52,194 nt of DNA, taken from a bacterium. Lineage in GTDB: Bacteria; SZUA-79; Acidulodesulfobacterales; Acidulodesulfobacteraceae. Under the pieces are notes generated by a model. The model did not search any database, was not told the origin of the DNA, and saw only the letters and a list, made by a program, of their open reading frames with translations. This document shows positions 1 through 52,194 of this stretch, one piece after another. The stretch spans positions 1 to 52,194 of the forward strand of contig QIJE01000034.1 of NCBI GenBank assembly GCA_003232385.1, written 5' to 3'. The translations under genes and the position numbers were made by a program. Position 1 is the stretch's first letter; each line of letters starts with the position of its first letter.

Positions 1-1583
1 CTTTTAATAAAAACCGCATAAAGGTTGGTATTAAACTTATACGGTTTTTTATAATTGTCTTCTATGAATTTTTTTAATTCGGGTCCGTAGTCGGAGCTGT
101 CGGTATAAGGCGGGTTTGCCACTGCCACATCGTATTTTTGGGTAATCAGTTGTAAAAAGGTGATGGCATCGGCGGTTTTGGTATTTAAAAAGTTCAGCCC
201 CTGTTTGACTTTGTTATGCGCTACGGCTTTTTGAAGATTATTGAAAAAATTATTTTTGAAGCTTTCAAAGTTTTTCCTATATTCATTATCAAGCTCTGGA
301 AACGAAAGTTGAATGTCGGCTATCTTTTTCTCTTCTCCAAACCATTTTCGGTTCATCTTTTCTTCAAGATGTACTAAAGAACCGAATTTATAGGCATTTT
401 GTAAATCGGACCACAATTCTTTAATAATATTTTTCTCTCTTTCTCCAATTCCATTCGCTTCAAAAATATCCATAACTTGCTCGTATTCCGGTAGATAAAA
501 GTCGGAACTTACAATGTTGAAACGTCCGATTTTGGCAGAGTGTTTTTTTCGTTTGGCTTTGATATAAAGCCCCAATTGTGCCAACTGCACGGCACGGTCG
601 TCAAGGTCAATGCCGTAAAGGTTGTTTTCAATAATCAGTTTCGGGATATCCACTTCGTCATAATCAGCGCCGTAGTTTTCAATCTGATCGATATACATAT
701 CATAGAGCATGTCGAAAGCATAGAGCAAAAAATTGCCTGAACCGGTAGCCGGATCAATGATGCGGATTTCGTGCAGCGGTTTAATTTCTCTTGTTCGTTC
801 TTTGGGCGCGTTGGCAATGGCGTAATTCTCCTTTATTTCGCTGTCGGGGAACATTTCGAGGTAAAGTTTGCCAAGACTATTATCGACCAAAAATTTCACA
901 ACCCAACGCGGGGTATAAACCTGGCTTTGCATGCTTACCTTATTGTATTCGGTTTTTTTGCCGCCGGCTTTGTGAGCCGCCTTTTTGTAGTTGTTGTAAC
1001 TCTCGTAAAGCCAGCCCAGCACATCATCACTTTTCCAGATATCGTCTTGCACATCCGGATCGTTTTCCACCCTGTTAAAAGCATCAATGATACTGTTTAG
1101 CTCGATAGCTGTTGGCAGCAGATGATATGGGTGTTCTGCGCTGAACAAAGGAATTTCATCCGAAAGCCGGTTAAGCTGATCTTTAAAAAATTGCAGCAGT
1201 CCTTCGTCATCCTCCATACGTGCATGAGGGTGTTGTTCCACCCAAAGGGAGTGAGCAAAAGAGCGCCCACCGTGGCTTTTTCTGCGGGTAATAATTTCCG
1301 GATGCAAGGTATGCGCTTCCATTACCTTTAAAGCGGCAATGCGGTTAAACAACGTGAAGGTGAGCTCTTCTACAAGTTTTTCATAACCTTCTGCCACTCC
1401 TCCGGTTTCGGCTGTCATCGATTTAAGGATTCCTTTAATATGCTGGCGTTCCTCAACGTATTTCTGCGGGATACTTTCAATGGGGATAAGATTGCTCTTA
1501 TTAATACCCATTCTGCCCAGCCGATTGCGAAAGGCTGTTTCAATAAGTTGACGGATATGTTCAGTATGATTGGCTAATTTCAT
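1..1583 (-). CDS. pglX: BREX adenine-specific DNA methyltransferase PglX/BrxX (5' part, runs off left edge)
   Basis: The reading frame is open from an ATG at 1583 to the window edge, giving the first 527 residues. It carries an N6-adenine methyltransferase core: the SAM-binding motif DPATGSGNF at residues 277-285 and the catalytic NPPY at 490-493. The residues before motif I contain a QVYTPRWVVKFLV-type stretch (221-233), as in large PglX/BrxX proteins, which usually reach about 1,200 residues, so more than half lies outside the window. In BREX, PglX methylates host DNA at a non-palindromic site, marking self, and is needed for phage exclusion. The start follows the brxC stop by 6 bases, so the two genes are co-transcribed. 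No frameshift is seen in the visible part. A type IIG restriction-modification enzyme is the alternative on sequence alone, but the brxABC neighbours decide for BREX. Confidence 0.9.
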   Translation of the reverse strand, partial: MKLANHTEHIRQLIETAFRNRLGRMGINKSNLIPIESIPQKYVEERQHIKGILKSMTAETGGVAEGYEKLVEELTFTLFNRIAALKVMEAHTLHPEIITRRKSHGGRSFAHSLWVEQHPHARMEDDEGLLQFFKDQLNRLSDEIPLFSAEHPYHLLPTAIELNSIIDAFNRVENDPDVQDDIWKSDDVLGWLYESYNNYKKAAHKAGGKKTEYNKVSMQSQVYTPRWVVKFLVDNSLGKLYLEMFPDSEIKENYAIANAPKERTREIKPLHEIRIIDPATGSGNFLLYAFDMLYDMYIDQIENYGADYDEVDIPKLIIENNLYGIDLDDRAVQLAQLGLYIKAKRKKHSAKIGRFNIVSSDFYLPEYEQVMDIFEANGIGEREKNIIKELWSDLQNAYKFGSLVHLEEKMNRKWFGEEKKIADIQLSFPELDNEYRKNFESFKNNFFNNLQKAVAHNKVKQGLNFLNTKTADAITFLQLITQKYDVAVANPPYTDSSDYGPELKKFIEDNYKKPYKFNTNLYAVFIK

Positions 1584-1589
1584 AATTTT

Positions 1590-4500
1590 TTACTTTATTA
1601 TTATCTCATCATTATCATCGGCAACGGCAAGTTTTTGCAATTCCCCTTTAAGCCAAACTTTATATTCCGAAACTTTCATTTTACGCGCCGGTATTTCTGT
1701 AGAAAAAGTTTTTTGTTTCGGATTTTCTCCGGTTTCCAGTTTTTCCCTTACAAGCCCTGCGCGCAGAATATCTATTTCGCCTTTCTTACTTCCGTATAAT
1801 TCAATAAAAGAAAGAACTTCGGAATAGGTAAAGCGGATGATTTTATCTTTAACATCAAAATCCAACTTAATTTCACTTCGCGATCTTTGCTGTGCATATT
1901 GCTTTATATTTTCAGCTTTTAATTTTGTTTCATTGTTTAAGCCCGAAGGTAAAGAGCAGATTCCATCAATCAGTTTCTGAGTCAATACCTCTATTTCAGA
2001 ATATTTGGCTGCACAATCTTTCATTGCCTCGCTAAAGAGGCTATAGTAATTGTCTTTAATTTGCTGAGCGATATGATTTAGTTTTCCAAAATTATTTACA
2101 ATATCATCATTAAAATATTGTTTAAATGACTTTACCGACCGAGTAATGTTTTCATCAGACTTAGCGGCTTTTGTCAGTTCATCCAAAACCGCGACGGCAA
2201 ATGCTTTCCATTCTTTAGCTTTTGGCAGTTTGTTATGGATAAACTTCTCGATTTTCTCAATCGATTGAATTGCATTCAGAAATTGCTCTTTATTATTTAA
2301 GAAATCATTTGCTTTATCGGTATAATTAGCTTCGCTAACCGATCCGGTATGATTAGCGAGTAAATCTGCAAGAGAATCCGTGTTTGCAAAAAGATTGTTG
2401 AAATCTTTTTCACTATTTTTCAAAGTTGTTAGTTTATCTACAAAATGCCTTGCTAAATTACGAATGGCATTGACCAGTTCAAAATCGTTGGTGTTATAAT
2501 CTACTTTTCTTCCAATATATTTATCGGCATCAATATTGAGCAGGAATTGGGCTAATTCTTGTTTTTGCAACAAAGAGAGAGATTTAGAAACCGCTTTAAA
2601 AGAGGTTTTTCGAAATTCAAGTGCGGCGCTAAAAATAGCTGCAACGCCATCATCGCGCCATGAATATTTTTCTTCCCCATTGTACTTTGCAATAGCTTTA
2701 CCCGCTCTCATCAAAGCGGCAACGGTCGAGATAACCGTTCCGAAAGTAAATCCGGTAGGCGGTTGTTCCAGTTCCAGCTCTAGTGTTTTGCCATCCACAA
2801 AGGCTTTTCTTATTTTAAATAAAATTTCCTCGGAAACTTTAAGATTTTCACCTATGAAATTGCCGTGAGGATCAAAAAAAATAAAATCGTTACCGTGAAA
2901 ATATTGGTACAGTCTAGTATCATTTGCTTCTTTAATAACAGCTTTTGCTACAGTGTCGCTAAGTTGCGCACCAAGCCGTTTTGTATAAATATTCCTAATC
3001 AGCTCTTTTTGTTGTGATTTTATTGTTGCTAATGCATTATCTTCATTTAATTGCAAAACATTGAAAAGATATATTAATGCCGACTGTTTTAACGAAATTG
3101 CAACCAATTGCTCAATTCTGGTCTGCTTCTCACTTTTTGCAGTTGAAAAACCAATTAAAATTCTTCCTTCTTCACCATTTAGATTATTGTATTTCTGTTC
3201 TAAGTAATTTATGCGTTCAACTTCATCAATTAACTTGTCCAATTCGTTAAAAACACTATTGTCCGGTACGATCCATATTAAATCTTTATCATTTTGATGC
3301 TGGATCTTTAAGTTTTCTATATCCTGGGTTCTGTCATCTAAAATATTGTACAAACTTTTGATTTTAATTTTAAGGTATTTGTTAGCCGGAATAGTTAACC
3401 CGTCATCATTATCTGTAGTAATATAAAAGTCATAATTCAGATTATTTTCATTAATCCGTGCAATTGATTTTATAAAATCTGATTTTTTCAAAGCAGAAAC
3501 GAACTGCTTTTTCTTCACAAATCCCTGCACGGTATAACTATTCATTTCATCAAGCAGATATTGTTCTATGTCGGAGGTAATTCTGTATGTATTATTGGAT
3601 TCAAGCAGTATTTTTGCTTCAATTAACGTCCCAAATGCTTTTTTTATATCTTCCTTGACTTGATAGTATTGTTCCGGATCACATATAAAAGCTTTAATGA
3701 TGTTATTTATATTCGCTGGCGTAACTTCTGCTTCGGCTAAGAAATTTATAGTTTCCAGTAATTTTCTGCCCGAAATTGGGGAACCTGTTTCTTTTAATAT
3801 GCGCTCGGCATTATCGTATCTATTCACCAATCTTACCGGAGGAGAGGGTTGGGCTTCTTTTGCAATCTGCCAACCGGTTACTGTACAAAACAACTCTTCG
3901 TTTTGTACTTCCTTTTTTAAGATATCATAAGTAGTAATGATCATACCGCGGGCAGCTACTTTAGTAGAAACATATCCTTTTGTACCAAACAAGAAATTTT
4001 GCAAAAGGTCAAAATGGTATTTATTAAATGGATAATAAGTTACATACAAATCAACATTATCTGTTTTTGTAATGCCTGAACCAATTAGTGATGAATGATC
4101 TGCTATTTTTCCTGAATTCTTCCGAAAATGATCCCTCAACCGATTAATTCCTTCTTCGTTTTTACTTAATAACCTGCTTTTAATGATTTGATCAACCTCT
4201 GTTGCTTCCAAATGTATTTTCGTCTTAAACCGGTCGGTCACCTTTATTAGCTGAGCCTTACTTACATTCGAGTTGTTGATAACGTCATCTAATTTCTCCT
4301 GAGCAATAGCAATGGTCCAAATTCTATTTCCCGGCGAGGACAATGCTTCGCTCACACCTTCAAGGTCAAGAAGCGTAAATTTATTTTGATTGATTGCTTC
4401 GCTGGCTTCGTCAAAAAGAAAGACAATTTTTTCATCACTTTTTATTTGTAAATAATTGTTAATCTCATCTTTTAATTTGCCTGCGCTAAACTGATCAATT

Positions 4501-5174
4501 TCCCTACGGATAGTGGTTAACAAATTATCGTAGTCATTTTCAGAATTTCCTTGTTTAATAAATATTTCTTTTGCTGCTTTTACATATTCAATCATTTTGG
4601 TTTTTAATTCATTCCAATTTTTATTCAAATAACGATAAATAAAATTTTCAATATTAGTCTGTTCATTGTTAATCATCAATTGAAATAATAAATACCCGTG
4701 CTCATTTTCCGGTAAATCGAGTGACTTTAGAAAGTTGCGAAATAATGCGTAGGCAAAACCCTTTGCGGTATCTTGTTTTGCAATATCAAGAAACACTATT
4801 CTTGAATGAATTGCACTTAATCCGGACAATGCATTTTTGATCAGAGCTTCATCTGCTATTCCGGTAAACCTTTGTAAAATTCTTTCCCTTGCCGGTGTTC
4901 CAAGAATTAATTTATTGCTGAGTAAGTAACCAAGAATTTTACCAAAATATGACTTCCCCGAACCATAAAATCCGGAAACCCACACTCCGGTTTCCAAAAT
5001 GTTAGTTGAATAAACTGAAACAAAATCGGCAAATTCTCTGGCTAAACCATCTGTAATAATATAGTTTTCAATTTCATCCTTAATTTCTTGTTCAGAAATA
5101 TTTTCAAGATCAATTACATTCTTAATGTCTTCGGTAAGATCAATAGTTAATACTTCTTTAATTTTCATCTTCAT
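1590..5174 (-). CDS. brxC: BREX system P-loop ATPase BrxC
   Basis: This 1,194-residue protein matches the size of BrxC/PglY ATPases of BREX phage-defence systems. A Walker A motif, GFYGSGKS, lies at residues 68-75 within a VWVSGFYGSGKSYF context typical of the family. A Walker B-like VFLFDEAS lies at 251-258. The rest is long, charged and largely helical, with no other domain I recognise. BrxC is a large cytoplasmic ATPase thought to act in the complex that recognises or modifies DNA. The gene sits 6 bases after brxB and 6 bases before pglX, a tight operon. An ATG-AAG-ATG pair offers two possible starts (codons 1 and 3), with only a weak purine-rich ribosome site. Identity is firm from the motif, length and order; the exact biochemical role in the family is not settled. 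Confidence 0.92.
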   Translation of the reverse strand: MKMKIKEVLTIDLTEDIKNVIDLENISEQEIKDEIENYIITDGLAREFADFVSVYSTNILETGVWVSGFYGSGKSYFGKILGYLLSNKLILGTPARERILQRFTGIADEALIKNALSGLSAIHSRIVFLDIAKQDTAKGFAYALFRNFLKSLDLPENEHGYLLFQLMINNEQTNIENFIYRYLNKNWNELKTKMIEYVKAAKEIFIKQGNSENDYDNLLTTIRREIDQFSAGKLKDEINNYLQIKSDEKIVFLFDEASEAINQNKFTLLDLEGVSEALSSPGNRIWTIAIAQEKLDDVINNSNVSKAQLIKVTDRFKTKIHLEATEVDQIIKSRLLSKNEEGINRLRDHFRKNSGKIADHSSLIGSGITKTDNVDLYVTYYPFNKYHFDLLQNFLFGTKGYVSTKVAARGMIITTYDILKKEVQNEELFCTVTGWQIAKEAQPSPPVRLVNRYDNAERILKETGSPISGRKLLETINFLAEAEVTPANINNIIKAFICDPEQYYQVKEDIKKAFGTLIEAKILLESNNTYRITSDIEQYLLDEMNSYTVQGFVKKKQFVSALKKSDFIKSIARINENNLNYDFYITTDNDDGLTIPANKYLKIKIKSLYNILDDRTQDIENLKIQHQNDKDLIWIVPDNSVFNELDKLIDEVERINYLEQKYNNLNGEEGRILIGFSTAKSEKQTRIEQLVAISLKQSALIYLFNVLQLNEDNALATIKSQQKELIRNIYTKRLGAQLSDTVAKAVIKEANDTRLYQYFHGNDFIFFDPHGNFIGENLKVSEEILFKIRKAFVDGKTLELELEQPPTGFTFGTVISTVAALMRAGKAIAKYNGEEKYSWRDDGVAAIFSAALEFRKTSFKAVSKSLSLLQKQELAQFLLNIDADKYIGRKVDYNTNDFELVNAIRNLARHFVDKLTTLKNSEKDFNNLFANTDSLADLLANHTGSVSEANYTDKANDFLNNKEQFLNAIQSIEKIEKFIHNKLPKAKEWKAFAVAVLDELTKAAKSDENITRSVKSFKQYFNDDIVNNFGKLNHIAQQIKDNYYSLFSEAMKDCAAKYSEIEVLTQKLIDGICSLPSGLNNETKLKAENIKQYAQQRSRSEIKLDFDVKDKIIRFTYSEVLSFIELYGSKKGEIDILRAGLVREKLETGENPKQKTFSTEIPARKMKVSEYKVWLKGELQKLAVADDNDEIIIK

Positions 5175-5180
5175 TTCTCT

Positions 5181-5759
5181 TTATTTTATTATCATACATC
5201 TATATTTTGAGGCCGGGCGGGAATTAAGAAACATTAACTTATCGCCTTGCTGTGTTGCCGGGTATAAAATGATGAGAGGTGAATTGGAATTCATTACAAC
5301 TTTATTTTCCATTAAATGAATATTATCTATCCCCGTACCATACAATGCTCCTGTATTATATAAAACCGGTATTTTATTTTTCTTAAATGCACTTTTAATT
5401 TCGCAGATAATATAATTGAAAAAATCATCATTAGATTCTCCTTCGGGTGATTTAAAAATTTGATACAGGGAACTCTGTAATAATTTGAAAGCCTCTTCTA
5501 AATCATCTTTAGATTTTTTAGTGTATGAAATCAATAAATCATTAATATCAATGTTTTGGTAATTACTGCTATTCATCATTTTTAGCAAAGTATCAATGAA
5601 TTCATTCTCTTGCTCGGGTGGACAAACCAAAAGAATGGAATTGCCTCCATTTGCGTTTAAGCGTATCTCAGATTGTTTGTCGGCTTCCACCAGCTTAATA
5701 ACCTGATTTACTAAATGTTTAATTTCTTTTGATGTTTTCATAAATATTTTCGCATTCAA
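5181..5759 (-). CDS. brxB: BREX protein BrxB (DUF1788-type)
   Basis: A 192-residue protein between brxA and brxC. Its C-terminal half has the pattern seen in DUF1788/BrxB: a block around residues 124-134 (VLYNTGALYGT), then SPLIILYPATQQGD and a terminal run ending SRPASKYRCMIIK, which match the family's ...fYPG...nYYRa... region. BrxB is a small BREX core component of unresolved biochemical function. The 5' end overlaps the 3' end of brxA by 41 bases in another frame, implying translational coupling. A second in-frame ATG at codon 7 (5741) would shorten the overlap and could be the true start. Assignment relies on both sequence pattern and operon position. Confidence 0.8.
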   Translation of the reverse strand: MNAKIFMKTSKEIKHLVNQVIKLVEADKQSEIRLNANGGNSILLVCPPEQENEFIDTLLKMMNSSNYQNIDINDLLISYTKKSKDDLEEAFKLLQSSLYQIFKSPEGESNDDFFNYIICEIKSAFKKNKIPVLYNTGALYGTGIDNIHLMENKVVMNSNSPLIILYPATQQGDKLMFLNSRPASKYRCMIIK

Positions 5760-6474
5760 TTAAGGGTTCAATTTTTAAATTATCGCCCGTATAAAAAATA
5801 TTAAAATAACTTACGAATTGTCTCTTTCTTATGCGATCCAGAAAAATCTGCGACTCTGTGAATCCATATTTTAACAAAGGATTATTAATGAGATTATTAT
5901 TGTTGCTCTCAGCAACCAGCCAATATACAAATAGAATAAATAATTTATCACTCATAAATGGGTGTTTAATGTTTTTTATTTGGGTTCCTTCCATTAGTCC
6001 AAATTTTTTTAAAAGTGTTAAATATTTTGATCCTGTTGTTGTCATTGTACTAAACGACCATTTTTTAATTGCTTCTTCAGAATTTTTAAGCTCATTTAAA
6101 CAAGCAACAGCTTCATCATTGTTAATAGAAATACGACCGCTATAAAATGCTGGGAAATATACATTATCATTTAAGTAACGGAATAAGTCATTGTTTAGCG
6201 ATGTATTCCAAAATAAGAACAATAACGTATTTTCTGAAAGTCCTTCCTCGGTAATTAAAGATTTAAATAAACTTTTAATATTTTCATTTTTAAATGACAG
6301 CAGTGTTGATGTTATTGCTTTCTTAAATCTTTTTACAGATCTATTTGTCTTAATAACTGTAAAAGAACTGATTTCTTTTTCTTTATTAAAAGTATCTTTA
6401 TGCTCATAAAAATAAGTTATCAAATTTAAGTCTAAAAGACTGCCTAAAATATTTATATCAGAGTTTATGTTCAT
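5719..6474 (-). CDS. brxA: BREX protein BrxA (DUF1819-type)
   Basis: First gene of the visible BREX operon, 251 residues. Its size, its largely helical composition and its place directly before brxB fit BrxA (DUF1819). That family is a small DNA-binding-type BREX component, sometimes annotated as an inner-membrane protein. The central segment KWSFSTMTTTGSKYLTLLKKFG (about residues 138-159) resembles the winged-helix region of the family. No strong Shine-Dalgarno sequence precedes the ATG; the leader is almost pure A/T. The brxA-brxB-brxC-pglX order is that of type 1 BREX, in which pglZ and brxL would follow beyond the left edge; types 5 and 6 share this beginning and cannot be excluded. Confidence 0.8.
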   Translation of the reverse strand: MNINSDINILGSLLDLNLITYFYEHKDTFNKEKEISSFTVIKTNRSVKRFKKAITSTLLSFKNENIKSLFKSLITEEGLSENTLLFLFWNTSLNNDLFRYLNDNVYFPAFYSGRISINNDEAVACLNELKNSEEAIKKWSFSTMTTTGSKYLTLLKKFGLMEGTQIKNIKHPFMSDKLFILFVYWLVAESNNNNLINNPLLKYGFTESQIFLDRIRKRQFVSYFNIFYTGDNLKIEPLIECENIYENIKRN

Positions 6475-6722
6475 AAAAATATAATTTGTTATTTAAAACT
6501 TTATGGTTTTCATAGTTTTTAGACATTTATTTTGGTTTTATTACTGGTTACACCTAACGATAGTGTGTATTTTTATATTATCATTTCCCGACTCCTTTTA
6601 CCCAAAAAAACTCATCCCCCGGATTTTTAATCTTATCAATTGCCATTTTGGAAACACTATTATAATTTTTGTCGTTTTAGAACTGTTATACTCCAGTAAT
6701 TTCTAAGCATACCTCAGATCAT

Positions 6723-7745
6723 TCATTTTTTCAAGTAATATACCTTGTTTGCTACTCCTGTGACTATAAGCCTTGTCTTAGTGATGCCTGTGTCGGAAAT
6801 CCATACATCATCCACAATAGTCGGCATGTTTTTCCGAAAAAAATAATTGAATCTCTTTCCAGGGCAAACCGTGATAGAATGCCCATTAACGTAACCATGC
6901 ATACTTAAACAATTATCAAGAGGACAGTCGCTCGAAAGCAGTCGCCCGATTGATATTCTGCTTGATATCGCAAATCGCTCTTCATTAGAATAAGGAACTT
7001 CCTGCAGGATTACCCGCAAGCTCCCTTGCTATCTTATTTTCGAGTACCGGGGAACAGCTTGTTTCAGGTTCATATCGGTTTGCGTTGCTTCCGCCGCAAC
7101 CCTTGTTCCGTATGCTTGGATATGAAGTATTCAAAGTACGCGTAGTATGATAAGTTATTCTCTGTTTAAGGTTAGATGCCATTTTAGCATTGATAGTTCC
7201 GCTGACTTTTCTACCTGTATATCAACAATGCCCATATATCTGTCAATATGCATAGCAGTTCCGGCAATTATACCCAATCCTGCGCCAATTGTACCGAGTT
7301 TGCCGTATCCGATTGCATAAGCACCCATACGCAGCATAGCGGCTGCCCTATAAAACTGAACCGCCTTGTTGTAACGCGTAATAAATGGTCGTCAATGTGG
7401 CCCGGCATATTGTTTATCGCATTGGAAAAACTATCCCGCCTACTAGGAAACTATCTACCCGTGCATTGCTACATGCCGACAATGCACGGGCAATGAGTAT
7501 TACAAAAACACTATTTCTTGAGGAAATAATCATAATCGTCCTTGAATCTGCTTGTTGGAATATACATATCCTGATGCCGTGGTTTCCATGTTATTAAAGC
7601 CGATAAGTAAGGGATGCAATATTCCGATTGATATAACGCTATATGTGCCTTTTCTGACCACTATAATCGGCATAGAAGCGCGCTGCCATATCTGTTGTAA
7701 CATATCTAAATACGAATGCCTGATATTCTCTTTGCGTTCGATCAT
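6723..7745 (-). pseudogene. Decayed gene fragments, unrecognised family
   Basis: Four minus-strand open stretches follow one another in different frames: 7745-7530, 7337-7155, 7182-6985 and 7019-6723. The last three overlap end to start. The 7337 fragment begins with a glycine-rich hydrophobic segment (AYAIGYGKLGTIGAGLGIIAG) like a membrane helix. The next two are polar, with several cysteines. Bases upstream of 7337 also make sense in a neighbouring frame (AINNMPGHIDD), as expected for one coding sequence broken by several frameshifts. I do not recognise the parent family. The alternative is that these are chance open frames or separate tiny genes. The low confidence reflects that. Confidence 0.3.
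7458..7490. repeat. 11-bp perfect inverted repeat with 11-nt loop
   Basis: CCCGTGCATTG at 7458-7468 is the exact reverse complement of CAATGCACGGG at 7480-7490, with 11 bases between. There is no adjacent T-run, so it is not a classical terminator. It lies inside the decayed region and could be a relic of a mobile element end, a recombination site or a protein-binding site. Confidence 0.6.
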
Positions 7746-7822
7746 TATGGTTTACCCTCTCTATTAGAAGATAGCTTGTTATGCCATAAATTGCGAGGTT
7801 TTTCGAGGTGCCCAATAGATAT

Positions 7823-8428
7823 TCAAAAATTCAGCCCTAAATTAAAAGCCTCGGCGCTTTTACCCTCCAATAAAATATTCTCTATCGTTTTCGGAGATAT
7901 GGGAATACTTGTCTTTGCAAACAAGATACCTAAGGCAATTATATTTCTTTGGGTAAGCGAGTTGAAATTATCGGTAGAAATTTTATCTAAATCGTAAAAA
8001 AATATATTTTTGGTGATCTTTCTAAGTTCTGATACTATGAAGGAAATATCAGGGTATGAAGCCTGCCCCATCCTGACGCTTATAGGAATATAAGGCCTTT
8101 CGTTGAAAATTACGATCGAGTTCTCGTTTAGATAGCGCGCCCCCCTCAGGGTTTCTATCGGTTCCAAAGATATCAAGACATTCGCTCCGCCCGCTTCTAT
8201 CATCGGAGAATGCATATTTCTTCTTGAATCATTAGGCTCCGACTCATTCTCATAAAAAATATATTTAACAAATGTCTCGACATAACCCTCACGTTGTGCC
8301 CCCCCTCTTCTTTCCGAGCCGGATACCTCCTGCGAATCAGAATTCAACGCAGCATTCTTCAGCACCGTTCCCATCGTTATGATACCCTGACCGCCAAGAC
8401 CTATTATTGCAATATTAAATCTCTTCAT
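7823..8428 (-). CDS. iorB: Indolepyruvate ferredoxin oxidoreductase, beta subunit
   Basis: The 201-residue protein is the gamma-domain (POR_gamma-type) subunit that pairs with IorA. The N-terminal GLGGQGI (10-16) and the SEVSGSERRGGAQREG-like block typical of this family are present. With IorA it oxidatively decarboxylates aryl-pyruvates (indolepyruvate, phenylpyruvate) to aryl-acetyl-CoA, reducing ferredoxin; in the reverse direction it can help make aromatic amino acids in anaerobes. Its ATG directly follows the iorA TAA stop with no gap, so the subunits are translated together. It is the last gene of the leftward 14201-7823 run; no terminator hairpin is visible after it. Confidence 0.93.
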   Translation of the reverse strand: MKRFNIAIIGLGGQGIITMGTVLKNAALNSDSQEVSGSERRGGAQREGYVETFVKYIFYENESEPNDSRRNMHSPMIEAGGANVLISLEPIETLRGARYLNENSIVIFNERPYIPISVRMGQASYPDISFIVSELRKITKNIFFYDLDKISTDNFNSLTQRNIIALGILFAKTSIPISPKTIENILLEGKSAEAFNLGLNF

Positions 8429-10447
8429 TTAAACATTAATCCCTGATAATCCGTTAACTTCTTTGTTACTTATTTTTTTACTTAAATTCAATTTCGAACC
8501 AAATTCTACTTTACGTATAGCGCTGTTGGGGCACACCTCGTAACAAACTCCGCATTTTACGCAAGAAACGGGGTCAATATAATAATATTCCATGTCTTCA
8601 TTCTCATCTTTTTTAAGAATAATGGCCGGACATGCAAGTTCCACAAAACACTCGTTGCATTTTACGCATCTTAATTTTTGAATCTCATAAAAGGATGAGG
8701 TGGTTTTCATAGCTGCCGCATCCTTTTTCTTTAAAAGCTTATTTCTTCTAATCTCTTGAAGAATACATTCTCTTTTGGCAATCAGCACCTTAACCCCCTG
8801 CTCCTTCAAGGCACTTTTTACATGTAAAGCAAACCTTTTTACGCTATTAGGGTCAAGGCTTTTAATGTATGTTACTCCCAAAGATTTTATTAATTCCTTC
8901 AAATTTAACGGATTGGAATAAGGCGTGCCGTCTACATCCCTTTGAGTAGAAGGCGTTTTTTGGTGCCCGGTCATAGCGGTCCAGCTATTATCAAGAATAA
9001 TATAGAGAACATTTGCACCGTTTTGAACGGCATTAAGCAAAACGGGTATGCCGGAATGGTAAAAAGTCGAATCTCCGACAAGCGCTATAACCTTTTTCTT
9101 CTTATCAAAAATGCTTATTGCCTGACCGATTCCGAGGCCGGCATTCATACACGTAAGAAAATCCATCGCATTATAGGGCGGCAAAAGACCGAGGGTATAA
9201 CACCCGATATCTCCGGCTATAACGACATCCCTCTCTTTTGCTTCGGTATTTGAAAAACCTACTGCTTTAAGAATAGAATAAAATGTCGCTCGATGGGAGC
9301 ACCCTATGCAAAATGTTCCCGATCTTGAAGGCAGTATCCCCTGCAATTCCTTGTCTCTTTTAACGGCAAAATCAAAAAAAACGGGAAGGGGTTTCTCCAA
9401 AAATTTACCTACACCGGATATAACGTCGTCTAAGGTTAGCTCGCCTGTCTGCTTAAATATATCCTTACCGTGAATTACACCCCTAAAACCCAGCTCATAA
9501 GCTATTTTCTTAATCTGAAACTCTAAAAAACCCTCTGCTTCTTCAACAATCACGACCTCGTCGAGTCCGTCAAAAAATTTATTTAAAAGTTCATTCGATA
9601 TCGGAAAAGTGAAGCCTAATTTTAATATCCTATGGTCATAAATATTTAGGACATCCATCGCTTCCATTAAATGAGCATAAATGACGCCGGAGGATATAAA
9701 GCCGACTTTTGACGAATTTTCATTAATAATTTTATTAAAACGGGATTCCGCAAGATAATTCTTTAACAACTCATTTTGTTTTAGATACTTAGCGTGGTTT
9801 TTTACTGCCATATTAAAAAGGTTCAGGTAGTTTTCTGGGTCCTTTTTGAAATCTCCGTTAATATTCCTATCCCTCAAATCGCCGAAATAAAGTACCCCCG
9901 CATTATGACATAACCTCGATGAGGCTATCAAAACAATTCCAAAAGAAAACTCTTCCGATATATCGAAAGCATCCCTCGTATAATCCTTCGCCTCTTGAAT
10001 ATTAGACGGCTCTATTATAGGCATGTAAGTGTGCATGCTGTACCATCTATCGTCCTGCTCATTTGAACTGCTCGTTGCACCGGGATCCGACCCTACGGCG
10101 ATAACAAGACCGGCCTTCACACCGGTATAGGATAAAAATTGCGCAGGCTCGCTCGCAACGTTAAGACCTACATTTTTCATGGCACAAAGCGCCCTTACGC
10201 CGGACCATGAAGCCCCCACGGCACCGTGAAGAGAAACATGCTCATTTAAGCTAAATTCCGTATATAAATCTTTTATATTTCCTTTATTTTTGTCAAGCGC
10301 CGCGATAATCTCCGACGCAGGGGTACCCGGATACATAGAGGCATAACCCACGCCTGCCTCTAATGCCCCGCGGGCTATAGCCTCATTTCCAAGCATTATG
10401 CCCTTATCTCCGGCGGTTCCGTCAATAAATAGATTACTTTTGTTCAT
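8429..10447 (-). CDS. iorA: Indolepyruvate ferredoxin oxidoreductase, alpha subunit
   Basis: A 672-residue cytoplasmic enzyme with the usual order: N-terminal pyrimidine-binding domain, middle domain, TPP-binding domain (GDIGCYTLG followed by VGDSTFYHSG and a DNSWTAMTGHQ block), then a C-terminal two-cluster ferredoxin domain. The cluster ligands are C594/C597/C600/C606 and C629/C632/C635/C639. One spacing is irregular (ECFVELACP), as is common in IorA. It uses ferredoxin and CoA to oxidise aryl-pyruvates. The start overlaps the metF stop in an ATGA arrangement, so expression is coupled to the C1 genes upstream. Length is at the upper end for the family, with about 30 extra residues after the last cysteine. 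Confidence 0.95.
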   Translation of the reverse strand: MNKSNLFIDGTAGDKGIMLGNEAIARGALEAGVGYASMYPGTPASEIIAALDKNKGNIKDLYTEFSLNEHVSLHGAVGASWSGVRALCAMKNVGLNVASEPAQFLSYTGVKAGLVIAVGSDPGATSSSNEQDDRWYSMHTYMPIIEPSNIQEAKDYTRDAFDISEEFSFGIVLIASSRLCHNAGVLYFGDLRDRNINGDFKKDPENYLNLFNMAVKNHAKYLKQNELLKNYLAESRFNKIINENSSKVGFISSGVIYAHLMEAMDVLNIYDHRILKLGFTFPISNELLNKFFDGLDEVVIVEEAEGFLEFQIKKIAYELGFRGVIHGKDIFKQTGELTLDDVISGVGKFLEKPLPVFFDFAVKRDKELQGILPSRSGTFCIGCSHRATFYSILKAVGFSNTEAKERDVVIAGDIGCYTLGLLPPYNAMDFLTCMNAGLGIGQAISIFDKKKKVIALVGDSTFYHSGIPVLLNAVQNGANVLYIILDNSWTAMTGHQKTPSTQRDVDGTPYSNPLNLKELIKSLGVTYIKSLDPNSVKRFALHVKSALKEQGVKVLIAKRECILQEIRRNKLLKKKDAAAMKTTSSFYEIQKLRCVKCNECFVELACPAIILKKDENEDMEYYYIDPVSCVKCGVCYEVCPNSAIRKVEFGSKLNLSKKISNKEVNGLSGINV

Positions 10448-11196
10448 ATCTCGTTTTTTTCAAAATATTGCGTAAATATATTCGACTTTTCACTTACGAC
10501 TTTTACTATAATTCCGTCTATATTCAAATCCTCATTGCTTTTTATAAAATCATCCAACGGATATTTTATATCCGACTCTTTAATGTATAAAAAAACTTCC
10601 TTATTCTCAGATTTGATATAGTTAACCATATTCACGTCCGGATTTTCTCCGGTATAATTTACTATCAGCCTATCCACGCCCGTCTTGATAAGTTTTTTGG
10701 CCTTCAACTCATCGGCAAGAGTGGACGCCCCTATAACTACCCCAAGATTAAAAAAATCAAGACCGTCGATGCCGTGCAAACTATTCATGAAATCCCTCTT
10801 TAGTATTAAAGCCAAACCGAAAACATCTATATCGTAAACCGGTTTAGCGGCCTTAAACATCGTCTTTAAGGGGTGCAAGCCCTCCGAAACGATGATATCC
10901 TTAACACCTATCCGCTTGAGGGTCATGAGATCGGATATTATAGATATTCTATTTTTATCCCTCATGTTAAATGCATACGCCGTATTAAGATTTTTATATC
11001 TATCCTTCAAATCTTTACACAATATCAAGGTGTTTATTCCAAAATTCTGTTCCAAAACTACCGAAGGCAAACCCTCCGGTCCGTCAAGTCCGCTCAAGCC
11101 GGACTTTTTCATTCCGTTTATTATTTTAATTAAGCTTCCTTCAAAACTCGCATAGCTTTCACTTGCGGGGGTTTCTATCTGCGGTATTATTCTCAT
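10444..11196 (-). CDS. metF: Methylenetetrahydrofolate reductase, short MetF type
   Basis: A 250-residue protein resembling the MetF TIM-barrel. The N-terminal IIPQIETPAS places a glutamate where the catalytic Glu of MTHFR sits. YDIDVFGLALIL corresponds to the family's DlDsVGLL segment, and the GVIIGAS-like stretch follows. It reduces methylene-THF to methyl-THF, feeding methionine synthesis and, in acetyl-CoA-pathway organisms, the methyl branch. It is shorter than E. coli MetF, as expected for the form that works with MetV. The gene lies 25 bases after metV and overlaps iorA by four bases. I rate the family assignment as likely, because the GDP/NADH-binding signatures are divergent. Confidence 0.72.
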   Translation of the reverse strand: MRIIPQIETPASESYASFEGSLIKIINGMKKSGLSGLDGPEGLPSVVLEQNFGINTLILCKDLKDRYKNLNTAYAFNMRDKNRISIISDLMTLKRIGVKDIIVSEGLHPLKTMFKAAKPVYDIDVFGLALILKRDFMNSLHGIDGLDFFNLGVVIGASTLADELKAKKLIKTGVDRLIVNYTGENPDVNMVNYIKSENKEVFLYIKESDIKYPLDDFIKSNEDLNIDGIIVKVVSEKSNIFTQYFEKNEI

Positions 11197-11221
11197 AAGA
11201 GTTGGTATAAATAAATAATAC

Positions 11222-11857
11222 TTATATTTTTATTTGTTTTAATAATAAGCCGTAATCTCTGGGGAAAAATACCCGATTCAAATTTTCTTCTTCCGAATAT
11301 TTAGACAGCAATTTATACGACTTCATAAATACGCATTCGCTATCCTCATAGACCTCGCAATGAACACCGTCGTGCCCCTCACAGGGACCATTCAGCAAGC
11401 CCTTCGGGCATAGCGTAATAGTACATACGCCACCGGTAAAATTAAGCCTGCATTCATCACATCCGCCACACAGGGCATTATATTCGCCTATATGCTCCGT
11501 TTTGGCAATATACCTGCTGTCGGTACCGGATATAACCTTTTTTTCTACAAATTCGCCTATAGTTTGAACGCCCGTACCACATGACAAAACCACTACGGCT
11601 TCGGTATCATCCATTTCATCCTCTACGAAACGAATATCTTCCCTAAGAACTCTTTTGTCGCAAGGCTCGTCTATGGAAATAGTAAAAGTAACCTCCTTTT
11701 CGGAGGCCGTTAAATGCCTCTCCATTTCTTTAACTTCCCTACTCCCGCCTGTCAAACAAACGGAGGCACAGGAAGCACAGCCTACGATTCCAATCTTTTT
11801 ATATTTGCTTAACGCTTCGTCTATCTCTTTTAAATCCTTCTTCTCGGTTAAAAACAT
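11222..11857 (-). CDS. metV: MetV: zinc/iron-sulfur MTHFR partner protein
   Basis: A 211-residue cysteine-rich protein of the 'MTHFR C-terminal' type (PF12225 as I recall it). Cysteine motifs include GCASCASVC (C27, C30, C34) and, in the second half, CGGCDEC followed by spaced cysteines in the TLCPKG, NGPC and HCEV segments. A region near residues 90-105 (LSCGTGVQTIGE) is typical of the family. MetV forms a complex with MetF in acetogens and many anaerobes and supplies the electron-transfer site in place of NAD(P)H chemistry. Located directly before metF with a 25-base gap, which supports the pairing. The gene context implies a ferredoxin-linked methyl branch, but no other Wood-Ljungdahl genes are inside this window. 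Confidence 0.85.
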   Translation of the reverse strand: MFLTEKKDLKEIDEALSKYKKIGIVGCASCASVCLTGGSREVKEMERHLTASEKEVTFTISIDEPCDKRVLREDIRFVEDEMDDTEAVVVLSCGTGVQTIGEFVEKKVISGTDSRYIAKTEHIGEYNALCGGCDECRLNFTGGVCTITLCPKGLLNGPCEGHDGVHCEVYEDSECVFMKSYKLLSKYSEEENLNRVFFPRDYGLLLKQIKI

Positions 11858-11890
11858 AACGTATAATCCCTATAGCTAAATTTATTTGAT

Positions 11891-12994
11891 TTAAGGCATA
11901 CCGGTCAATCTTATTTTAACAAATTTGATCGTTTTACCCCTATGAATCTTAAGAACAATGATTTGCCCCGGTGTAAATGTATTAATAAGCTCTTCGAGAC
12001 GAGAAAACGAATATACCTTTTTGCCGTCTATTCTTGTAATAATATCTCCGCCCACTATATAGGTAATATTTTTCATCGCTATTATTCTACTGCCTGCCCT
12101 GAGACCCGACCTGAAAGCAGGACTTTTGGGGAAGACCTTTTCTATCAAAAGCCCTCTCTTAACATATTTAATACCTAAAAGAACGGAGAGACTTCCCGTT
12201 AGTTTTATCGCCTCTATACCGAGCCAAGGTTTTATCACTCTTCCGTATCGTATCAGTTCCGGAATATCCTTTTTTGCAAGATTTATAGGGATGGCAAACC
12301 CGATATTCTGAGCATGGTCTGCAAGTTTTGCGGTATTTATGCCGATAACTTCACCGTTATAGTCCACTAACGGCCCTCCGGAGTTACCGAAATTAATTGC
12401 CGCATCGGTCTGTATTATATTTCTATAAAACCTGGCAGAAGGAAGGAAAAGAGACCTTTTGAGACCGCTAATGATTCCCGTAGTGACGGTTTGATAAAGG
12501 TCGTAAGGATTACCTATCGCCATAACCCTTTCTCCAACCTCTAAATTGTCGGAGTTCCCTAAAATTACGGGATTTATGACTTTTCCGTTCGGATCGATAT
12601 GAATAACCGCTATGTCCGATGTAGGATCCGTCCCTACTATATTCGCCGATATGTTTTTATACTTCAAGAAGCTTATATAGATTTTGCCGGCATTTCCGAT
12701 AACATGAAAATTGGTGAGTATATCTCCGTTCTTATTTATGAAAAATCCGGTCCCTATGTCTTCTTCCGGCATTAAAGCGCCGTTTTTAAGCCTCGTAACC
12801 CCCAGCACCTTGATATGTACGATACTCGGCTTAAGTTTGCTGAAAAGACGCTCAATAATCGACCCGCTTTTACTTATTCCCGTATAACCGGCATATGCGT
12901 ACGGCTGCCAAAATAAGAAAAAAACAGAAAAAGATAAAATAAATACGCCGACAAATAGGGCAATATAATAACTAGGCAGTCTCCTAAAGGACAT
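11891..12994 (-). CDS. HtrA/DegQ-like serine protease with PDZ domain
   Basis: The 367-residue protein has one N-terminal membrane segment (about 8-28), a trypsin-like domain and one PDZ domain (about 250-360). The catalytic triad is complete: H97 in TNFHVI, D127 in TSDIAVI and S205 in GNSGGPL. It should be anchored in the inner membrane with the protease in the periplasm, degrading misfolded envelope proteins; DegS-type stress sensing is an alternative because it has one PDZ domain and a membrane anchor. It overlaps the 3' end of the upstream dehydratase-type gene by 11 bases and precedes metV by 33. Its place among C1 and CoA enzymes appears to be operon packing rather than a shared pathway. 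Confidence 0.92.
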   Translation of the reverse strand: MSFRRLPSYYIALFVGVFILSFSVFFLFWQPYAYAGYTGISKSGSIIERLFSKLKPSIVHIKVLGVTRLKNGALMPEEDIGTGFFINKNGDILTNFHVIGNAGKIYISFLKYKNISANIVGTDPTSDIAVIHIDPNGKVINPVILGNSDNLEVGERVMAIGNPYDLYQTVTTGIISGLKRSLFLPSARFYRNIIQTDAAINFGNSGGPLVDYNGEVIGINTAKLADHAQNIGFAIPINLAKKDIPELIRYGRVIKPWLGIEAIKLTGSLSVLLGIKYVKRGLLIEKVFPKSPAFRSGLRAGSRIIAMKNITYIVGGDIITRIDGKKVYSFSRLEELINTFTPGQIIVLKIHRGKTIKFVKIRLTGMP

Positions 12995-14201
12995 TCTTTG
13001 CCTCCATCCGCTGCTTCGCCTGATGCATAAATGCCTCTAATCTCAGCATTAGACTCGTGCTTTCCTGCCCGTCAAACCATAAATTTATCCAAGGAAAATT
13101 ACCGAGGTCTTCTTTAAACCTTTTAGAAATGGTTTGAACTATAGAACCCGGCATACAATGAAACGGATGAATACTGACGACACCTGAACAACCCTTTTTT
13201 GCAAAATCGATCGACTCGCCGACGGTCAAAATTGCTTCCCCGCCGAGAGATAAATCTAAATATTTTTTAGAATAGGAAAGTATATCTTTTATATTGGTCT
13301 CTTTGTGGTTTCTAAGTAAACTCTTAAAGGGTTTGAATATATTCGATTCATCCTTTTTTTGATAAAAATTTACAAGAAAACTCAAAAAAATATCCTTTAC
13401 TTTCTTATTTTTAAATGCTCTGACCGCATATTCATGAGTAGTAAACGTTATCCACTTATAAGCCGGAACAACGGAAACTTCCCCGCCGAGAGATTCTATT
13501 TTTTCTATGGTTAAATTATTGGTAAATTTATTTAATCTTAAAAATATTTCGCCGACAATGCCTATAAGGGGTTTGTTTTCGTCTTTCCTAGGGATTTTTT
13601 CAAACTTTTCGGCGCATACTCCCATGGTATCATAAATATCCTTCCCGTTTTCTAATGCGTCTACTATCAACTTAATGCATTCTTTATAAACCGCAACAGT
13701 GTCTCCCTTGTTCAACTCATAAGGCCTGACCCTGTAAAGCGCTTTTTCTAAAGTATCAATGGTAACGCAACCCCCCCAGGCTACTTTTCTAAAAAGAGTC
13801 GCCTTATCCCCCACAAAATCCGTATAGGATTTTTGAGCGCTCGGCACTAAAAATTCAACCTCTTTATAGCCCATATTATTCAATACTAATTCGTGAAGCC
13901 TGTTATACTGACCGAATTTACACGGACCGGGTGATGTAGGCATGAAAAATACGGATTTTTTAGCATCGAAACCCGGTTTCTCAATAACCTTAACGATATC
14001 GCCGGTAGTCACGAAACACGGCATGCATTCATTGCCGTTCGTAAATTTAAGTCCAAAATCAAGGGTTGACTTGTTGGGTTCATCCATAACCTCGGAATCT
14101 ACCCCGCATCTTCTGAATGCAGCGCTTAGGCCATAAGCCGTATCCGTCATGTAAGGTATGTAAACCTTCTTATCTAAAATACTCGGGTTAGTGTGGTGCA
14201 T
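12984..14201 (-). CDS. 2-hydroxyacyl-CoA dehydratase / CoA-activase family protein (DUF2229-type)
   Basis: The 405-residue protein resembles the non-ATPase part of the large 2-hydroxyacyl-CoA dehydratase activases and the HgdB/HgdC-associated DUF2229 domain. Cysteines fit an iron-sulfur protein: C32, C59 and C62 in NECMPC, C94 in SPGPCKFGQ, C145 in WGGC, and a C-terminal HPFHCMPG. The ASKHA ATPase domain that normally precedes it in the large (about 1,400-residue) proteins is absent, so this is a stand-alone form. Its partner activase is not in the window. The exact substrate is unknown. It is first in the leftward run, with a sigma-70-like promoter about 55 bases upstream. Confidence 0.75.
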   Translation of the reverse strand: MHHTNPSILDKKVYIPYMTDTAYGLSAAFRRCGVDSEVMDEPNKSTLDFGLKFTNGNECMPCFVTTGDIVKVIEKPGFDAKKSVFFMPTSPGPCKFGQYNRLHELVLNNMGYKEVEFLVPSAQKSYTDFVGDKATLFRKVAWGGCVTIDTLEKALYRVRPYELNKGDTVAVYKECIKLIVDALENGKDIYDTMGVCAEKFEKIPRKDENKPLIGIVGEIFLRLNKFTNNLTIEKIESLGGEVSVVPAYKWITFTTHEYAVRAFKNKKVKDIFLSFLVNFYQKKDESNIFKPFKSLLRNHKETNIKDILSYSKKYLDLSLGGEAILTVGESIDFAKKGCSGVVSIHPFHCMPGSIVQTISKRFKEDLGNFPWINLWFDGQESTSLMLRLEAFMHQAKQRMEAKNVL

Positions 14202-14256
14202 AAGGCCTCCGCATATTCACGCAATTTAACAATTTAATTTTATTGATTCTTCACTA

Positions 14257-14286
14257 ATTATATCATATATTTTTATACTACAACAA
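14257..14286 (-). promoter_or_regulatory. Sigma-70-type promoter for the 14201-7823 run
   Basis: On the minus strand TTGTTG (14286-14281) and TATAAT (14262-14257) are separated by 18 bases. The -10 lies 55 bases upstream of the ATG at 14201, a normal leader length. Pattern match only. Confidence 0.5.
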
Positions 14287-14478
14287 CCTAACAAAGTCAA
14301 TAAAACAAGTAAGAAGTGATAAAGAGAGAGAGAACGGATTCGGCACCGGGCATCAAATTTTACGCAATTTAGAAATAATAAAAATCAATACGGGCGCTCA
14401 TTAAAAAAATATGCCGATAAATTAAGGGCTCGCGCAACCCTATCCCTCACATTTCTGCGTCAATTTCATTTTCGGTTA

Positions 14479-14507
14479 TTGAATTTATTTTCAATATTTA
14501 ATAAAAT
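14479..14507 (+). promoter_or_regulatory. Sigma-70-type promoter for the lipid kinase
   Basis: TTGAAT (14479-14484), 17-base spacer, TAAAAT (14502-14507). The -10 ends nine bases before the ATG at 14517, and no Shine-Dalgarno sequence is present, so the transcript would be leaderless or nearly so. Confidence 0.5.
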
Positions 14508-14516
14508 CTAAAGTTA

Positions 14517-15500
14517 ATGAAATCTAAACCTTACAACTTAAAGAAAATTCTGATTGTTTACAACCCGAAATCGGGGCGTTTTTCCGAAAAAAGGCTGTCG
14601 TTTATCATAAGCTTTTTAAAAGACAAAGGGATTGAAAGTAAGGCGCTGAATATGATAACCGACGATATAGATAAAAATTTCGCATCCTGCTTTGATGCCA
14701 TATTCGTTGCGGCGGGCGACGGAAGCCTAAATCATGTGATAAATCATTTTGCCTTCACGGATATTCCCATAGCCCACTTGCCCATGGGAACGGTTAACCT
14801 TTTTGCGTTGGAGAACAAAACTCCCCGTTCATTAAAGGGGGCGTTGAATGAAATATTAAATAAGTATGAACCGGTCAAAGTCAATCTCGGAAAGGCTAAC
14901 GGGAGATATTTTCTTGCCATGACCGGAATCGGCCTCGACGCATTTATCGTAAAAAACATCGAAGAAAAGATAAGAATTAATAAAAAGAGAATGTACAATA
15001 ATACGATAAAATACCTGAATTACATATTCAATATAATTAAAATATCCGGAAATTATAAATATCCGGATATTAACCTAAATGTGAAAATCATTAAAAATTC
15101 AGCCGACAAAACCTCGGACGGGCATGAACTGTTCCGAGAATACTATGGCGTGAAACAGATTATAGTATCCAACATAATGCATTACGGCGGACCGTTTAAA
15201 ATATTTCCGAAAAACTCCCCTTTGAGCGACAAGTTCGACATAAGATTGATTAGTGATGTAAGCGGCACTATAGACGTAGTTTTTTCTATATTAAAATCGT
15301 TATGCTTTCATCGAAGACACGCCGATAATGCCGATTTTTATTTAAAAACCGATACAATATCAGTCTCGGCTTCAAAACCCGAGCAAAATGAAAATATATT
15401 CTACCAGTGCGACGGAGAATTTGCAGGAACACTTCCGGTCGAGATAGAAAAGGTGAGCAACGCCGCGACTATGCTTGCAAATCCGTCTTTAATCTTTTAG
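14517..15500 (+). CDS. Diacylglycerol/lipid kinase family protein (YegS/DagK-like)
   Basis: A 327-residue protein with the DAGK catalytic fold: NPKSG at residues 16-20, GDGS at 67-70 in an AAGDGSLNHVIN context, and PMGTVN at 89-94. The C-terminal half matches the beta-sandwich of YegS-type lipid kinases. It should phosphorylate a membrane lipid such as diacylglycerol, acting at the inner face of the cytoplasmic membrane; the true lipid is unknown. It reads opposite to its neighbours, and its last 12 bases overlap the 3' end of glcF in a convergent arrangement. No ribosome-binding site precedes the ATG, consistent with the very short leader predicted from its promoter. Confidence 0.85.
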   Translation: MKSKPYNLKKILIVYNPKSGRFSEKRLSFIISFLKDKGIESKALNMITDDIDKNFASCFDAIFVAAGDGSLNHVINHFAFTDIPIAHLPMGTVNLFALENKTPRSLKGALNEILNKYEPVKVNLGKANGRYFLAMTGIGLDAFIVKNIEEKIRINKKRMYNNTIKYLNYIFNIIKISGNYKYPDINLNVKIIKNSADKTSDGHELFREYYGVKQIIVSNIMHYGGPFKIFPKNSPLSDKFDIRLISDVSGTIDVVFSILKSLCFHRRHADNADFYLKTDTISVSASKPEQNENIFYQCDGEFAGTLPVEIEKVSNAATMLANPSLIF

Positions 15501-16757
15501 ATTCCTCAGGCTTCGGGCATAAATACTTATAAGGTGATCAACCGGTATGACTTGTTTTTCCTTTAAAATTCCCTTTTGATCACTCAAGGAAAAAATACAG
15601 CCGGAACACGACGTCAATATGGTTTGGGGAGATGTTTCTTTAATTTCCTCAAACTTTCTCCTCGTAATCTCTTTGGACAAGCCGTAGTGCCTTATGTTAA
15701 ACATACCTCCGTTACCGCAGCAATAGTTATGTTTCAACGACTTTAATTTTAAACCGCTAATTTTATCGGCAATAAATCCCGCTTCACCGATTAACATCTC
15801 GTTATAGGAAGAGGGTTGAAATCCCGGGGAATTTAAAAGATGGCACGGTATATGAAATACCGCATCGGTTTCCTCTTTTAAACGCCCCGTTTTTATCGTG
15901 TCGACACCCTTCTTTTCTAATATCTTAAAAAACGACCAGATATTAAGCAATTTTTCTGAAAAGTTTATAATTTCCTCATAACCTTCATCGTTTTCATTAA
16001 AATATAAGGGATAAAGATTATTTATAGAGTAGAAACAGGATGCGCAAGAAGTGATTATATGATCTATATCCTTATTTTTAAAGGCATTGGCATTATTTAG
16101 TGCAAGGTCTTTAAACGAACCGATATCTCCACTCGATATAAAAGGCAACCCGCAACAACCCTGCATCTGCGGAACAAAAACCGAAACCCCGTTTTCTACT
16201 AAAGACGATACCGTATCGGCAGATATTCCGGAATATATGCCGTCGAATACACAGCCGCTAAAATAGCCTACCGCTTTTAAATCATTTCCGCCTTTAGACT
16301 TGAAGTATAAATCCTCAATGCCGATAAATGGTTTTTCGTCCGGCTTAGGGGTATATCTTTTTTTTAAGCGTTCTATTATAGGCATATTTAATAATTTCAA
16401 CGTAGACTTTAATAGAACTTTTCTTTTATTTTTCAGTACCGTCAACGCTATCTTATCAAAAGAAAGTTTATTGCCTTTAAATCTATCCAATCGAACCTTT
16501 TCGTTTATTATTAAGCTACCTATTTTAACATCGTTAGGGCAAATTTTAACGCATCTCTCGCACAAAAGGCAGGCGGAAACGGTCTCTTTGACCTTTGAAG
16601 CCTTTAAGGGTAAAACACCGTCGTTAAGAGCCGAAATTATCCTGATCCTTCCCCTCGGGCTAAAAAACTCGTTTAAGCCGATATTATACGTCGGACAAAC
16701 AGGCAAGCATTTGCCGCAGTGAACGCAATTAAGGTAACTTTTATCTTCGTTTTCCAA
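15489..16757 (-). CDS. glcF: Glycolate/lactate oxidase iron-sulfur subunit (GlcF-like)
   Basis: The 422-residue protein has two 4Fe-4S motifs near the N-terminus (C11/C14/C17/C21 and C63/C66/C69/C73) followed by two CCG domains: SGCVFDG...QGCCGLP and ...HNYCCGNGG with a final CSGC. This is the layout of GlcF, LutA-type and heterodisulfide-reductase-D-like subunits. It passes electrons from the flavoprotein encoded next to it (16846-18219) to the respiratory chain. The 88-base gap to that gene contains no obvious terminator, so the pair is likely one unit. The substrate could be glycolate, D-lactate or another 2-hydroxy acid. Confidence 0.85.
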   Translation of the reverse strand: MENEDKSYLNCVHCGKCLPVCPTYNIGLNEFFSPRGRIRIISALNDGVLPLKASKVKETVSACLLCERCVKICPNDVKIGSLIINEKVRLDRFKGNKLSFDKIALTVLKNKRKVLLKSTLKLLNMPIIERLKKRYTPKPDEKPFIGIEDLYFKSKGGNDLKAVGYFSGCVFDGIYSGISADTVSSLVENGVSVFVPQMQGCCGLPFISSGDIGSFKDLALNNANAFKNKDIDHIITSCASCFYSINNLYPLYFNENDEGYEEIINFSEKLLNIWSFFKILEKKGVDTIKTGRLKEETDAVFHIPCHLLNSPGFQPSSYNEMLIGEAGFIADKISGLKLKSLKHNYCCGNGGMFNIRHYGLSKEITRRKFEEIKETSPQTILTSCSGCIFSLSDQKGILKEKQVIPVDHLISIYARSLRNLKD

Positions 16758-16845
16758 TAAAAACTCCTTTTATAAATATTTATCGGACTGAAAAAATAAT
16801 TTAGGAATAGAGGCGGGTACGGTATTTTTAAATAAGAAAAATATT

Positions 16846-18219
16846 TTAAAATATTTTTCCGGGATTGATTATATTTTGAGGGTCGAATACCTTTTTTATA
16901 TTTTTTAAAATATCCATATGGTAATTGTTGTATTTTAATTTCATGAACTCCTTTTTTTCTAATCCTATCCCATGTTCTCCGGATAAACTTCCGCCCAATT
17001 CAACGACCTTTTTTAAGATATCGCGTTTTGCTTCCTCTCCCTTTTTGATCATATCATCGTTCTCTTTATCCAACATAATGTTTACATGAATATTGCCGTC
17101 TCCGAAATGACCGAAATTTATTATCGGAATATCGTATTTTTTCGCAATACCCTCTAAATAAAAAAGCATATTTTTGATTTTACCTATCGGAACCGCTATG
17201 TCGTTATTTATCTTAAGGCTGCCGTATCTTCGCAAAGACGGAGAAATTGCCTTTCTTGCCTCCATTATAACCCTTTTTTCTCCTTCATCATTTGCGATAA
17301 ACAGAGAAATCGGCGAAAATTCCTTCAACACTCTTGAATACTCGGCAACCGATTTTTCGACATCCGACTTGGAACCGTCGGCTTCTACTACAAACAGAAG
17401 AGTCCCGTCTATTTTTATTATGTCACTTTTAAAATAATTCTTCACGGATTCTATGGAGAATTTATCCATAAATTCCAGCATTGACGGTCTGTTTCTAAGT
17501 TTCAACAAGGCTATCGCCGCTTTAACACCTTTATCCATATCGTCGAACGATACGAGAATCAACGAATTACTCCCAATCTTTAATAAGAATCTGAGCGTAA
17601 TCTTTGAAAAAAGACCGAGCGTCCCTTCGGATCCTACCATTAGCTGAGTAATATTATATCCCGAAACATCTTTAATCGCTTTAGAACCGCTATTTATTAT
17701 CTCACCCTCCCCTGTAACGATCTCAATGTCAACGACATAATCTTTCGTAACACCATATTTAAGTGCACGGGGTCCGCCGGAACATTCGGCGACATTGCCG
17801 CCTATTGTGGAAAATTCGTAACTTGCCGGATCGGGCGGATAAAAATAACCTTTATCCGCAAGATAAGATTTAAGGTCCTCATTTATAACACCGGGCTCAA
17901 CCGTTACAAACATATTTTCTTCGTCTAATTCCAAAATACGGTTCATTTTCGTAAATGAAACTACTACCCCGCCCTTCAAGGGTAAACTGCCGCCGGAAAA
18001 CCCGCTCCCCGAGCCCCTTCCGACAATGGGAGTGTCATATTGCAAACACAGCTTAACGATGTCTGAAATTTCATTTGAATTAAGAGGAAAGACTACAACA
18101 TCCGGCATAAACTCTTTTGACGTGGCGTCATAAGAATAGCATAAAAGTTCTTCCGTTTCGGATAAAACCCGGTTTTTCCCCAACATTTTTTCAAATTCTT
18201 TTATAAGTTTTCGATTCAT
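16846..18219 (-). CDS. glcD: FAD-linked 2-hydroxy-acid dehydrogenase (GlcD-like)
   Basis: A 457-residue flavoprotein with an N-terminal FAD_binding_4 (PCMH) domain and a C-terminal FAD-oxidase domain. Key segments: GRGSGSGFSGGS near residue 70, PPDPASYEFSTIGGNVAECSGG near 133-154, VGSEGTLGLFSK near 197-208, and the C-terminal NFGHFGDGNIHVN and SGEHGIGLEKK blocks that bind metal and flavin. It oxidises glycolate, D-lactate or a related acid and hands electrons to the GlcF-like subunit. The 5' end overlaps the 3' end of rdgB by 29 bases. Confidence 0.9.
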   Translation of the reverse strand: MNRKLIKEFEKMLGKNRVLSETEELLCYSYDATSKEFMPDVVVFPLNSNEISDIVKLCLQYDTPIVGRGSGSGFSGGSLPLKGGVVVSFTKMNRILELDEENMFVTVEPGVINEDLKSYLADKGYFYPPDPASYEFSTIGGNVAECSGGPRALKYGVTKDYVVDIEIVTGEGEIINSGSKAIKDVSGYNITQLMVGSEGTLGLFSKITLRFLLKIGSNSLILVSFDDMDKGVKAAIALLKLRNRPSMLEFMDKFSIESVKNYFKSDIIKIDGTLLFVVEADGSKSDVEKSVAEYSRVLKEFSPISLFIANDEGEKRVIMEARKAISPSLRRYGSLKINNDIAVPIGKIKNMLFYLEGIAKKYDIPIINFGHFGDGNIHVNIMLDKENDDMIKKGEEAKRDILKKVVELGGSLSGEHGIGLEKKEFMKLKYNNYHMDILKNIKKVFDPQNIINPGKIF

Positions 18220-18847
18220 AGGTTGGACCGCTTTCCTTTATCGTTTCCGCAAGCATCCTAAAGGCAATCGACCTGTGGGATATTTTATTTTTTTCCGAAG
18301 CATCAATCTGAGCAACGGTTTTATTGAATTCCGGAACAAAAAATATAGGGTCGTAACCAAAACCCTTTGCGCCGCTTACTTCTTTAGATATCAAACCGTT
18401 TAGCTCCCCCCTGAAATAGTGAAACGAATGTTTTTTTACATCATACATACAAGTTAAACAGACAAATTTGGCATGCCTATTTTTCTTAGATTTCATTGCA
18501 TTAAGCAATGCATTGATATTATCAGTGTCGGAAGCGTTTTCTCCGGCATATCTTGCCGTAAAAATACCCGGGGTTCCATTTAAACAGTCTACTTCTAACC
18601 CTGAATCCTCGCTTACTATATAACTCAAATTAAGTTCCGACTTCAATCCGGGGTTTTCATCTAAAAATTTTACATAGCCTTCCGTTTTAATTTTAGCGTT
18701 CTCCTCGTAGGTTTCCCCGTCTTCGACTATTTCTATCTGAAAACTCTTATCCAAACAGACAATGTTCAATCCCGCAAAATCACCCATTATAGATTTAATT
18801 TCTCGAAATTTATGCGAATTTCCCGTAGCTATCAATATATCGACCAT
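18191..18847 (-). CDS. rdgB: XTP/dITP diphosphatase (RdgB/HAM1)
   Basis: A 218-residue house-cleaning nucleotidase that hydrolyses non-canonical purine triphosphates (XTP, dITP) to monophosphates. Family signatures: ATGNSHKFREI at residues 7-17, VSEDSGLEVDCLNGTPG in the middle, GAKGFGYDPIF, and SHRSIAFR near the C-terminus. Length is slightly above the usual 195-200, with small insertions. A sigma-70-type promoter ends six bases before the ATG and no Shine-Dalgarno sequence is visible, so the message is probably leaderless. glcD follows with an overlap. Confidence 0.95.
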   Translation of the reverse strand: MVDILIATGNSHKFREIKSIMGDFAGLNIVCLDKSFQIEIVEDGETYEENAKIKTEGYVKFLDENPGLKSELNLSYIVSEDSGLEVDCLNGTPGIFTARYAGENASDTDNINALLNAMKSKKNRHAKFVCLTCMYDVKKHSFHYFRGELNGLISKEVSGAKGFGYDPIFFVPEFNKTVAQIDASEKNKISHRSIAFRMLAETIKESGPTYESKTYKRI

Positions 18848-18853
18848 CGAAAA

Positions 18854-18882
18854 ATTATATCACATTATATTTTGACCCGCAA
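18854..18882 (-). promoter_or_regulatory. Promoter for rdgB, predicting a leaderless mRNA
   Basis: Minus strand TTGCGG (18882-18877), 17-base spacer, TATAAT (18859-18854). Only six bases (TTTTCG) separate the -10 from the ATG at 18847, which puts the start of transcription at or next to the start codon. Confidence 0.55.
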
Positions 18883-18916
18883 ATTTAAGTTGGAAATGCT
18901 TCAAATCCTATGTTTC

Positions 18917-18946
18917 TTGACAATTTCGTGCTGAGAAAGTTATAAT
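18917..18946 (+). promoter_or_regulatory. Consensus sigma-70 promoter for the MORN-repeat gene
   Basis: TTGACA at 18917-18922 and TATAAT at 18941-18946, both perfect hexamers, with an 18-base spacer. It faces right, towards the GTG start at 18997, and shares the 149-base gap with the rdgB promoter on the other strand. Confidence 0.75.
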
Positions 18947-18996
18947 GTGCAAATATATCAGACTCAAAAAAATCCAAGAAGACGGAGGGTTATGCG

Positions 18997-19368
18997 GTGT
19001 TTAATATCAACTCGTTGACGAATCCCGACGCTTCCGCTTTTATCACTGCGAACGTTAATTATACAGCCGAAACGAAAGAGGTTATAAATTATTACGACAA
19101 AGAAAGAACTAAAATAAAGTCGATATACAGGCTTAACATGGACGGCAGATTAAACGGAAAATCAGAGGGATGGTTTAAAAACGGCAATAAGCATTTCGAG
19201 CTGAATTACATTAACGGTTCTCTCCACGGAACACAAACTATTTACTGGGTAAACCGCAATCCTTTTTTAGAGTTTAATTTTCGTGAAGGAAAACTCTTTG
19301 GCTCGCAAACGGAATATTTTATTAACGGCACAGCTCAATTCGTTACGGTATATACCTGCGAGAAATAA
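18997..19368 (+). CDS. MORN_2/YwqK-like repeat protein
   Basis: A 123-residue protein with about three MORN_2-type repeats (G-x-x-x-G-x-W/E-x-x-x-y-x-x-G-x): roughly residues 47-68, 70-91 and 93-114. Related proteins are often named YwqK-family antitoxins, but that function is proven for few of them and no toxin lies beside this gene. The GTG start at 18997 is chosen because GGAGGG (18984-18989) lies seven bases upstream; the ATG at 18992 in another frame would hit a stop within nine codons. It is a single-gene plus-strand unit with its own consensus promoter, inserted between leftward genes. Confidence 0.7.
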   Translation: MFNINSLTNPDASAFITANVNYTAETKEVINYYDKERTKIKSIYRLNMDGRLNGKSEGWFKNGNKHFELNYINGSLHGTQTIYWVNRNPFLEFNFREGKLFGSQTEYFINGTAQFVTVYTCEK

Positions 19369-19395
19369 TGACGGCTTGCCGTTTATTCCTTAAAA

Positions 19396-20136
19396 TTACG
19401 CTATACCGTTAATCGTCTCGTTTTGCAGACTCGTGATTTTTGATACGGCAGTCTTAGAGATATCATAAAGCTTGGTTAATACATCGAATTGAATCGGGGT
19501 CTTTTCCGCACACCCCTGTATTTCTATTATCTTTCCTAAACCCGTTAAGACAAAATTAAAATCCAATTCGGCAACGGAGTCCTCCGAATAATCAAGGTCA
19601 AGCAATATTTCTCCGTTTACTATGCCTATACTGACGGCGGCAACGGAGTCGTAAAAGGGCATCTTTTCGATCTCACCCTTTTTAATAAGATTTAAAAACG
19701 CCAGATAAGCCGCAACATATGACCCGGTTATTGAAGCCGTTCTCGTTCCGCCGTCGGCGCTTATAACGTCGCAATCAATTACTACGGTAATGTTGGGAAA
19801 ATCAGAAAAATTAGCAGCCGATCTCAGCGACCTGCCTATTAGTCTCTGTATTTCCTGCGCCCTTCCGTTAACCTTTCCCTTTGCCGAATCCCTAGGTATC
19901 CTGTTTCGTACAGACCGGGGAAGCATGGAGTATTCGGCGGTCAACCATCCCTCTCCTTTATCTTTAAGGAATGGGGGGACCTTATAATCGACGGATGCGG
20001 TACAAATAACCCTTGTATCCCCAACCTCGATTAAACATGACCCCTCCGCATATTTCATATACGCAGGAGTTATCGACATACTCCTGGACTCATCGTGCAT
20101 TCTATTTTTCTTCCTCGTCAAAGTATTTCCTCCCAT
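19396..20136 (-). CDS. rph: Ribonuclease PH
   Basis: The 246-residue protein matches RNase PH, the phosphorolytic 3' exoribonuclease that trims tRNA 3' ends. Signatures: YAEGSCLIEVGDTRVICTAS, GWLTAEYSMLPRS, GRAQEIQRLIGRSLRSA, DCDVISADGGTRTASITG and the SVGIVNGEILLDLDY segment. The N-terminus is uncertain. The ATG at 20136 lies inside the preceding selenoprotein gene, whereas a TTG at 20121 has a GGAGG seven bases upstream and overlaps the stop codon of that gene, and would give a start closer to the family norm. Either way translation is coupled to the upstream TusA-like gene. Confidence 0.95.
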   Translation of the reverse strand: MGGNTLTRKKNRMHDESRSMSITPAYMKYAEGSCLIEVGDTRVICTASVDYKVPPFLKDKGEGWLTAEYSMLPRSVRNRIPRDSAKGKVNGRAQEIQRLIGRSLRSAANFSDFPNITVVIDCDVISADGGTRTASITGSYVAAYLAFLNLIKKGEIEKMPFYDSVAAVSIGIVNGEILLDLDYSEDSVAELDFNFVLTGLGKIIEIQGCAEKTPIQFDVLTKLYDISKTAVSKITSLQNETINGIA

Positions 20137-20384
20137 TTCTTATTTTTAATGAAAAATATATAAAGGTCTTTTAGCTCGATAACGTCTATCAATCTCACGT
20201 TAACAAGCGAACATAATGCAGGAATATCGTTTAACAAAGAATCCTTATCCGAAACAACCGTTAAAACATCGTCTTGATTCAATCCCTTAAGCTTACGGAC
20301 GACCGCCCATACCGGCGGCCCTCAGCAAAGGCCTCTTATATCAAGAGTAGCGGTTCTGCAATTTAAAACCGACTCCATCCCCAT
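20118..20384 (-). CDS. TusA/SirA-like sulfurtransferase, probable selenoprotein (in-frame UGA = Sec21)
   Basis: A gene missed by standard calling because it contains an in-frame TGA (20324-20322). Reading that TGA as selenocysteine gives 88 residues. The frame begins at ATG 20384 with AAGGAG six bases upstream and ends with TGA at 20118. The residues around the UGA are LDIRGLC-U-GPPVWAVVRKL. TusA proteins have LDxRGLxCPxPV, so U21 falls exactly on the catalytic, persulfide-carrying cysteine. Family features continue after the UGA: a VLTVVSDKDSLLNDIP segment matching TusA's VxADDPxxxxDIP, and a C-terminal YIFFIKNKK strand. So the frame is under coding constraint on both sides of the TGA. TusA carries sulfur in tRNA thiolation, molybdenum cofactor synthesis and sulfur oxidation. 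The gene lies 24 bases after nusB and overlaps rph. Selenocysteine machinery is not in this window. A nonsense mutation or sequencing error is the alternative. Confidence 0.8.
20294..20311 (-). promoter_or_regulatory. Bacterial SECIS-like hairpin downstream of the UGA
   Basis: On the minus strand, UAUGGGC (20311-20305), loop GGUC (20304-20301) and GUCCGUA (20300-20294) form a 7-bp stem with two G-U pairs. It starts 10 bases after the UGA, with the loop G-G-U 18-20 bases after it. Bacterial SECIS elements place a small loop with a conserved G (often GU) about 16 or more bases after the UGA. A competing, more GC-rich hairpin, GGCCGCC/GGCGGUC with loop GGUAUG (20320-20301), sits closer to the UGA. 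Structure inferred by eye. Confidence 0.55.
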
Positions 20385-20408
20385 TTTGAACTCCTTACGA
20401 TTATTTGT

Positions 20409-20870
20409 TTAAACAACCTTGATTGCCGCATCCAAAATGCCGTTGATAAAAGAGGGCGACTCATCGTTCCCGAATTTTTTAGCTATTTCTATAGCTTCGT
20501 TAATAATTACATTCTTAGGAATTTCCGGATGGAACAAAATCTCATAAACGGACATTCTAAGAATATTTCTATCTACACGAGACATCCTATCTATCGTCCA
20601 GTTTTTAGATACGATTTTAATAATATCGTTTATTCTATCTAAATTAGATAAGGAGCCGCGTGAAATATCGGAAAAAAAGCCGAAGATCTGCTCCATGTCT
20701 TTTTCACCGGTCAAACTCTCTTTAGATTTTATAAATCCATCTCTCATAAGACTCTCTGAAGCAAAACAATTATAAAAACTCCTCATTTTATAATCTAAAT
20801 CGTTTATATCTCCATCCATCTCATATAAAAACTGCAAAGCAAGCTCTCTCGCCTTTCTTCTTTTCGTCAT
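20409..20870 (-). CDS. nusB: Transcription antitermination factor NusB
   Basis: A 153-residue all-helical protein matching NusB: RRKARELALQFLYEMD at the N-terminus and, in the C-terminal half, NWTIDRMSRVDRNILRMSVYEILF, then the VIINEAIEIAKKFGNDESPSFINGILD block. NusB binds boxA RNA with NusE (S10) to support antitermination of rRNA operons. A short insertion near residues 40-60 lengthens the first helical region. It sits in the common ribH-nusB order, 38 bases after ribH. Confidence 0.96.
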   Translation of the reverse strand: MTKRRKARELALQFLYEMDGDINDLDYKMRSFYNCFASESLMRDGFIKSKESLTGEKDMEQIFGFFSDISRGSLSNLDRINDIIKIVSKNWTIDRMSRVDRNILRMSVYEILFHPEIPKNVIINEAIEIAKKFGNDESPSFINGILDAAIKVV

Positions 20871-20908
20871 AAAATTAGGTTAACCTAAGCCCCGTATATT
20901 TCTCATAT

Positions 20909-21388
20909 TTAAACATTTCTGATTTTCACGTAAAGGTTTGCCATTTCAACGGCGGACATTGCGGCGTCGAAACCCTTGTTTCCCATCTTAGTACCTGCTC
21001 TTGATATCGCCTGTTCAATAGATTCTGCCGTTATAATTCCATAACTTACCGGTATATTATAATGAATAGAAAGCTCCGATATTAATTTAGTAACCTGTGC
21101 AGAAAGAAGGTCAAAATGTGCAGTTTCACCCCTTATAAGCGTTCCAAGGCAAATCACCGCATCAAATCTTTTCGTATCCAGCAGCATTTTTACCGCCATA
21201 GGAAGCTCAAATGCACCGGGAACTTTAACGACCGATATGTCGTCCTCATTCGCACCGGCTCTTTTTAAATAATCTAATGCACCGTCTAAAAGCTTGCCGT
21301 TAATAAAATCGTTAAACCTTGATATAACGATGCCAAATTTAAAACCTGCAGCTTTAAGTTCGCCCTCGACTAAATGAAAATTGCTCAT
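20909..21388 (-). CDS. ribH: 6,7-dimethyl-8-ribityllumazine synthase
   Basis: A 159-residue lumazine synthase, the penultimate step of riboflavin synthesis, joining the pyrimidine from RibD/phosphatase and dihydroxybutanone phosphate from RibBA. Signatures: VISRFNDFIN near residues 21-30, VPGAFELPMA near 55-64, and CLGTLIRGETAHFD near 80-93, which carries the catalytic His. It forms part of a complete ribD-ribE-ribBA-ribH set in this operon. Confidence 0.97.
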   Translation of the reverse strand: MSNFHLVEGELKAAGFKFGIVISRFNDFINGKLLDGALDYLKRAGANEDDISVVKVPGAFELPMAVKMLLDTKRFDAVICLGTLIRGETAHFDLLSAQVTKLISELSIHYNIPVSYGIITAESIEQAISRAGTKMGNKGFDAAMSAVEMANLYVKIRNV

Positions 21389-21415
21389 TTTTACACCCCT
21401 ACTAATTTAATTTTA

Positions 21416-22630
21416 CTATTTTATCTTTAGTATATGACCCAATTTTTCTTTTTTAGTTTTAAGGTAATGCTTATTGATTTCATTCGGGCTAATCTCTATC
21501 GGAACCCTTTCAACTACGCTAAGCCCGTAACCTTCAAGCCCGATTATTTTTTTTGGATTATTGGTCATAAGACGCATTTTACCTACACCCAAATCTACCA
21601 AGATCTGAGCTCCGACTCCATATTCTCTTAAATCCGCCCTAAATCCCAGTTTTTCATTCGCTTCAACCGTATCATACCCTTCGTCCTGAAGATTATATGC
21701 TTTTAATTTATTTACAAGCCCTATGCCCCTACCTTCCTGTATTAAATAAAGAATAACACCCTTGCCTTCTTTATCTATCATTGACATAGCGGCCCTCAGC
21801 TGATTCCCGCAATCGCATCTCATAGAGCCGAATGTATCTCCCGTAAGACACTGAGAATGAACCCTGACAAGAATCGGTTCCTCGCCGTTGATTTCTCCCT
21901 TCACGATAGCTATGTGCTCTTCAAAATCAATATCATTGGAATATACTATAATCCTGAATTTACCGAATTCTGTAGGAATTACTGATTCCACGAGCCTTTT
22001 GACATGTTTTTCATGCTTAAGCCTATAGTTTATTAAATCTTTAACGGTTAATATTTTTATATTGAATTTTTTTGAAAATTCTATTAAATCGGGCATTCTC
22101 GCCATGGTTCCATCGTCCTTCATGATTTCGCATATAACTCCATAAGGTTTTAATCCGCTGATTCGCGCTATATCTATAGAGCCTTCGGTCTGACCCGTTC
22201 TCGTTAAGACCCCGCCGGTTTTTCCCCGCAAAGGAAAAATATGCCCGGGCCTAACTAAATCCTCCGGCATAGCATCGTCTTTTATTGCCGTCAGTATGGT
22301 TTTTGCTCTGTCATGAGCGGATATACCCGTAGTGACGCCCTCTTTCGCTTCAATGGATACGGTAAATGCCGTGGTAAACTTAGATTCGTTATTTGCAACC
22401 ATAGGCGGCAAGTCCAAACTATCGGCTTTTTCCTCGGTTAACGTTAAACAAATCAACCCCCTTGCGTATTTTGTCATAAAGTTAATTATTTCCGGGGTTA
22501 CATGCTCTGCGGCAACAACCAAATCACCTTCGTTTTCTCTATCCTCGTCATCGACAAGGATTATCGCCTTGCCGTCTTTTATATCATTTGCAGCTTCTTC
22601 TACTGTTGCTAAGTACATAATATTATTCAC
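21416..22630 (-). CDS. ribBA: Bifunctional DHBP synthase / GTP cyclohydrolase II
   Basis: A 404-residue fusion. The N-terminal half is 3,4-dihydroxy-2-butanone-4-phosphate synthase ([12 protein letters not shown] near 27-38, then a RPGHIFPL block). The C-terminal half is GTP cyclohydrolase II, with zinc cysteines in [18 protein letters not shown] and the downstream EGRGIGL and NNPKK motifs. It therefore supplies both starting branches of riboflavin synthesis. No FMN riboswitch sequence is visible in front of it or of the other rib genes. Confidence 0.97.
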
Positions 22631-22659
22631 CTTCTTAAATTATTTTTTTTATCTTTATG

Positions 22660-23334
22660 CTATTTAAAACCATTTTTAGCTAAAAATTCATAGGTTAAAC
22701 TACCTTGAATTTCCTCTCCTTTATTCCTGCATAGAATCGCCTTATCGTTCATGCGTATAGCAATCGTTTTCTCAATTATGTCGGATTCAAGATTTACATA
22801 ATCATAGATTGCCTTAAATTTCAGATTTGTCTCGTCATACGTCAAGGGAATTACGCTTACAAAAAATATATCTCCTTTAAGTTCGTTTACGGTTAAGCTT
22901 ATACCGTCAACACTAATAGAACCCTTTTTTATTATATATTTGCCAATATCTCCGTCTATAGAATCAACTATTTTTATACCCACTATGATAGAATTGCCAA
23001 CCCGTTTCTTAACGACTATTCTGCCTATTCCGTCTATATGCCCAAGCACGAAATGCCCCGATATATCGGAACCGACTGAAAGAGCCGATTCCATATTGAC
23101 TTTTTCACTTATTCTTAAATATTTTAAAGCAGAAGAACGATAAGTCTCCGGCGTAAAGTCAAAAAACAAAACGGGGTAATTAATTTTTTTTACGGTAAGA
23201 CATAAACCGTTCACGGCTATACTTTGCCCGATATATGCATTTTTCCCCGCAATTTCGGCGACTATCGATAGAACACCGTTATTTATAAATTTAACGGTCC
23301 CCTTTTCTTTTATTATGCCGCTAAACATAAGCAA
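22660..23334 (-). CDS. ribE: Riboflavin synthase, alpha subunit type
   Basis: The 224-residue protein has the two-fold lumazine-binding repeat of riboflavin synthase: FSGIIKEKG at the N-terminus, IGQSIAVNGLCLTV in the first barrel and KGSISVDGISLTV in the second. It dismutates two lumazines to riboflavin. The family usually begins MFxGII, so the ATG two codons in (23328) is the more likely start. A tail of about 25 residues beyond the second barrel is unusual but not unknown. Confidence 0.95.
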   Translation of the reverse strand: MLMFSGIIKEKGTVKFINNGVLSIVAEIAGKNAYIGQSIAVNGLCLTVKKINYPVLFFDFTPETYRSSALKYLRISEKVNMESALSVGSDISGHFVLGHIDGIGRIVVKKRVGNSIIVGIKIVDSIDGDIGKYIIKKGSISVDGISLTVNELKGDIFFVSVIPLTYDETNLKFKAIYDYVNLESDIIEKTIAIRMNDKAILCRNKGEEIQGSLTYEFLAKNGFK

Positions 23335-23357
23335 TGAAAATTATGATTCAATATTAT

Positions 23358-24554
23358 TTACGCTTCAGGATAATAAGATAAAAACAGTTCGTCGTTTATA
23401 TTCTTAACACTTAAATCTCTAAATTTCAACATATTTTTATCTCTCAAAGATAAAGATTCAAACAAACCGAGACCCTTTTCGTATCCCAAAATATACGGCA
23501 TCATATTAATTACCAGTTTATCGAAAAGTTTTTCGCGAATTAAAGAATTAAAAAGAATCGGTCCCGCTTCTACAAAGATGCTCGTTATTTTAAACTCGCC
23601 GCACCTTTTAAAGACTTCTCGTAAATTTAAAAATCTTTTACCCTTTATACTCGTGCCATTATAATATACATCGCATATAATTGCACCTTTTTCTTTTAAA
23701 AGCAATCTTTTTGCGCTCTTTTCTTTATCGTATTCAATAGAAGCAAATATTAAAATATCGCCGTATGTATCAAAAATTCTTGAATTTAAAGGTATGGATA
23801 AATCCGCATCCAATATTATTTTAGTATACCTTTTATTTAAAAGCTTATTTTTTATACCTCTTCTATTTAAACGAATGTCTAACATAGGGTCATCTTTTAT
23901 TACGGTTTTTGCGGAAACCATTATCCCGTCATTAATGAATCTTAAGCCATGAGTGTATTCAAGCGATTTTTCCGACGAGATATAAGATTTACCCTTATCA
24001 TCTCTATATCCGATTTTACCGTCTAAAGTCAATGCTTCTTTGATAGTAACAAAGGGGGAACCACTCGCTATATATTTAAAAAAAACCTCGTTGAGTTTTT
24101 CGGCTTTTTCCTCTAAAACTCCGCAAACCGTTTCAATACCGTTATTATGCAAATAATCTAAGCCTTTTCCCGATACCAAGGGATTCGGATCGCTAACCGC
24201 CGCCACTACCCTTTTTATTCCGCATTCTTTAATTTTATAAATACATGGGGGCGTTTTGCCGAAATGACTGCAGGGTTCCAAATTTACGTACAGCGTGGCA
24301 CCCCTCGCATTTGATCCCGCTTTTTTTAACGCCGATATTTCGGCATGGGGCAACCCTGCTTTTTTATGATATCCGGCTCCTATAATTGTCCCATTTTTAA
24401 CTACGACGGCACCTACAAGGGGATTAGGGGACGTTAATCCACGGGCTTTTTTTGCAAGACTCAGGGTCTTAGCGATAAAATACTCGTCTATATTTTTGTT
24501 TTTGTCGTTAAGACTGCTTCCTGATGAGTTCGGAGACATTTTCGTAAAGTTCAT
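23358..24554 (-). CDS. ribD: Bifunctional riboflavin deaminase/reductase RibD
   Basis: A 398-residue enzyme for the second and third steps of riboflavin synthesis. The N-terminal deaminase has the zinc motif H70-A-E72 and C95/C104 in the PCSHFGKTPPC loop. The C-terminal reductase domain includes the TLDGKIG segment and FVEAGPILFNSLI. The first 20 residues are variable, and a second ATG at codon 6 (24539) is possible. The 5' end overlaps the 3' end of nrdR by 47 bases. Confidence 0.96.
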   Translation of the reverse strand: MNFTKMSPNSSGSSLNDKNKNIDEYFIAKTLSLAKKARGLTSPNPLVGAVVVKNGTIIGAGYHKKAGLPHAEISALKKAGSNARGATLYVNLEPCSHFGKTPPCIYKIKECGIKRVVAAVSDPNPLVSGKGLDYLHNNGIETVCGVLEEKAEKLNEVFFKYIASGSPFVTIKEALTLDGKIGYRDDKGKSYISSEKSLEYTHGLRFINDGIMVSAKTVIKDDPMLDIRLNRRGIKNKLLNKRYTKIILDADLSIPLNSRIFDTYGDILIFASIEYDKEKSAKRLLLKEKGAIICDVYYNGTSIKGKRFLNLREVFKRCGEFKITSIFVEAGPILFNSLIREKLFDKLVINMMPYILGYEKGLGLFESLSLRDKNMLKFRDLSVKNINDELFLSYYPEA

Positions 24555-24972
24555 TTATATCTTTAAAAGAGAGATAGACAGAGGCGAAACGGATATAGCT
24601 TATTGCATCAAGGCTTTTTAATTTGTTAAGAACAAATTTTCCTATATCTTCGCTCTTTATTTCCTTCAAATTTATTTCGTCAATCCATCTCTCGACGGAT
24701 TGCACCATTTCTTCGATGCCGTAATATGGAACAGGTCTCTTTTCACAAGCCTTTATAATGCCGTTTAATATTTTCTGCCTGTCGAACGACTCCCTTCTTC
24801 CGTCTTTTTTAACTATTAAAGGAGATAAAACAACGACTGTTTCTACGGTAGAAAACCTCTTATCGCAAACATTACACATCCTTTTACGTCTTGTCGATTT
24901 ACCATCCTTAGACACTCTTGAATCAATAACCTTATCGTTATCGTTAGAACAGAATGGACACCTCATATGCAA
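24508..24972 (-). CDS. nrdR: Transcriptional repressor NrdR
   Basis: A 154-residue regulator of ribonucleotide reductase genes. The zinc ribbon is C5/C8 (MRCPFC) and C33/C36 (CNVCDKRF), followed by an ATP-cone domain (VVKKDGRRESFDRQKIL...). NrdR senses (d)ATP and binds NrdR boxes before nrd operons; no nrd gene lies in the window. The family starts MxCPxC, so the ATG at codon 3 (24966) may be the true start. It follows glyA by 18 bases. Confidence 0.97.
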   Translation of the reverse strand: MHMRCPFCSNDNDKVIDSRVSKDGKSTRRKRMCNVCDKRFSTVETVVVLSPLIVKKDGRRESFDRQKILNGIIKACEKRPVPYYGIEEMVQSVERWIDEINLKEIKSEDIGKFVLNKLKSLDAISYIRFASVYLSFKDINELYENVSELIRKQS

Positions 24973-24990
24973 TGCGCAATATAAAATAGT

Positions 24991-26238
24991 TCAAATATTT
25001 TCATAAAGAGGAAACCTATCGCATAGCATTTGAACTTCTTTTTTTACATTATTTTTAATCGTTTCATTATCGGAATTTTGAATAATTTCGACTATCAGTT
25101 CGCCTATTTTTACCATCTCTCCTTCTTTCATGCCTCTCGTGGTGACGGCAGGAGTTCCTATCCTTATCCCGCTTGTCACGAACGGCAATCTTTCATCAAA
25201 CGGAATTTTATTCTTATTGACGGTAATACCCACCTCGTCCAAAAGCGCTTCCGCCTGTTTACCCGTCATTTCTGATTTTCTGAAATCAATAAGTATGAGA
25301 TGATTGTCCGTACCACCGGACACTAATGATAACCCGTTATTTTTAAGCGTATTTGCGAGGGCAGCAGCATTAAAAACAACCTGCCTTTGATAATCTTTAA
25401 ATTCCTCGCTTAAAGCCTCTTTAAAGGCAACAGCCTTTGCAGCTATCACATGCTCAAGCGGTCCCCCTTGAATTCCCGGAAATATGGCGGAGTTCAAAGC
25501 CTTTCCGTACTCGGCCTTTGCCAAAATCACTCCCCCCCTTGGACCCCTTAAGGTTTTATGGGTAGTAGTAGTAACGAAATCGGCAAACGGAATTGGGCTT
25601 GGGTGTAGACCTACCGCCACAAGTCCGGCTATATGTGCCATATCGACCATAAGATAACACCCTACTTCATCTGCAATATCTCTAAATTTTTTGAAATCTA
25701 TAATCCTCGGATAAGCACTGGCACCCGCTATTATCATCTTTGGCTTATTATCTAATGCTAATTCTCTAAGCTTGCCGTAGTCTATCGTTTCCGTGGATTT
25801 ATTTACGCCGTACGGCACGATATTAAAATATTTTCCGGAAAAATTCACGGAACTTCCGTGCGTTAAATGACCGCCGTGCGATAAATCCATACCAAGAACG
25901 GTATCCCCCGGTTTTAAAAAGGCATAAAAAATAGCCATATTCGCCTGCGAACCGGAATGTGGCTGGACATTTGCATATTCCGCTTTAAATATCTCTTTAA
26001 CCCTATCTATCGCAATCTGTTCAACACCGTCTATGTAATTACATCCACCGTAATACCTCTTTTTAGGATATCCTTCGGCATACTTATTGGTTAAAACAGA
26101 ACCCTGCGCCTGCATTACTGCTTTAGAAACAAAATTTTCGGAGGCTATAAGCTCTATCGAATGCCTCTGCCTGTTAATTTCTCCATCTATAAAATTATAA
26201 ATGTCGTCGTCAAAATTCTTTAAATCTTTACAATTCAA
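24991..26238 (-). CDS. glyA: Serine hydroxymethyltransferase
   Basis: A 415-residue PLP enzyme that interconverts serine and glycine, loading methylene groups on tetrahydrofolate and so feeding the C1 pool used by the MetF/MetV pair elsewhere in the window. Signatures: [12 protein letters not shown] near 27-39, [17 protein letters not shown] near 49-65, and the PLP lysine K228 in [15 protein letters not shown]. Full length. Confidence 0.98.
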
Positions 26239-26302
26239 TTTATTTTACCTGAAAGTTTAAGTTTAATTTTATACCGCAATATACATCATATATATTATAT
26301 CT

Positions 26303-26752
26303 TTAACATTCTGATTTTTCTATGAAAGTAATTTTAAAAATTCTGTTGTCATGCCTTCCACCTTCGTACTCAAACGACATAAACTTGTCTATAAACCTTT
26401 CCGCTTCGGTAGGCGTGGTAGTCCTGCCGCCCAAAGTCAAAATATTCGCATTATTGTGTCTCTTGGCGACTTCCGCCGTATATTCATCGTGCACTAAGGC
26501 CGCTCTAATACCGTCTACTTTATTTGCGGCTATTTCCATACCGATACCGGTTCCGCATACAAGTATGCCGAAAGAACTTTTATCGCTATCCTCCATTAAC
26601 TTTTTTGCCGCCTTAAGTGCATAATCCGGATAATCGACACTCTTTAAAGAGTTCGTTCCGACATCGAGATATTTTAAGCCTTTTTTCTCAAGAAAGTTTT
26701 TTATAAACTCTTTCAATTCGAAACCGGCATGGTCCGAACCTAAAAATATCAT
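26303..26752 (-). CDS. rpiB: Ribose-5-phosphate isomerase B
   Basis: A 149-residue RpiB/LacAB-type isomerase interconverting ribose-5-P and ribulose-5-P. Catalytic C66 lies in GILVCGTGIGMEIAANK, and the HNNANIL segment supplies the catalytic-site His. It supplies the ribulose-5-P used by the RibBA reaction in the same operon. Starts six bases after the fabF stop. Confidence 0.96.
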   Translation of the reverse strand: MIFLGSDHAGFELKEFIKNFLEKKGLKYLDVGTNSLKSVDYPDYALKAAKKLMEDSDKSSFGILVCGTGIGMEIAANKVDGIRAALVHDEYTAEVAKRHNNANILTLGGRTTTPTEAERFIDKFMSFEYEGGRHDNRIFKITFIEKSEC

Positions 26753-26758
26753 TTTATA

Positions 26759-28015
26759 TTAACCCTCCCATTTTTTAAAGACTAACGTGGCATTAGTTCC
26801 GCCAAATCCAAAAGAATTAGATATCGCATATCTTATATCCGCTTTTTGCATAACGTTAGGAACATAGTCCAAGTCGCATTCTTCATCCGGGTTATTCAAG
26901 TTTATCGTAGGGGGTATTATTCCCGTGCTTACCGTTAATGCGGTAGTAACTGCTTCTATCCCGCCGGCAGCGCCAAGCGCATGACCTATCATGGATTTAA
27001 TAGAACTGATCTTAAGTTTTTTAGCTTTTTCCTTAAAAAGTTGTTTAATGGCTTTAGTTTCGTTTAGATCATTGTAGTAGGTTGATGTTCCGTGTGCATT
27101 TATATAGTCTATATCGTCCGGTGTTAAGCCGCCGTCGTCTATTGCATTCTTCATGCTATAGTATGCACCCTCGGCATCAGGAGCGGGAGTGGAAAGATGA
27201 TAGGCATCCGAAGATACGCCGTAACCTATCACTTCGGCAATAATTTCCGCACCCCTATCTATTGCGGAGTCTGCCTCCTCTATAATAACTATACCTGTCC
27301 CTTCGCCTACCACAAAACCGTCCCTATTTTTATCGAACGGCCTTGAAGCCTTTGACGGTTCGTCGTTTCTCGTCGATAATGCCTTCATCGCATTAAACCC
27401 TGAAATGCAAAGCGGGGTTATCGTAGATTCTGTCCCCCCTGCTATCATAGCATCGGCATCTCCTCTGGCAATTATCCTATATGCATCCCCAATGGAATTG
27501 GTTCCGGTAGAACAAGCGGAAACGGTGCTTGCATTGGGACCTTTAGCACCGGTCATTATAGAAACCTGTCCCGGCGCAAGATTTATCAAAAGCATGGGTA
27601 TAAAAAAAGGAGAAATCTTTTTAGGTCCCCCTTTTAAAAGCATAGTGTGATACCTTTCGATAGTCGCAAGGCCCCCTATTCCGGCCCCTATCCAAACACC
27701 CACCCTATGTGCATTGGCATTTGTAATCTTAAGCCCGGACATATCAAGTGCCATTTTGGATCCGGCAAGGGCATAGTGTATGAACCTATCCATTTTTTTG
27801 ACTTCCTTTTTCTCCATAAACCTTTCCGGATCAAAGTTCTTTACCTCTCCCGCTATTTTGGTAGCATACCCTTCGGTGTCAAATCTGGTAATATAGTCTA
27901 TGCCGCTTTCACCGTTTTTCATTCCATTCCAGCAGGTCTGTACATCATTGCCCAGCGCTGAAATCATCGAAAGTCCGGTAATTACGACTCTTCTATTACA
28001 ATCAATTTTCGCCAT
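26759..28015 (-). CDS. fabF: 3-oxoacyl-[ACP] synthase II
   Basis: A 418-residue condensing enzyme for fatty-acid elongation. The Cys-His-His triad is complete: C168 in ACSTGTN, H308 in NAHGTST and H345 in SMIGHALGAAGG. The C-terminal NSFGFGGTNA motif is present. It follows acpP by 26 bases, the usual fab order. Confidence 0.97.
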   Translation of the reverse strand: MAKIDCNRRVVITGLSMISALGNDVQTCWNGMKNGESGIDYITRFDTEGYATKIAGEVKNFDPERFMEKKEVKKMDRFIHYALAGSKMALDMSGLKITNANAHRVGVWIGAGIGGLATIERYHTMLLKGGPKKISPFFIPMLLINLAPGQVSIMTGAKGPNASTVSACSTGTNSIGDAYRIIARGDADAMIAGGTESTITPLCISGFNAMKALSTRNDEPSKASRPFDKNRDGFVVGEGTGIVIIEEADSAIDRGAEIIAEVIGYGVSSDAYHLSTPAPDAEGAYYSMKNAIDDGGLTPDDIDYINAHGTSTYYNDLNETKAIKQLFKEKAKKLKISSIKSMIGHALGAAGGIEAVTTALTVSTGIIPPTINLNNPDEECDLDYVPNVMQKADIRYAISNSFGFGGTNATLVFKKWEG

Positions 28016-28041
28016 AATAAAAAACCCGATATAATATTAAA

Positions 28042-28275
28042 CTATTTTGTATGTTCATCCATATACGATACGGCATCATTTACCGTCTTTATTTTCTCTG
28101 CATCTTCATCAGATATTTCTATTCCGAACTCCTCTTCAAATGCCATAACCAATTCTACGGTATCTAAAGAATCGGCACCCAAATCTTCAACGAATGAAGC
28201 CTCATCCGCAACCTCACCGGGTGTAACCCCAAGTTGCTCTACGATTATTTCCTTAACTTTTTTTTCTACTGACAT
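28042..28275 (-). CDS. acpP: Acyl carrier protein
   Basis: The 77-residue acidic carrier has S36 in [10 protein letters not shown] as the 4'-phosphopantetheine site. It shuttles acyl chains between the Fab enzymes encoded around it. A run of nine G (minus strand, 28294-28286) lies about ten bases before the ATG and overlaps the ribosome-binding region. Confidence 0.98.
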
Positions 28276-28336
28276 CTATTTTTCACCCCCCCCCATCTTC
28301 CTATTTAATTTGAATTTAAAAACTAAACTGCATGTG

Positions 28337-29089
28337 TTACATAAACATTCCGCCGTTTACGTCAATAACGGAACCGGTAATATATTCGGATAAAACCGAC
28401 GATAAAAAAAGCACAGTATTAGAAACATCTGCTGATTCCCCAATACGGTTTAAGGGAATGACCTTTTTTATTCCGTCCTTTATATCCCCCGACAATTTAT
28501 CCGTCATGAACGACTTTATAAAACCCGGAGCTACGGCATTTATAAGTATCCCCCTCGCCGCATATTCCTTGGCAATAGATTTGGTAAAAGCAATTATCCC
28601 CGCCTTAGATGCGGCATAATTCGCCTGACCGACATTTCCCGTTTTGCCGATTACGGATGCTATATTTATTATTCTTCCGCCTTTAACCCTTACCATATAT
28701 TTTAAAACATTTTTAGTAATATAAAACAAGCCGTTTAGATTGACATCTATTACGTCAAGCCAGTCTTCATCGCTCATCCTTATTAAAAGCGAATCTTTAA
28801 CAATACCGGCATTATTGACAAGAACGTCTATTTTAGACTCTTTTACCGCAATTTTTTGAATAACGTTAGTCACCTGCTTAGAATTTCTAATATCAAGCTC
28901 GTAAAAGTCGAAATCATCCGATATCGCCTTAACTTCATCCCTAACAGCCAAAAATTTATCATGAGATTTGCCGAGAATTATAACCCTTGCCCCTGCCGAA
29001 AGCTGAGTCTTGACTATGGAAAGTCCTATTCCCGCATATCCACCCGTAACAAGCACCGTGATGCCGGTTAAATCTATACAATAAGACAT
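28337..29089 (-). CDS. fabG: 3-oxoacyl-[ACP] reductase
   Basis: A 250-residue short-chain dehydrogenase with the NADPH motif TGGYAGIG at 15-22, NNAG near 92-95 and catalytic S145, Y158 and K162 (NYAASKAG). Position between fabD and acpP identifies it as the FabG of fatty-acid synthesis rather than a general SDR. It reduces 3-oxoacyl-ACP. Confidence 0.95.
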   Translation of the reverse strand: MSYCIDLTGITVLVTGGYAGIGLSIVKTQLSAGARVIILGKSHDKFLAVRDEVKAISDDFDFYELDIRNSKQVTNVIQKIAVKESKIDVLVNNAGIVKDSLLIRMSDEDWLDVIDVNLNGLFYITKNVLKYMVRVKGGRIINIASVIGKTGNVGQANYAASKAGIIAFTKSIAKEYAARGILINAVAPGFIKSFMTDKLSGDIKDGIKKVIPLNRIGESADVSNTVLFLSSVLSEYITGSVIDVNGGMFM

Positions 29090-29135
29090 AAGTTTGCTTA
29101 ACTTAATAAAATAATATAATTTAAAATTAAAATGT

Positions 29136-30116
29136 TTACCGACTGTTAATCAGCAATTTTTTCTCCAATTCTTTTAATGCCGAGATGGAATTAACGGAGA
29201 ACGAACCGGCACTTTTATCTATTCTTTTTGTTAGACCGCTCAAAACATTTGACGGACCAATCTCAATGAAAGTTTTCACATTAAACGATTTTATCATATT
29301 CAAGACGGACTCGTTCCACCTCACCGGGGAAGTCATTTGCTCTAAAAGAAAATTAATTACGTCATTTTTTTTAGAATAATTAAATGAGGTAACATTTGAG
29401 AATATTTCGCAATTTGCATCCGAAAACCAATCTCTATTCATATAGTCTGATAGATTTTTTCTAGCTTCCTTCATAAAAGGCGTATGAAACGGAGCACTTA
29501 CCGGTAAAATTGCGATCCTTTTGGCTCCCTTCTCTTTTAAGATGGCGCATGCCTCATCGACAAGCAAAGATAAACCGGATATAACGATTTGAATAGGAGA
29601 ATTAAAATTTGCCGCAAATATGCCGTCTTTATCCTCGGAACCATTGATATCGCTTAGAACGGATTTTATGATATTTTCTTCAAGCCCTATTATGGCCGCC
29701 ATTTTGCCGAAGAGGGGAGGGCAAGCATTTTGCATAAAAAAACCCCTTTTTTTCGTGATTAAAAGCGCATGGTGAAAATCCACAGAACCGGCAAAAACAT
29801 TGGCGCTGTACTCACCGAGACTGTGACCCGCGGTACAAACCGGTTTAATGCCGTATTCTTTCCGTATTACGGTAAGTATAGCCATACTCACGGTTAAAAT
29901 AGCCGGTTGAGTATTTTCGGTCATATTGAGCGCTCTTTCGTCGTCTCCGAGTATCAATTTTTTCATGTCGATACCCAAAATATCCGAAGATTCCTCCAAT
30001 ATATACCTCGCTTCCCCGAAATTCTCAAAAATATCCCTACCCATACCTACATGCTGAGAACCCTGTCCGGGAAAAATAAACGCAATATTAGAATCAACCG
30101 ACCTTTCCGTTTCCAT
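29136..30116 (-). CDS. fabD: Malonyl-CoA:ACP transacylase
   Basis: The 326-residue protein carries PGQGSQ near 16-21, the nucleophile S99 in GHSLGEYSA and a catalytic His in SAPFHTPFM near residue 212. It loads malonyl groups on ACP. It starts six bases after the fabK stop. Confidence 0.97.
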   Translation of the reverse strand: METERSVDSNIAFIFPGQGSQHVGMGRDIFENFGEARYILEESSDILGIDMKKLILGDDERALNMTENTQPAILTVSMAILTVIRKEYGIKPVCTAGHSLGEYSANVFAGSVDFHHALLITKKRGFFMQNACPPLFGKMAAIIGLEENIIKSVLSDINGSEDKDGIFAANFNSPIQIVISGLSLLVDEACAILKEKGAKRIAILPVSAPFHTPFMKEARKNLSDYMNRDWFSDANCEIFSNVTSFNYSKKNDVINFLLEQMTSPVRWNESVLNMIKSFNVKTFIEIGPSNVLSGLTKRIDKSAGSFSVNSISALKELEKKLLINSR

Positions 30117-30122
30117 TTATGT

Positions 30123-31070
30123 TTATCCTTTTATAAATTTAGACATATCGCCAATTAAATCTTCTGCATCGCTAACTATTTCCTCTATAACCTCTTTTAC
30201 CGTTTTTTCTTCTCTTATCATTCCCGCAATCTGACCGCTCATAAAAGAACCCGTTTCAATGTTGCCGTCTATCGAAGCGGCTTTTAAACTTCCCATTCCC
30301 AATTTTTCATATTCGGCAAGGGGAGAGCATTTGCTTTCCAATTCAAGAAACATTTTTGCAAGCCTGTTTTTTAATACTCTGACCGGGTGTCCGGTCGGCC
30401 TTCCCGTAACGACGGCATCTCTGTCCGATGCCTTTATTACCATATCCTTCCAGTTCTGATGTATATGACATTCCTTAGTCGCAAGAAATCTCGTACCCAT
30501 CTGAATGCCGCTTGCGCCCAGGCATAAAGCCGCTACAAATCCCCTATAGTCCGCAATACCCCCTGCTGCTATAACCGGTATATTAACGCTATTGACTACC
30601 TGCGGCACTATTACCATAGTGGTAAGCTCGCCTATATGTCCTCCGGATTCCATCCCCTCCGCAATCAAAGCATCCGCTCCGGCCCTCTCCATTCTTTTTG
30701 CAAGAGCGGTGGAAGGGACAACCGGAATTACCTTTATATTCGCATCGTGAAATTTTTTTATGTAAGTACCCGCATTGCCGGCTCCGGTCGTAACGACGGA
30801 AACGCCTTCATGTATAATGGCGTCTACAAGCTCATCTATATAAGTTAAATAAAGTATAATATTGACTCCGAAAGGCTTATCCGTATTATCTTTGGCTTTT
30901 CTAATCTCCCGAACAAGTAATTCCGGCGGCATCTGTCCGGCACCTATTATGCCGAGACCTCCAACGTTAGAAACGGCACTTGCAAGGGCATAATCGGATG
31001 CCCATGCCATGCCACCCTGAAAAATAGGATATTTTATCCCAATCTTATCGCATATAGGGGTTTTTATCAT
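30123..31070 (-). CDS. fabK: FabK-type enoyl-[ACP] reductase (FMN flavoprotein)
   Basis: A 315-residue TIM-barrel flavoprotein of the FabK/nitronate-monooxygenase family: GGMAWASDYALASAVSNVGGLGIIGAG near residues 19-45, the MESGGHIGE block, and the phosphate-binding GGIADYRGFVAALCLGASGIQMGTRFL. Sitting between fabH and fabD, with no fabI in the window, it very likely performs the last reduction of each elongation cycle. 2-nitropropane dioxygenase activity is the alternative reading of the same family. Confidence 0.9.
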   Translation of the reverse strand: MIKTPICDKIGIKYPIFQGGMAWASDYALASAVSNVGGLGIIGAGQMPPELLVREIRKAKDNTDKPFGVNIILYLTYIDELVDAIIHEGVSVVTTGAGNAGTYIKKFHDANIKVIPVVPSTALAKRMERAGADALIAEGMESGGHIGELTTMVIVPQVVNSVNIPVIAAGGIADYRGFVAALCLGASGIQMGTRFLATKECHIHQNWKDMVIKASDRDAVVTGRPTGHPVRVLKNRLAKMFLELESKCSPLAEYEKLGMGSLKAASIDGNIETGSFMSGQIAGMIREEKTVKEVIEEIVSDAEDLIGDMSKFIKG

Positions 31071-31097
31071 TTTATCTTCTCCATAAAAAATATAAAT

Positions 31098-32081
31098 TTA
31101 CCATTTTATTATAGAAGATGCCCACGTCAACCCTGCGCCGATAGCATCTATCAAAACGAGCTGTCCTTCTTTCAAACGACCCGACTTATACGCTTCGTCA
31201 AGGGCGATAGGTATCGAGCCGCTTGAGGTATTTCCGTATCTTTCCAAATTAACAAAGACTTTTTCCATAGGAAAATGTAACTTTTTTGCCGTAGCCTCTA
31301 CGATTCTAATGTTTGCCTGATGAGGAACGAATAAATCAATATCTTCGGGCGTTAAACCGTTAAAATTTATCGCTTCCTCCGCCACCGCCTTAAGATAATT
31401 AACTGCATATCTAAAAAGTTTGGAACCCTTCATCTTTATATAATGTTCATGATTAGATACGGTTTCGAGGCTCGCAGGCATGAACGAGCCGCCCGCCTGA
31501 AGTGCAAGGATATCATTATGCCCGCCTTCCGAATGCAGATGTGTCGATAAAATACCCCTATCGTTTTCGAAATTTGCGGTTAATACTACGGCTCCCCCAC
31601 CGTCTCCAAATAATACGCATGTAGATCTATCCGTATAATCGGTAATTCGAGAAAGTAAATCTACACCTATCACTAATATGTTTTTATATTTTCCGGATTT
31701 AATAAAACTGTCGGCAATGGATAGTGAATAAATAAAGCCGCTACATCCGGCACTCACATCAAAGGCCGCCGCGTTTGTAAGCCCCAGTTTTCCCTGTACT
31801 ATGCATGAGGTGGACGGGAATGCCATATCCGGTGTAACCGTCCCTACCAATATAAGTTCTATATCCGCAAGATTTAAACCGGAAAGCTTAATAGCTTCTT
31901 TCGCCGCGGCAGCGGCTATATCGGATGTCATCAAACCTGACTCGGCAATGCGCCTTTCCCTTATACCCGTCCGCGAAGTAATCCATGCGTCGGACGTATT
32001 CACGATAGAAGAAAGTTCCTCATTTGTAAGCACCTTCTCCGGAACGAACGACCCTATCCCTATAATTTTAGAATATATCAA
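31098..32081 (-). CDS. fabH: 3-oxoacyl-[ACP] synthase III
   Basis: A 327-residue initiating condensing enzyme with the FabH triad C113 (SAGCSGF), H254 (VPHQANIRI) and N284 (ERYGNTSSGS). It joins acetyl-CoA (or a branched primer) to malonyl-ACP. Order plsX-fabH-fabK-fabD-fabG-acpP-fabF makes a nearly complete type II fatty-acid set. Confidence 0.98.
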   Translation of the reverse strand: MIYSKIIGIGSFVPEKVLTNEELSSIVNTSDAWITSRTGIRERRIAESGLMTSDIAAAAAKEAIKLSGLNLADIELILVGTVTPDMAFPSTSCIVQGKLGLTNAAAFDVSAGCSGFIYSLSIADSFIKSGKYKNILVIGVDLLSRITDYTDRSTCVLFGDGGGAVVLTANFENDRGILSTHLHSEGGHNDILALQAGGSFMPASLETVSNHEHYIKMKGSKLFRYAVNYLKAVAEEAINFNGLTPEDIDLFVPHQANIRIVEATAKKLHFPMEKVFVNLERYGNTSSGSIPIALDEAYKSGRLKEGQLVLIDAIGAGLTWASSIIKW

Positions 32082-32134
32082 TTTTTCAAACCTTCAATTC
32101 TATATTTTAATCATTTGCCGATATCTCATCGGCG

Positions 32135-33157
32135 TTAATGACTTATATTATTTGCATTAGCTTCTATTTTACAACCTATATTGGAATTTATCCCTTTTTC
32201 AACAAAATGTTTTGCAACTAAAATAGCACTCGTTACCGACCTTGCGCTAGCACCGCCGTGGGCTATAAATGCGGCACCGTTAACACCGAGAAGAGGCGCT
32301 CCTCCGTATTCGTTATGATCGACAAGCTTCTTGAATTTTTTTAATGATTTTTTTGCCATAAAAAAACCTATCTTTGCCATAAAGTTTTTATTTATTTCCT
32401 CTCTTAGCAAATTGAATATCATTTCCGCTAAAGATTCGGATGCCTTTAAGATAACATTGCCGGTAAATCCGTCACAGACCACTACATCTACTCTTCCGTT
32501 AAATATCTCTCTGCCTTCAACATACCCGTAGAAATTTAAATCGGTATTTTTTATAATCTTATAAGCCTCTCTCGTAAGCTCGTTACCCTTAGAAGACTCT
32601 TCACCGTTACTCAGTATACCTATTTTGGGATTTTTTATATCCTTCATAAAGGCTGTATATTCTGCCCCCATTATGGCAAATTGTGCAAGATGATGAGGCT
32701 TAACATCGACATTTGCACCCGCATCTATTAAAACCGTATAACCTCCTACCGAAGGCATAACCGTAGCTATTGCCGGTCTATCTATGCCTTTAATACGCTT
32801 AAAAACAAACATTGCTATCGCTAAAGACGCTCCACTATTGCCGGCGCTGATAACGGCATCCGCTTCTTTATTCTGGACAAGTTCATAAGCAACGCGCAAT
32901 GAAGAATTTTTTTTATTCCTTACTATAGAGGAAGGAGAATCCTCCATGGTAATTCGTTCCGAAGCATGCACTATTTTAATTCCGGATACCCCGCGATTAT
33001 TCTTTTTAACCGTATTTATGGCATTTTCTAAGATAGTTTTGTCCCCGGTTATTATTATCTCTAAGTCTCTGCTGGATTCCGCGGCGGCTATTGCCCCCAT
33101 AATCTCAGATTCCGGTGCCCTATCCGAACCAAAACCGTCCAGAGCTATTCTAATCAT
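32135..33157 (-). CDS. plsX: Phosphate acyltransferase PlsX
   Basis: The 340-residue protein has the PlsX signatures IALDGFGSDRAPE near the N-terminus (usually DxMGGD), VISAGNSGA, VDVKPHHLAQFA, and a C-terminal GGAPLLGVNGAAFIAHG. It makes acyl-phosphate from acyl-ACP for phospholipid synthesis. The common aspartate-methionine-glycine motif is modified to LDGFGSD, which is unusual. Confidence 0.94.
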   Translation of the reverse strand: MIRIALDGFGSDRAPESEIMGAIAAAESSRDLEIIITGDKTILENAINTVKKNNRGVSGIKIVHASERITMEDSPSSIVRNKKNSSLRVAYELVQNKEADAVISAGNSGASLAIAMFVFKRIKGIDRPAIATVMPSVGGYTVLIDAGANVDVKPHHLAQFAIMGAEYTAFMKDIKNPKIGILSNGEESSKGNELTREAYKIIKNTDLNFYGYVEGREIFNGRVDVVVCDGFTGNVILKASESLAEMIFNLLREEINKNFMAKIGFFMAKKSLKKFKKLVDHNEYGGAPLLGVNGAAFIAHGGASARSVTSAILVAKHFVEKGINSNIGCKIEANANNISH

Positions 33158-33203
33158 TTATAGTCTCTCCAATTGCGATAAAAGCCGGCATTATTGTAAT
33201 AAA

Positions 33204-33395
33204 TCAAGACTTTTCCGACGTTTTAAGGGCTATAATCTGCCTGCCCTTATAGGTTTTGCAGTTAGGGCACATTCTATGCGGAAGAATCGGCTCCCCACAG
33301 TTCGGACATTTCGAATAATTCACCGGCGTAAGCCTATCATGCGTCCTCCTTTTATCTCTTCTGCATTTTGAATGTCTCTTTTTTGGATTTGCCAT
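33204..33395 (-). CDS. rpmF: 50S ribosomal protein L32, zinc-binding form
   Basis: A 63-residue L32 with an N-terminal MANPKKRHSKCRRDKRR block and four zinc cysteines: C30/C33 and C43/C46. It sits at the classical position before plsX. A GGAGAG site lies seven to eight bases before the ATG. The DUF177/YceD gene often found before rpmF is not here; valS comes first. Confidence 0.97.
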   Translation of the reverse strand: MANPKKRHSKCRRDKRRTHDRLTPVNYSKCPNCGEPILPHRMCPNCKTYKGRQIIALKTSEKS

Positions 33396-33431
33396 ATAAG
33401 CATCTCTCCTTTTTTTAAATTATATGCTATA

Positions 33432-33460
33432 TTATTAAATTAAAATTTATAAAATGTCAA
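33432..33460 (-). promoter_or_regulatory. Promoter for rpmF-plsX-fab run
   Basis: Minus strand TTGACA (33460-33455), 17-base spacer, TAATAA (33437-33432), in the 67-base gap after valS. It would let the ribosomal and fatty-acid genes be transcribed apart from valS. A second TATAAT lies at 33424-33419 without a matching -35. Confidence 0.45.
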
Positions 33461-33462
33461 TT

Positions 33463-35979
33463 TCATTTTTCTATCGATATAAAAAGAGCGTCGTCTCCGG
33501 TTTTAAAATCCGCCTTATCTGAGAACACAATGCGCCTAACTCTCGCCGCAGACATAATATCGCCCGATATTTCATTTATAACTTCAATATAATCCGGATT
33601 CAGCGTTTTGATTAAAAGCTTGCTCGCCCTATGATTTTGATGAAGATTTAATCCGGTTCTTAATTTTCTAGAGGCATCCAAAATATTTAACAAAATACCG
33701 ACAATTTTTACCGAGTCGTCGAAAACGAGCCCTTTATCAAACTCCGGCCAAGCGGATAAATGGATGCTTTTATCGTTCTCAAAGTTTTTATAAAAAGATA
33801 AATATAATTCTTCTGTGATAAAAGGCAGAAACGGCGCAAAGATCTTCAGCACATTCAGCGAAACAAAATACATAACATTTAACACTGTATTCTTCCTATC
33901 ATCATTTTTCCCGTCTTCTTCCCAGAAAATATTTTTTATGATCTCTAAATAGTTATCGCAATACACATTATAAAAAAAATCGGTTGCAGTCCGTAAACTT
34001 GACGAATAATTATAAGATTCCATATCCGTTTCGCAAATCTTCAGGGTGTTTTCAAGCTCCGTTATTATCCATTTATCTACTTGACCTATTTTAATCTCCG
34101 TTATGTTTTTTTCATGCGGATTAAATCCGCGGTGAACATTAGTGATGAGGAATCTCGCGGCATTCCATATTTTTATTAAAAGCCTCCTGCCGTTTACAAC
34201 GTCTTCTTCGTTAAAGCGCAAATCCTGCCCTAATCCTGCCTTAGAAGCCCAATATCTTAAGGCGTCCGCAGAATATTTTGCTATAATATTTTCCGGATCT
34301 ACAAAATTTCCCTGACTCTTGGACATTTTTTTACCGTTTTTATCCAAACCCCATCCGCTTATCATAATATTTTCAAAAGGAACGATATCGGTATGATAAA
34401 TGGATTTTACGACCGTATAAAATAGCCACGTACGAATAATCTCCTGAGCCTGCGGACGCAGGCTCATCGGATAAACCTTATTAAATAGGCCGTTATCCGC
34501 ATCCCGACCGTAAGCCCAGGAAGTATTTATAAACGGAGTCATTGAGGATGTCATCCATGTATCCATAACATCGGTTTCCGGTTTAAACTCTTTTCCTCCG
34601 CATTTAGGACATTTATCAATGTGTGGCGGATTAGTAACGGGATCGACGGGAATAGAGGCTTCATCTGCAACAATAGCCTCTCCGCAATCGGAACAATACC
34701 AAACGGGGAAAGGGACACCGTAAAATCTCTGTCTTGAAATGTTCCAGTCCCATTTTAAATTATTAATCCATTCGTCGTACCTCGTTTTCATAAACTCGGG
34801 ATGCCATTTCATAGCATTGCCGGCATTTATAAACCTTTCTTTATGCTCTAATATCTTCACAAACCATTGCTTTGCTAGGATAAACTCTATCGGCGTTTCA
34901 CACCTGTCGTGGACACCTACGTGATGTACCAGGGGTTTTTCTCCTTTTATTAGAGACAACTCCCGTAAGTCGCTCACTATAGCCTTTTTTGCATCTTTAA
35001 CGTTTAGCCCGCTATAATTACCGGATAGTTCATTCAACCTTCCGGCTCCATTCACTATCATAAAGGTGTCAAGTTTATCCTCTTTCCACTTTATTACGTC
35101 GGAGGCATCTCCCCACGTACAGACCATCATGAGCCCTGTTCCGTAATTTATATCTACCGATTCATCATATTTAACCGGAACATCTCTATCGTATAAGGGA
35201 ATTTTGATACGGACGTCTTTTAACGACTTGTACCTTTCATCACCGGGATTAGCATATATTGCAACGCACCCTCCGAGCAATTCCGGACGTGTAGTAGATA
35301 TTATAAGACTTTTACCCGACATCGAATTAAACTCTATATCATATAAAACACCGCCGAATTCCTCTATTAAGACATCCGCCTGTGCAAGCGAAGTGCGGCA
35401 TTTAGGACACCACAATATAGGCTCATTACGTTTTTCTATAAGCCCTTTGTCATAAAGGGCCAAAAAGGATTTTTGCGAGGTCTTTCTGCTTCTTTCGTCT
35501 ATAGTAGAATACGACAATCCATAATCTGCGCTAATTCCTGCGGATTTCCACAGAGACTTATATGTTTCGATACCCGCTTTAGTCTCTTTTAAGCACAAAT
35601 CGATAAAATCTTCCCTTGTTATCTTGGACTTATTTATCTTATATTTTTTCTCTACATATCGTTCCGTAGGGAGACCGTTATCATCGAATCCCATCGGATA
35701 AAAAATATTAAAGCCCTTCATTCTCTTATATCTGATAATAAATTCCGCCTGAGAATAACTCATAACGTGGCCGACGTGAAGATGTGCGGATGAAACATAA
35801 GGCGGCGGCGTATCCACCGCATAAATTTTATCGTTACCGGCTCCGTGTTTAAATTTATAAATCTCGTTATCTTCCCAGTATTGCGCTATTTTTTTTTCTA
35901 CCGTCGGATAATCATATTTTTTTGGGAAATCATTTGAGTTCAAATCGGTAAAATTATCAATATATTTAGATTTTTGCAT
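33463..35979 (-). CDS. valS: Valyl-tRNA synthetase
   Basis: An 838-residue class I synthetase: HVGH at 68-71 in the PPYVSSAHLHVGH context, the editing domain, and KMSKS near residue 550. Zinc-ribbon pairs appear as WCPKCRTSLAQADV and CSDCG...CPKCGG. The last part is the anticodon-binding domain. The protein is shorter than E. coli ValS (about 950) because the long C-terminal coiled coil is missing, as in the archaeal-like ValS type also found in some bacteria. TATAAT occurs only two bases before the ATG, which cannot be the -10 for that start, so either the start is downstream or this hexamer is not used. Confidence 0.93.
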   Translation of the reverse strand: MQKSKYIDNFTDLNSNDFPKKYDYPTVEKKIAQYWEDNEIYKFKHGAGNDKIYAVDTPPPYVSSAHLHVGHVMSYSQAEFIIRYKRMKGFNIFYPMGFDDNGLPTERYVEKKYKINKSKITREDFIDLCLKETKAGIETYKSLWKSAGISADYGLSYSTIDERSRKTSQKSFLALYDKGLIEKRNEPILWCPKCRTSLAQADVLIEEFGGVLYDIEFNSMSGKSLIISTTRPELLGGCVAIYANPGDERYKSLKDVRIKIPLYDRDVPVKYDESVDINYGTGLMMVCTWGDASDVIKWKEDKLDTFMIVNGAGRLNELSGNYSGLNVKDAKKAIVSDLRELSLIKGEKPLVHHVGVHDRCETPIEFILAKQWFVKILEHKERFINAGNAMKWHPEFMKTRYDEWINNLKWDWNISRQRFYGVPFPVWYCSDCGEAIVADEASIPVDPVTNPPHIDKCPKCGGKEFKPETDVMDTWMTSSMTPFINTSWAYGRDADNGLFNKVYPMSLRPQAQEIIRTWLFYTVVKSIYHTDIVPFENIMISGWGLDKNGKKMSKSQGNFVDPENIIAKYSADALRYWASKAGLGQDLRFNEEDVVNGRRLLIKIWNAARFLITNVHRGFNPHEKNITEIKIGQVDKWIITELENTLKICETDMESYNYSSSLRTATDFFYNVYCDNYLEIIKNIFWEEDGKNDDRKNTVLNVMYFVSLNVLKIFAPFLPFITEELYLSFYKNFENDKSIHLSAWPEFDKGLVFDDSVKIVGILLNILDASRKLRTGLNLHQNHRASKLLIKTLNPDYIEVINEISGDIMSAARVRRIVFSDKADFKTGDDALFISIEK

Positions 35980-36023
35980 AGATTATAAAGTTTATCAATT
36001 TTTTATATAAAAATCAACTTTAC

Positions 36024-36054
36024 TTGTAAAATTAAAGTTATCTTATGGTATAAT
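36024..36054 (+). promoter_or_regulatory. Putative promoter for dnaX, leaderless start
   Basis: TATAAT at 36049-36054 lies six bases before the dnaX ATG (36061), with a weak TTGTAA 19 bases upstream. There is no Shine-Dalgarno sequence, and transcription would begin at about the ATG. Confidence 0.4.
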
Positions 36055-36060
36055 AAAAAA

Positions 36061-37446
36061 ATGTATCAAGTACTGGCGCGAAAATATAGACCGAAAATTT
36101 TTGATGAGGTTATCGGCCAGGATTCCATAATTCAAACGCTTAAAAATGCTGTAATCAACGACAGAGTTTCACACGCCTACATATTTTCGGGAACAAGGGG
36201 CGTGGGGAAAACTTCCATCGCAAGAATACTTGCAAAATCGATTAACTGCATAAACGGTCCTACGATTAATCCGTGCGGAATTTGCCCTGCCTGTGTTCAG
36301 ATTCAAAATGGAAATTCCGTCGACGTTATGGAGATAGACGGTGCATCCAATACGGGAGTAGATTCCATTAGAGATTTAAAGGAAAATATAATATATTCTC
36401 CGCAAAGTTCTAAATTTAAGATATATATAATAGATGAAGTTCATATGCTTTCCAACAGTGCCTTTAACGCTCTTTTAAAAACCCTTGAAGAACCGCCGGT
36501 CCATGCAAAGTTTATCTTTGCTACCACCGAAATCCATAAGGTTCCGGAGACTATTCTTTCAAGGTGTCAGAGGTTCAATTTTAAAAGAATACCGGCTAAG
36601 ATTATTTACGACAGGCTGAAAAAAGTGTCTGCCGCCGAAGGAGTTTCCATTACCGACGAAAACCTTATGATTATTGCCTCGTTAGCCGACGGTTCACTGA
36701 GGGATTCTCTCTCCGTATTTGATACCGTAATATCATATTACGGTAAAAATATAAAAGAAGACGTATCGCCGGTGCTCGGATTGACAACTAAAACGATAAT
36801 ATTTAATCTCATCAAGGCTATTTTTCAAAAAGATTATGAAAACTCGGTAAAAACCGCAAAAGAAATATACGACTCCGGAACAGACATTAGGCAGTTTATG
36901 AAGCAGGCGGCACTCCATATAAGAAACATTTTAATAATAAAATTAAGATATAAAGACTTAGTTTACGATTTGACTAATGAAGAGATTAATGCGCTTATAC
37001 CATTTGCCGAACAAAAATCGACCGAAGAGCTCTTAGACATGATGGACATTATGCTTAATGCCGATATTAAATATCAAAGGGTTTCCTCGCCCTTATTAAT
37101 GCTGGAACTTACTATCTTCAGACTTTTAGATATTCCGTCGAAACATAGTGTTGACGAGCTTATAAACAGGCTTGATAAATTTACCACCCATAAAAATAAT
37201 CCCAAAATAACCGAGGAAACATTTACCTTACCCGATTTTAAAAATTTAAATAACGATAAAAATAAAATTATGCATAGTCCCGACATGCCTCGCGAGCAGA
37301 AGGAGTTATTTGAACATTTTTCTAAAACCGACGAAAAACTGAACGGACAAAATGACAGCGACGAGATAAATATCACGGAATCCGCTGCCATAAACAACAT
37401 AAAGGAAATATTTGGAAATAGTATAGAAAGGATAGATAAAAAATAA
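36061..37446 (+). CDS. dnaX: DNA polymerase III subunit gamma (short DnaX)
   Basis: The 461-residue clamp-loader ATPase has QVLARKYRPKIFDEVIGQ at the N-terminus, Walker A GTRGVGKT at 44-51, a zinc finger C63/C72/C75/C78, a Walker B DEVH near residue 125 and the sensor SRCQRF motif. Domains I-III are present. The protein stops near the length of E. coli gamma and lacks the tau domains that contact DnaB and the polymerase alpha subunit. A -1 shift at the A-run before the stop would add only about 18 codons, so a longer tau is not made that way. It leads a dnaX-ybaB-recR operon. Confidence 0.95.
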   Translation: MYQVLARKYRPKIFDEVIGQDSIIQTLKNAVINDRVSHAYIFSGTRGVGKTSIARILAKSINCINGPTINPCGICPACVQIQNGNSVDVMEIDGASNTGVDSIRDLKENIIYSPQSSKFKIYIIDEVHMLSNSAFNALLKTLEEPPVHAKFIFATTEIHKVPETILSRCQRFNFKRIPAKIIYDRLKKVSAAEGVSITDENLMIIASLADGSLRDSLSVFDTVISYYGKNIKEDVSPVLGLTTKTIIFNLIKAIFQKDYENSVKTAKEIYDSGTDIRQFMKQAALHIRNILIIKLRYKDLVYDLTNEEINALIPFAEQKSTEELLDMMDIMLNADIKYQRVSSPLLMLELTIFRLLDIPSKHSVDELINRLDKFTTHKNNPKITEETFTLPDFKNLNNDKNKIMHSPDMPREQKELFEHFSKTDEKLNGQNDSDEINITESAAINNIKEIFGNSIERIDKK

Positions 37447-37539
37447 AATTAGCTAAAAAAAATTCAGGTTATCTTGTTATTTTTTTTAAAAAAATATAAA
37501 ATATATACATTAAATCAAAAAATTTGGAGGAATAACGAA

Positions 37540-37854
37540 ATGCCGAAAAATATGGCGGGAATGTTGAAACAGGCCCAAAAACTTCAATCCGATATGCTTA
37601 AGATGCAGGAAGAATTAGGTTCTAAAATTGTCGAGTCCAGTTCCGGAGGCGGTATGGTTACGGCAAGGGTTAACGGAAAACAAGAACTTGTTGAAATAAA
37701 AATAGACAAAGCGGTAGTCGATCCGGAAGACATAGAAATGCTTCAAGACCTTATAGTCGCATCTATCAACGAGGTCCTTACTAAATCAAAGGATATGGTT
37801 TCAGGTGAAATGTCAAAATTAACCGGAGGGCTTAACCTGCCGGGCATGTTTTAA
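37540..37854 (+). CDS. ybaB: YbaB/EbfC nucleoid-associated protein
   Basis: A 104-residue DNA-binding protein: NMAGMLKQAQKLQSDMLKMQEEL at the N-terminal helix, then ARVNGKQELVEIKID and the C-terminal helical tail. The ATG at 37540 is chosen because GGAGG (37526-37530) lies nine bases upstream. An in-frame ATG 22 codons earlier would add a hydrophobic stretch absent from the family. It follows dnaX and precedes recR, the usual trio in recombination repair. Confidence 0.95.
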   Translation: MPKNMAGMLKQAQKLQSDMLKMQEELGSKIVESSSGGGMVTARVNGKQELVEIKIDKAVVDPEDIEMLQDLIVASINEVLTKSKDMVSGEMSKLTGGLNLPGMF

Positions 37855-37874
37855 CTTACCCGTTATTCATAATT

Positions 37875-38486
37875 ATGTCTATAAACCGATCCAACCATAT
37901 TAAAGATATAGTCTCGGCGTTTAAAAAACTCCCTGGAATTGGTGAAAGGTCTGCAAGAAGGCTTGCTTTCTATATATTATCGCAGGATGAATCGGTCGCG
38001 TATAATCTTGCAGAAGCCATAAAAGAGGCAAAACATAATATTAAGCTTTGCAGGGATTGCTTTAATCTAAGCGAGGAAGACCTTTGTCCGATATGTCTAA
38101 GCTCGTCCCGCAATCCCAAGTTGCTGTGTGTAGTGGAAAATCCTGAAATAATATACGTATTTGAAAAAAGCGGTAAATACAACGGTCATTACCACGTATT
38201 GCACGGCGTAATAAATCCGCTGGAGGGAACGACTCCCTCGGATATTAAGATTAAAGAACTCGTCAATAGGGTGGAAAACGGCAATTTTGAAGAAATAATT
38301 CTCGCCTTAAACCCTAATTCCAACGGGGAAGCCACATCTATCTATATACAAAAAATATTATCTCCCTATAATATTCATATCACTGCCCTAGCAAGGGGGA
38401 TACCCATGGGCTCAGACCTTGAATACATCGACAAGGATACGCTTTCGGAGGCCATTAATTATAGAAAAAATTTTGGAAAGCCTTGA
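37875..38486 (+). CDS. recR: Recombination protein RecR
   Basis: The 203-residue protein has the helix-hairpin-helix KKLPGIGERSARRLAFYIL, a zinc finger C59/C62/C71/C74 and a Toprim domain (LLCVVENPEIIYVFEKSG... and the EIILALNPNSNGEATSIYI block). RecR works with RecO and RecF in loading RecA at gaps. The stop is eight bases from the stop of the convergent glucoamylase gene. Confidence 0.97.
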   Translation: MSINRSNHIKDIVSAFKKLPGIGERSARRLAFYILSQDESVAYNLAEAIKEAKHNIKLCRDCFNLSEEDLCPICLSSSRNPKLLCVVENPEIIYVFEKSGKYNGHYHVLHGVINPLEGTTPSDIKIKELVNRVENGNFEEIILALNPNSNGEATSIYIQKILSPYNIHITALARGIPMGSDLEYIDKDTLSEAINYRKNFGKP

Positions 38487-38493
38487 ATTATTC

Positions 38494-40854
38494 TTAGATT
38501 ATACGCACGCTAAAATCTATTCCTTCCCACCCGGCTGATAGTTGCCAGTAAAACGTGAATGTTATTTCGACATCCCTATCTATATCGGAAGAAGGTAAAT
38601 CCGCATAATAAACCCCAAGACCGGTTTCACGGGTTTTAGTATCGTTAACACTTTGCCATCCATCAAAACTCCAATGAATAATTGCAGGAGATAAAGCTTC
38701 GATACGCAATGTCTTGCCGGATTCTAAAGAACGTATTTTATGATTAAACCGCCATTGTACTATATTCGATACCGTTTTATCCTCGAGATACCGTTTAACG
38801 GTTTGAGGAGGAGTGTCAAATACTTTTTCTTCCGTAATTGAACGGACAAGCTTTAGATATTCGGCATGCGCCCAAACCAAAGGCGTCGCCGAACCGGAAG
38901 GCCGACCGAAGAAAAGGGAACTTTCGGGAATATCGGCAACGTCCCATATCTGCTCGGGCAGTAAGCCGCCGTCATTGGCTAAATTCTCCATTGTTTTAAG
39001 CAGTTTTTCGGCACACTCAAGGTTGCCCGCGGCTATATCGTAATGCGCCCTTTCTCCCGTCAATAAAGGCCAGATTCTGCCGATACCCGTTCCGTCAAAA
39101 GGGCCGCCGTCGGAATGTTCGCCATAACCGTCTCCATTGTACCTGTGCCAGCACGAACCTAAAGGGGTTTCCGTTTTGAGTATGCCGTCAATAACCTTTA
39201 GCGTATTAAGCATCCTAATATCTTTTGCTTCTCGCAATCCAAAACGGACAAAGGATAACGCGTCAGTACATATTACGGCGGAAGCGGGCTTATGACTGCT
39301 TGAAGGAGGGCGGTTTTTTATAGGCACAAAATTATCCCCCTCCTCAAAATCGGGGGGAGTAACCCTCACGTAATAACCGTCGACTCCGATTCTGTCCGAA
39401 AATTCTCCGTTTTTAATATAAAGCCACCTGTCGATAGATGAATACCATGAGTCGGCGGTTTCCCGTAAATAAGGAGCTATGCTTCCGTCTCCGGCTAATT
39501 CAGCCAGTTCGGCACCGATAATAAGCGCCGATATCTCTGCGGCAAGCGTAAAAGGGGTATAGCCCCCGTCTTCTTCCCATCTATCCTGCTGTGTAACCGG
39601 GCCGTTCCTGACTATATATTTTAATGCCTTTTTTAGCATATGCCAGAAGCGACCGATATCTTCATCTAAAAGCGCTTCCTCCCTGCGCGCAAGGTCGAAA
39701 AGTATAACAGGCAACGCTGTTTCGTCCATTTGAATTCCGTGCCAGTAAGAGGTTCCGTCAATCCACATATTTTGGAGCCAATGTCCGTCGTTTTCCTGAG
39801 TTGCTTCAAGGTATATAAGGGATTTCCTGATTTCGCTTTTACTACCTGCGGCAAGAAGCCCTCCGGCGGCTTCAACCATATCGCGCGGCCATACTAAGTG
39901 ATAGCCCCCTAAGTCGTCGTCTCCCTTAGAAAACCCCCAAGGCACCGCAAGACTTGCAAGAATCGCACCCGGAACGTCTTTAGAACTATGAACTCGTATG
40001 ACCATGGCACTTGTTGCGAATAATTTTCTTTTACCGGAAGGAATTAATCTTTTCAACCATGCTTTCCATGGTTCGGAATAAGAATTCAAAAGCTGTCCAA
40101 AACCCTCGTCGAGCGAAGCCCTTGCTTGGTGTCCCGCCTCGGTAAAATTACGACTAAATCCTAAAGCCAAGACGAATTCTCCGCCTTTTTTTAGGTCTAT
40201 TTCACCGATAAGCGCAACATTACCATTTTCAGCTCTCGTGTAAATAGACGAAAGACGGAGATTACGCTTTAGATCCTGCCATCCGTCGGAATATCCGACA
40301 AAACCTACGGAACTATTCTTAAAACCGATATCGCTCATAAGGCAGAGGGAGGTTTGATGCCTTGACGCAAAAAGCCCCGACGTTCCCTTATAATTATCGA
40401 TCCATGCGGTATTTCCCGCCCCATGATTTCCGATATGAGACGCTAAAATCGTAAAAAGCCTATAGTTACCGGGTCTAAGAGCGACAAATTTTACCCTTAG
40501 CAATACGACCGGCCTATCCGGATCGCAAATAATATCTTTTTCAATTTTATATCGCCCATTCAAACACACACTTTTAATATGATAAGCCGGTACGCCGTCA
40601 TAAATAAGATTAGATGAATGCCCTGCATGACGCTTTTCTTCCGAAAAAAACCCGTCGTCTTCGGTAATAATAAATCCAAGATCACGAATAGCGGCTTCAT
40701 CCATTCCCGGATAATAAACCTCGTTCAATATACCGTGAGAAATGGTAAACCATACCGGGCTCCCATTCAGAGCCGTTCCTACACCGCTTTTATCGGCGCT
40801 TGTCCACCGCCCCGGAATGCCGGGCCATCCCGGTGCACAAATTGATTCAAGCAT
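38494..40854 (-). CDS. Glycoside hydrolase family 15 glucoamylase/glucodextranase-like
   Basis: A 786-residue protein with an N-terminal beta-sandwich of about 270 residues, a (alpha/alpha)6 barrel, and a C-terminal beta domain. Catalytic general acid E427 or E428 lies in QDRWEEDGGYTP, and the general base E634 in GLLPEQIWD. The VWPRDMVEAAGG and GSCWHRYNGDGYGEH blocks line the glucose site. It releases glucose from alpha-glucans or related polymers. No signal peptide is seen, so it is probably cytoplasmic, consistent with turnover of storage glucan. Codon and base use look richer in G/C than the flanking dnaX and sox genes, which may mark acquisition. Confidence 0.9.
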   Translation of the reverse strand: MLESICAPGWPGIPGRWTSADKSGVGTALNGSPVWFTISHGILNEVYYPGMDEAAIRDLGFIITEDDGFFSEEKRHAGHSSNLIYDGVPAYHIKSVCLNGRYKIEKDIICDPDRPVVLLRVKFVALRPGNYRLFTILASHIGNHGAGNTAWIDNYKGTSGLFASRHQTSLCLMSDIGFKNSSVGFVGYSDGWQDLKRNLRLSSIYTRAENGNVALIGEIDLKKGGEFVLALGFSRNFTEAGHQARASLDEGFGQLLNSYSEPWKAWLKRLIPSGKRKLFATSAMVIRVHSSKDVPGAILASLAVPWGFSKGDDDLGGYHLVWPRDMVEAAGGLLAAGSKSEIRKSLIYLEATQENDGHWLQNMWIDGTSYWHGIQMDETALPVILFDLARREEALLDEDIGRFWHMLKKALKYIVRNGPVTQQDRWEEDGGYTPFTLAAEISALIIGAELAELAGDGSIAPYLRETADSWYSSIDRWLYIKNGEFSDRIGVDGYYVRVTPPDFEEGDNFVPIKNRPPSSSHKPASAVICTDALSFVRFGLREAKDIRMLNTLKVIDGILKTETPLGSCWHRYNGDGYGEHSDGGPFDGTGIGRIWPLLTGERAHYDIAAGNLECAEKLLKTMENLANDGGLLPEQIWDVADIPESSLFFGRPSGSATPLVWAHAEYLKLVRSITEEKVFDTPPQTVKRYLEDKTVSNIVQWRFNHKIRSLESGKTLRIEALSPAIIHWSFDGWQSVNDTKTRETGLGVYYADLPSSDIDRDVEITFTFYWQLSAGWEGIDFSVRII

Positions 40855-40884
40855 CTTTATATCTCCCGAATATAATATGTATGA

Positions 40885-41697
40885 TTAGCCTCCGTGAGTA
40901 AAATTGGAATAGTCTATCATTGCACCGTCAACAAATAAAGTGCTGCCGGTTATATAAGACGCGCTGTCAGAAACTAAAAAAGTAGCAGTTTTTGCGACTT
41001 CTTCTCTTTCTCCCAATCTTCCAAGCGGTATTTTTTCGATAAGATCGGCAAACGTTTCGGGATTTTCCCAAACGTTTTTGTTAATGGGAGTTTTAATAGC
41101 TCCGGGAGCTAACGATATTATTCTTATCCCTAAAGAGCCTACCTCCTGTGCCATAGTTTTTGTCAGCATCGATAATCCTGCTTTCGCAACGGTATACGAG
41201 CTATATCCTGCCCACGGAATATTTTCGTGAACGGAAGTTACGTTCAAAATTACACCGCTTTTTTGATTGACCATATGCTTCAAGACTTCCCTTGCGCAAT
41301 AAAACGGACCGAATAGGTTAATTTTAACCACCCTTTCCCACTCCGAAATGTCGGACTCCCATACGAGGGCACGAGTGCCATCTATTCCCGCATTATTGAC
41401 AAGAATATCAATCCCGCCCCATTTCTTGACAAAGTCATTTACCATGACTTCAACCGATTTCCCGTCTGAAACGTCGGATTGCAAAATAATAACCTCGGAA
41501 CCATTATTCCTAATATCCGATGCGATTTTTTCGGCTGCATCTTGATGCGAGTGGTAATTGAGGCCTATTTTTGCACCGCAGGCGGCAAATTCCTTAGCAA
41601 TAACTTCGCCGAGTCCGGAACTCGCTCCCGTTATCAAAGCCCTTTTGCCTTTTAAATTTATATCCACGTCAAACCTCTGCTTAAATATTATATTCAA
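40885..41697 (-). CDS. Short-chain dehydrogenase, glucose 1-dehydrogenase-like
   Basis: The 270-residue SDR has TGASSGLGE near 23-31 (NAD(P) site), NNAG near 107-110, a catalytic Ser in NVTSVHENIPWAGYSSY, then Tyr and Lys of YxxxK (YTVAKAG). It ends with the C-terminal ASYITGSTLFVDGAM block. Closest in pattern to glucose 1-dehydrogenases; together with the GH15 enzyme 30 bases downstream it could oxidise the released glucose to gluconolactone. That pathway link is inference from proximity. Confidence 0.8.
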   Translation of the reverse strand: MNIIFKQRFDVDINLKGKRALITGASSGLGEVIAKEFAACGAKIGLNYHSHQDAAEKIASDIRNNGSEVIILQSDVSDGKSVEVMVNDFVKKWGGIDILVNNAGIDGTRALVWESDISEWERVVKINLFGPFYCAREVLKHMVNQKSGVILNVTSVHENIPWAGYSSYTVAKAGLSMLTKTMAQEVGSLGIRIISLAPGAIKTPINKNVWENPETFADLIEKIPLGRLGEREEVAKTATFLVSDSASYITGSTLFVDGAMIDYSNFTHGG

Positions 41698-41766
41698 AAC
41701 ACATAATGCCTATACGGACATCGGCAATTGACCGAAGTACCATACCGGCGTGCATAAATAATAGGA

Positions 41767-42012
41767 CTATTTAATTCGTTTACCGCAGGCATTTTGAATC
41801 ATTGAGGATTGCTTCTTGCTTTTGGTATTCTGCATAGCTTTGGATTGCTTCCTGCTTTTGGTATTCTGCATCATTGAGGATTGTTTTTTACCGCAGGCAT
41901 TTTGTATACCGGCAATATTACTATTACCGTAAGCCATTGCATAAGCATTGCCCGTCAGCGTCATTCCAAAAAGCAAAAAAACCGCTGTTATCACCAGAAT
42001 AATTTTTTTCAT
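41767..42012 (-). CDS. Small secreted repeat protein
   Basis: An 81-residue protein with a clear signal peptide (MKKIILVITAVFLLFGMTLT..., cut after AYA near residue 25). Mature part consists almost wholly of a 12-residue repeat: QNACGKKQSSMM (37-48), QNTKSRKQSKAM (49-60), QNTKSKKQSSMI (61-72), then a partial QNACGK (73-78). It is basic, rich in Lys, Gln, Ser and Met, with two cysteines (C40, C77) in identical ACGK contexts. I do not recognise a family. It is separated by 122 bases from the thioredoxin gene and shares the Met/Lys theme with that protein's tail. Location suggests an envelope role linked to the Sox cluster, but this is inference. Confidence 0.6.
   Translation of the reverse strand: MKKIILVITAVFLLFGMTLTGNAYAMAYGNSNIAGIQNACGKKQSSMMQNTKSRKQSKAMQNTKSKKQSSMIQNACGKRIK
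41779..41904 (-). repeat. In-frame 36-base tandem repeat (3.5 copies)
   Basis: The coding repeat of the small secreted protein. Three full 36-base units and one half unit, imperfect in sequence, keep the reading frame. Such arrays can change copy number by slippage. Confidence 0.7.
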
Positions 42013-42134
42013 TTTTCATCTCCATTTTTTATATTTTAAAACACTGTTTAAAGTATTATATCATAACAAACGGATGACGGAGGGGGTATTTCCTTATTAC
42101 TCAAAATCACGATAAAATGATATAAGCCCGTATT

Positions 42135-42686
42135 TTATTTTTTCATCATTTTCATAATCTTCATCATTTTCATTCGCATAAGACGTTGCGAAACGATATT
42201 TAGCACCTCCTCATACATATAACCCTTCCAGTGGAACACGATTATGCCGCTTTTAGAGACAAAAAAGGTTTGCGGAATTTCTTTTATGCCGCCGTACTCG
42301 CTCAATACTTTGTTTGTTGCGTGAACCACCGGATAATCCATTTTATATTGATGTGTAAATGCCCTCACCCCTTCCGTTGTGACGTTTACGTTTATACCTA
42401 TTATCATGAGTTTCTTTGATTTATTTTTATTATAAAAACTTACAAAATGAGGTATTTCCTCTCTGCACGGAGGACACCAGGTCGCCCAAAAATTTATAAT
42501 TACGGTCTTTCCCTCTAAAGATCTCAAGTCTATGTTCTTATAACCCGAAAGATCAGGATTTAACACTTTCAAGCTAAAATTAGGAGCCTTTTTAGATTTA
42601 GCGAAAGATATCTCGGGAAATACGAATATCGAAAATATAACGATTAAGGCGATTAAAAGTATCACGGCTGATTTTAATCTTTGCAT
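42135..42686 (-). CDS. TlpA/ResA-like periplasmic thioredoxin (SoxW-type role)
   Basis: The 183-residue protein has an N-terminal membrane anchor or signal (about residues 7-24, ending in FAK) and a TlpA-like thioredoxin fold with the redox pair C71-P-P-C74 in the FWATWCPPCREE context. The cis-Pro loop is KEIPQTFF. Beside ccdA and sox genes it should take electrons from CcdA and reduce cofactor or SoxY thiols in the periplasm, like SoxW. The C-terminal tail (169-183) is odd: seven Met and five Lys in 15 residues, encoded by a low-complexity run. Confidence 0.88.
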   Translation of the reverse strand: MQRLKSAVILLIALIVIFSIFVFPEISFAKSKKAPNFSLKVLNPDLSGYKNIDLRSLEGKTVIINFWATWCPPCREEIPHFVSFYNKNKSKKLMIIGINVNVTTEGVRAFTHQYKMDYPVVHATNKVLSEYGGIKEIPQTFFVSKSGIIVFHWKGYMYEEVLNIVSQRLMRMKMMKIMKMMKK

Positions 42687-42724
42687 ATTATCATTTTATC
42701 TCAATTTACGATTAAATTTATAAA

Positions 42725-43486
42725 TCATCCGTTATAAGGAATGTTGTAACGAAAAGTGTTTCCGAAATATAAAGAAATCACCGCCAGATAATTAAAAAAT
42801 ATGAGTATTCCCGCAATGATTAAGATAATACCCCCTATAACGGAAATAATTTTTATGAACGGCCGAAGCTTTTTGGATGTAGATAGAAAAATATTCAAAG
42901 AAAAAGACGCCGCTAAAAATGGCACCGCAAGACCCATAGCATACACGAACAATAACACGCCCCCCTCGCTTGCGTTATGCATAGTCGAGGCAATAAATAA
43001 TATTGAAGCAAGTATAGGACCTATACACGGCGTCCATGCGGCGGCAAATACGATACCCACTAAAACCGAGCCGATTAACCCCGCCGGTCTATTTTTTAAA
43101 TTAAAATTTGCGTCGGAAGACAAAAAAGACAAAAATTTTATTTTGTTAAACGCCCCCAGTATAAAGAATCCCATAAGGATAATAAAGATACCCGATACTC
43201 TCATAAGCCATATAGAATGCAACAGGCTTCCCACCGCGCTTGAAAATACGCCGAGCAGGACAAACACGAGCGTAAAACCGAGAATAAACATCAGAGAATG
43301 CTTAATTGCAGTCAACTTTAACCGCGTCGTTTTAGATGCGGTAAGTTCATCCACCGACATACCCGATACATAAGACAGGTAAGAAGGTATTAAAGGAAAA
43401 ACACATGGGGAAAGAAACGAGAAGAGCCCTGCCAAGAATGCGACTATAAGAGAAACATTGGGCGCAAAAAAAGTACCTATATCCAT
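42725..43486 (-). CDS. ccdA: CcdA/DsbD-type thiol-disulfide transporter (SoxV-like)
   Basis: A 253-residue membrane protein with six predicted helices. Redox cysteines C28 (LSPCVFPLIPSYLSY) and C154 (WTPCIGPILA) match CcdA. It carries reducing equivalents from cytoplasmic thioredoxin across the inner membrane to the periplasmic thioredoxin encoded 38 bases downstream. In Sox operons the equivalent is SoxV. The ATG follows a GGAGG-like site (AATGGAGGTC). Confidence 0.93.
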   Translation of the reverse strand: MDIGTFFAPNVSLIVAFLAGLFSFLSPCVFPLIPSYLSYVSGMSVDELTASKTTRLKLTAIKHSLMFILGFTLVFVLLGVFSSAVGSLLHSIWLMRVSGIFIILMGFFILGAFNKIKFLSFLSSDANFNLKNRPAGLIGSVLVGIVFAAAWTPCIGPILASILFIASTMHNASEGGVLLFVYAMGLAVPFLAASFSLNIFLSTSKKLRPFIKIISVIGGIILIIAGILIFFNYLAVISLYFGNTFRYNIPYNG

Positions 43487-43668
43487 AATAAATAGACCTC
43501 CATTTTTTTAGGATATTATATCACAGTTATTCATTGCACCATAATAGCGCACGACCAACCCTTCTTCTCCTTCATCCCGATATATGTTCGATTCCCGTTA
43601 TCATCGCCCGAAAAGGCCGCTTAAAAACATAATAGGTATTATCAATTTGATTTTAAACGGCATATGAA

Positions 43669-43706
43669 AGTATAGTTTCCTCCCATTGGCAGGAGGAAAC
43701 TATACT
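43669..43706. other. Perfect 15-bp inverted repeat (hairpin) before ccdA
   Basis: AGTATAGTTTCCTCC at 43669-43683 pairs exactly with 43692-43706 around an 8-base loop. It lies in the 244-base gap between the DsrE-like gene and ccdA. No long T-run follows on either strand, so it is a weak terminator at best. Protection of upstream mRNA from 3' decay or a regulator site are alternatives. Confidence 0.6.
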
Positions 43707-43730
43707 AAAGTAATTGTTCTTCCACATGGA

Positions 43731-44261
43731 TTACGGTTTTAAAAAGGAATAACCCTGCGTCTCCCTTCTTACGATCTCGACTACGCCTGCAGGCACTACC
43801 TTTACGAAAGGAAATAACGACTCAGTCGTGGCGTGAAAATGTAACATGGTATTATGACATGCCCTTAACATTAAACCGTAGACCGCTAAACTTTGTAATA
43901 TAGGCTCGTTTTTTTTATCGAATTTTTTCATAAGAAGCTTTAATCCCGGACCGAATACAACAATCTCTATGCTATATTTAAACGGGTTATCTCCGAATGT
44001 CGCCATAACGTTTCTAACATTGTTTATCGTCTGTCTCCATACTTTAGGATTGGCAGAATCAACCTCTACAACCATCTTAAAGACCTTATGCTTAAAAAAC
44101 ACAGGCGGCGGTAATCGGTGAGTATTATAATAAGCAGGATAAGAACTGTAAGAAGATGGGCCGTACTTTAGCGCGTAAGCATTGTTGCCGTAGGACGACA
44201 AAGATGCAATGATCAAAGCAAACGCTGCGATTATCAATAAAAACAATATGTTTTTTTTCAT
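43731..44261 (-). CDS. Secreted DsrE-like protein (first of two)
   Basis: A 176-residue protein with a signal peptide (residues 1-30, cut after AYA), a proline/tyrosine-rich linker, then a DsrE/DsrF-like domain from about residue 58. Marks of the fold: VVEVDSANPKVWRQTINNVRN, IEIVVFGPG, and the conserved C135 in YGLMLRACHNTM. Typical DsrE proteins are cytoplasmic sulfur carriers; this one is exported. Its paralogue lies on the other side of the SoxA-like cytochrome (44807-45289) with the same ...KKxDKKNxPxxQSLxxYGxxxxACxNTM core. C135 may carry a persulfide. Exact function unknown. Confidence 0.75.
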   Translation of the reverse strand: MKKNILFLLIIAAFALIIASLSSYGNNAYALKYGPSSYSSYPAYYNTHRLPPPVFFKHKVFKMVVEVDSANPKVWRQTINNVRNVMATFGDNPFKYSIEIVVFGPGLKLLMKKFDKKNEPILQSLAVYGLMLRACHNTMLHFHATTESLFPFVKVVPAGVVEIVRRETQGYSFLKP

Positions 44262-44291
44262 TTTAATCCCTCCGATTTTTTTAAGTTTTTT

Positions 44292-44774
44292 TTATTTTTT
44301 ATTCAACTTCTTTTTCTTTATGGGAACGTTAATTTTATGCCCGTTAGATATATACGCAAGATAAAGATATAAGTATTCGACATACTTTGAATGAGGACCG
44401 TATTTGAAGCCGTCTTCTCCTCTCAATATACAGTGCCTCAACTGGTCTTGTATGGAGTAGGGAATTTTTTCATTTGAATATACGTTCGCTTTTTTAAATT
44501 TTGGATAGTAAGTAGCGGGGAACGGGGGGATCGGAACTAACGAACCCATTATCCCTTTACCCGTAATATCAGCAATTGTATGGCAGGTTTCACATGATTT
44601 ACCATTTGCCCCCAGCGGAGTTTCATAATATTTTTTGCCTAATTTAACACCCTGCATAAAATTTTTAGGTTGTCCGGCAAACGCATTATTGACGGCATAA
44701 AACATCGGAACGGCGGCAAAAATAAGCAATAAAGCGAAAAACCCGGCATACTGTGCGCTATTATTCTTCTGCAT
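44292..44774 (-). CDS. SoxA-like mono-haem c-type cytochrome
   Basis: A 160-residue protein with a signal peptide or anchor (about 10-33) and one haem c site C61-E-T-C64-H65. The C-terminal part has the SoxA pattern: ATYYPKF near 87-93, then IQDQLRHCI with C115 where SoxA has its axial cysteine (persulfide ligand), and YLYLYLAYISNGHKI near the end. It should couple the sulfane sulfur of thiosulfate onto SoxY. It is much shorter than classical SoxA (about 270-290) and no SoxX gene is seen. A different SoxA partner or a fused role is possible; a generic cytochrome is the alternative. Confidence 0.65.
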   Translation of the reverse strand: MQKNNSAQYAGFFALLLIFAAVPMFYAVNNAFAGQPKNFMQGVKLGKKYYETPLGANGKSCETCHTIADITGKGIMGSLVPIPPFPATYYPKFKKANVYSNEKIPYSIQDQLRHCILRGEDGFKYGPHSKYVEYLYLYLAYISNGHKINVPIKKKKLNKK

Positions 44775-44806
44775 CTCAATCCTCCAATATTTATTTATAT
44801 ATTACC

Positions 44807-45289
44807 CTAGTTGGTTTTAATATAACTAAACCCTTCTCTTTCTTTCATGGCTATGTAGAAAACCGCTCCGGGATAAGCTATTTTTACAAAATTAAACAAT
44901 TGTTTAGGTTTTATATGGAGCGTCTTCATCGTGTTATAGCATGCGATAAACTTTACTCCGTAAGCATGCAGACTCTGAATCGTCGGGTAATTTTTCTTAT
45001 CATACTTTTTCATCAAAAATCGCATCCCCCCGGGGGCATATGCAACTACGTCTATCTTTAAATTTATAAAATGCGGATTTGACAATATTATCGCATTTGA
45101 AACATCGGATAACGTTAATGCCCATTCTTTAGGATTAGAACCGGTTATGACATATATCTCTTTTAGCGGATGATGTGAGAAGTACTTATAAACGTTTATA
45201 ATTCTTCCCTTTGCATACGAATTAATCGGAAAACCCGTCGAAACAAGTACCGCTAATATGGCAAATATAAATAAAATTTTAATCTTCAT
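44807..45289 (-). CDS. Secreted DsrE-like protein (second of two)
   Basis: A 160-residue protein with a signal peptide (about 1-26, cut after SYA), then a DsrE-like domain: EIYVITGSNPKEWALTLSDVSN, IDVVAYAPGG, and C117 in YGVKFIACYNTM. It is a paralogue of the 43731-44261 gene; the two flank the SoxA-like cytochrome in the same orientation. It lacks the 30-residue proline/tyrosine linker of its paralogue. Periplasmic sulfur carriage is likely, given location between soxB and a Sox cytochrome. Confidence 0.75.
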   Translation of the reverse strand: MKIKILFIFAILAVLVSTGFPINSYAKGRIINVYKYFSHHPLKEIYVITGSNPKEWALTLSDVSNAIILSNPHFINLKIDVVAYAPGGMRFLMKKYDKKNYPTIQSLHAYGVKFIACYNTMKTLHIKPKQLFNFVKIAYPGAVFYIAMKEREGFSYIKTN

Positions 45290-45358
45290 GATAACGCCTT
45301 CCCCCGTTTTTTTATAGTTTATGATTAACGTTATATCCCGTATATTTCATATATAACC

Positions 45359-47047
45359 TTAACCTGCCGTCCTTGAATGCCTATATGTTACGCCTTCTGT
45401 TTTCGCGGGTTTAATATTTCCATGTTTTCTAACATAATCGGCTATAACATCATAAGCCTTATATTTTGTTAATCCCTTATTGTCAGGATTCATGTTTTGC
45501 ATTTTTATACCGGTGGACACCGCCCAATACTTTTTATTTAAATCCAAGGGTTTTCCGTTGATTTTCCATGTCTTAATTCTCTTATTCAGCGACTCGTTCA
45601 GTAATAAATGAAATTTTGAATTGGAAACGCGCGTCACGTCGCCCCCCATTTGCAGATACGGGTCTTTTGCAAAAACATCGCTTAAAACGCTTAATTGAGA
45701 AAATAACAGTTGCCTTCCGGTCAATCTGGTCTTATAAACCTCCGGATAGGTCGTACCGTACCAACCGTAAATATTTTCCATAGTGATATCGGAACCCGGA
45801 ACAAGCGTTTCTCCCCAACGCCAACCCGGGGCAAAAAATAACGGCATATCGAATAACTCCGTAAACGCTTGTTCGGCAAGGCTATCAACGGGACATGCAA
45901 AAGTCGCTCTTCTATAAATCAAAGATTCGGCAATCCCCAATTTTTCATTAAGCAGGTCATTATATGGGGCATGTTCCTCGTCAATTATCTTTTGCACTTT
46001 TTTATCGGGATTAATCCAGTTTGTAACAATAGGTATTAATTTATGATCGTAATCTGTTATTCTTCTATTCTTAACGTTTAAATCGATCTTTCCTATAAAC
46101 TTACCGTGCGTACCCGCCTGACATATAATGGTGTTATTAATAATATCGGGAGCGGGGAGTATATCATGGGTATGCCCGCCTATTATTAAGTCTATACCGT
46201 TAATTAAAGCCGCAAACTTCCTGTCTGCCTCTAGACCGTTATGTGAAAGAACGACGACTAAATCTACCTTTTCTTTATTTTTAAGTTCATTTACCATTTT
46301 CTGCGCATGATAGGTGTCTATTCCGAAAGTCCAGTTCTCGACAAAATGGGCGGGGTGAGCTAACGGAACGTACGGAAAAGCCTGACCTATTATGCCTACC
46401 CTTAAGCCGTTTATCTCTTTTATCATGTATGGCTTGAATATAAGATTGCCCCATGTTGAATCCTTGACATTTTGGGCTATAAACGGAAACTTCAATTTTT
46501 TGATGTTAGATAAGAGCTGCTTCTTGCCGTAAGTAAACTCCCAATGTCCCGTCATGGCGTCATAACCCATGGCATTTTGAGTATTCACTACCGCCATGCC
46601 TTTGGTAAGAAGGGCTATCCCCGTACCCTGCCATGAATCTCCCGTATCAAGCTGTATGGTCTTATTGTATCTTTCGGCTTTTATCTTATTAAAAATAGAT
46701 GCCATATGGGCATAGCCGCCCATATAACCATACCGTTTGTTTAAATTTACAAAATCAACGTATGAGCAAAAATACCCCATGGCGGATTTTGGGTTGATAT
46801 CGTAATAAAGATTAAACGAGTCTCCGACCAAATGCCCCGGTTTGCCGTTCATGCTATGACAGCCTATGTTAACGGAAGGCTCCATATATAAAGTAGGTTT
46901 TAAATGGGCATGCGAATCGGAATTCCATGTGATAGTCAAATTGCCTACCGATTTAAATTTTAAAAGGTTCACAGGGTTTATTGCGACCCCGGCCGCAAGA
47001 ACTGACGATGTTTTCAAAAAGTCTCTCCTGGATAATTCGCCGGACAT
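45359..47047 (-). CDS. soxB: Sox sulfohydrolase SoxB
   Basis: The 562-residue protein has a twin-arginine signal (SRRDFLKTSSVLAAG, RR at 7-8) and the metallophosphoesterase/5'-nucleotidase fold of SoxB. Metal-site segments: WNSDSHAHLKP near 41-51, QLDTGDSWQGTG, LSHNGLEADR, IIGGHTHDILPAP and the QAGTHGKF block. SoxB hydrolyses the S-sulfonate on SoxY to release sulfate, using two manganese ions in the periplasm. An AGGAG site lies just before the ATG. A perfect 18-bp palindrome lies 30 bases upstream. Confidence 0.95.
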   Translation of the reverse strand: MSGELSRRDFLKTSSVLAAGVAINPVNLLKFKSVGNLTITWNSDSHAHLKPTLYMEPSVNIGCHSMNGKPGHLVGDSFNLYYDINPKSAMGYFCSYVDFVNLNKRYGYMGGYAHMASIFNKIKAERYNKTIQLDTGDSWQGTGIALLTKGMAVVNTQNAMGYDAMTGHWEFTYGKKQLLSNIKKLKFPFIAQNVKDSTWGNLIFKPYMIKEINGLRVGIIGQAFPYVPLAHPAHFVENWTFGIDTYHAQKMVNELKNKEKVDLVVVLSHNGLEADRKFAALINGIDLIIGGHTHDILPAPDIINNTIICQAGTHGKFIGKIDLNVKNRRITDYDHKLIPIVTNWINPDKKVQKIIDEEHAPYNDLLNEKLGIAESLIYRRATFACPVDSLAEQAFTELFDMPLFFAPGWRWGETLVPGSDITMENIYGWYGTTYPEVYKTRLTGRQLLFSQLSVLSDVFAKDPYLQMGGDVTRVSNSKFHLLLNESLNKRIKTWKINGKPLDLNKKYWAVSTGIKMQNMNPDNKGLTKYKAYDVIADYVRKHGNIKPAKTEGVTYRHSRTAG

Positions 47048-47076
47048 AATATTTGATATCTCCTTTTATACTTTTA

Positions 47077-47094
47077 ATGTTTATTAATAAACAT
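47077..47094. promoter_or_regulatory. 18-bp perfect palindrome upstream of soxB
   Basis: ATGTTTATT immediately followed by its reverse complement AATAAACAT, no spacer, in the 118-base gap before soxB. Candidate operator or transcript hairpin. Confidence 0.45.
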
Positions 47095-47165
47095 CGACAA
47101 TTATTCTGCTCTCTTATAACAGAATGACGTCGGCGTTTTTTATTTCACTACCTACCGCAACAGAG

Positions 47166-47498
47166 TCAAGTAACGTTTATGGAAACCGATTTCTTATAAA
47201 TATTCCCTTTGGTATCGTACATCACGAAATCTAACGGCGCCGTTTTATTTCCGGCTTTTACGTCAAAAACTAAAAAAGGATTAGCTGATATTGCTATTCC
47301 GTAATTGCATCTGGTAATTAGCCTTTTGTCGTAGTATACATCAACCTTATTTATTATCCATTTAGGGATAATTTTACCTGTTTTTTTATTTTTTCTAAGG
47401 CCGGTATCCATTGGATGATGAGTCAACGACATTACCTTGAAAATCTTCCCCTTCTCTACGCTGCCGGGCACCCTGACTAAAATAGTACCTATTTTCAT
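47166..47498 (-). CDS. soxZ: Sulfur-carrier partner SoxZ
   Basis: The 110-residue protein matches SoxZ: VRVPGSVEKGKIFKVMSLTHHPMDTGLRKN near the N-terminus, ARAGNKTAPLDF-like middle and an immunoglobulin-type beta fold. It forms the SoxYZ heterodimer that presents the SoxY cysteine to the other Sox enzymes. It has no signal peptide of its own, consistent with co-export on the Tat signal of SoxY. Confidence 0.95.
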   Translation of the reverse strand: MKIGTILVRVPGSVEKGKIFKVMSLTHHPMDTGLRKNKKTGKIIPKWIINKVDVYYDKRLITRCNYGIAISANPFLVFDVKAGNKTAPLDFVMYDTKGNIYKKSVSINVT

Positions 47499-47561
47499 AA
47501 TTATGCTCCTATTTTTGGTTATATGACTACATATGAAATTAACTTATTCGGCCTATATTCC

Positions 47562-48080
47562 CTAACAACCGCCGAGTGTAACTTTAATTTTTCTTTTATA
47601 GCCGTAAACATCGCCGTTGGAATATTCCGCTAAAACCTGGACGTACGATTCCTGTTGCAATTTAATCCTTGTTTTAATGAAGGCCGTGCCGTTTCCCGGG
47701 CTTAAATCAAATGAAGCGGCACGGGGAAACGGATTGTTGAGATCGTAAATATAAAAAGTTTTTAAGTATAATTTATCGGTTTGTGGGTTTTTCACTTCTA
47801 TCGTTATCGGAACAAAGGCTCCGTTCTGGGCAATTAACGGAAGACGGACTCTTGGAATAAATAATTTTTCTTCTTTTGTCGGATGATCGATCCATTTTAC
47901 TTTTTTGCCGTTAACGGTTTCAATGTTGCTTAAAATAATAGGAGGAAGCTTACTCGTTATTTTTTTAGCAAAAGAATCTTTTGGAATACTCATAATTGAA
48001 CCTGCACCTACGGTGATAGCCGTGACAATCGCCGTTTTTTTAATAAAATCTCTCCTCGTTACCCTTAACTGTTTACTCAT
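47562..48080 (-). CDS. soxY: Sulfur-carrier protein SoxY
   Basis: A 172-residue protein with a Tat signal (TRRDFIKKTAIVTAITVGAG, RR at 9-10) and the SoxY beta fold. It ends GGC, with the carrier cysteine C172 as the very last residue; the classical tail is GGCGG. The cysteine carries the sulfur intermediates of thiosulfate oxidation. It is first of the sox genes, with a sigma-54 promoter about 45-60 bases upstream, and soxZ follows 63 bases later. Confidence 0.93.
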   Translation of the reverse strand: MSKQLRVTRRDFIKKTAIVTAITVGAGSIMSIPKDSFAKKITSKLPPIILSNIETVNGKKVKWIDHPTKEEKLFIPRVRLPLIAQNGAFVPITIEVKNPQTDKLYLKTFYIYDLNNPFPRAASFDLSPGNGTAFIKTRIKLQQESYVQVLAEYSNGDVYGYKRKIKVTLGGC

Positions 48081-48137
48081 ACTTCTTCCTCCCCATTATG
48101 AAAGTTTTATTATTTATTTTGAATGATTCTTAGTAAA

Positions 48138-48153
48138 TGCAATGTTCATGCCG
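48138..48153 (-). promoter_or_regulatory. Sigma-54 promoter for the sox cluster
   Basis: Minus strand CGGCATG-AACA-TTGCA. It matches the consensus TGGCACG-N4-TTGCA at all but two positions and keeps the invariant GG-N10-GC spacing. Transcription would start near 48127, about 47 bases before the soxY ATG. Confidence 0.7.
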
Positions 48154-48312
48154 TAAATTAGATACAATTACATTGTCTCCGTATCTCTTCTGATATTAGG
48201 GCAATAACCGCGTATATAGGGCATTTTACTTTATGAATGTAAAATTATTATGCTAATGAGGGGTTCTGCCGGGCACAGATACAACGGTAAAGGACAAAAA
48301 CAGACAGACGGC

Positions 48313-48328
48313 TGTCCGAAAACGGACA
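48313..48328. promoter_or_regulatory. Palindromic enhancer candidate (TGTCCG-AAAA-CGGACA)
   Basis: A perfect 6-bp inverted repeat with a 4-base spacer, about 160 bases upstream of the sigma-54 promoter, the usual position for an NtrC-type activator site. A second repeat, GACAG-N4-CTGTC (48303-48316), partly overlaps it. Confidence 0.5.
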
Positions 48329-48457
48329 ATTTTATATTTATCAAGAATAAATTCTTTCACTTGCCCGGCAGTTTCTATTGCAGGATGGATAGCTTATTCT
48401 TACGTAATTATTTGTTTAACTGTTTGCAGTATATCCATGATAAACAGATTTCAATAT

Positions 48458-49828
48458 TTATCCGAAAAGATTATACTTCTTCATTTTCGTTATAAGCTGT
48501 TTCCTGGATATACCAAGCGCGATTGCTGATTTGGTCTGATTATAATCATTTTTTTCAAGTGCATTTTTGATTACGTATATTTCCACATCCTCAAGCCTCA
48601 AGTTGTCCGACGTTAAGTTGATTATGCCTTCGTCATCCTTGTCTCCAAGCCGCTCGGATGTTATTGTCCTAGGAAGGCTTGACGGTTCCAACACGTCATA
48701 AGGAGAAACAATGACGGCTCGCTCGATAAAATTCTCAAGCTCCCTTATGTTGCCCGGAAACGCATAATCCATTAATATCTTAATTGCCTCTTCCGAAATA
48801 GATTTTATATTCTTCTTATTGAGCTTGCCGTATTTTTTAACGAAGAAATTTGCAAGCGGAGCTATGTCCTCTTTTCTTTCCCTTAGACGCGGAATCTTAA
48901 AATGGAGTACGTTTATCCTGTAAAAAAGGTCTTCCCTGAACTTTTTCTCTATAACAGCTTTTTCAAGTTCTATGTTAGTGGCACAAATGATTCTTGCATT
49001 AAGTCTAATTTTTTCATTTGAACCGATTCTCGAAAATTCTTTATCCTGTATCACCCTTAACAATTTTGCCTGCATAAATAGAGGCATATCCCCTATCTCG
49101 TCTAAAAAAAGTGTCCCGCCTTCAGCCGTTTCAAATTTGCCTATTTGCCTTGAAATTGCACCGGTAAAAGACCCCTTCTCATGCCCAAAAAATTCGTTTT
49201 CCATAAGGTCGATGGGCACTGCGCTGCAATTTATCGGAATAAACTCTCCACTTCTCCCGGAAAGATCGTGCATTATTCTTGCGACAAGCTCTTTTCCGGT
49301 ACCCGTTTCGCCGGTTATTAAGATGTTAGACTTGAATTCGGCGGCCAAATAGGCCTCATGTAAAATTTCTGCCAATGCGGGGCTTTCAAATATGAAATTT
49401 TCCTTAATTTTTGACATATAATCCGATTCTTCATTTTTCGATTCCAAGTTATCAAGTTTTTCGCCTTTATTTTTATTTAATATTACCTTTAGATTTTCGG
49501 AAAGACCTTCTATGTCTACCGGCTTAGAAATAAAATCGTTAGCCCCCATTTTTATAGCGTAAACCGCCTGCTCAATACTACCAAACGCCGTGATTATTAT
49601 GAACACAACTAGTTTATCAAAATTTCTGACCTTAGAAAGTAATTCTATCCCGTTCATTCCCTCTAATTTTAAATCGCATAAAATTATATCATATCTGTTT
49701 TTCAGAAATAGATTAAATCCCTGCTCTGCACTAATAGCCGTATCTACTAAAAATCCCCGCTTAATTAGATTTAAGCTTACGACTCTTAGGATATTTTTCT
49801 CGTCATCCACCAATAAAATTTTAATCAA
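48458..49828 (-). CDS. Sigma-54-dependent NtrC-type response regulator
   Basis: The 456-residue protein has a receiver domain (D8/D9, phospho-acceptor D52, T80, K102), an AAA+ domain (Walker A GETGTGKE at 173-180, GSFTGA at 219-224 as the sigma-54-contact loop, Walker B FLDEIG at 241-246) and a Fis-type helix-turn-helix at the C-terminus (LEKNDYNQTKSAIALGISRKQ). It is preceded by its kinase, 34 bases away. The next genes downstream are sox, behind a sigma-54 promoter, so these are its probable target. Start is a TTG at 49828. GAFTGA is GSFTGA here, a known variant. Confidence 0.95.
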   Translation of the reverse strand: MIKILLVDDEKNILRVVSLNLIKRGFLVDTAISAEQGFNLFLKNRYDIILCDLKLEGMNGIELLSKVRNFDKLVVFIIITAFGSIEQAVYAIKMGANDFISKPVDIEGLSENLKVILNKNKGEKLDNLESKNEESDYMSKIKENFIFESPALAEILHEAYLAAEFKSNILITGETGTGKELVARIMHDLSGRSGEFIPINCSAVPIDLMENEFFGHEKGSFTGAISRQIGKFETAEGGTLFLDEIGDMPLFMQAKLLRVIQDKEFSRIGSNEKIRLNARIICATNIELEKAVIEKKFREDLFYRINVLHFKIPRLRERKEDIAPLANFFVKKYGKLNKKNIKSISEEAIKILMDYAFPGNIRELENFIERAVIVSPYDVLEPSSLPRTITSERLGDKDDEGIINLTSDNLRLEDVEIYVIKNALEKNDYNQTKSAIALGISRKQLITKMKKYNLFG

Positions 49829-49862
49829 TATGGATTACCCGTTTTTAAAGATAAGATTTACG

Positions 49863-51383
49863 TTAAAGTAGCCGTAATAATGGTATAACAAGCGTAAAAA
49901 CCGTTCTGCTTTCGTCTCCGCAAACATTTATCGTCCCATTATGCAGTTTCATTATACGCAGGGATATCGGAAGACCAAGACCGGAACCCGTATTTTTAGT
50001 CGTAAAAAAAGGTTGAAATATTTTGTTTAAGTTTTCTTTTGGTATAGGACATCCGTTATTACTGATTTCTACATTTACAAAACCATCTCTAACCCTCGTC
50101 CGCACTTCTATCACCCCGTTTTTTGACACGCCCAATGTACAAATTGAGTCTATCGCATTTACTATCAAGTTGAGAATAACCTGTTTTAATAATTCCGGAT
50201 CTCCTTTTATTAAAACGACATCGTCACTTATTAAATCTTTAATTAATTTTATGTTTAAACCGGATAATTCAAGTTCCGATACCCTCAAGGATTCGTTTAT
50301 CAATTTGTTTATGTCTATCGTCGTCAGCTCCGGATCTCTTTGTCTTGTAAAACTTAAAAAATCTATAGTCATTCTATTTAGTCTTTTTACCTCTTTGCCT
50401 ATAATATTAGTAAGCTCTAAGACAATTTTATTTTCCGATTCATTGGCTATATAAGTGTTTGCGGACAAGATGACATATGTCGTATTTTTTACTTCATGGG
50501 CAATATGCGCCGACATTTCTCCCATAACAGCCATACAGTTCAATTCGCCCTTTTCTTTATTTACGGAATCTATCTTTTTCGTATAATCCTCTATAGCCCG
50601 TGCCATTAAATCAATAGCGTTTATCACGTCTCCTATCTCATCGTCAGACCTATTCTTAAAGACTATTTTGTAATCGCCGTTTTTTATTTTCTCTATATTT
50701 TCTTTTATTTCGGATAACGGCTTCATCAGAAAAATAGTCATTATATAAAACATAAGAAGTCCCAGTATAATAAATACGACCGCTATCGTTAAAAATCTGA
50801 TTCCAACCCAAAAAACACGACTATCGGTAATTTTCATCTCCTTTTTTATATTAAATTTAATAGCAACAAAACCTAAATTCTTACCGTTATATCGGAGATT
50901 TTTAGTCAAGATAGAATATTCTTCATAGGCTTTGTGCCCATGGGGGTAACTTCCTAATAGTGTAAACTTCGTAGCCAAATTTTTTAGATTATTGAATAAT
51001 CTAAAAAAAAATCCAGATCTGTTACTATTCTTTCTTATACAAAAAATATGTTGAAAATCATTTGTTAAAAGATTTTTCCTAACGACTATTAGCTTTTTCT
51101 TATTATTATATAACCAAACGCCTTCCACCATTCCATAATTATTTATATTAGAATATAAATATTGCTTAACAAATTTAGTTTTACCCAAACGATAGAGATA
51201 ACCTATTTCCGAAGCCAAAACATTAGCCCACCGTTCGTTGCTTAAATAATTCCTATAAGACAATGTTCTGTATATGGTAAAAAGAAATACCCCGTCACTT
51301 ATAAATGCCGTAAAGAAAAAAATAGCGAATGCACTAAGCAATACTTTCCATTTTATACTCAAATTTTTGAAGAAGCTCCTCAT
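49863..51383 (-). CDS. Sensor histidine kinase
   Basis: A 506-residue membrane kinase with two helices (about 16-38 and 191-218) enclosing a periplasmic sensor domain of about 150 residues. HAMP follows (219-272), then HisKA with the phospho-acceptor H296 (AHEVKNT) and a HATPase domain: N box NLIVNAID with N409, G1 block SNNGCPIP (441-448) and G2 GSGLGLP (466-472). It phosphorylates the regulator encoded just after. The sensed signal is unknown; a sulfur compound would fit the neighbouring sox genes. Confidence 0.93.
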   Translation of the reverse strand: MRSFFKNLSIKWKVLLSAFAIFFFTAFISDGVFLFTIYRTLSYRNYLSNERWANVLASEIGYLYRLGKTKFVKQYLYSNINNYGMVEGVWLYNNKKKLIVVRKNLLTNDFQHIFCIRKNSNRSGFFFRLFNNLKNLATKFTLLGSYPHGHKAYEEYSILTKNLRYNGKNLGFVAIKFNIKKEMKITDSRVFWVGIRFLTIAVVFIILGLLMFYIMTIFLMKPLSEIKENIEKIKNGDYKIVFKNRSDDEIGDVINAIDLMARAIEDYTKKIDSVNKEKGELNCMAVMGEMSAHIAHEVKNTTYVILSANTYIANESENKIVLELTNIIGKEVKRLNRMTIDFLSFTRQRDPELTTIDINKLINESLRVSELELSGLNIKLIKDLISDDVVLIKGDPELLKQVILNLIVNAIDSICTLGVSKNGVIEVRTRVRDGFVNVEISNNGCPIPKENLNKIFQPFFTTKNTGSGLGLPISLRIMKLHNGTINVCGDESRTVFTLVIPLLRLL

Positions 51384-51413
51384 CGTAACGATCTTATCAT
51401 AATAGAATAAAAA

Positions 51414-51447
51414 ATGCCCCGGAGATATTCAAATATCTCCGGGGCAT
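51414..51447 (-). terminator. Strong rho-independent terminator
   Basis: A 16-bp perfect stem (51414-51429 with 51432-51447) and a 2-base spacer, effectively a UCAA-type loop. On the minus strand a T-rich tail follows, so it ends the porin transcript and separates it from the histidine kinase. On the plus strand a shorter T-run also follows. Confidence 0.85.
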
Positions 51448-51479
51448 TTTAATCTTTGGTACTTAAATCATTATCTAAA

Positions 51480-52194
51480 TCAGAAGTTCCATATGAAGGC
51501 GCTTCCTAATGCTGTAATGTCTTTATGCTCGGCACCTGCGAAAGGCTTTAAGGGGTTAGTAGCCGTAGGAGATTCCGATTCTACACCACTTCCAGTCCAT
51601 ACGTAACCGCCCCATGCCTGCCATGCAAGCGTTTTCGTAAAGTGATGGGTAAAATTAACATCAAACTCCGTTCCGATAGCCTTACCGCCGAATTCCTGCT
51701 GTCCGTTTAAAGAATCCTGCAACCATGCAGCGTAAATCAATGATTCCTGCAACGTGTTGCCGGAAGGAAGAAATTCCTGGGCATCTACCATAATTCCATA
51801 CTTATTCGCTAAATTAGAACCAAGCGGGGAACCGTATATATAATGTTCACCGGGGGCTTTAATCTGAATTGCCTGCCAGTTAGAACCTATTACGTTACCG
51901 AATAACGTTCTGGTGTGCTGTACCTGCGAGTAGTAGGTGAAGTTAGCTCCGATACCGAATTTAAATCCTACAGACACGGGAATAATAGGCGTCGATAACA
52001 TTTTAGAGCCGGTTAAATACAAGTCGTAAGCATTTACCGCGTCGTATTGATCACCACTCGACGGAGACACGGGTAAAAAACGAGATAGAGGTAAACCGGT
52101 ATCTATTGCCTGATTTGACGCAATAATTCTACCCTGGAAGTAATCAACCTCACCCGCCAATTTTGTTCCGGCTTTTGAATACGTTGCCGATAAT
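51480..52194 (-). CDS. Porin-like outer-membrane beta-barrel protein (C-terminal part, runs off right edge)
   Basis: An open frame from the right edge to the stop at 51480, about 237 residues visible. Alternating polar/aromatic strands, abundant Gly/Tyr/Trp/Asn and a C-terminal phenylalanine (AFIWNF) fit a Gram-negative outer-membrane barrel. A TTG at 52160 could serve as a start, but the frame continues cleanly upstream (LSATYSKAGTKLAGEVDYFQG...), so this is the C-terminal part of a longer protein. The specific porin family is not clear. A strong terminator follows. Confidence 0.7.
   Translation of the reverse strand, partial: LSATYSKAGTKLAGEVDYFQGRIIASNQAIDTGLPLSRFLPVSPSSGDQYDAVNAYDLYLTGSKMLSTPIIPVSVGFKFGIGANFTYYSQVQHTRTLFGNVIGSNWQAIQIKAPGEHYIYGSPLGSNLANKYGIMVDAQEFLPSGNTLQESLIYAAWLQDSLNGQQEFGGKAIGTEFDVNFTHHFTKTLAWQAWGGYVWTGSGVESESPTATNPLKPFAGAEHKDITALGSAFIWNF

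Follow-up and report, generated by a model that had tools for sequence, protein, structure and literature searches.

A short gene lying between nusB and rph in a member of the Acidulodesulfobacteraceae almost certainly encodes a selenoprotein of the TusA superfamily, in which an in-frame TGA at the position of the family's reactive cysteine is read as selenocysteine (Sec). This reading rests on the conservation of that TGA among relatives, on purifying selection acting on the frame, on a covarying SECIS element and invariant third codon bases, and on the presence of the selenocysteine machinery in the genome. Judged against the open-access literature, it is a new selenoprotein family within a known protein superfamily. 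In all genomes of the lineage, standard annotation would miss the gene or report no more than a 20-residue piece of it. Selenocysteine at the reactive site of the TusA family would introduce the chemistry of selenium to a family of sulfur shuttles, and would open the question of what selenium adds to persulfide transfer.

The window, by which is meant the whole 52,194-nucleotide stretch that was analysed, comes from a genome of 1.54 Mb that is 95% complete. This source genome and 29 of the others sampled make up one family, and all remaining genomes share only the domain with the source. Among the family members is Candidatus Acididesulfobacter diazotrophicus AP1 (G006, locus L064), whose genus is placed by NCBI in Candidatus Acidulodesulfobacteriota. 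The uncultured lineage is known from acid mine drainage and carries dsrAB, dsrD, dsrL and dsrEFH (PMC6776010), and it has been described as reducing sulfate by the dissimilatory route and possibly oxidizing sulfide as well.

A TusA-family frame with a single internal TGA

The gene occupies positions 20118-20384 on the minus strand, to which all features of the locus described here belong, and with its internal TGA read through it specifies 88 residues. It opens with an ATG (20384-20382) that follows a Shine-Dalgarno sequence, AAGGAG (20391-20396), by 6 nt, and it closes with its own TGA stop (20120-20118), which overlaps the start of rph, probably the TTG at 20121. The in-frame TGA at codon 21 (20322-20324) is the sole break in this TusA-family frame, and the original prediction had described the frame, its signals, its coordinates and its overlap with rph correctly. 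Upstream on the same strand lies nusB (20409-20870; Pfam NusB, 4.2e-34), the 5' neighbour in all 27 orthologous loci, and downstream lies rph, encoding RNase PH (19396-20121; Pfam RNase_PH, 5.6e-25), which is found 3' of the gene in most relatives. The original observation that TusA-like features continue past the TGA is borne out by the match to Pfam TusA, which spans the codon and covers residues 13-80 (2.1e-10; 40.7 bits against a cut-off of 28.6). Apart from codon 21, no TGA in the window both resembled a Sec codon and had a convincing continuation. Two large minus-strand frames elsewhere in it, at 1590-5174 (1194 residues) and 45359-47047 (562 residues), have no Pfam match at 1e-10.

Conservation, distribution and loss

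A protein search of 99 genomes recovered an orthologue whose frame is interrupted by a TGA at the identical position in 26 of the 29 other family genomes, with identities to the window protein of 52-78% over the aligned rows. Cysteine is encoded at the site in none of the 27 orthologous loci (26 distinct sequences), all of which have TGA; it is the more distant paralogues that have cysteine, a distribution of Sec and Cys among homologues that accords with what had been anticipated. The sequence is conserved up to its natural end, and dN/dS is approximately 0.10 downstream of the SECIS. This conservation, together with the recurrence of the same TGA across the family, indicates that the codon is not there by chance. 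RibH and NusB are encoded directly upstream in 27 of 27 loci, and the 3' neighbour is rph in 25 of them and RdgB in G004. These surroundings are those of an ordinary rib-nusB operon and carry little functional information, and the original suggestion that linkage to nusB and rph might hint at function thus gains little.

Three family genomes are without the gene. Two of them, G012 and G023, also lack nusB, and their absences are therefore likely to reflect gaps in assembly. In the third, G026, nusB and rph are present and the gene has been cleanly deleted, leaving a scar that keeps its last codons. The deletion junction (L116, G026:C131) falls within the stretch AAAATAAGGAC, which is partly common to the end of nusB. 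G026 is also one of only 4 genomes of the 30 that encode a TusA paralogue with two adjacent cysteines (GLCC-SxP; L106:2722-2952, L107:2393-2623, L108:2237-2482 and L109:1759-2004). A TetR-type regulator follows this Cys-Cys paralogue in each instance and a nitroreductase precedes it in three; at L107 a second, degenerate-looking copy lies just upstream. Replacement of the Sec protein by the Cys-Cys paralogue in G026 is only suggestive, as it is a single case.

Beyond the family, a DNA-pattern scan of 85k species matched 36 loci, 21 of which continue as TusA, all in Ca. Acidulodesulfobacteriota. The other 15 have no TusA read-on after the TGA and were rejected. Sec-TusA frames of the LDxRG type were thus found nowhere outside this lineage in the scan, whose pattern required R or S in LDxRG and could not detect a Sec-TusA with a motif of the DAxGL type. 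Neither of two profile searches, one of 386 genomes and one of 290, yielded a further orthologue, and there was no match in plasmids or in phage protein families. A tree of 16 rows gathers the Sec proteins into one group with full support, which is consistent with a single origin of Sec.

The recoding signal and the selenocysteine machinery

The upper hairpin of the putative SECIS spans 20294-20311 (minus strand; +11 to +28 after the UGA) and consists of 7 bp capped by a GGUC loop at 20301-20304 (+18 to +21). In alignment A2, 95.7% of cells in the hairpin are paired and both sides have changed in 23 cells: pair 16-23 occurs as GU, GC or AU, pair 14-25 as GC, UG or UA, and pair 12-27, both partners of which are third codon positions, as either AU or UA. 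The covariation score was matched by none of 500 shuffles and was lost when the register was slid, and RNAalifold picks the same helix. Third codon bases vary freely over codons -7 to +62 (mean entropy 1.25 bits), the only ones invariant in the 26 distinct sequences being those of codons 0, +5, +6, +7 and +8 and of one Phe codon. The invariant third positions from +5 to +8 form the loop and the top of the hairpin; codon +5 specifies Trp, Leu or Arg, yet its third base is always G, and the loop itself is the same in all 26 sequences despite two synonymous third positions. The bSECIS model places the loop 16-37 nt from the UGA, with G in the first two loop positions and a stem of 4-16 bp (PMC13188914), and the hairpin agrees with it in presenting GGUC after 17 nt on a covarying stem of 7 bp.

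The minimum-energy fold of the window's own sequence is a competing stem, stem A, and not the covarying hairpin. Stem A, in which the UGA is paired with +23/+24 and the loop lies at +9 to +14, was rejected for want of covariation and because just 8 nt separate its loop from the UGA. SelD, encoded in the source genome at L087:9455 (G000:C2), is a further candidate selenoprotein (SAHG-U-GCK); a SECIS-like loop follows its own in-frame TGA with the same spacing as in the TusA-like gene, the GG being at +18/+19.

The genome possesses the machinery upon which the original prediction depended, including a tRNA-Sec (64 bits against a cut-off of 47), a full-length SelB (318 bits), SelA and SelD; across the family, 29 of 30 genomes have SelA and all 30 have SelD with the in-frame TGA. 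A TusA-family selenoprotein gene, as originally proposed, is thus supported by the conserved TGA, the SECIS and the machinery alike. The alternative that the TGA is an ordinary stop, whether in a pseudogene, through a sequencing error, or at the end of a genuine peptide of 20 residues followed by a second, separately made product, finds its one argument in the codon itself and is highly improbable, given that 27 assemblies share the TGA, that purifying selection acts on either side of it, that the SECIS covaries and that the Sec machinery is present.

Fold, active-site motif and novelty

The AlphaFold model (pLDDT 86, pTM 0.77) has the TusA fold (beta-alpha-beta-alpha-beta-beta), and its best Foldseek match is E. 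coli TusA from the complex with IscS (TM 0.74/0.83). Profile alignment (3lvj/1dcj) sets Sec21 on the cysteine of GLRCPEPV, that is, on E. coli Cys19, which upholds the predicted placement of the TGA at the catalytic cysteine, and it sets Cys58 (20211-20213), an invariant column, on the cysteine of DIPGFC, the equivalent of E. coli Cys56. Both Cys19 and Cys56 are important for the function of E. coli TusA (PMC11302665). The motif originally claimed, of the LDxRGLxCPxPV type, holds only in part: Sec does occupy the place of the catalytic cysteine, but the residue after it is glycine and not proline, and the CPxP motif that is a mark of TusA proteins (PMC11073785) accordingly reads U-G-P-P here and in all orthologues except that of G004 (U-G-T-P). 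The residue before Sec is Cys20 (20325-20327), invariant in all orthologues and represented by CC in the Cys paralogues, and the active site would consequently be a vicinal Cys-Sec pair, C-U-G. The protein scores below the cut-offs of the NCBIfam TusA equivalog (41.7 against 78 bits) and of the YedF models (TIGR03527, 12.2 against 110 bits; PRK11018, 22 against 79), and for this reason it was not typed as a member of either.

A selenoprotein entered as TusA, SirA, PF01206 or COG0425 appears neither in Table 1 of a 2022 catalogue (PMC9312934) nor in Table 1 of a 2026 catalogue of 119 families (PMC13188914), and the marine survey PMC2398784 contains no selenoprotein of the TusA/SirA family. The statement in the original prediction that SirA/TusA-like selenoproteins had been listed in earlier surveys therefore finds no backing in the two catalogues; the SirA-like/YedF proteins of earlier papers are Cys proteins linked to SelD or selenium (PMC2432076, PMC5322559).

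Proposed function and its alternatives

Taken as a whole, chemistry included, the explanation towards which we lean, if only somewhat, is that this TusA-fold selenoprotein serves as a sulfane-sulfur carrier or reductase in which Sec21 acts with Cys20 or Cys58. The hairpin, with its GGUC loop 17 nt past the UGA, would recruit SelB with Sec-tRNA-Sec, and the UGA would be read through. Sec21 would stand in for the sulfur-accepting cysteine of TusA, its selenolate attacking a sulfane-sulfur donor such as a persulfide, polysulfide, thiosulfate or tetrathionate and forming an intermediate of the type Sec-S-SH or Sec-S-SO3, from which the sulfur may be passed to an acceptor or released via a selenenylsulfide, with Cys20 or Cys58 as the presumed resolving thiol. 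The source genome also encodes two ordinary CPxP TusA proteins, one of them beside IscS-IscU, and the Sec protein would thus be a specialised paralogue that works alongside the Cys-type TusA encoded with IscS-IscU and does not replace it, the latter being the natural candidate for the housekeeping sulfur relay. The sulfur metabolism of the lineage, with its dsrAB and dsrEFH, speaks for this explanation. Counting against it, the CPxP proline beside the nucleophile has given way to glycine, and sulfur transfer from IscS may accordingly not be the protein's job; the neighbouring genes (riboflavin genes, nusB and rph) are housekeeping genes and name no partner; and stem A is the more stable fold in the window itself. 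Tentatively, and with somewhat less confidence, the uncatalogued family as a whole, with its Sec beside an invariant Cys (C-U-G), could represent a selenium-based sulfane-sulfur carrier or reductase that is near-universal and lineage-defining in the sulfur metabolism of Ca. Acidulodesulfobacteriota.

The original prediction had also raised the modification of tRNA. A role in tRNA selenation is not supported and is unlikely, since none of the 12 genomes tested, each at least 90% complete, encodes MnmH, the selenouridine synthase through which selenation was considered. A role in tRNA thiolation is possible; MnmA is present, but there is a separate Cys-type TusA beside IscS-IscU. In genus g2, the match to MnmA is split in two inside a single open frame (G001:C1:179156-180343, G006:C17:2871-4202 and G009:C108:220-1569), as if there were an insert near profile position 214.

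The main rival to a sulfane-sulfur carrier or reductase is a redox enzyme that carries no sulfur, in which a selenenylsulfide cycle between Cys20 and Sec21 would reduce peroxides, persulfides or protein disulfides; this we regard as rather unlikely. The GCUG tail of mammalian thioredoxin reductase cycles as a selenenylsulfide. The invariance of the C-U-G motif and the loss of the CPxP proline speak for such a cycle, as do the TetR regulator and, often, nitroreductase beside the Cys-Cys paralogues, and a redox role is presumed for most of the selenoproteins catalogued (PMC13188914). The retention of the TusA fold and of both TusA functional Cys positions argues against it, however, as does the lack of a linked reductase gene among the neighbours at the loci. 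Two further proposals are weaker than the redox role. By analogy to the SelD-linked YedF/SirA-like proteins, the protein might carry selenium to SelD; SirA-like/YedF proteins co-occur with SelD (PMC2432076, PMC5322559) and every family genome has SelD, but the gene is on contig C7 whereas selD and selA are on C2, G026 retains SelA and SelD after losing the gene, and the DsrE domain of YedF is missing, so that this role is improbable. The handling of mercury or other metals, with the vicinal Cys-Sec pair binding soft metals in acid mine water, is less probable still: CU motifs do recur in catalogued selenoproteins such as the MerB-like SaoL, HgcA and MbdU (PMC13188914), but no metal genes lie nearby and the operon is a housekeeping one.

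Relation to known systems

The SECIS is comparable to that of E. coli fdhF, which likewise has a stem and a GG loop, with very similar spacing from the UGA, its GGUC being at +19 to +22, although the upper stem in the window is without the bulged base of the fdhF element. With E. coli TusA the protein shares its fold, length, catalytic position and the second functional cysteine in a DIPxxC segment; it differs in having Sec for Cys, UGPP for CPxP and an extra vicinal cysteine ahead of the Sec, and in occurring in a genome with separate, ordinary TusA genes. YedF has a TusA-type N-terminal domain and occurs in selenium-using organisms (PMC5322559), but the Sec protein consists of the TusA domain only (88 residues), without the DsrE-like C-terminal domain and its CGxC, carries Sec in the TusA motif, and is encoded apart from selD. 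YeeD (TsuB), the partner of YeeE, has the same fold (Foldseek 8j4c, 8k1r), and its reactive residue handles thiosulfate (PMC11073785); here, by contrast, that site is Sec within UGPP, and no YeeE gene is among the neighbours examined. The Cys-Cys paralogue of the same lineage is a TusA-family protein with Cys at the Sec position, and it differs from the Sec protein in that residue, in its genomic setting and in its presence in only 4 of 30 genomes. The strict retention of Sec across the family, set beside a single clean loss in a genome with the Cys-Cys paralogue, provides a natural comparison of Sec with Cys.

Follow-up and report, generated by a model that had tools for sequence, protein, structure and literature searches.

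The window analyzed here, a 52,194-nucleotide stretch of DNA from an uncultured, sulfur-cycling member of the Acidulodesulfobacteraceae, carries a sox cluster whose genes all lie on the minus strand in the order histidine kinase, sigma-54 regulator, soxY, soxZ, soxB, dsrE1, cytochrome, dsrE2, ccdA, and ResA/TlpA thioredoxin. SoxB (45359..47047), which has a Tat signal, and SoxZ (47166..47498) exceed their NCBIfam cut-offs (TIGR04486, 621 bits against 550; TIGR04490, 83.7 bits against 76), and SoxY (47562..48080), likewise with a Tat signal, scores 90 bits against Pfam SoxY and 88 bits against NCBIfam SoxY (cut-off, 125). The SoxY chain stops at GGC and lacks the two glycines that normally close the GGCGG arm. 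A search for SoxC returned zero matches in the window's genome and none above the cut-off in its relatives, and no gene in any searched genome of the family passed the family cut-off for SoxX, for which only generic class I cytochromes appeared at sub-cut-off scores. The two DsrE-like paralogues that the initial annotation had placed around a SoxA-like cytochrome are indeed there, dsrE1 at 44807..45289 and dsrE2 at 43731..44261, with the cytochrome gene at 44292..44774 between them.

The sensor histidine kinase (49863..51383; HAMP, HisKA, and HATPase_c domains in Pfam) is a probable regulator of the sox-dsrE cluster, and it is followed by a sigma-54-dependent response regulator with NtrC/AtoC-type NCBIfam matches (48458..49828); the same pair also adjoins sox genes in several relatives. 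A sigma-54-like promoter, CGGCATGAACATTGC (GG-N10-GC; 48139..48153, minus strand), lies 73 bp before soxY, a pattern that by itself shows no enrichment within the window. Sites of the TGGCAT-N5-TTGC type occur 76 to 159 bp before the first operon gene in the clusters of seven relatives, upstream of ccdA or a porin-like gene (L054, L057, L059, L062, L063, L064, and L073). Such conserved sites before sox-dsrE operons, near sigma-54 regulators, are reminiscent of Acidithiobacillus TspSR. The Acidithiobacillus sox-II cluster shares with the window an upstream sigma-54 two-component system and a soxCD-less sox gene set but has the order soxXYZA-hyp-soxB and includes SoxX, whereas the window has no SoxX over the cut-off (PMC6335251).

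Gaps of 69, 32, and 30 bp separate soxB, dsrE1, the cytochrome gene, and dsrE2. A strong hairpin with a 16-pair stem (43668..43707, minus strand; z = -5.8) stands 3' of dsrE2 as the probable transcript end; it has no T-run and is thus not a typical intrinsic terminator. Given this hairpin, soxYZB-dsrE1-cyt-dsrE2 probably forms one transcript and ccdA-tlpA another. These two genes encode a CcdA/DsbD-type thiol electron carrier in a SoxV-like position (42725..43486; Pfam DsbD_TM, 69.5 bits) and an exported ResA/TlpA thioredoxin in a SoxW-like position (42135..42686; Pfam AhpC-TSA and NCBIfam ResA matches). Two further minus-strand features of the window are a gene for a small, exported 81-aa protein containing repeats like QNACGKKQSSMMQNTKS (41767-42012) and the BREX defense genes brxC, brxB, and brxA (1590-6474; PADLOC, 1630, 220, and 234 bits, respectively).

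DsrE1 (160 aa) and DsrE2 (176 aa) each contain one cysteine in the full-length chain, C117 and C135, respectively, embedded in a YGxxxxACxNTM motif that reads YGVKFIACYNTM in the former and YGLMLRACHNTM in the latter. The conserved single cysteine pointed out by the initial annotation is invariant across 27 copies from the window's taxonomic family, and conservation on this scale rules out a chance motif. Shine-Dalgarno-like purine-rich sequences precede the ATG starts (GGGGGAAGG for DsrE1 and GGAGG for both the cytochrome and DsrE2). From these starts, Sec-type N termini can be read by eye in all three proteins, namely, MKIKILFIFAILAVLVSTGFPINSYA before KG in DsrE1, MKKNILFLLIIAAFALIIASLSSYGNNAYA before LKY in the cytochrome, and MQKNNSAQYAGFFALLLIFAAVPMFYAVNNAFA before GQ in DsrE2; those of the DsrE pair begin lysine rich, continue with a long hydrophobic segment, and end at a cleavage site of the AYA or SYA type. 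The signal peptides previously attributed to both DsrE proteins were thus found again at these starts, which strongly suggests that the two proteins are exported.

In Pfam, both proteins fall just below the DsrE gathering score (PF02635; 21.9 and 21.1 bits for DsrE1 and DsrE2, respectively, against 22.7), which other sox-linked relatives reach. A search with the family profile finds MTH1491 (1l1s; E value, 9e-17) and ST0148 (2pd2; E value, 7e-12). AlphaFold2 returned a confident model of DsrE1 (pLDDT, 86.7), for which the best PDB match in Foldseek is 1l1s (TM, 0.93), the top 11 matches all being of the DsrE/YchN/TusB type. Structure prediction hence confirmed the DsrE fold for the DsrE1 model, and DsrE2 is assigned the same fold by homology. 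In the model, the cysteine sits at the end of a strand and before a helix, which we take to be the DsrE/TusD active-site position. MTH1491 and ST0148, presumably of the COG1416 type, have this fold in common with the exported DsrE proteins (TM, 0.93 and 0.82) and place a cysteine in the same motif (ACSNTL and GCENSI), but their chains start directly at the DsrE domain, whereas the exported proteins begin with a signal peptide. To our knowledge, proteins of this type have no Sox context. DsrE1 and DsrE2 are about 36 to 38% identical; DsrE1 groups with the copies of genomes G001 and G021 (98/99 support), and the closest relatives of DsrE2 are G003/G006-type copies (67% identity). This divergence and the different closest copies rule out a recent tandem duplication and mark the two, on sequence grounds, as old paralogues.

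The cytochrome between them is a monoheme c-type protein of 160 aa corresponding to the C-terminal half of SoxA. It passes the Pfam threshold for SoxA-TsdA_cyt-c (27.9 against 27), but the match to the NCBIfam SoxA profile TIGR04484 scores 36 bits (cut-off, 110) and spans positions 104 to 210 of 212 only. Since it fails that cut-off and covers only the C-terminal half of the profile, "SoxA-like" is the correct designation and "SoxA" would be too strong. The protein has a CETCH heme site, with Cys115 at the position of the heme-ligand cysteine of SoxA; both align with the full diheme SoxA of relatives and with the unrelated SoxA-like proteins of L110 and L178. In a weak alignment with the diheme cytochrome 1h31, Cys115 falls on the RFRGCI cysteine, which we take to be the heme-ligand cysteine of Rhodovulum sulfidophilum SoxA. 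The AlphaFold2 model of the cytochrome is poor (pLDDT, 53.7). Relatives L055, L057, L059, L060, and L061 have a diheme SoxA in the same position. In L056 (10168-10650 and 9108-9569) and L058 (7283-7726 and 8306-8785), SoxA is split into two monoheme proteins with dsrE between the halves. The first Sox step in the window's genome is uncertain, because the cytochrome falls short of the SoxA threshold and the genome yielded no SoxX.

The association of these genes with sox is conserved in the window's family. A soxB match was found in 17 of 30 genomes, that of the window included. Regions downstream of soxB were assembled in 14 cases from 13 genomes (the window, L054 to L065, and L071), leaving aside G024, G027, and G028, in which contig ends cut soxB, and G013, in which it is split over contigs; an exported DsrE follows soxB directly in all 14, although in G011 the DsrE gene itself is cut by the contig end. 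The arrangement does not stand alone: dsrE-soxA-dsrE recurs in seven family clusters besides that of the window. Some clusters have a third and a fourth DsrE, the third usually with a lipobox (LLLTGCAKK), and in G021 (L065) the two DsrE genes next to soxB do not flank a cytochrome. In relatives, CcdA and an exported thioredoxin precede soxY. Downstream of the sox-dsrE cluster, G014, G018, and G004 have tusA, a YeeE-type permease gene, and two small chp-like genes, with an exported rhodanese gene closing the set where the contigs reach that far; this set is a YTD-type module (compare PMC13047784). The YeeE/TusA import module stands directly after sox-dsrE in L059, L060, L061, and L066.

An exported DUF302-type protein is encoded between soxZ and soxB in relatives (L056:13081-13578, L057:5378-5905, L059:11057-11590, and L054:11719-12201; Pfam score of the L056 copy, 36.8 against a threshold of 23). 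No such gene occurs in the sox cluster of the window, and DUF302 genes are also listed in sox clusters elsewhere (PMC11034169). A separate branch of exported DsrE is encoded away from sox (L067:8343-8831, L068:6532-7023, L069:6467-6988, and L070:155-760), mostly beside apparent fur-type regulator and nif-associated genes.

The link to Sox extends beyond the family. Of 80 named soxB loci in Proteobacteria and other phyla, 19 have an exported-type DsrE in the flanks (two copies in six of them); in three of the 19 (L143, L152, and L159), one copy is a longer, anti-sigma-like protein rather than a simple exported DsrE. About one case or fewer would be expected among 80 loci, even on the generous assumption that a 4-Mb genome has three copies; roughly three-quarters of the loci have no DsrE of this type nearby. 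Exported DsrE beside soxB occurs in Alpha-, Beta-, and Gammaproteobacteria and in another class, as exemplified by soxA-soxB-dsrE-dsrE in "Candidatus Gallionella acididurans" (L121). Within the class of G155, the genomes with soxB and those with this DsrE type are the identical 7 of 117, and in 6 of these 7 the two genes share one contig, 2.4 to 3.3 kb apart on the same strand. Counts of this kind are inflated by relatedness, but they come from lineages independent of the window's. G155 itself (L178) has the order soxA-soxB-soxC-soxD-ccdA-dsrE-dsrE, soxD being assigned by position and two heme motifs only; the DsrE link is therefore not confined to clusters without soxCD. Both the 19 loci and the G155 class rule out that the DsrE-Sox arrangement is unique. 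The initial annotation knew of no description of the arrangement; DsrE genes in sox clusters have been listed in the literature, between soxB and soxC in Sulfitobacter (orf2; PMC11034169) and in the sox cluster of Sulfurovum indicum, where dsrE is transcribed more on thiosulfate (PMC10045233). These genes lie beside sox genes as in the window, but they are described as single copies in hosts with soxCD. In searches of the literature, exported or periplasmic DsrE with Sox came up only in annotation-level mentions.

The three longer proteins, encoded near sox genes at L143:2941-3771 (minus strand), L152:1648-2373 (plus strand), and L159:7606-8325 (plus strand), join an anti-sigma-like start (SDEILNAHIDNELDPVERNALL) and a membrane segment to a DsrE-like domain at the C terminus; of the three, the L159 protein alone reaches the Pfam DsrE score. 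Each is possibly a periplasmic sulfur sensor.

Elsewhere in the window's genome, a single YeeE-type permease gene (149 bits) is accompanied by tusA, chp1/chp2-like genes, and an exported rhodanese gene, and two strong DsrE-family genes lie on contig 1 in a region read by eye as dsrAB-dsrEFH-sat-apr. Alignment of A1 with the genome's own DsrE by hhalign lent no support to a match (probability, 0.45%). The exported pair shares with DsrEFH/TusBCD the DsrE fold, a conserved cysteine, and several paralogues encoded together. DsrEFH, however, is a cytoplasmic complex whose genes belong to dsr operons, and the signal-peptide-like N termini of the pair, its sox context, and the separate dsrE/dsrF-type genes on another contig place it outside DsrEFH. 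The gene content of the window's genome fits the published description of "Candidatus Acidulodesulfobacterales," in which soxA, soxB, soxY, and soxZ occur in the absence of soxCD, along with dsrAB, dsrEFH, and dsrL (PMC6776010).

The location of the DsrE pair and its association with Sox are well supported; its sulfur chemistry is what we infer. Our tentative reading, to which we give somewhat less than an even chance, is that DsrE1 and DsrE2 act as exported single-cysteine persulfide carriers of a truncated Sox system, taking sulfane sulfur from SoxYZ, probably for YeeE/TusA import. The SoxA-like cytochrome would conjugate thiosulfate to SoxY, and SoxB would remove sulfate. Because the SoxC search revealed no SoxCD to oxidize the remaining sulfane sulfur, the DsrE proteins, possibly joined in a mixed oligomer, may accept it in persulfide form from the C-terminal cysteine of SoxY. 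From them it would pass to the import module of YeeE permease, TusA, and exported rhodanese and so feed cytoplasmic DsrEFH, while reduction of the thiols would be maintained by CcdA and the TlpA thioredoxin. Such export from SoxYZ toward import is more natural than the relay between Sox components proposed by the initial annotation. Against the carrier reading stand the occurrence of DsrE with soxCD in L178 and in Sulfitobacter (PMC11034169), so that the DsrE link is not tied to SoxCD absence, the soxB loci that have no such DsrE nearby, the exported DsrE of L067 to L070 away from sox, and the uncertainty of the first Sox step. Occurrence with soxCD leaves room for other roles.

The main and serious rival, possible but with a clearly smaller share of our confidence, is that the DsrE proteins buffer persulfides and polysulfides or protect SoxYZ, stripping surplus or wrongly attached sulfur and restoring SoxY with CcdA and thioredoxin, with or without SoxCD. 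Its standing derives from the DsrE pairs that also accompany soxCD and ccdA, as in the complete Sox cluster of L178, and it draws further support from the CcdA and TlpA genes adjoining dsrE2 in the window, the CcdA and thioredoxin genes before soxY in relatives, and the precedent for SoxYZ maintenance that Paracoccus SoxS provides (PMC10451225; PMC11582611). However, one cysteine alone cannot reduce a disulfide, and several paralogues per cluster and the import module adjacent in some relatives suit transport better.

It is rather unlikely that the DsrE proteins are instead subunits of the SoxA-like cytochrome complex, standing in for SoxX or for the N-terminal SoxA domain that the cytochrome lacks and helping to dock SoxYZ. 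The bracketing of the monoheme cytochrome in the window, the lack of SoxX over the cut-off across the searched family genomes, and the dsrE genes between the SoxA halves of L056 and L058 speak for such a complex, but G021 dispenses with a cytochrome between its DsrE genes, and the pairs in L121 and L178 accompany SoxA-like cytochromes without flanking them on both sides. A mainly sensory function, reporting periplasmic sulfane sulfur to the neighboring kinase, is less probable still: the kinase and sigma-54 regulator preceding soxY, the conserved sigma-54-type sites upstream of the operon, and the anti-sigma-like fusions near sox in L143, L152, and L159 are compatible with it, but multiple copies inside a structural operon are unusual for sensors, and in many clusters no kinase adjoins the DsrE genes.

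The carrier reading bears on an unsolved step of Sox systems without SoxCD, the exit of sulfane sulfur from SoxYZ to the cytoplasm, which according to a 2024 paper occurs "by unknown means" (PMC11582611). The truncated Sox system of Hyphomicrobium denitrificans described there resembles that of the window in having no route for SoxY sulfane sulfur and in its YeeE-type importer (SoxT/YeeE), but release is ascribed there to DsbA- or SoxS-like thiol proteins, with exported DsrE going unmentioned in the passages on this subject. We consider it possible, though doubtful, that the missing carrier of sulfane sulfur between SoxYZ and importers of the YeeE/SoxT type is generally an exported DsrE paralogue; such paralogues would then be a periplasmic equivalent of DsrEFH, recruited to Sox clusters in several unrelated lineages.

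To conclude, the DsrE pair is a real, conserved component of the Sox cluster with a candidate role, a variant within a known protein family and a known pathway rather than a new kind of system. Exported single-cysteine DsrE proteins recurring beside soxB in distant bacteria are specific candidates for the SoxYZ sulfur carrier, and they suggest that a family usually regarded as cytoplasmic also has an exported branch.
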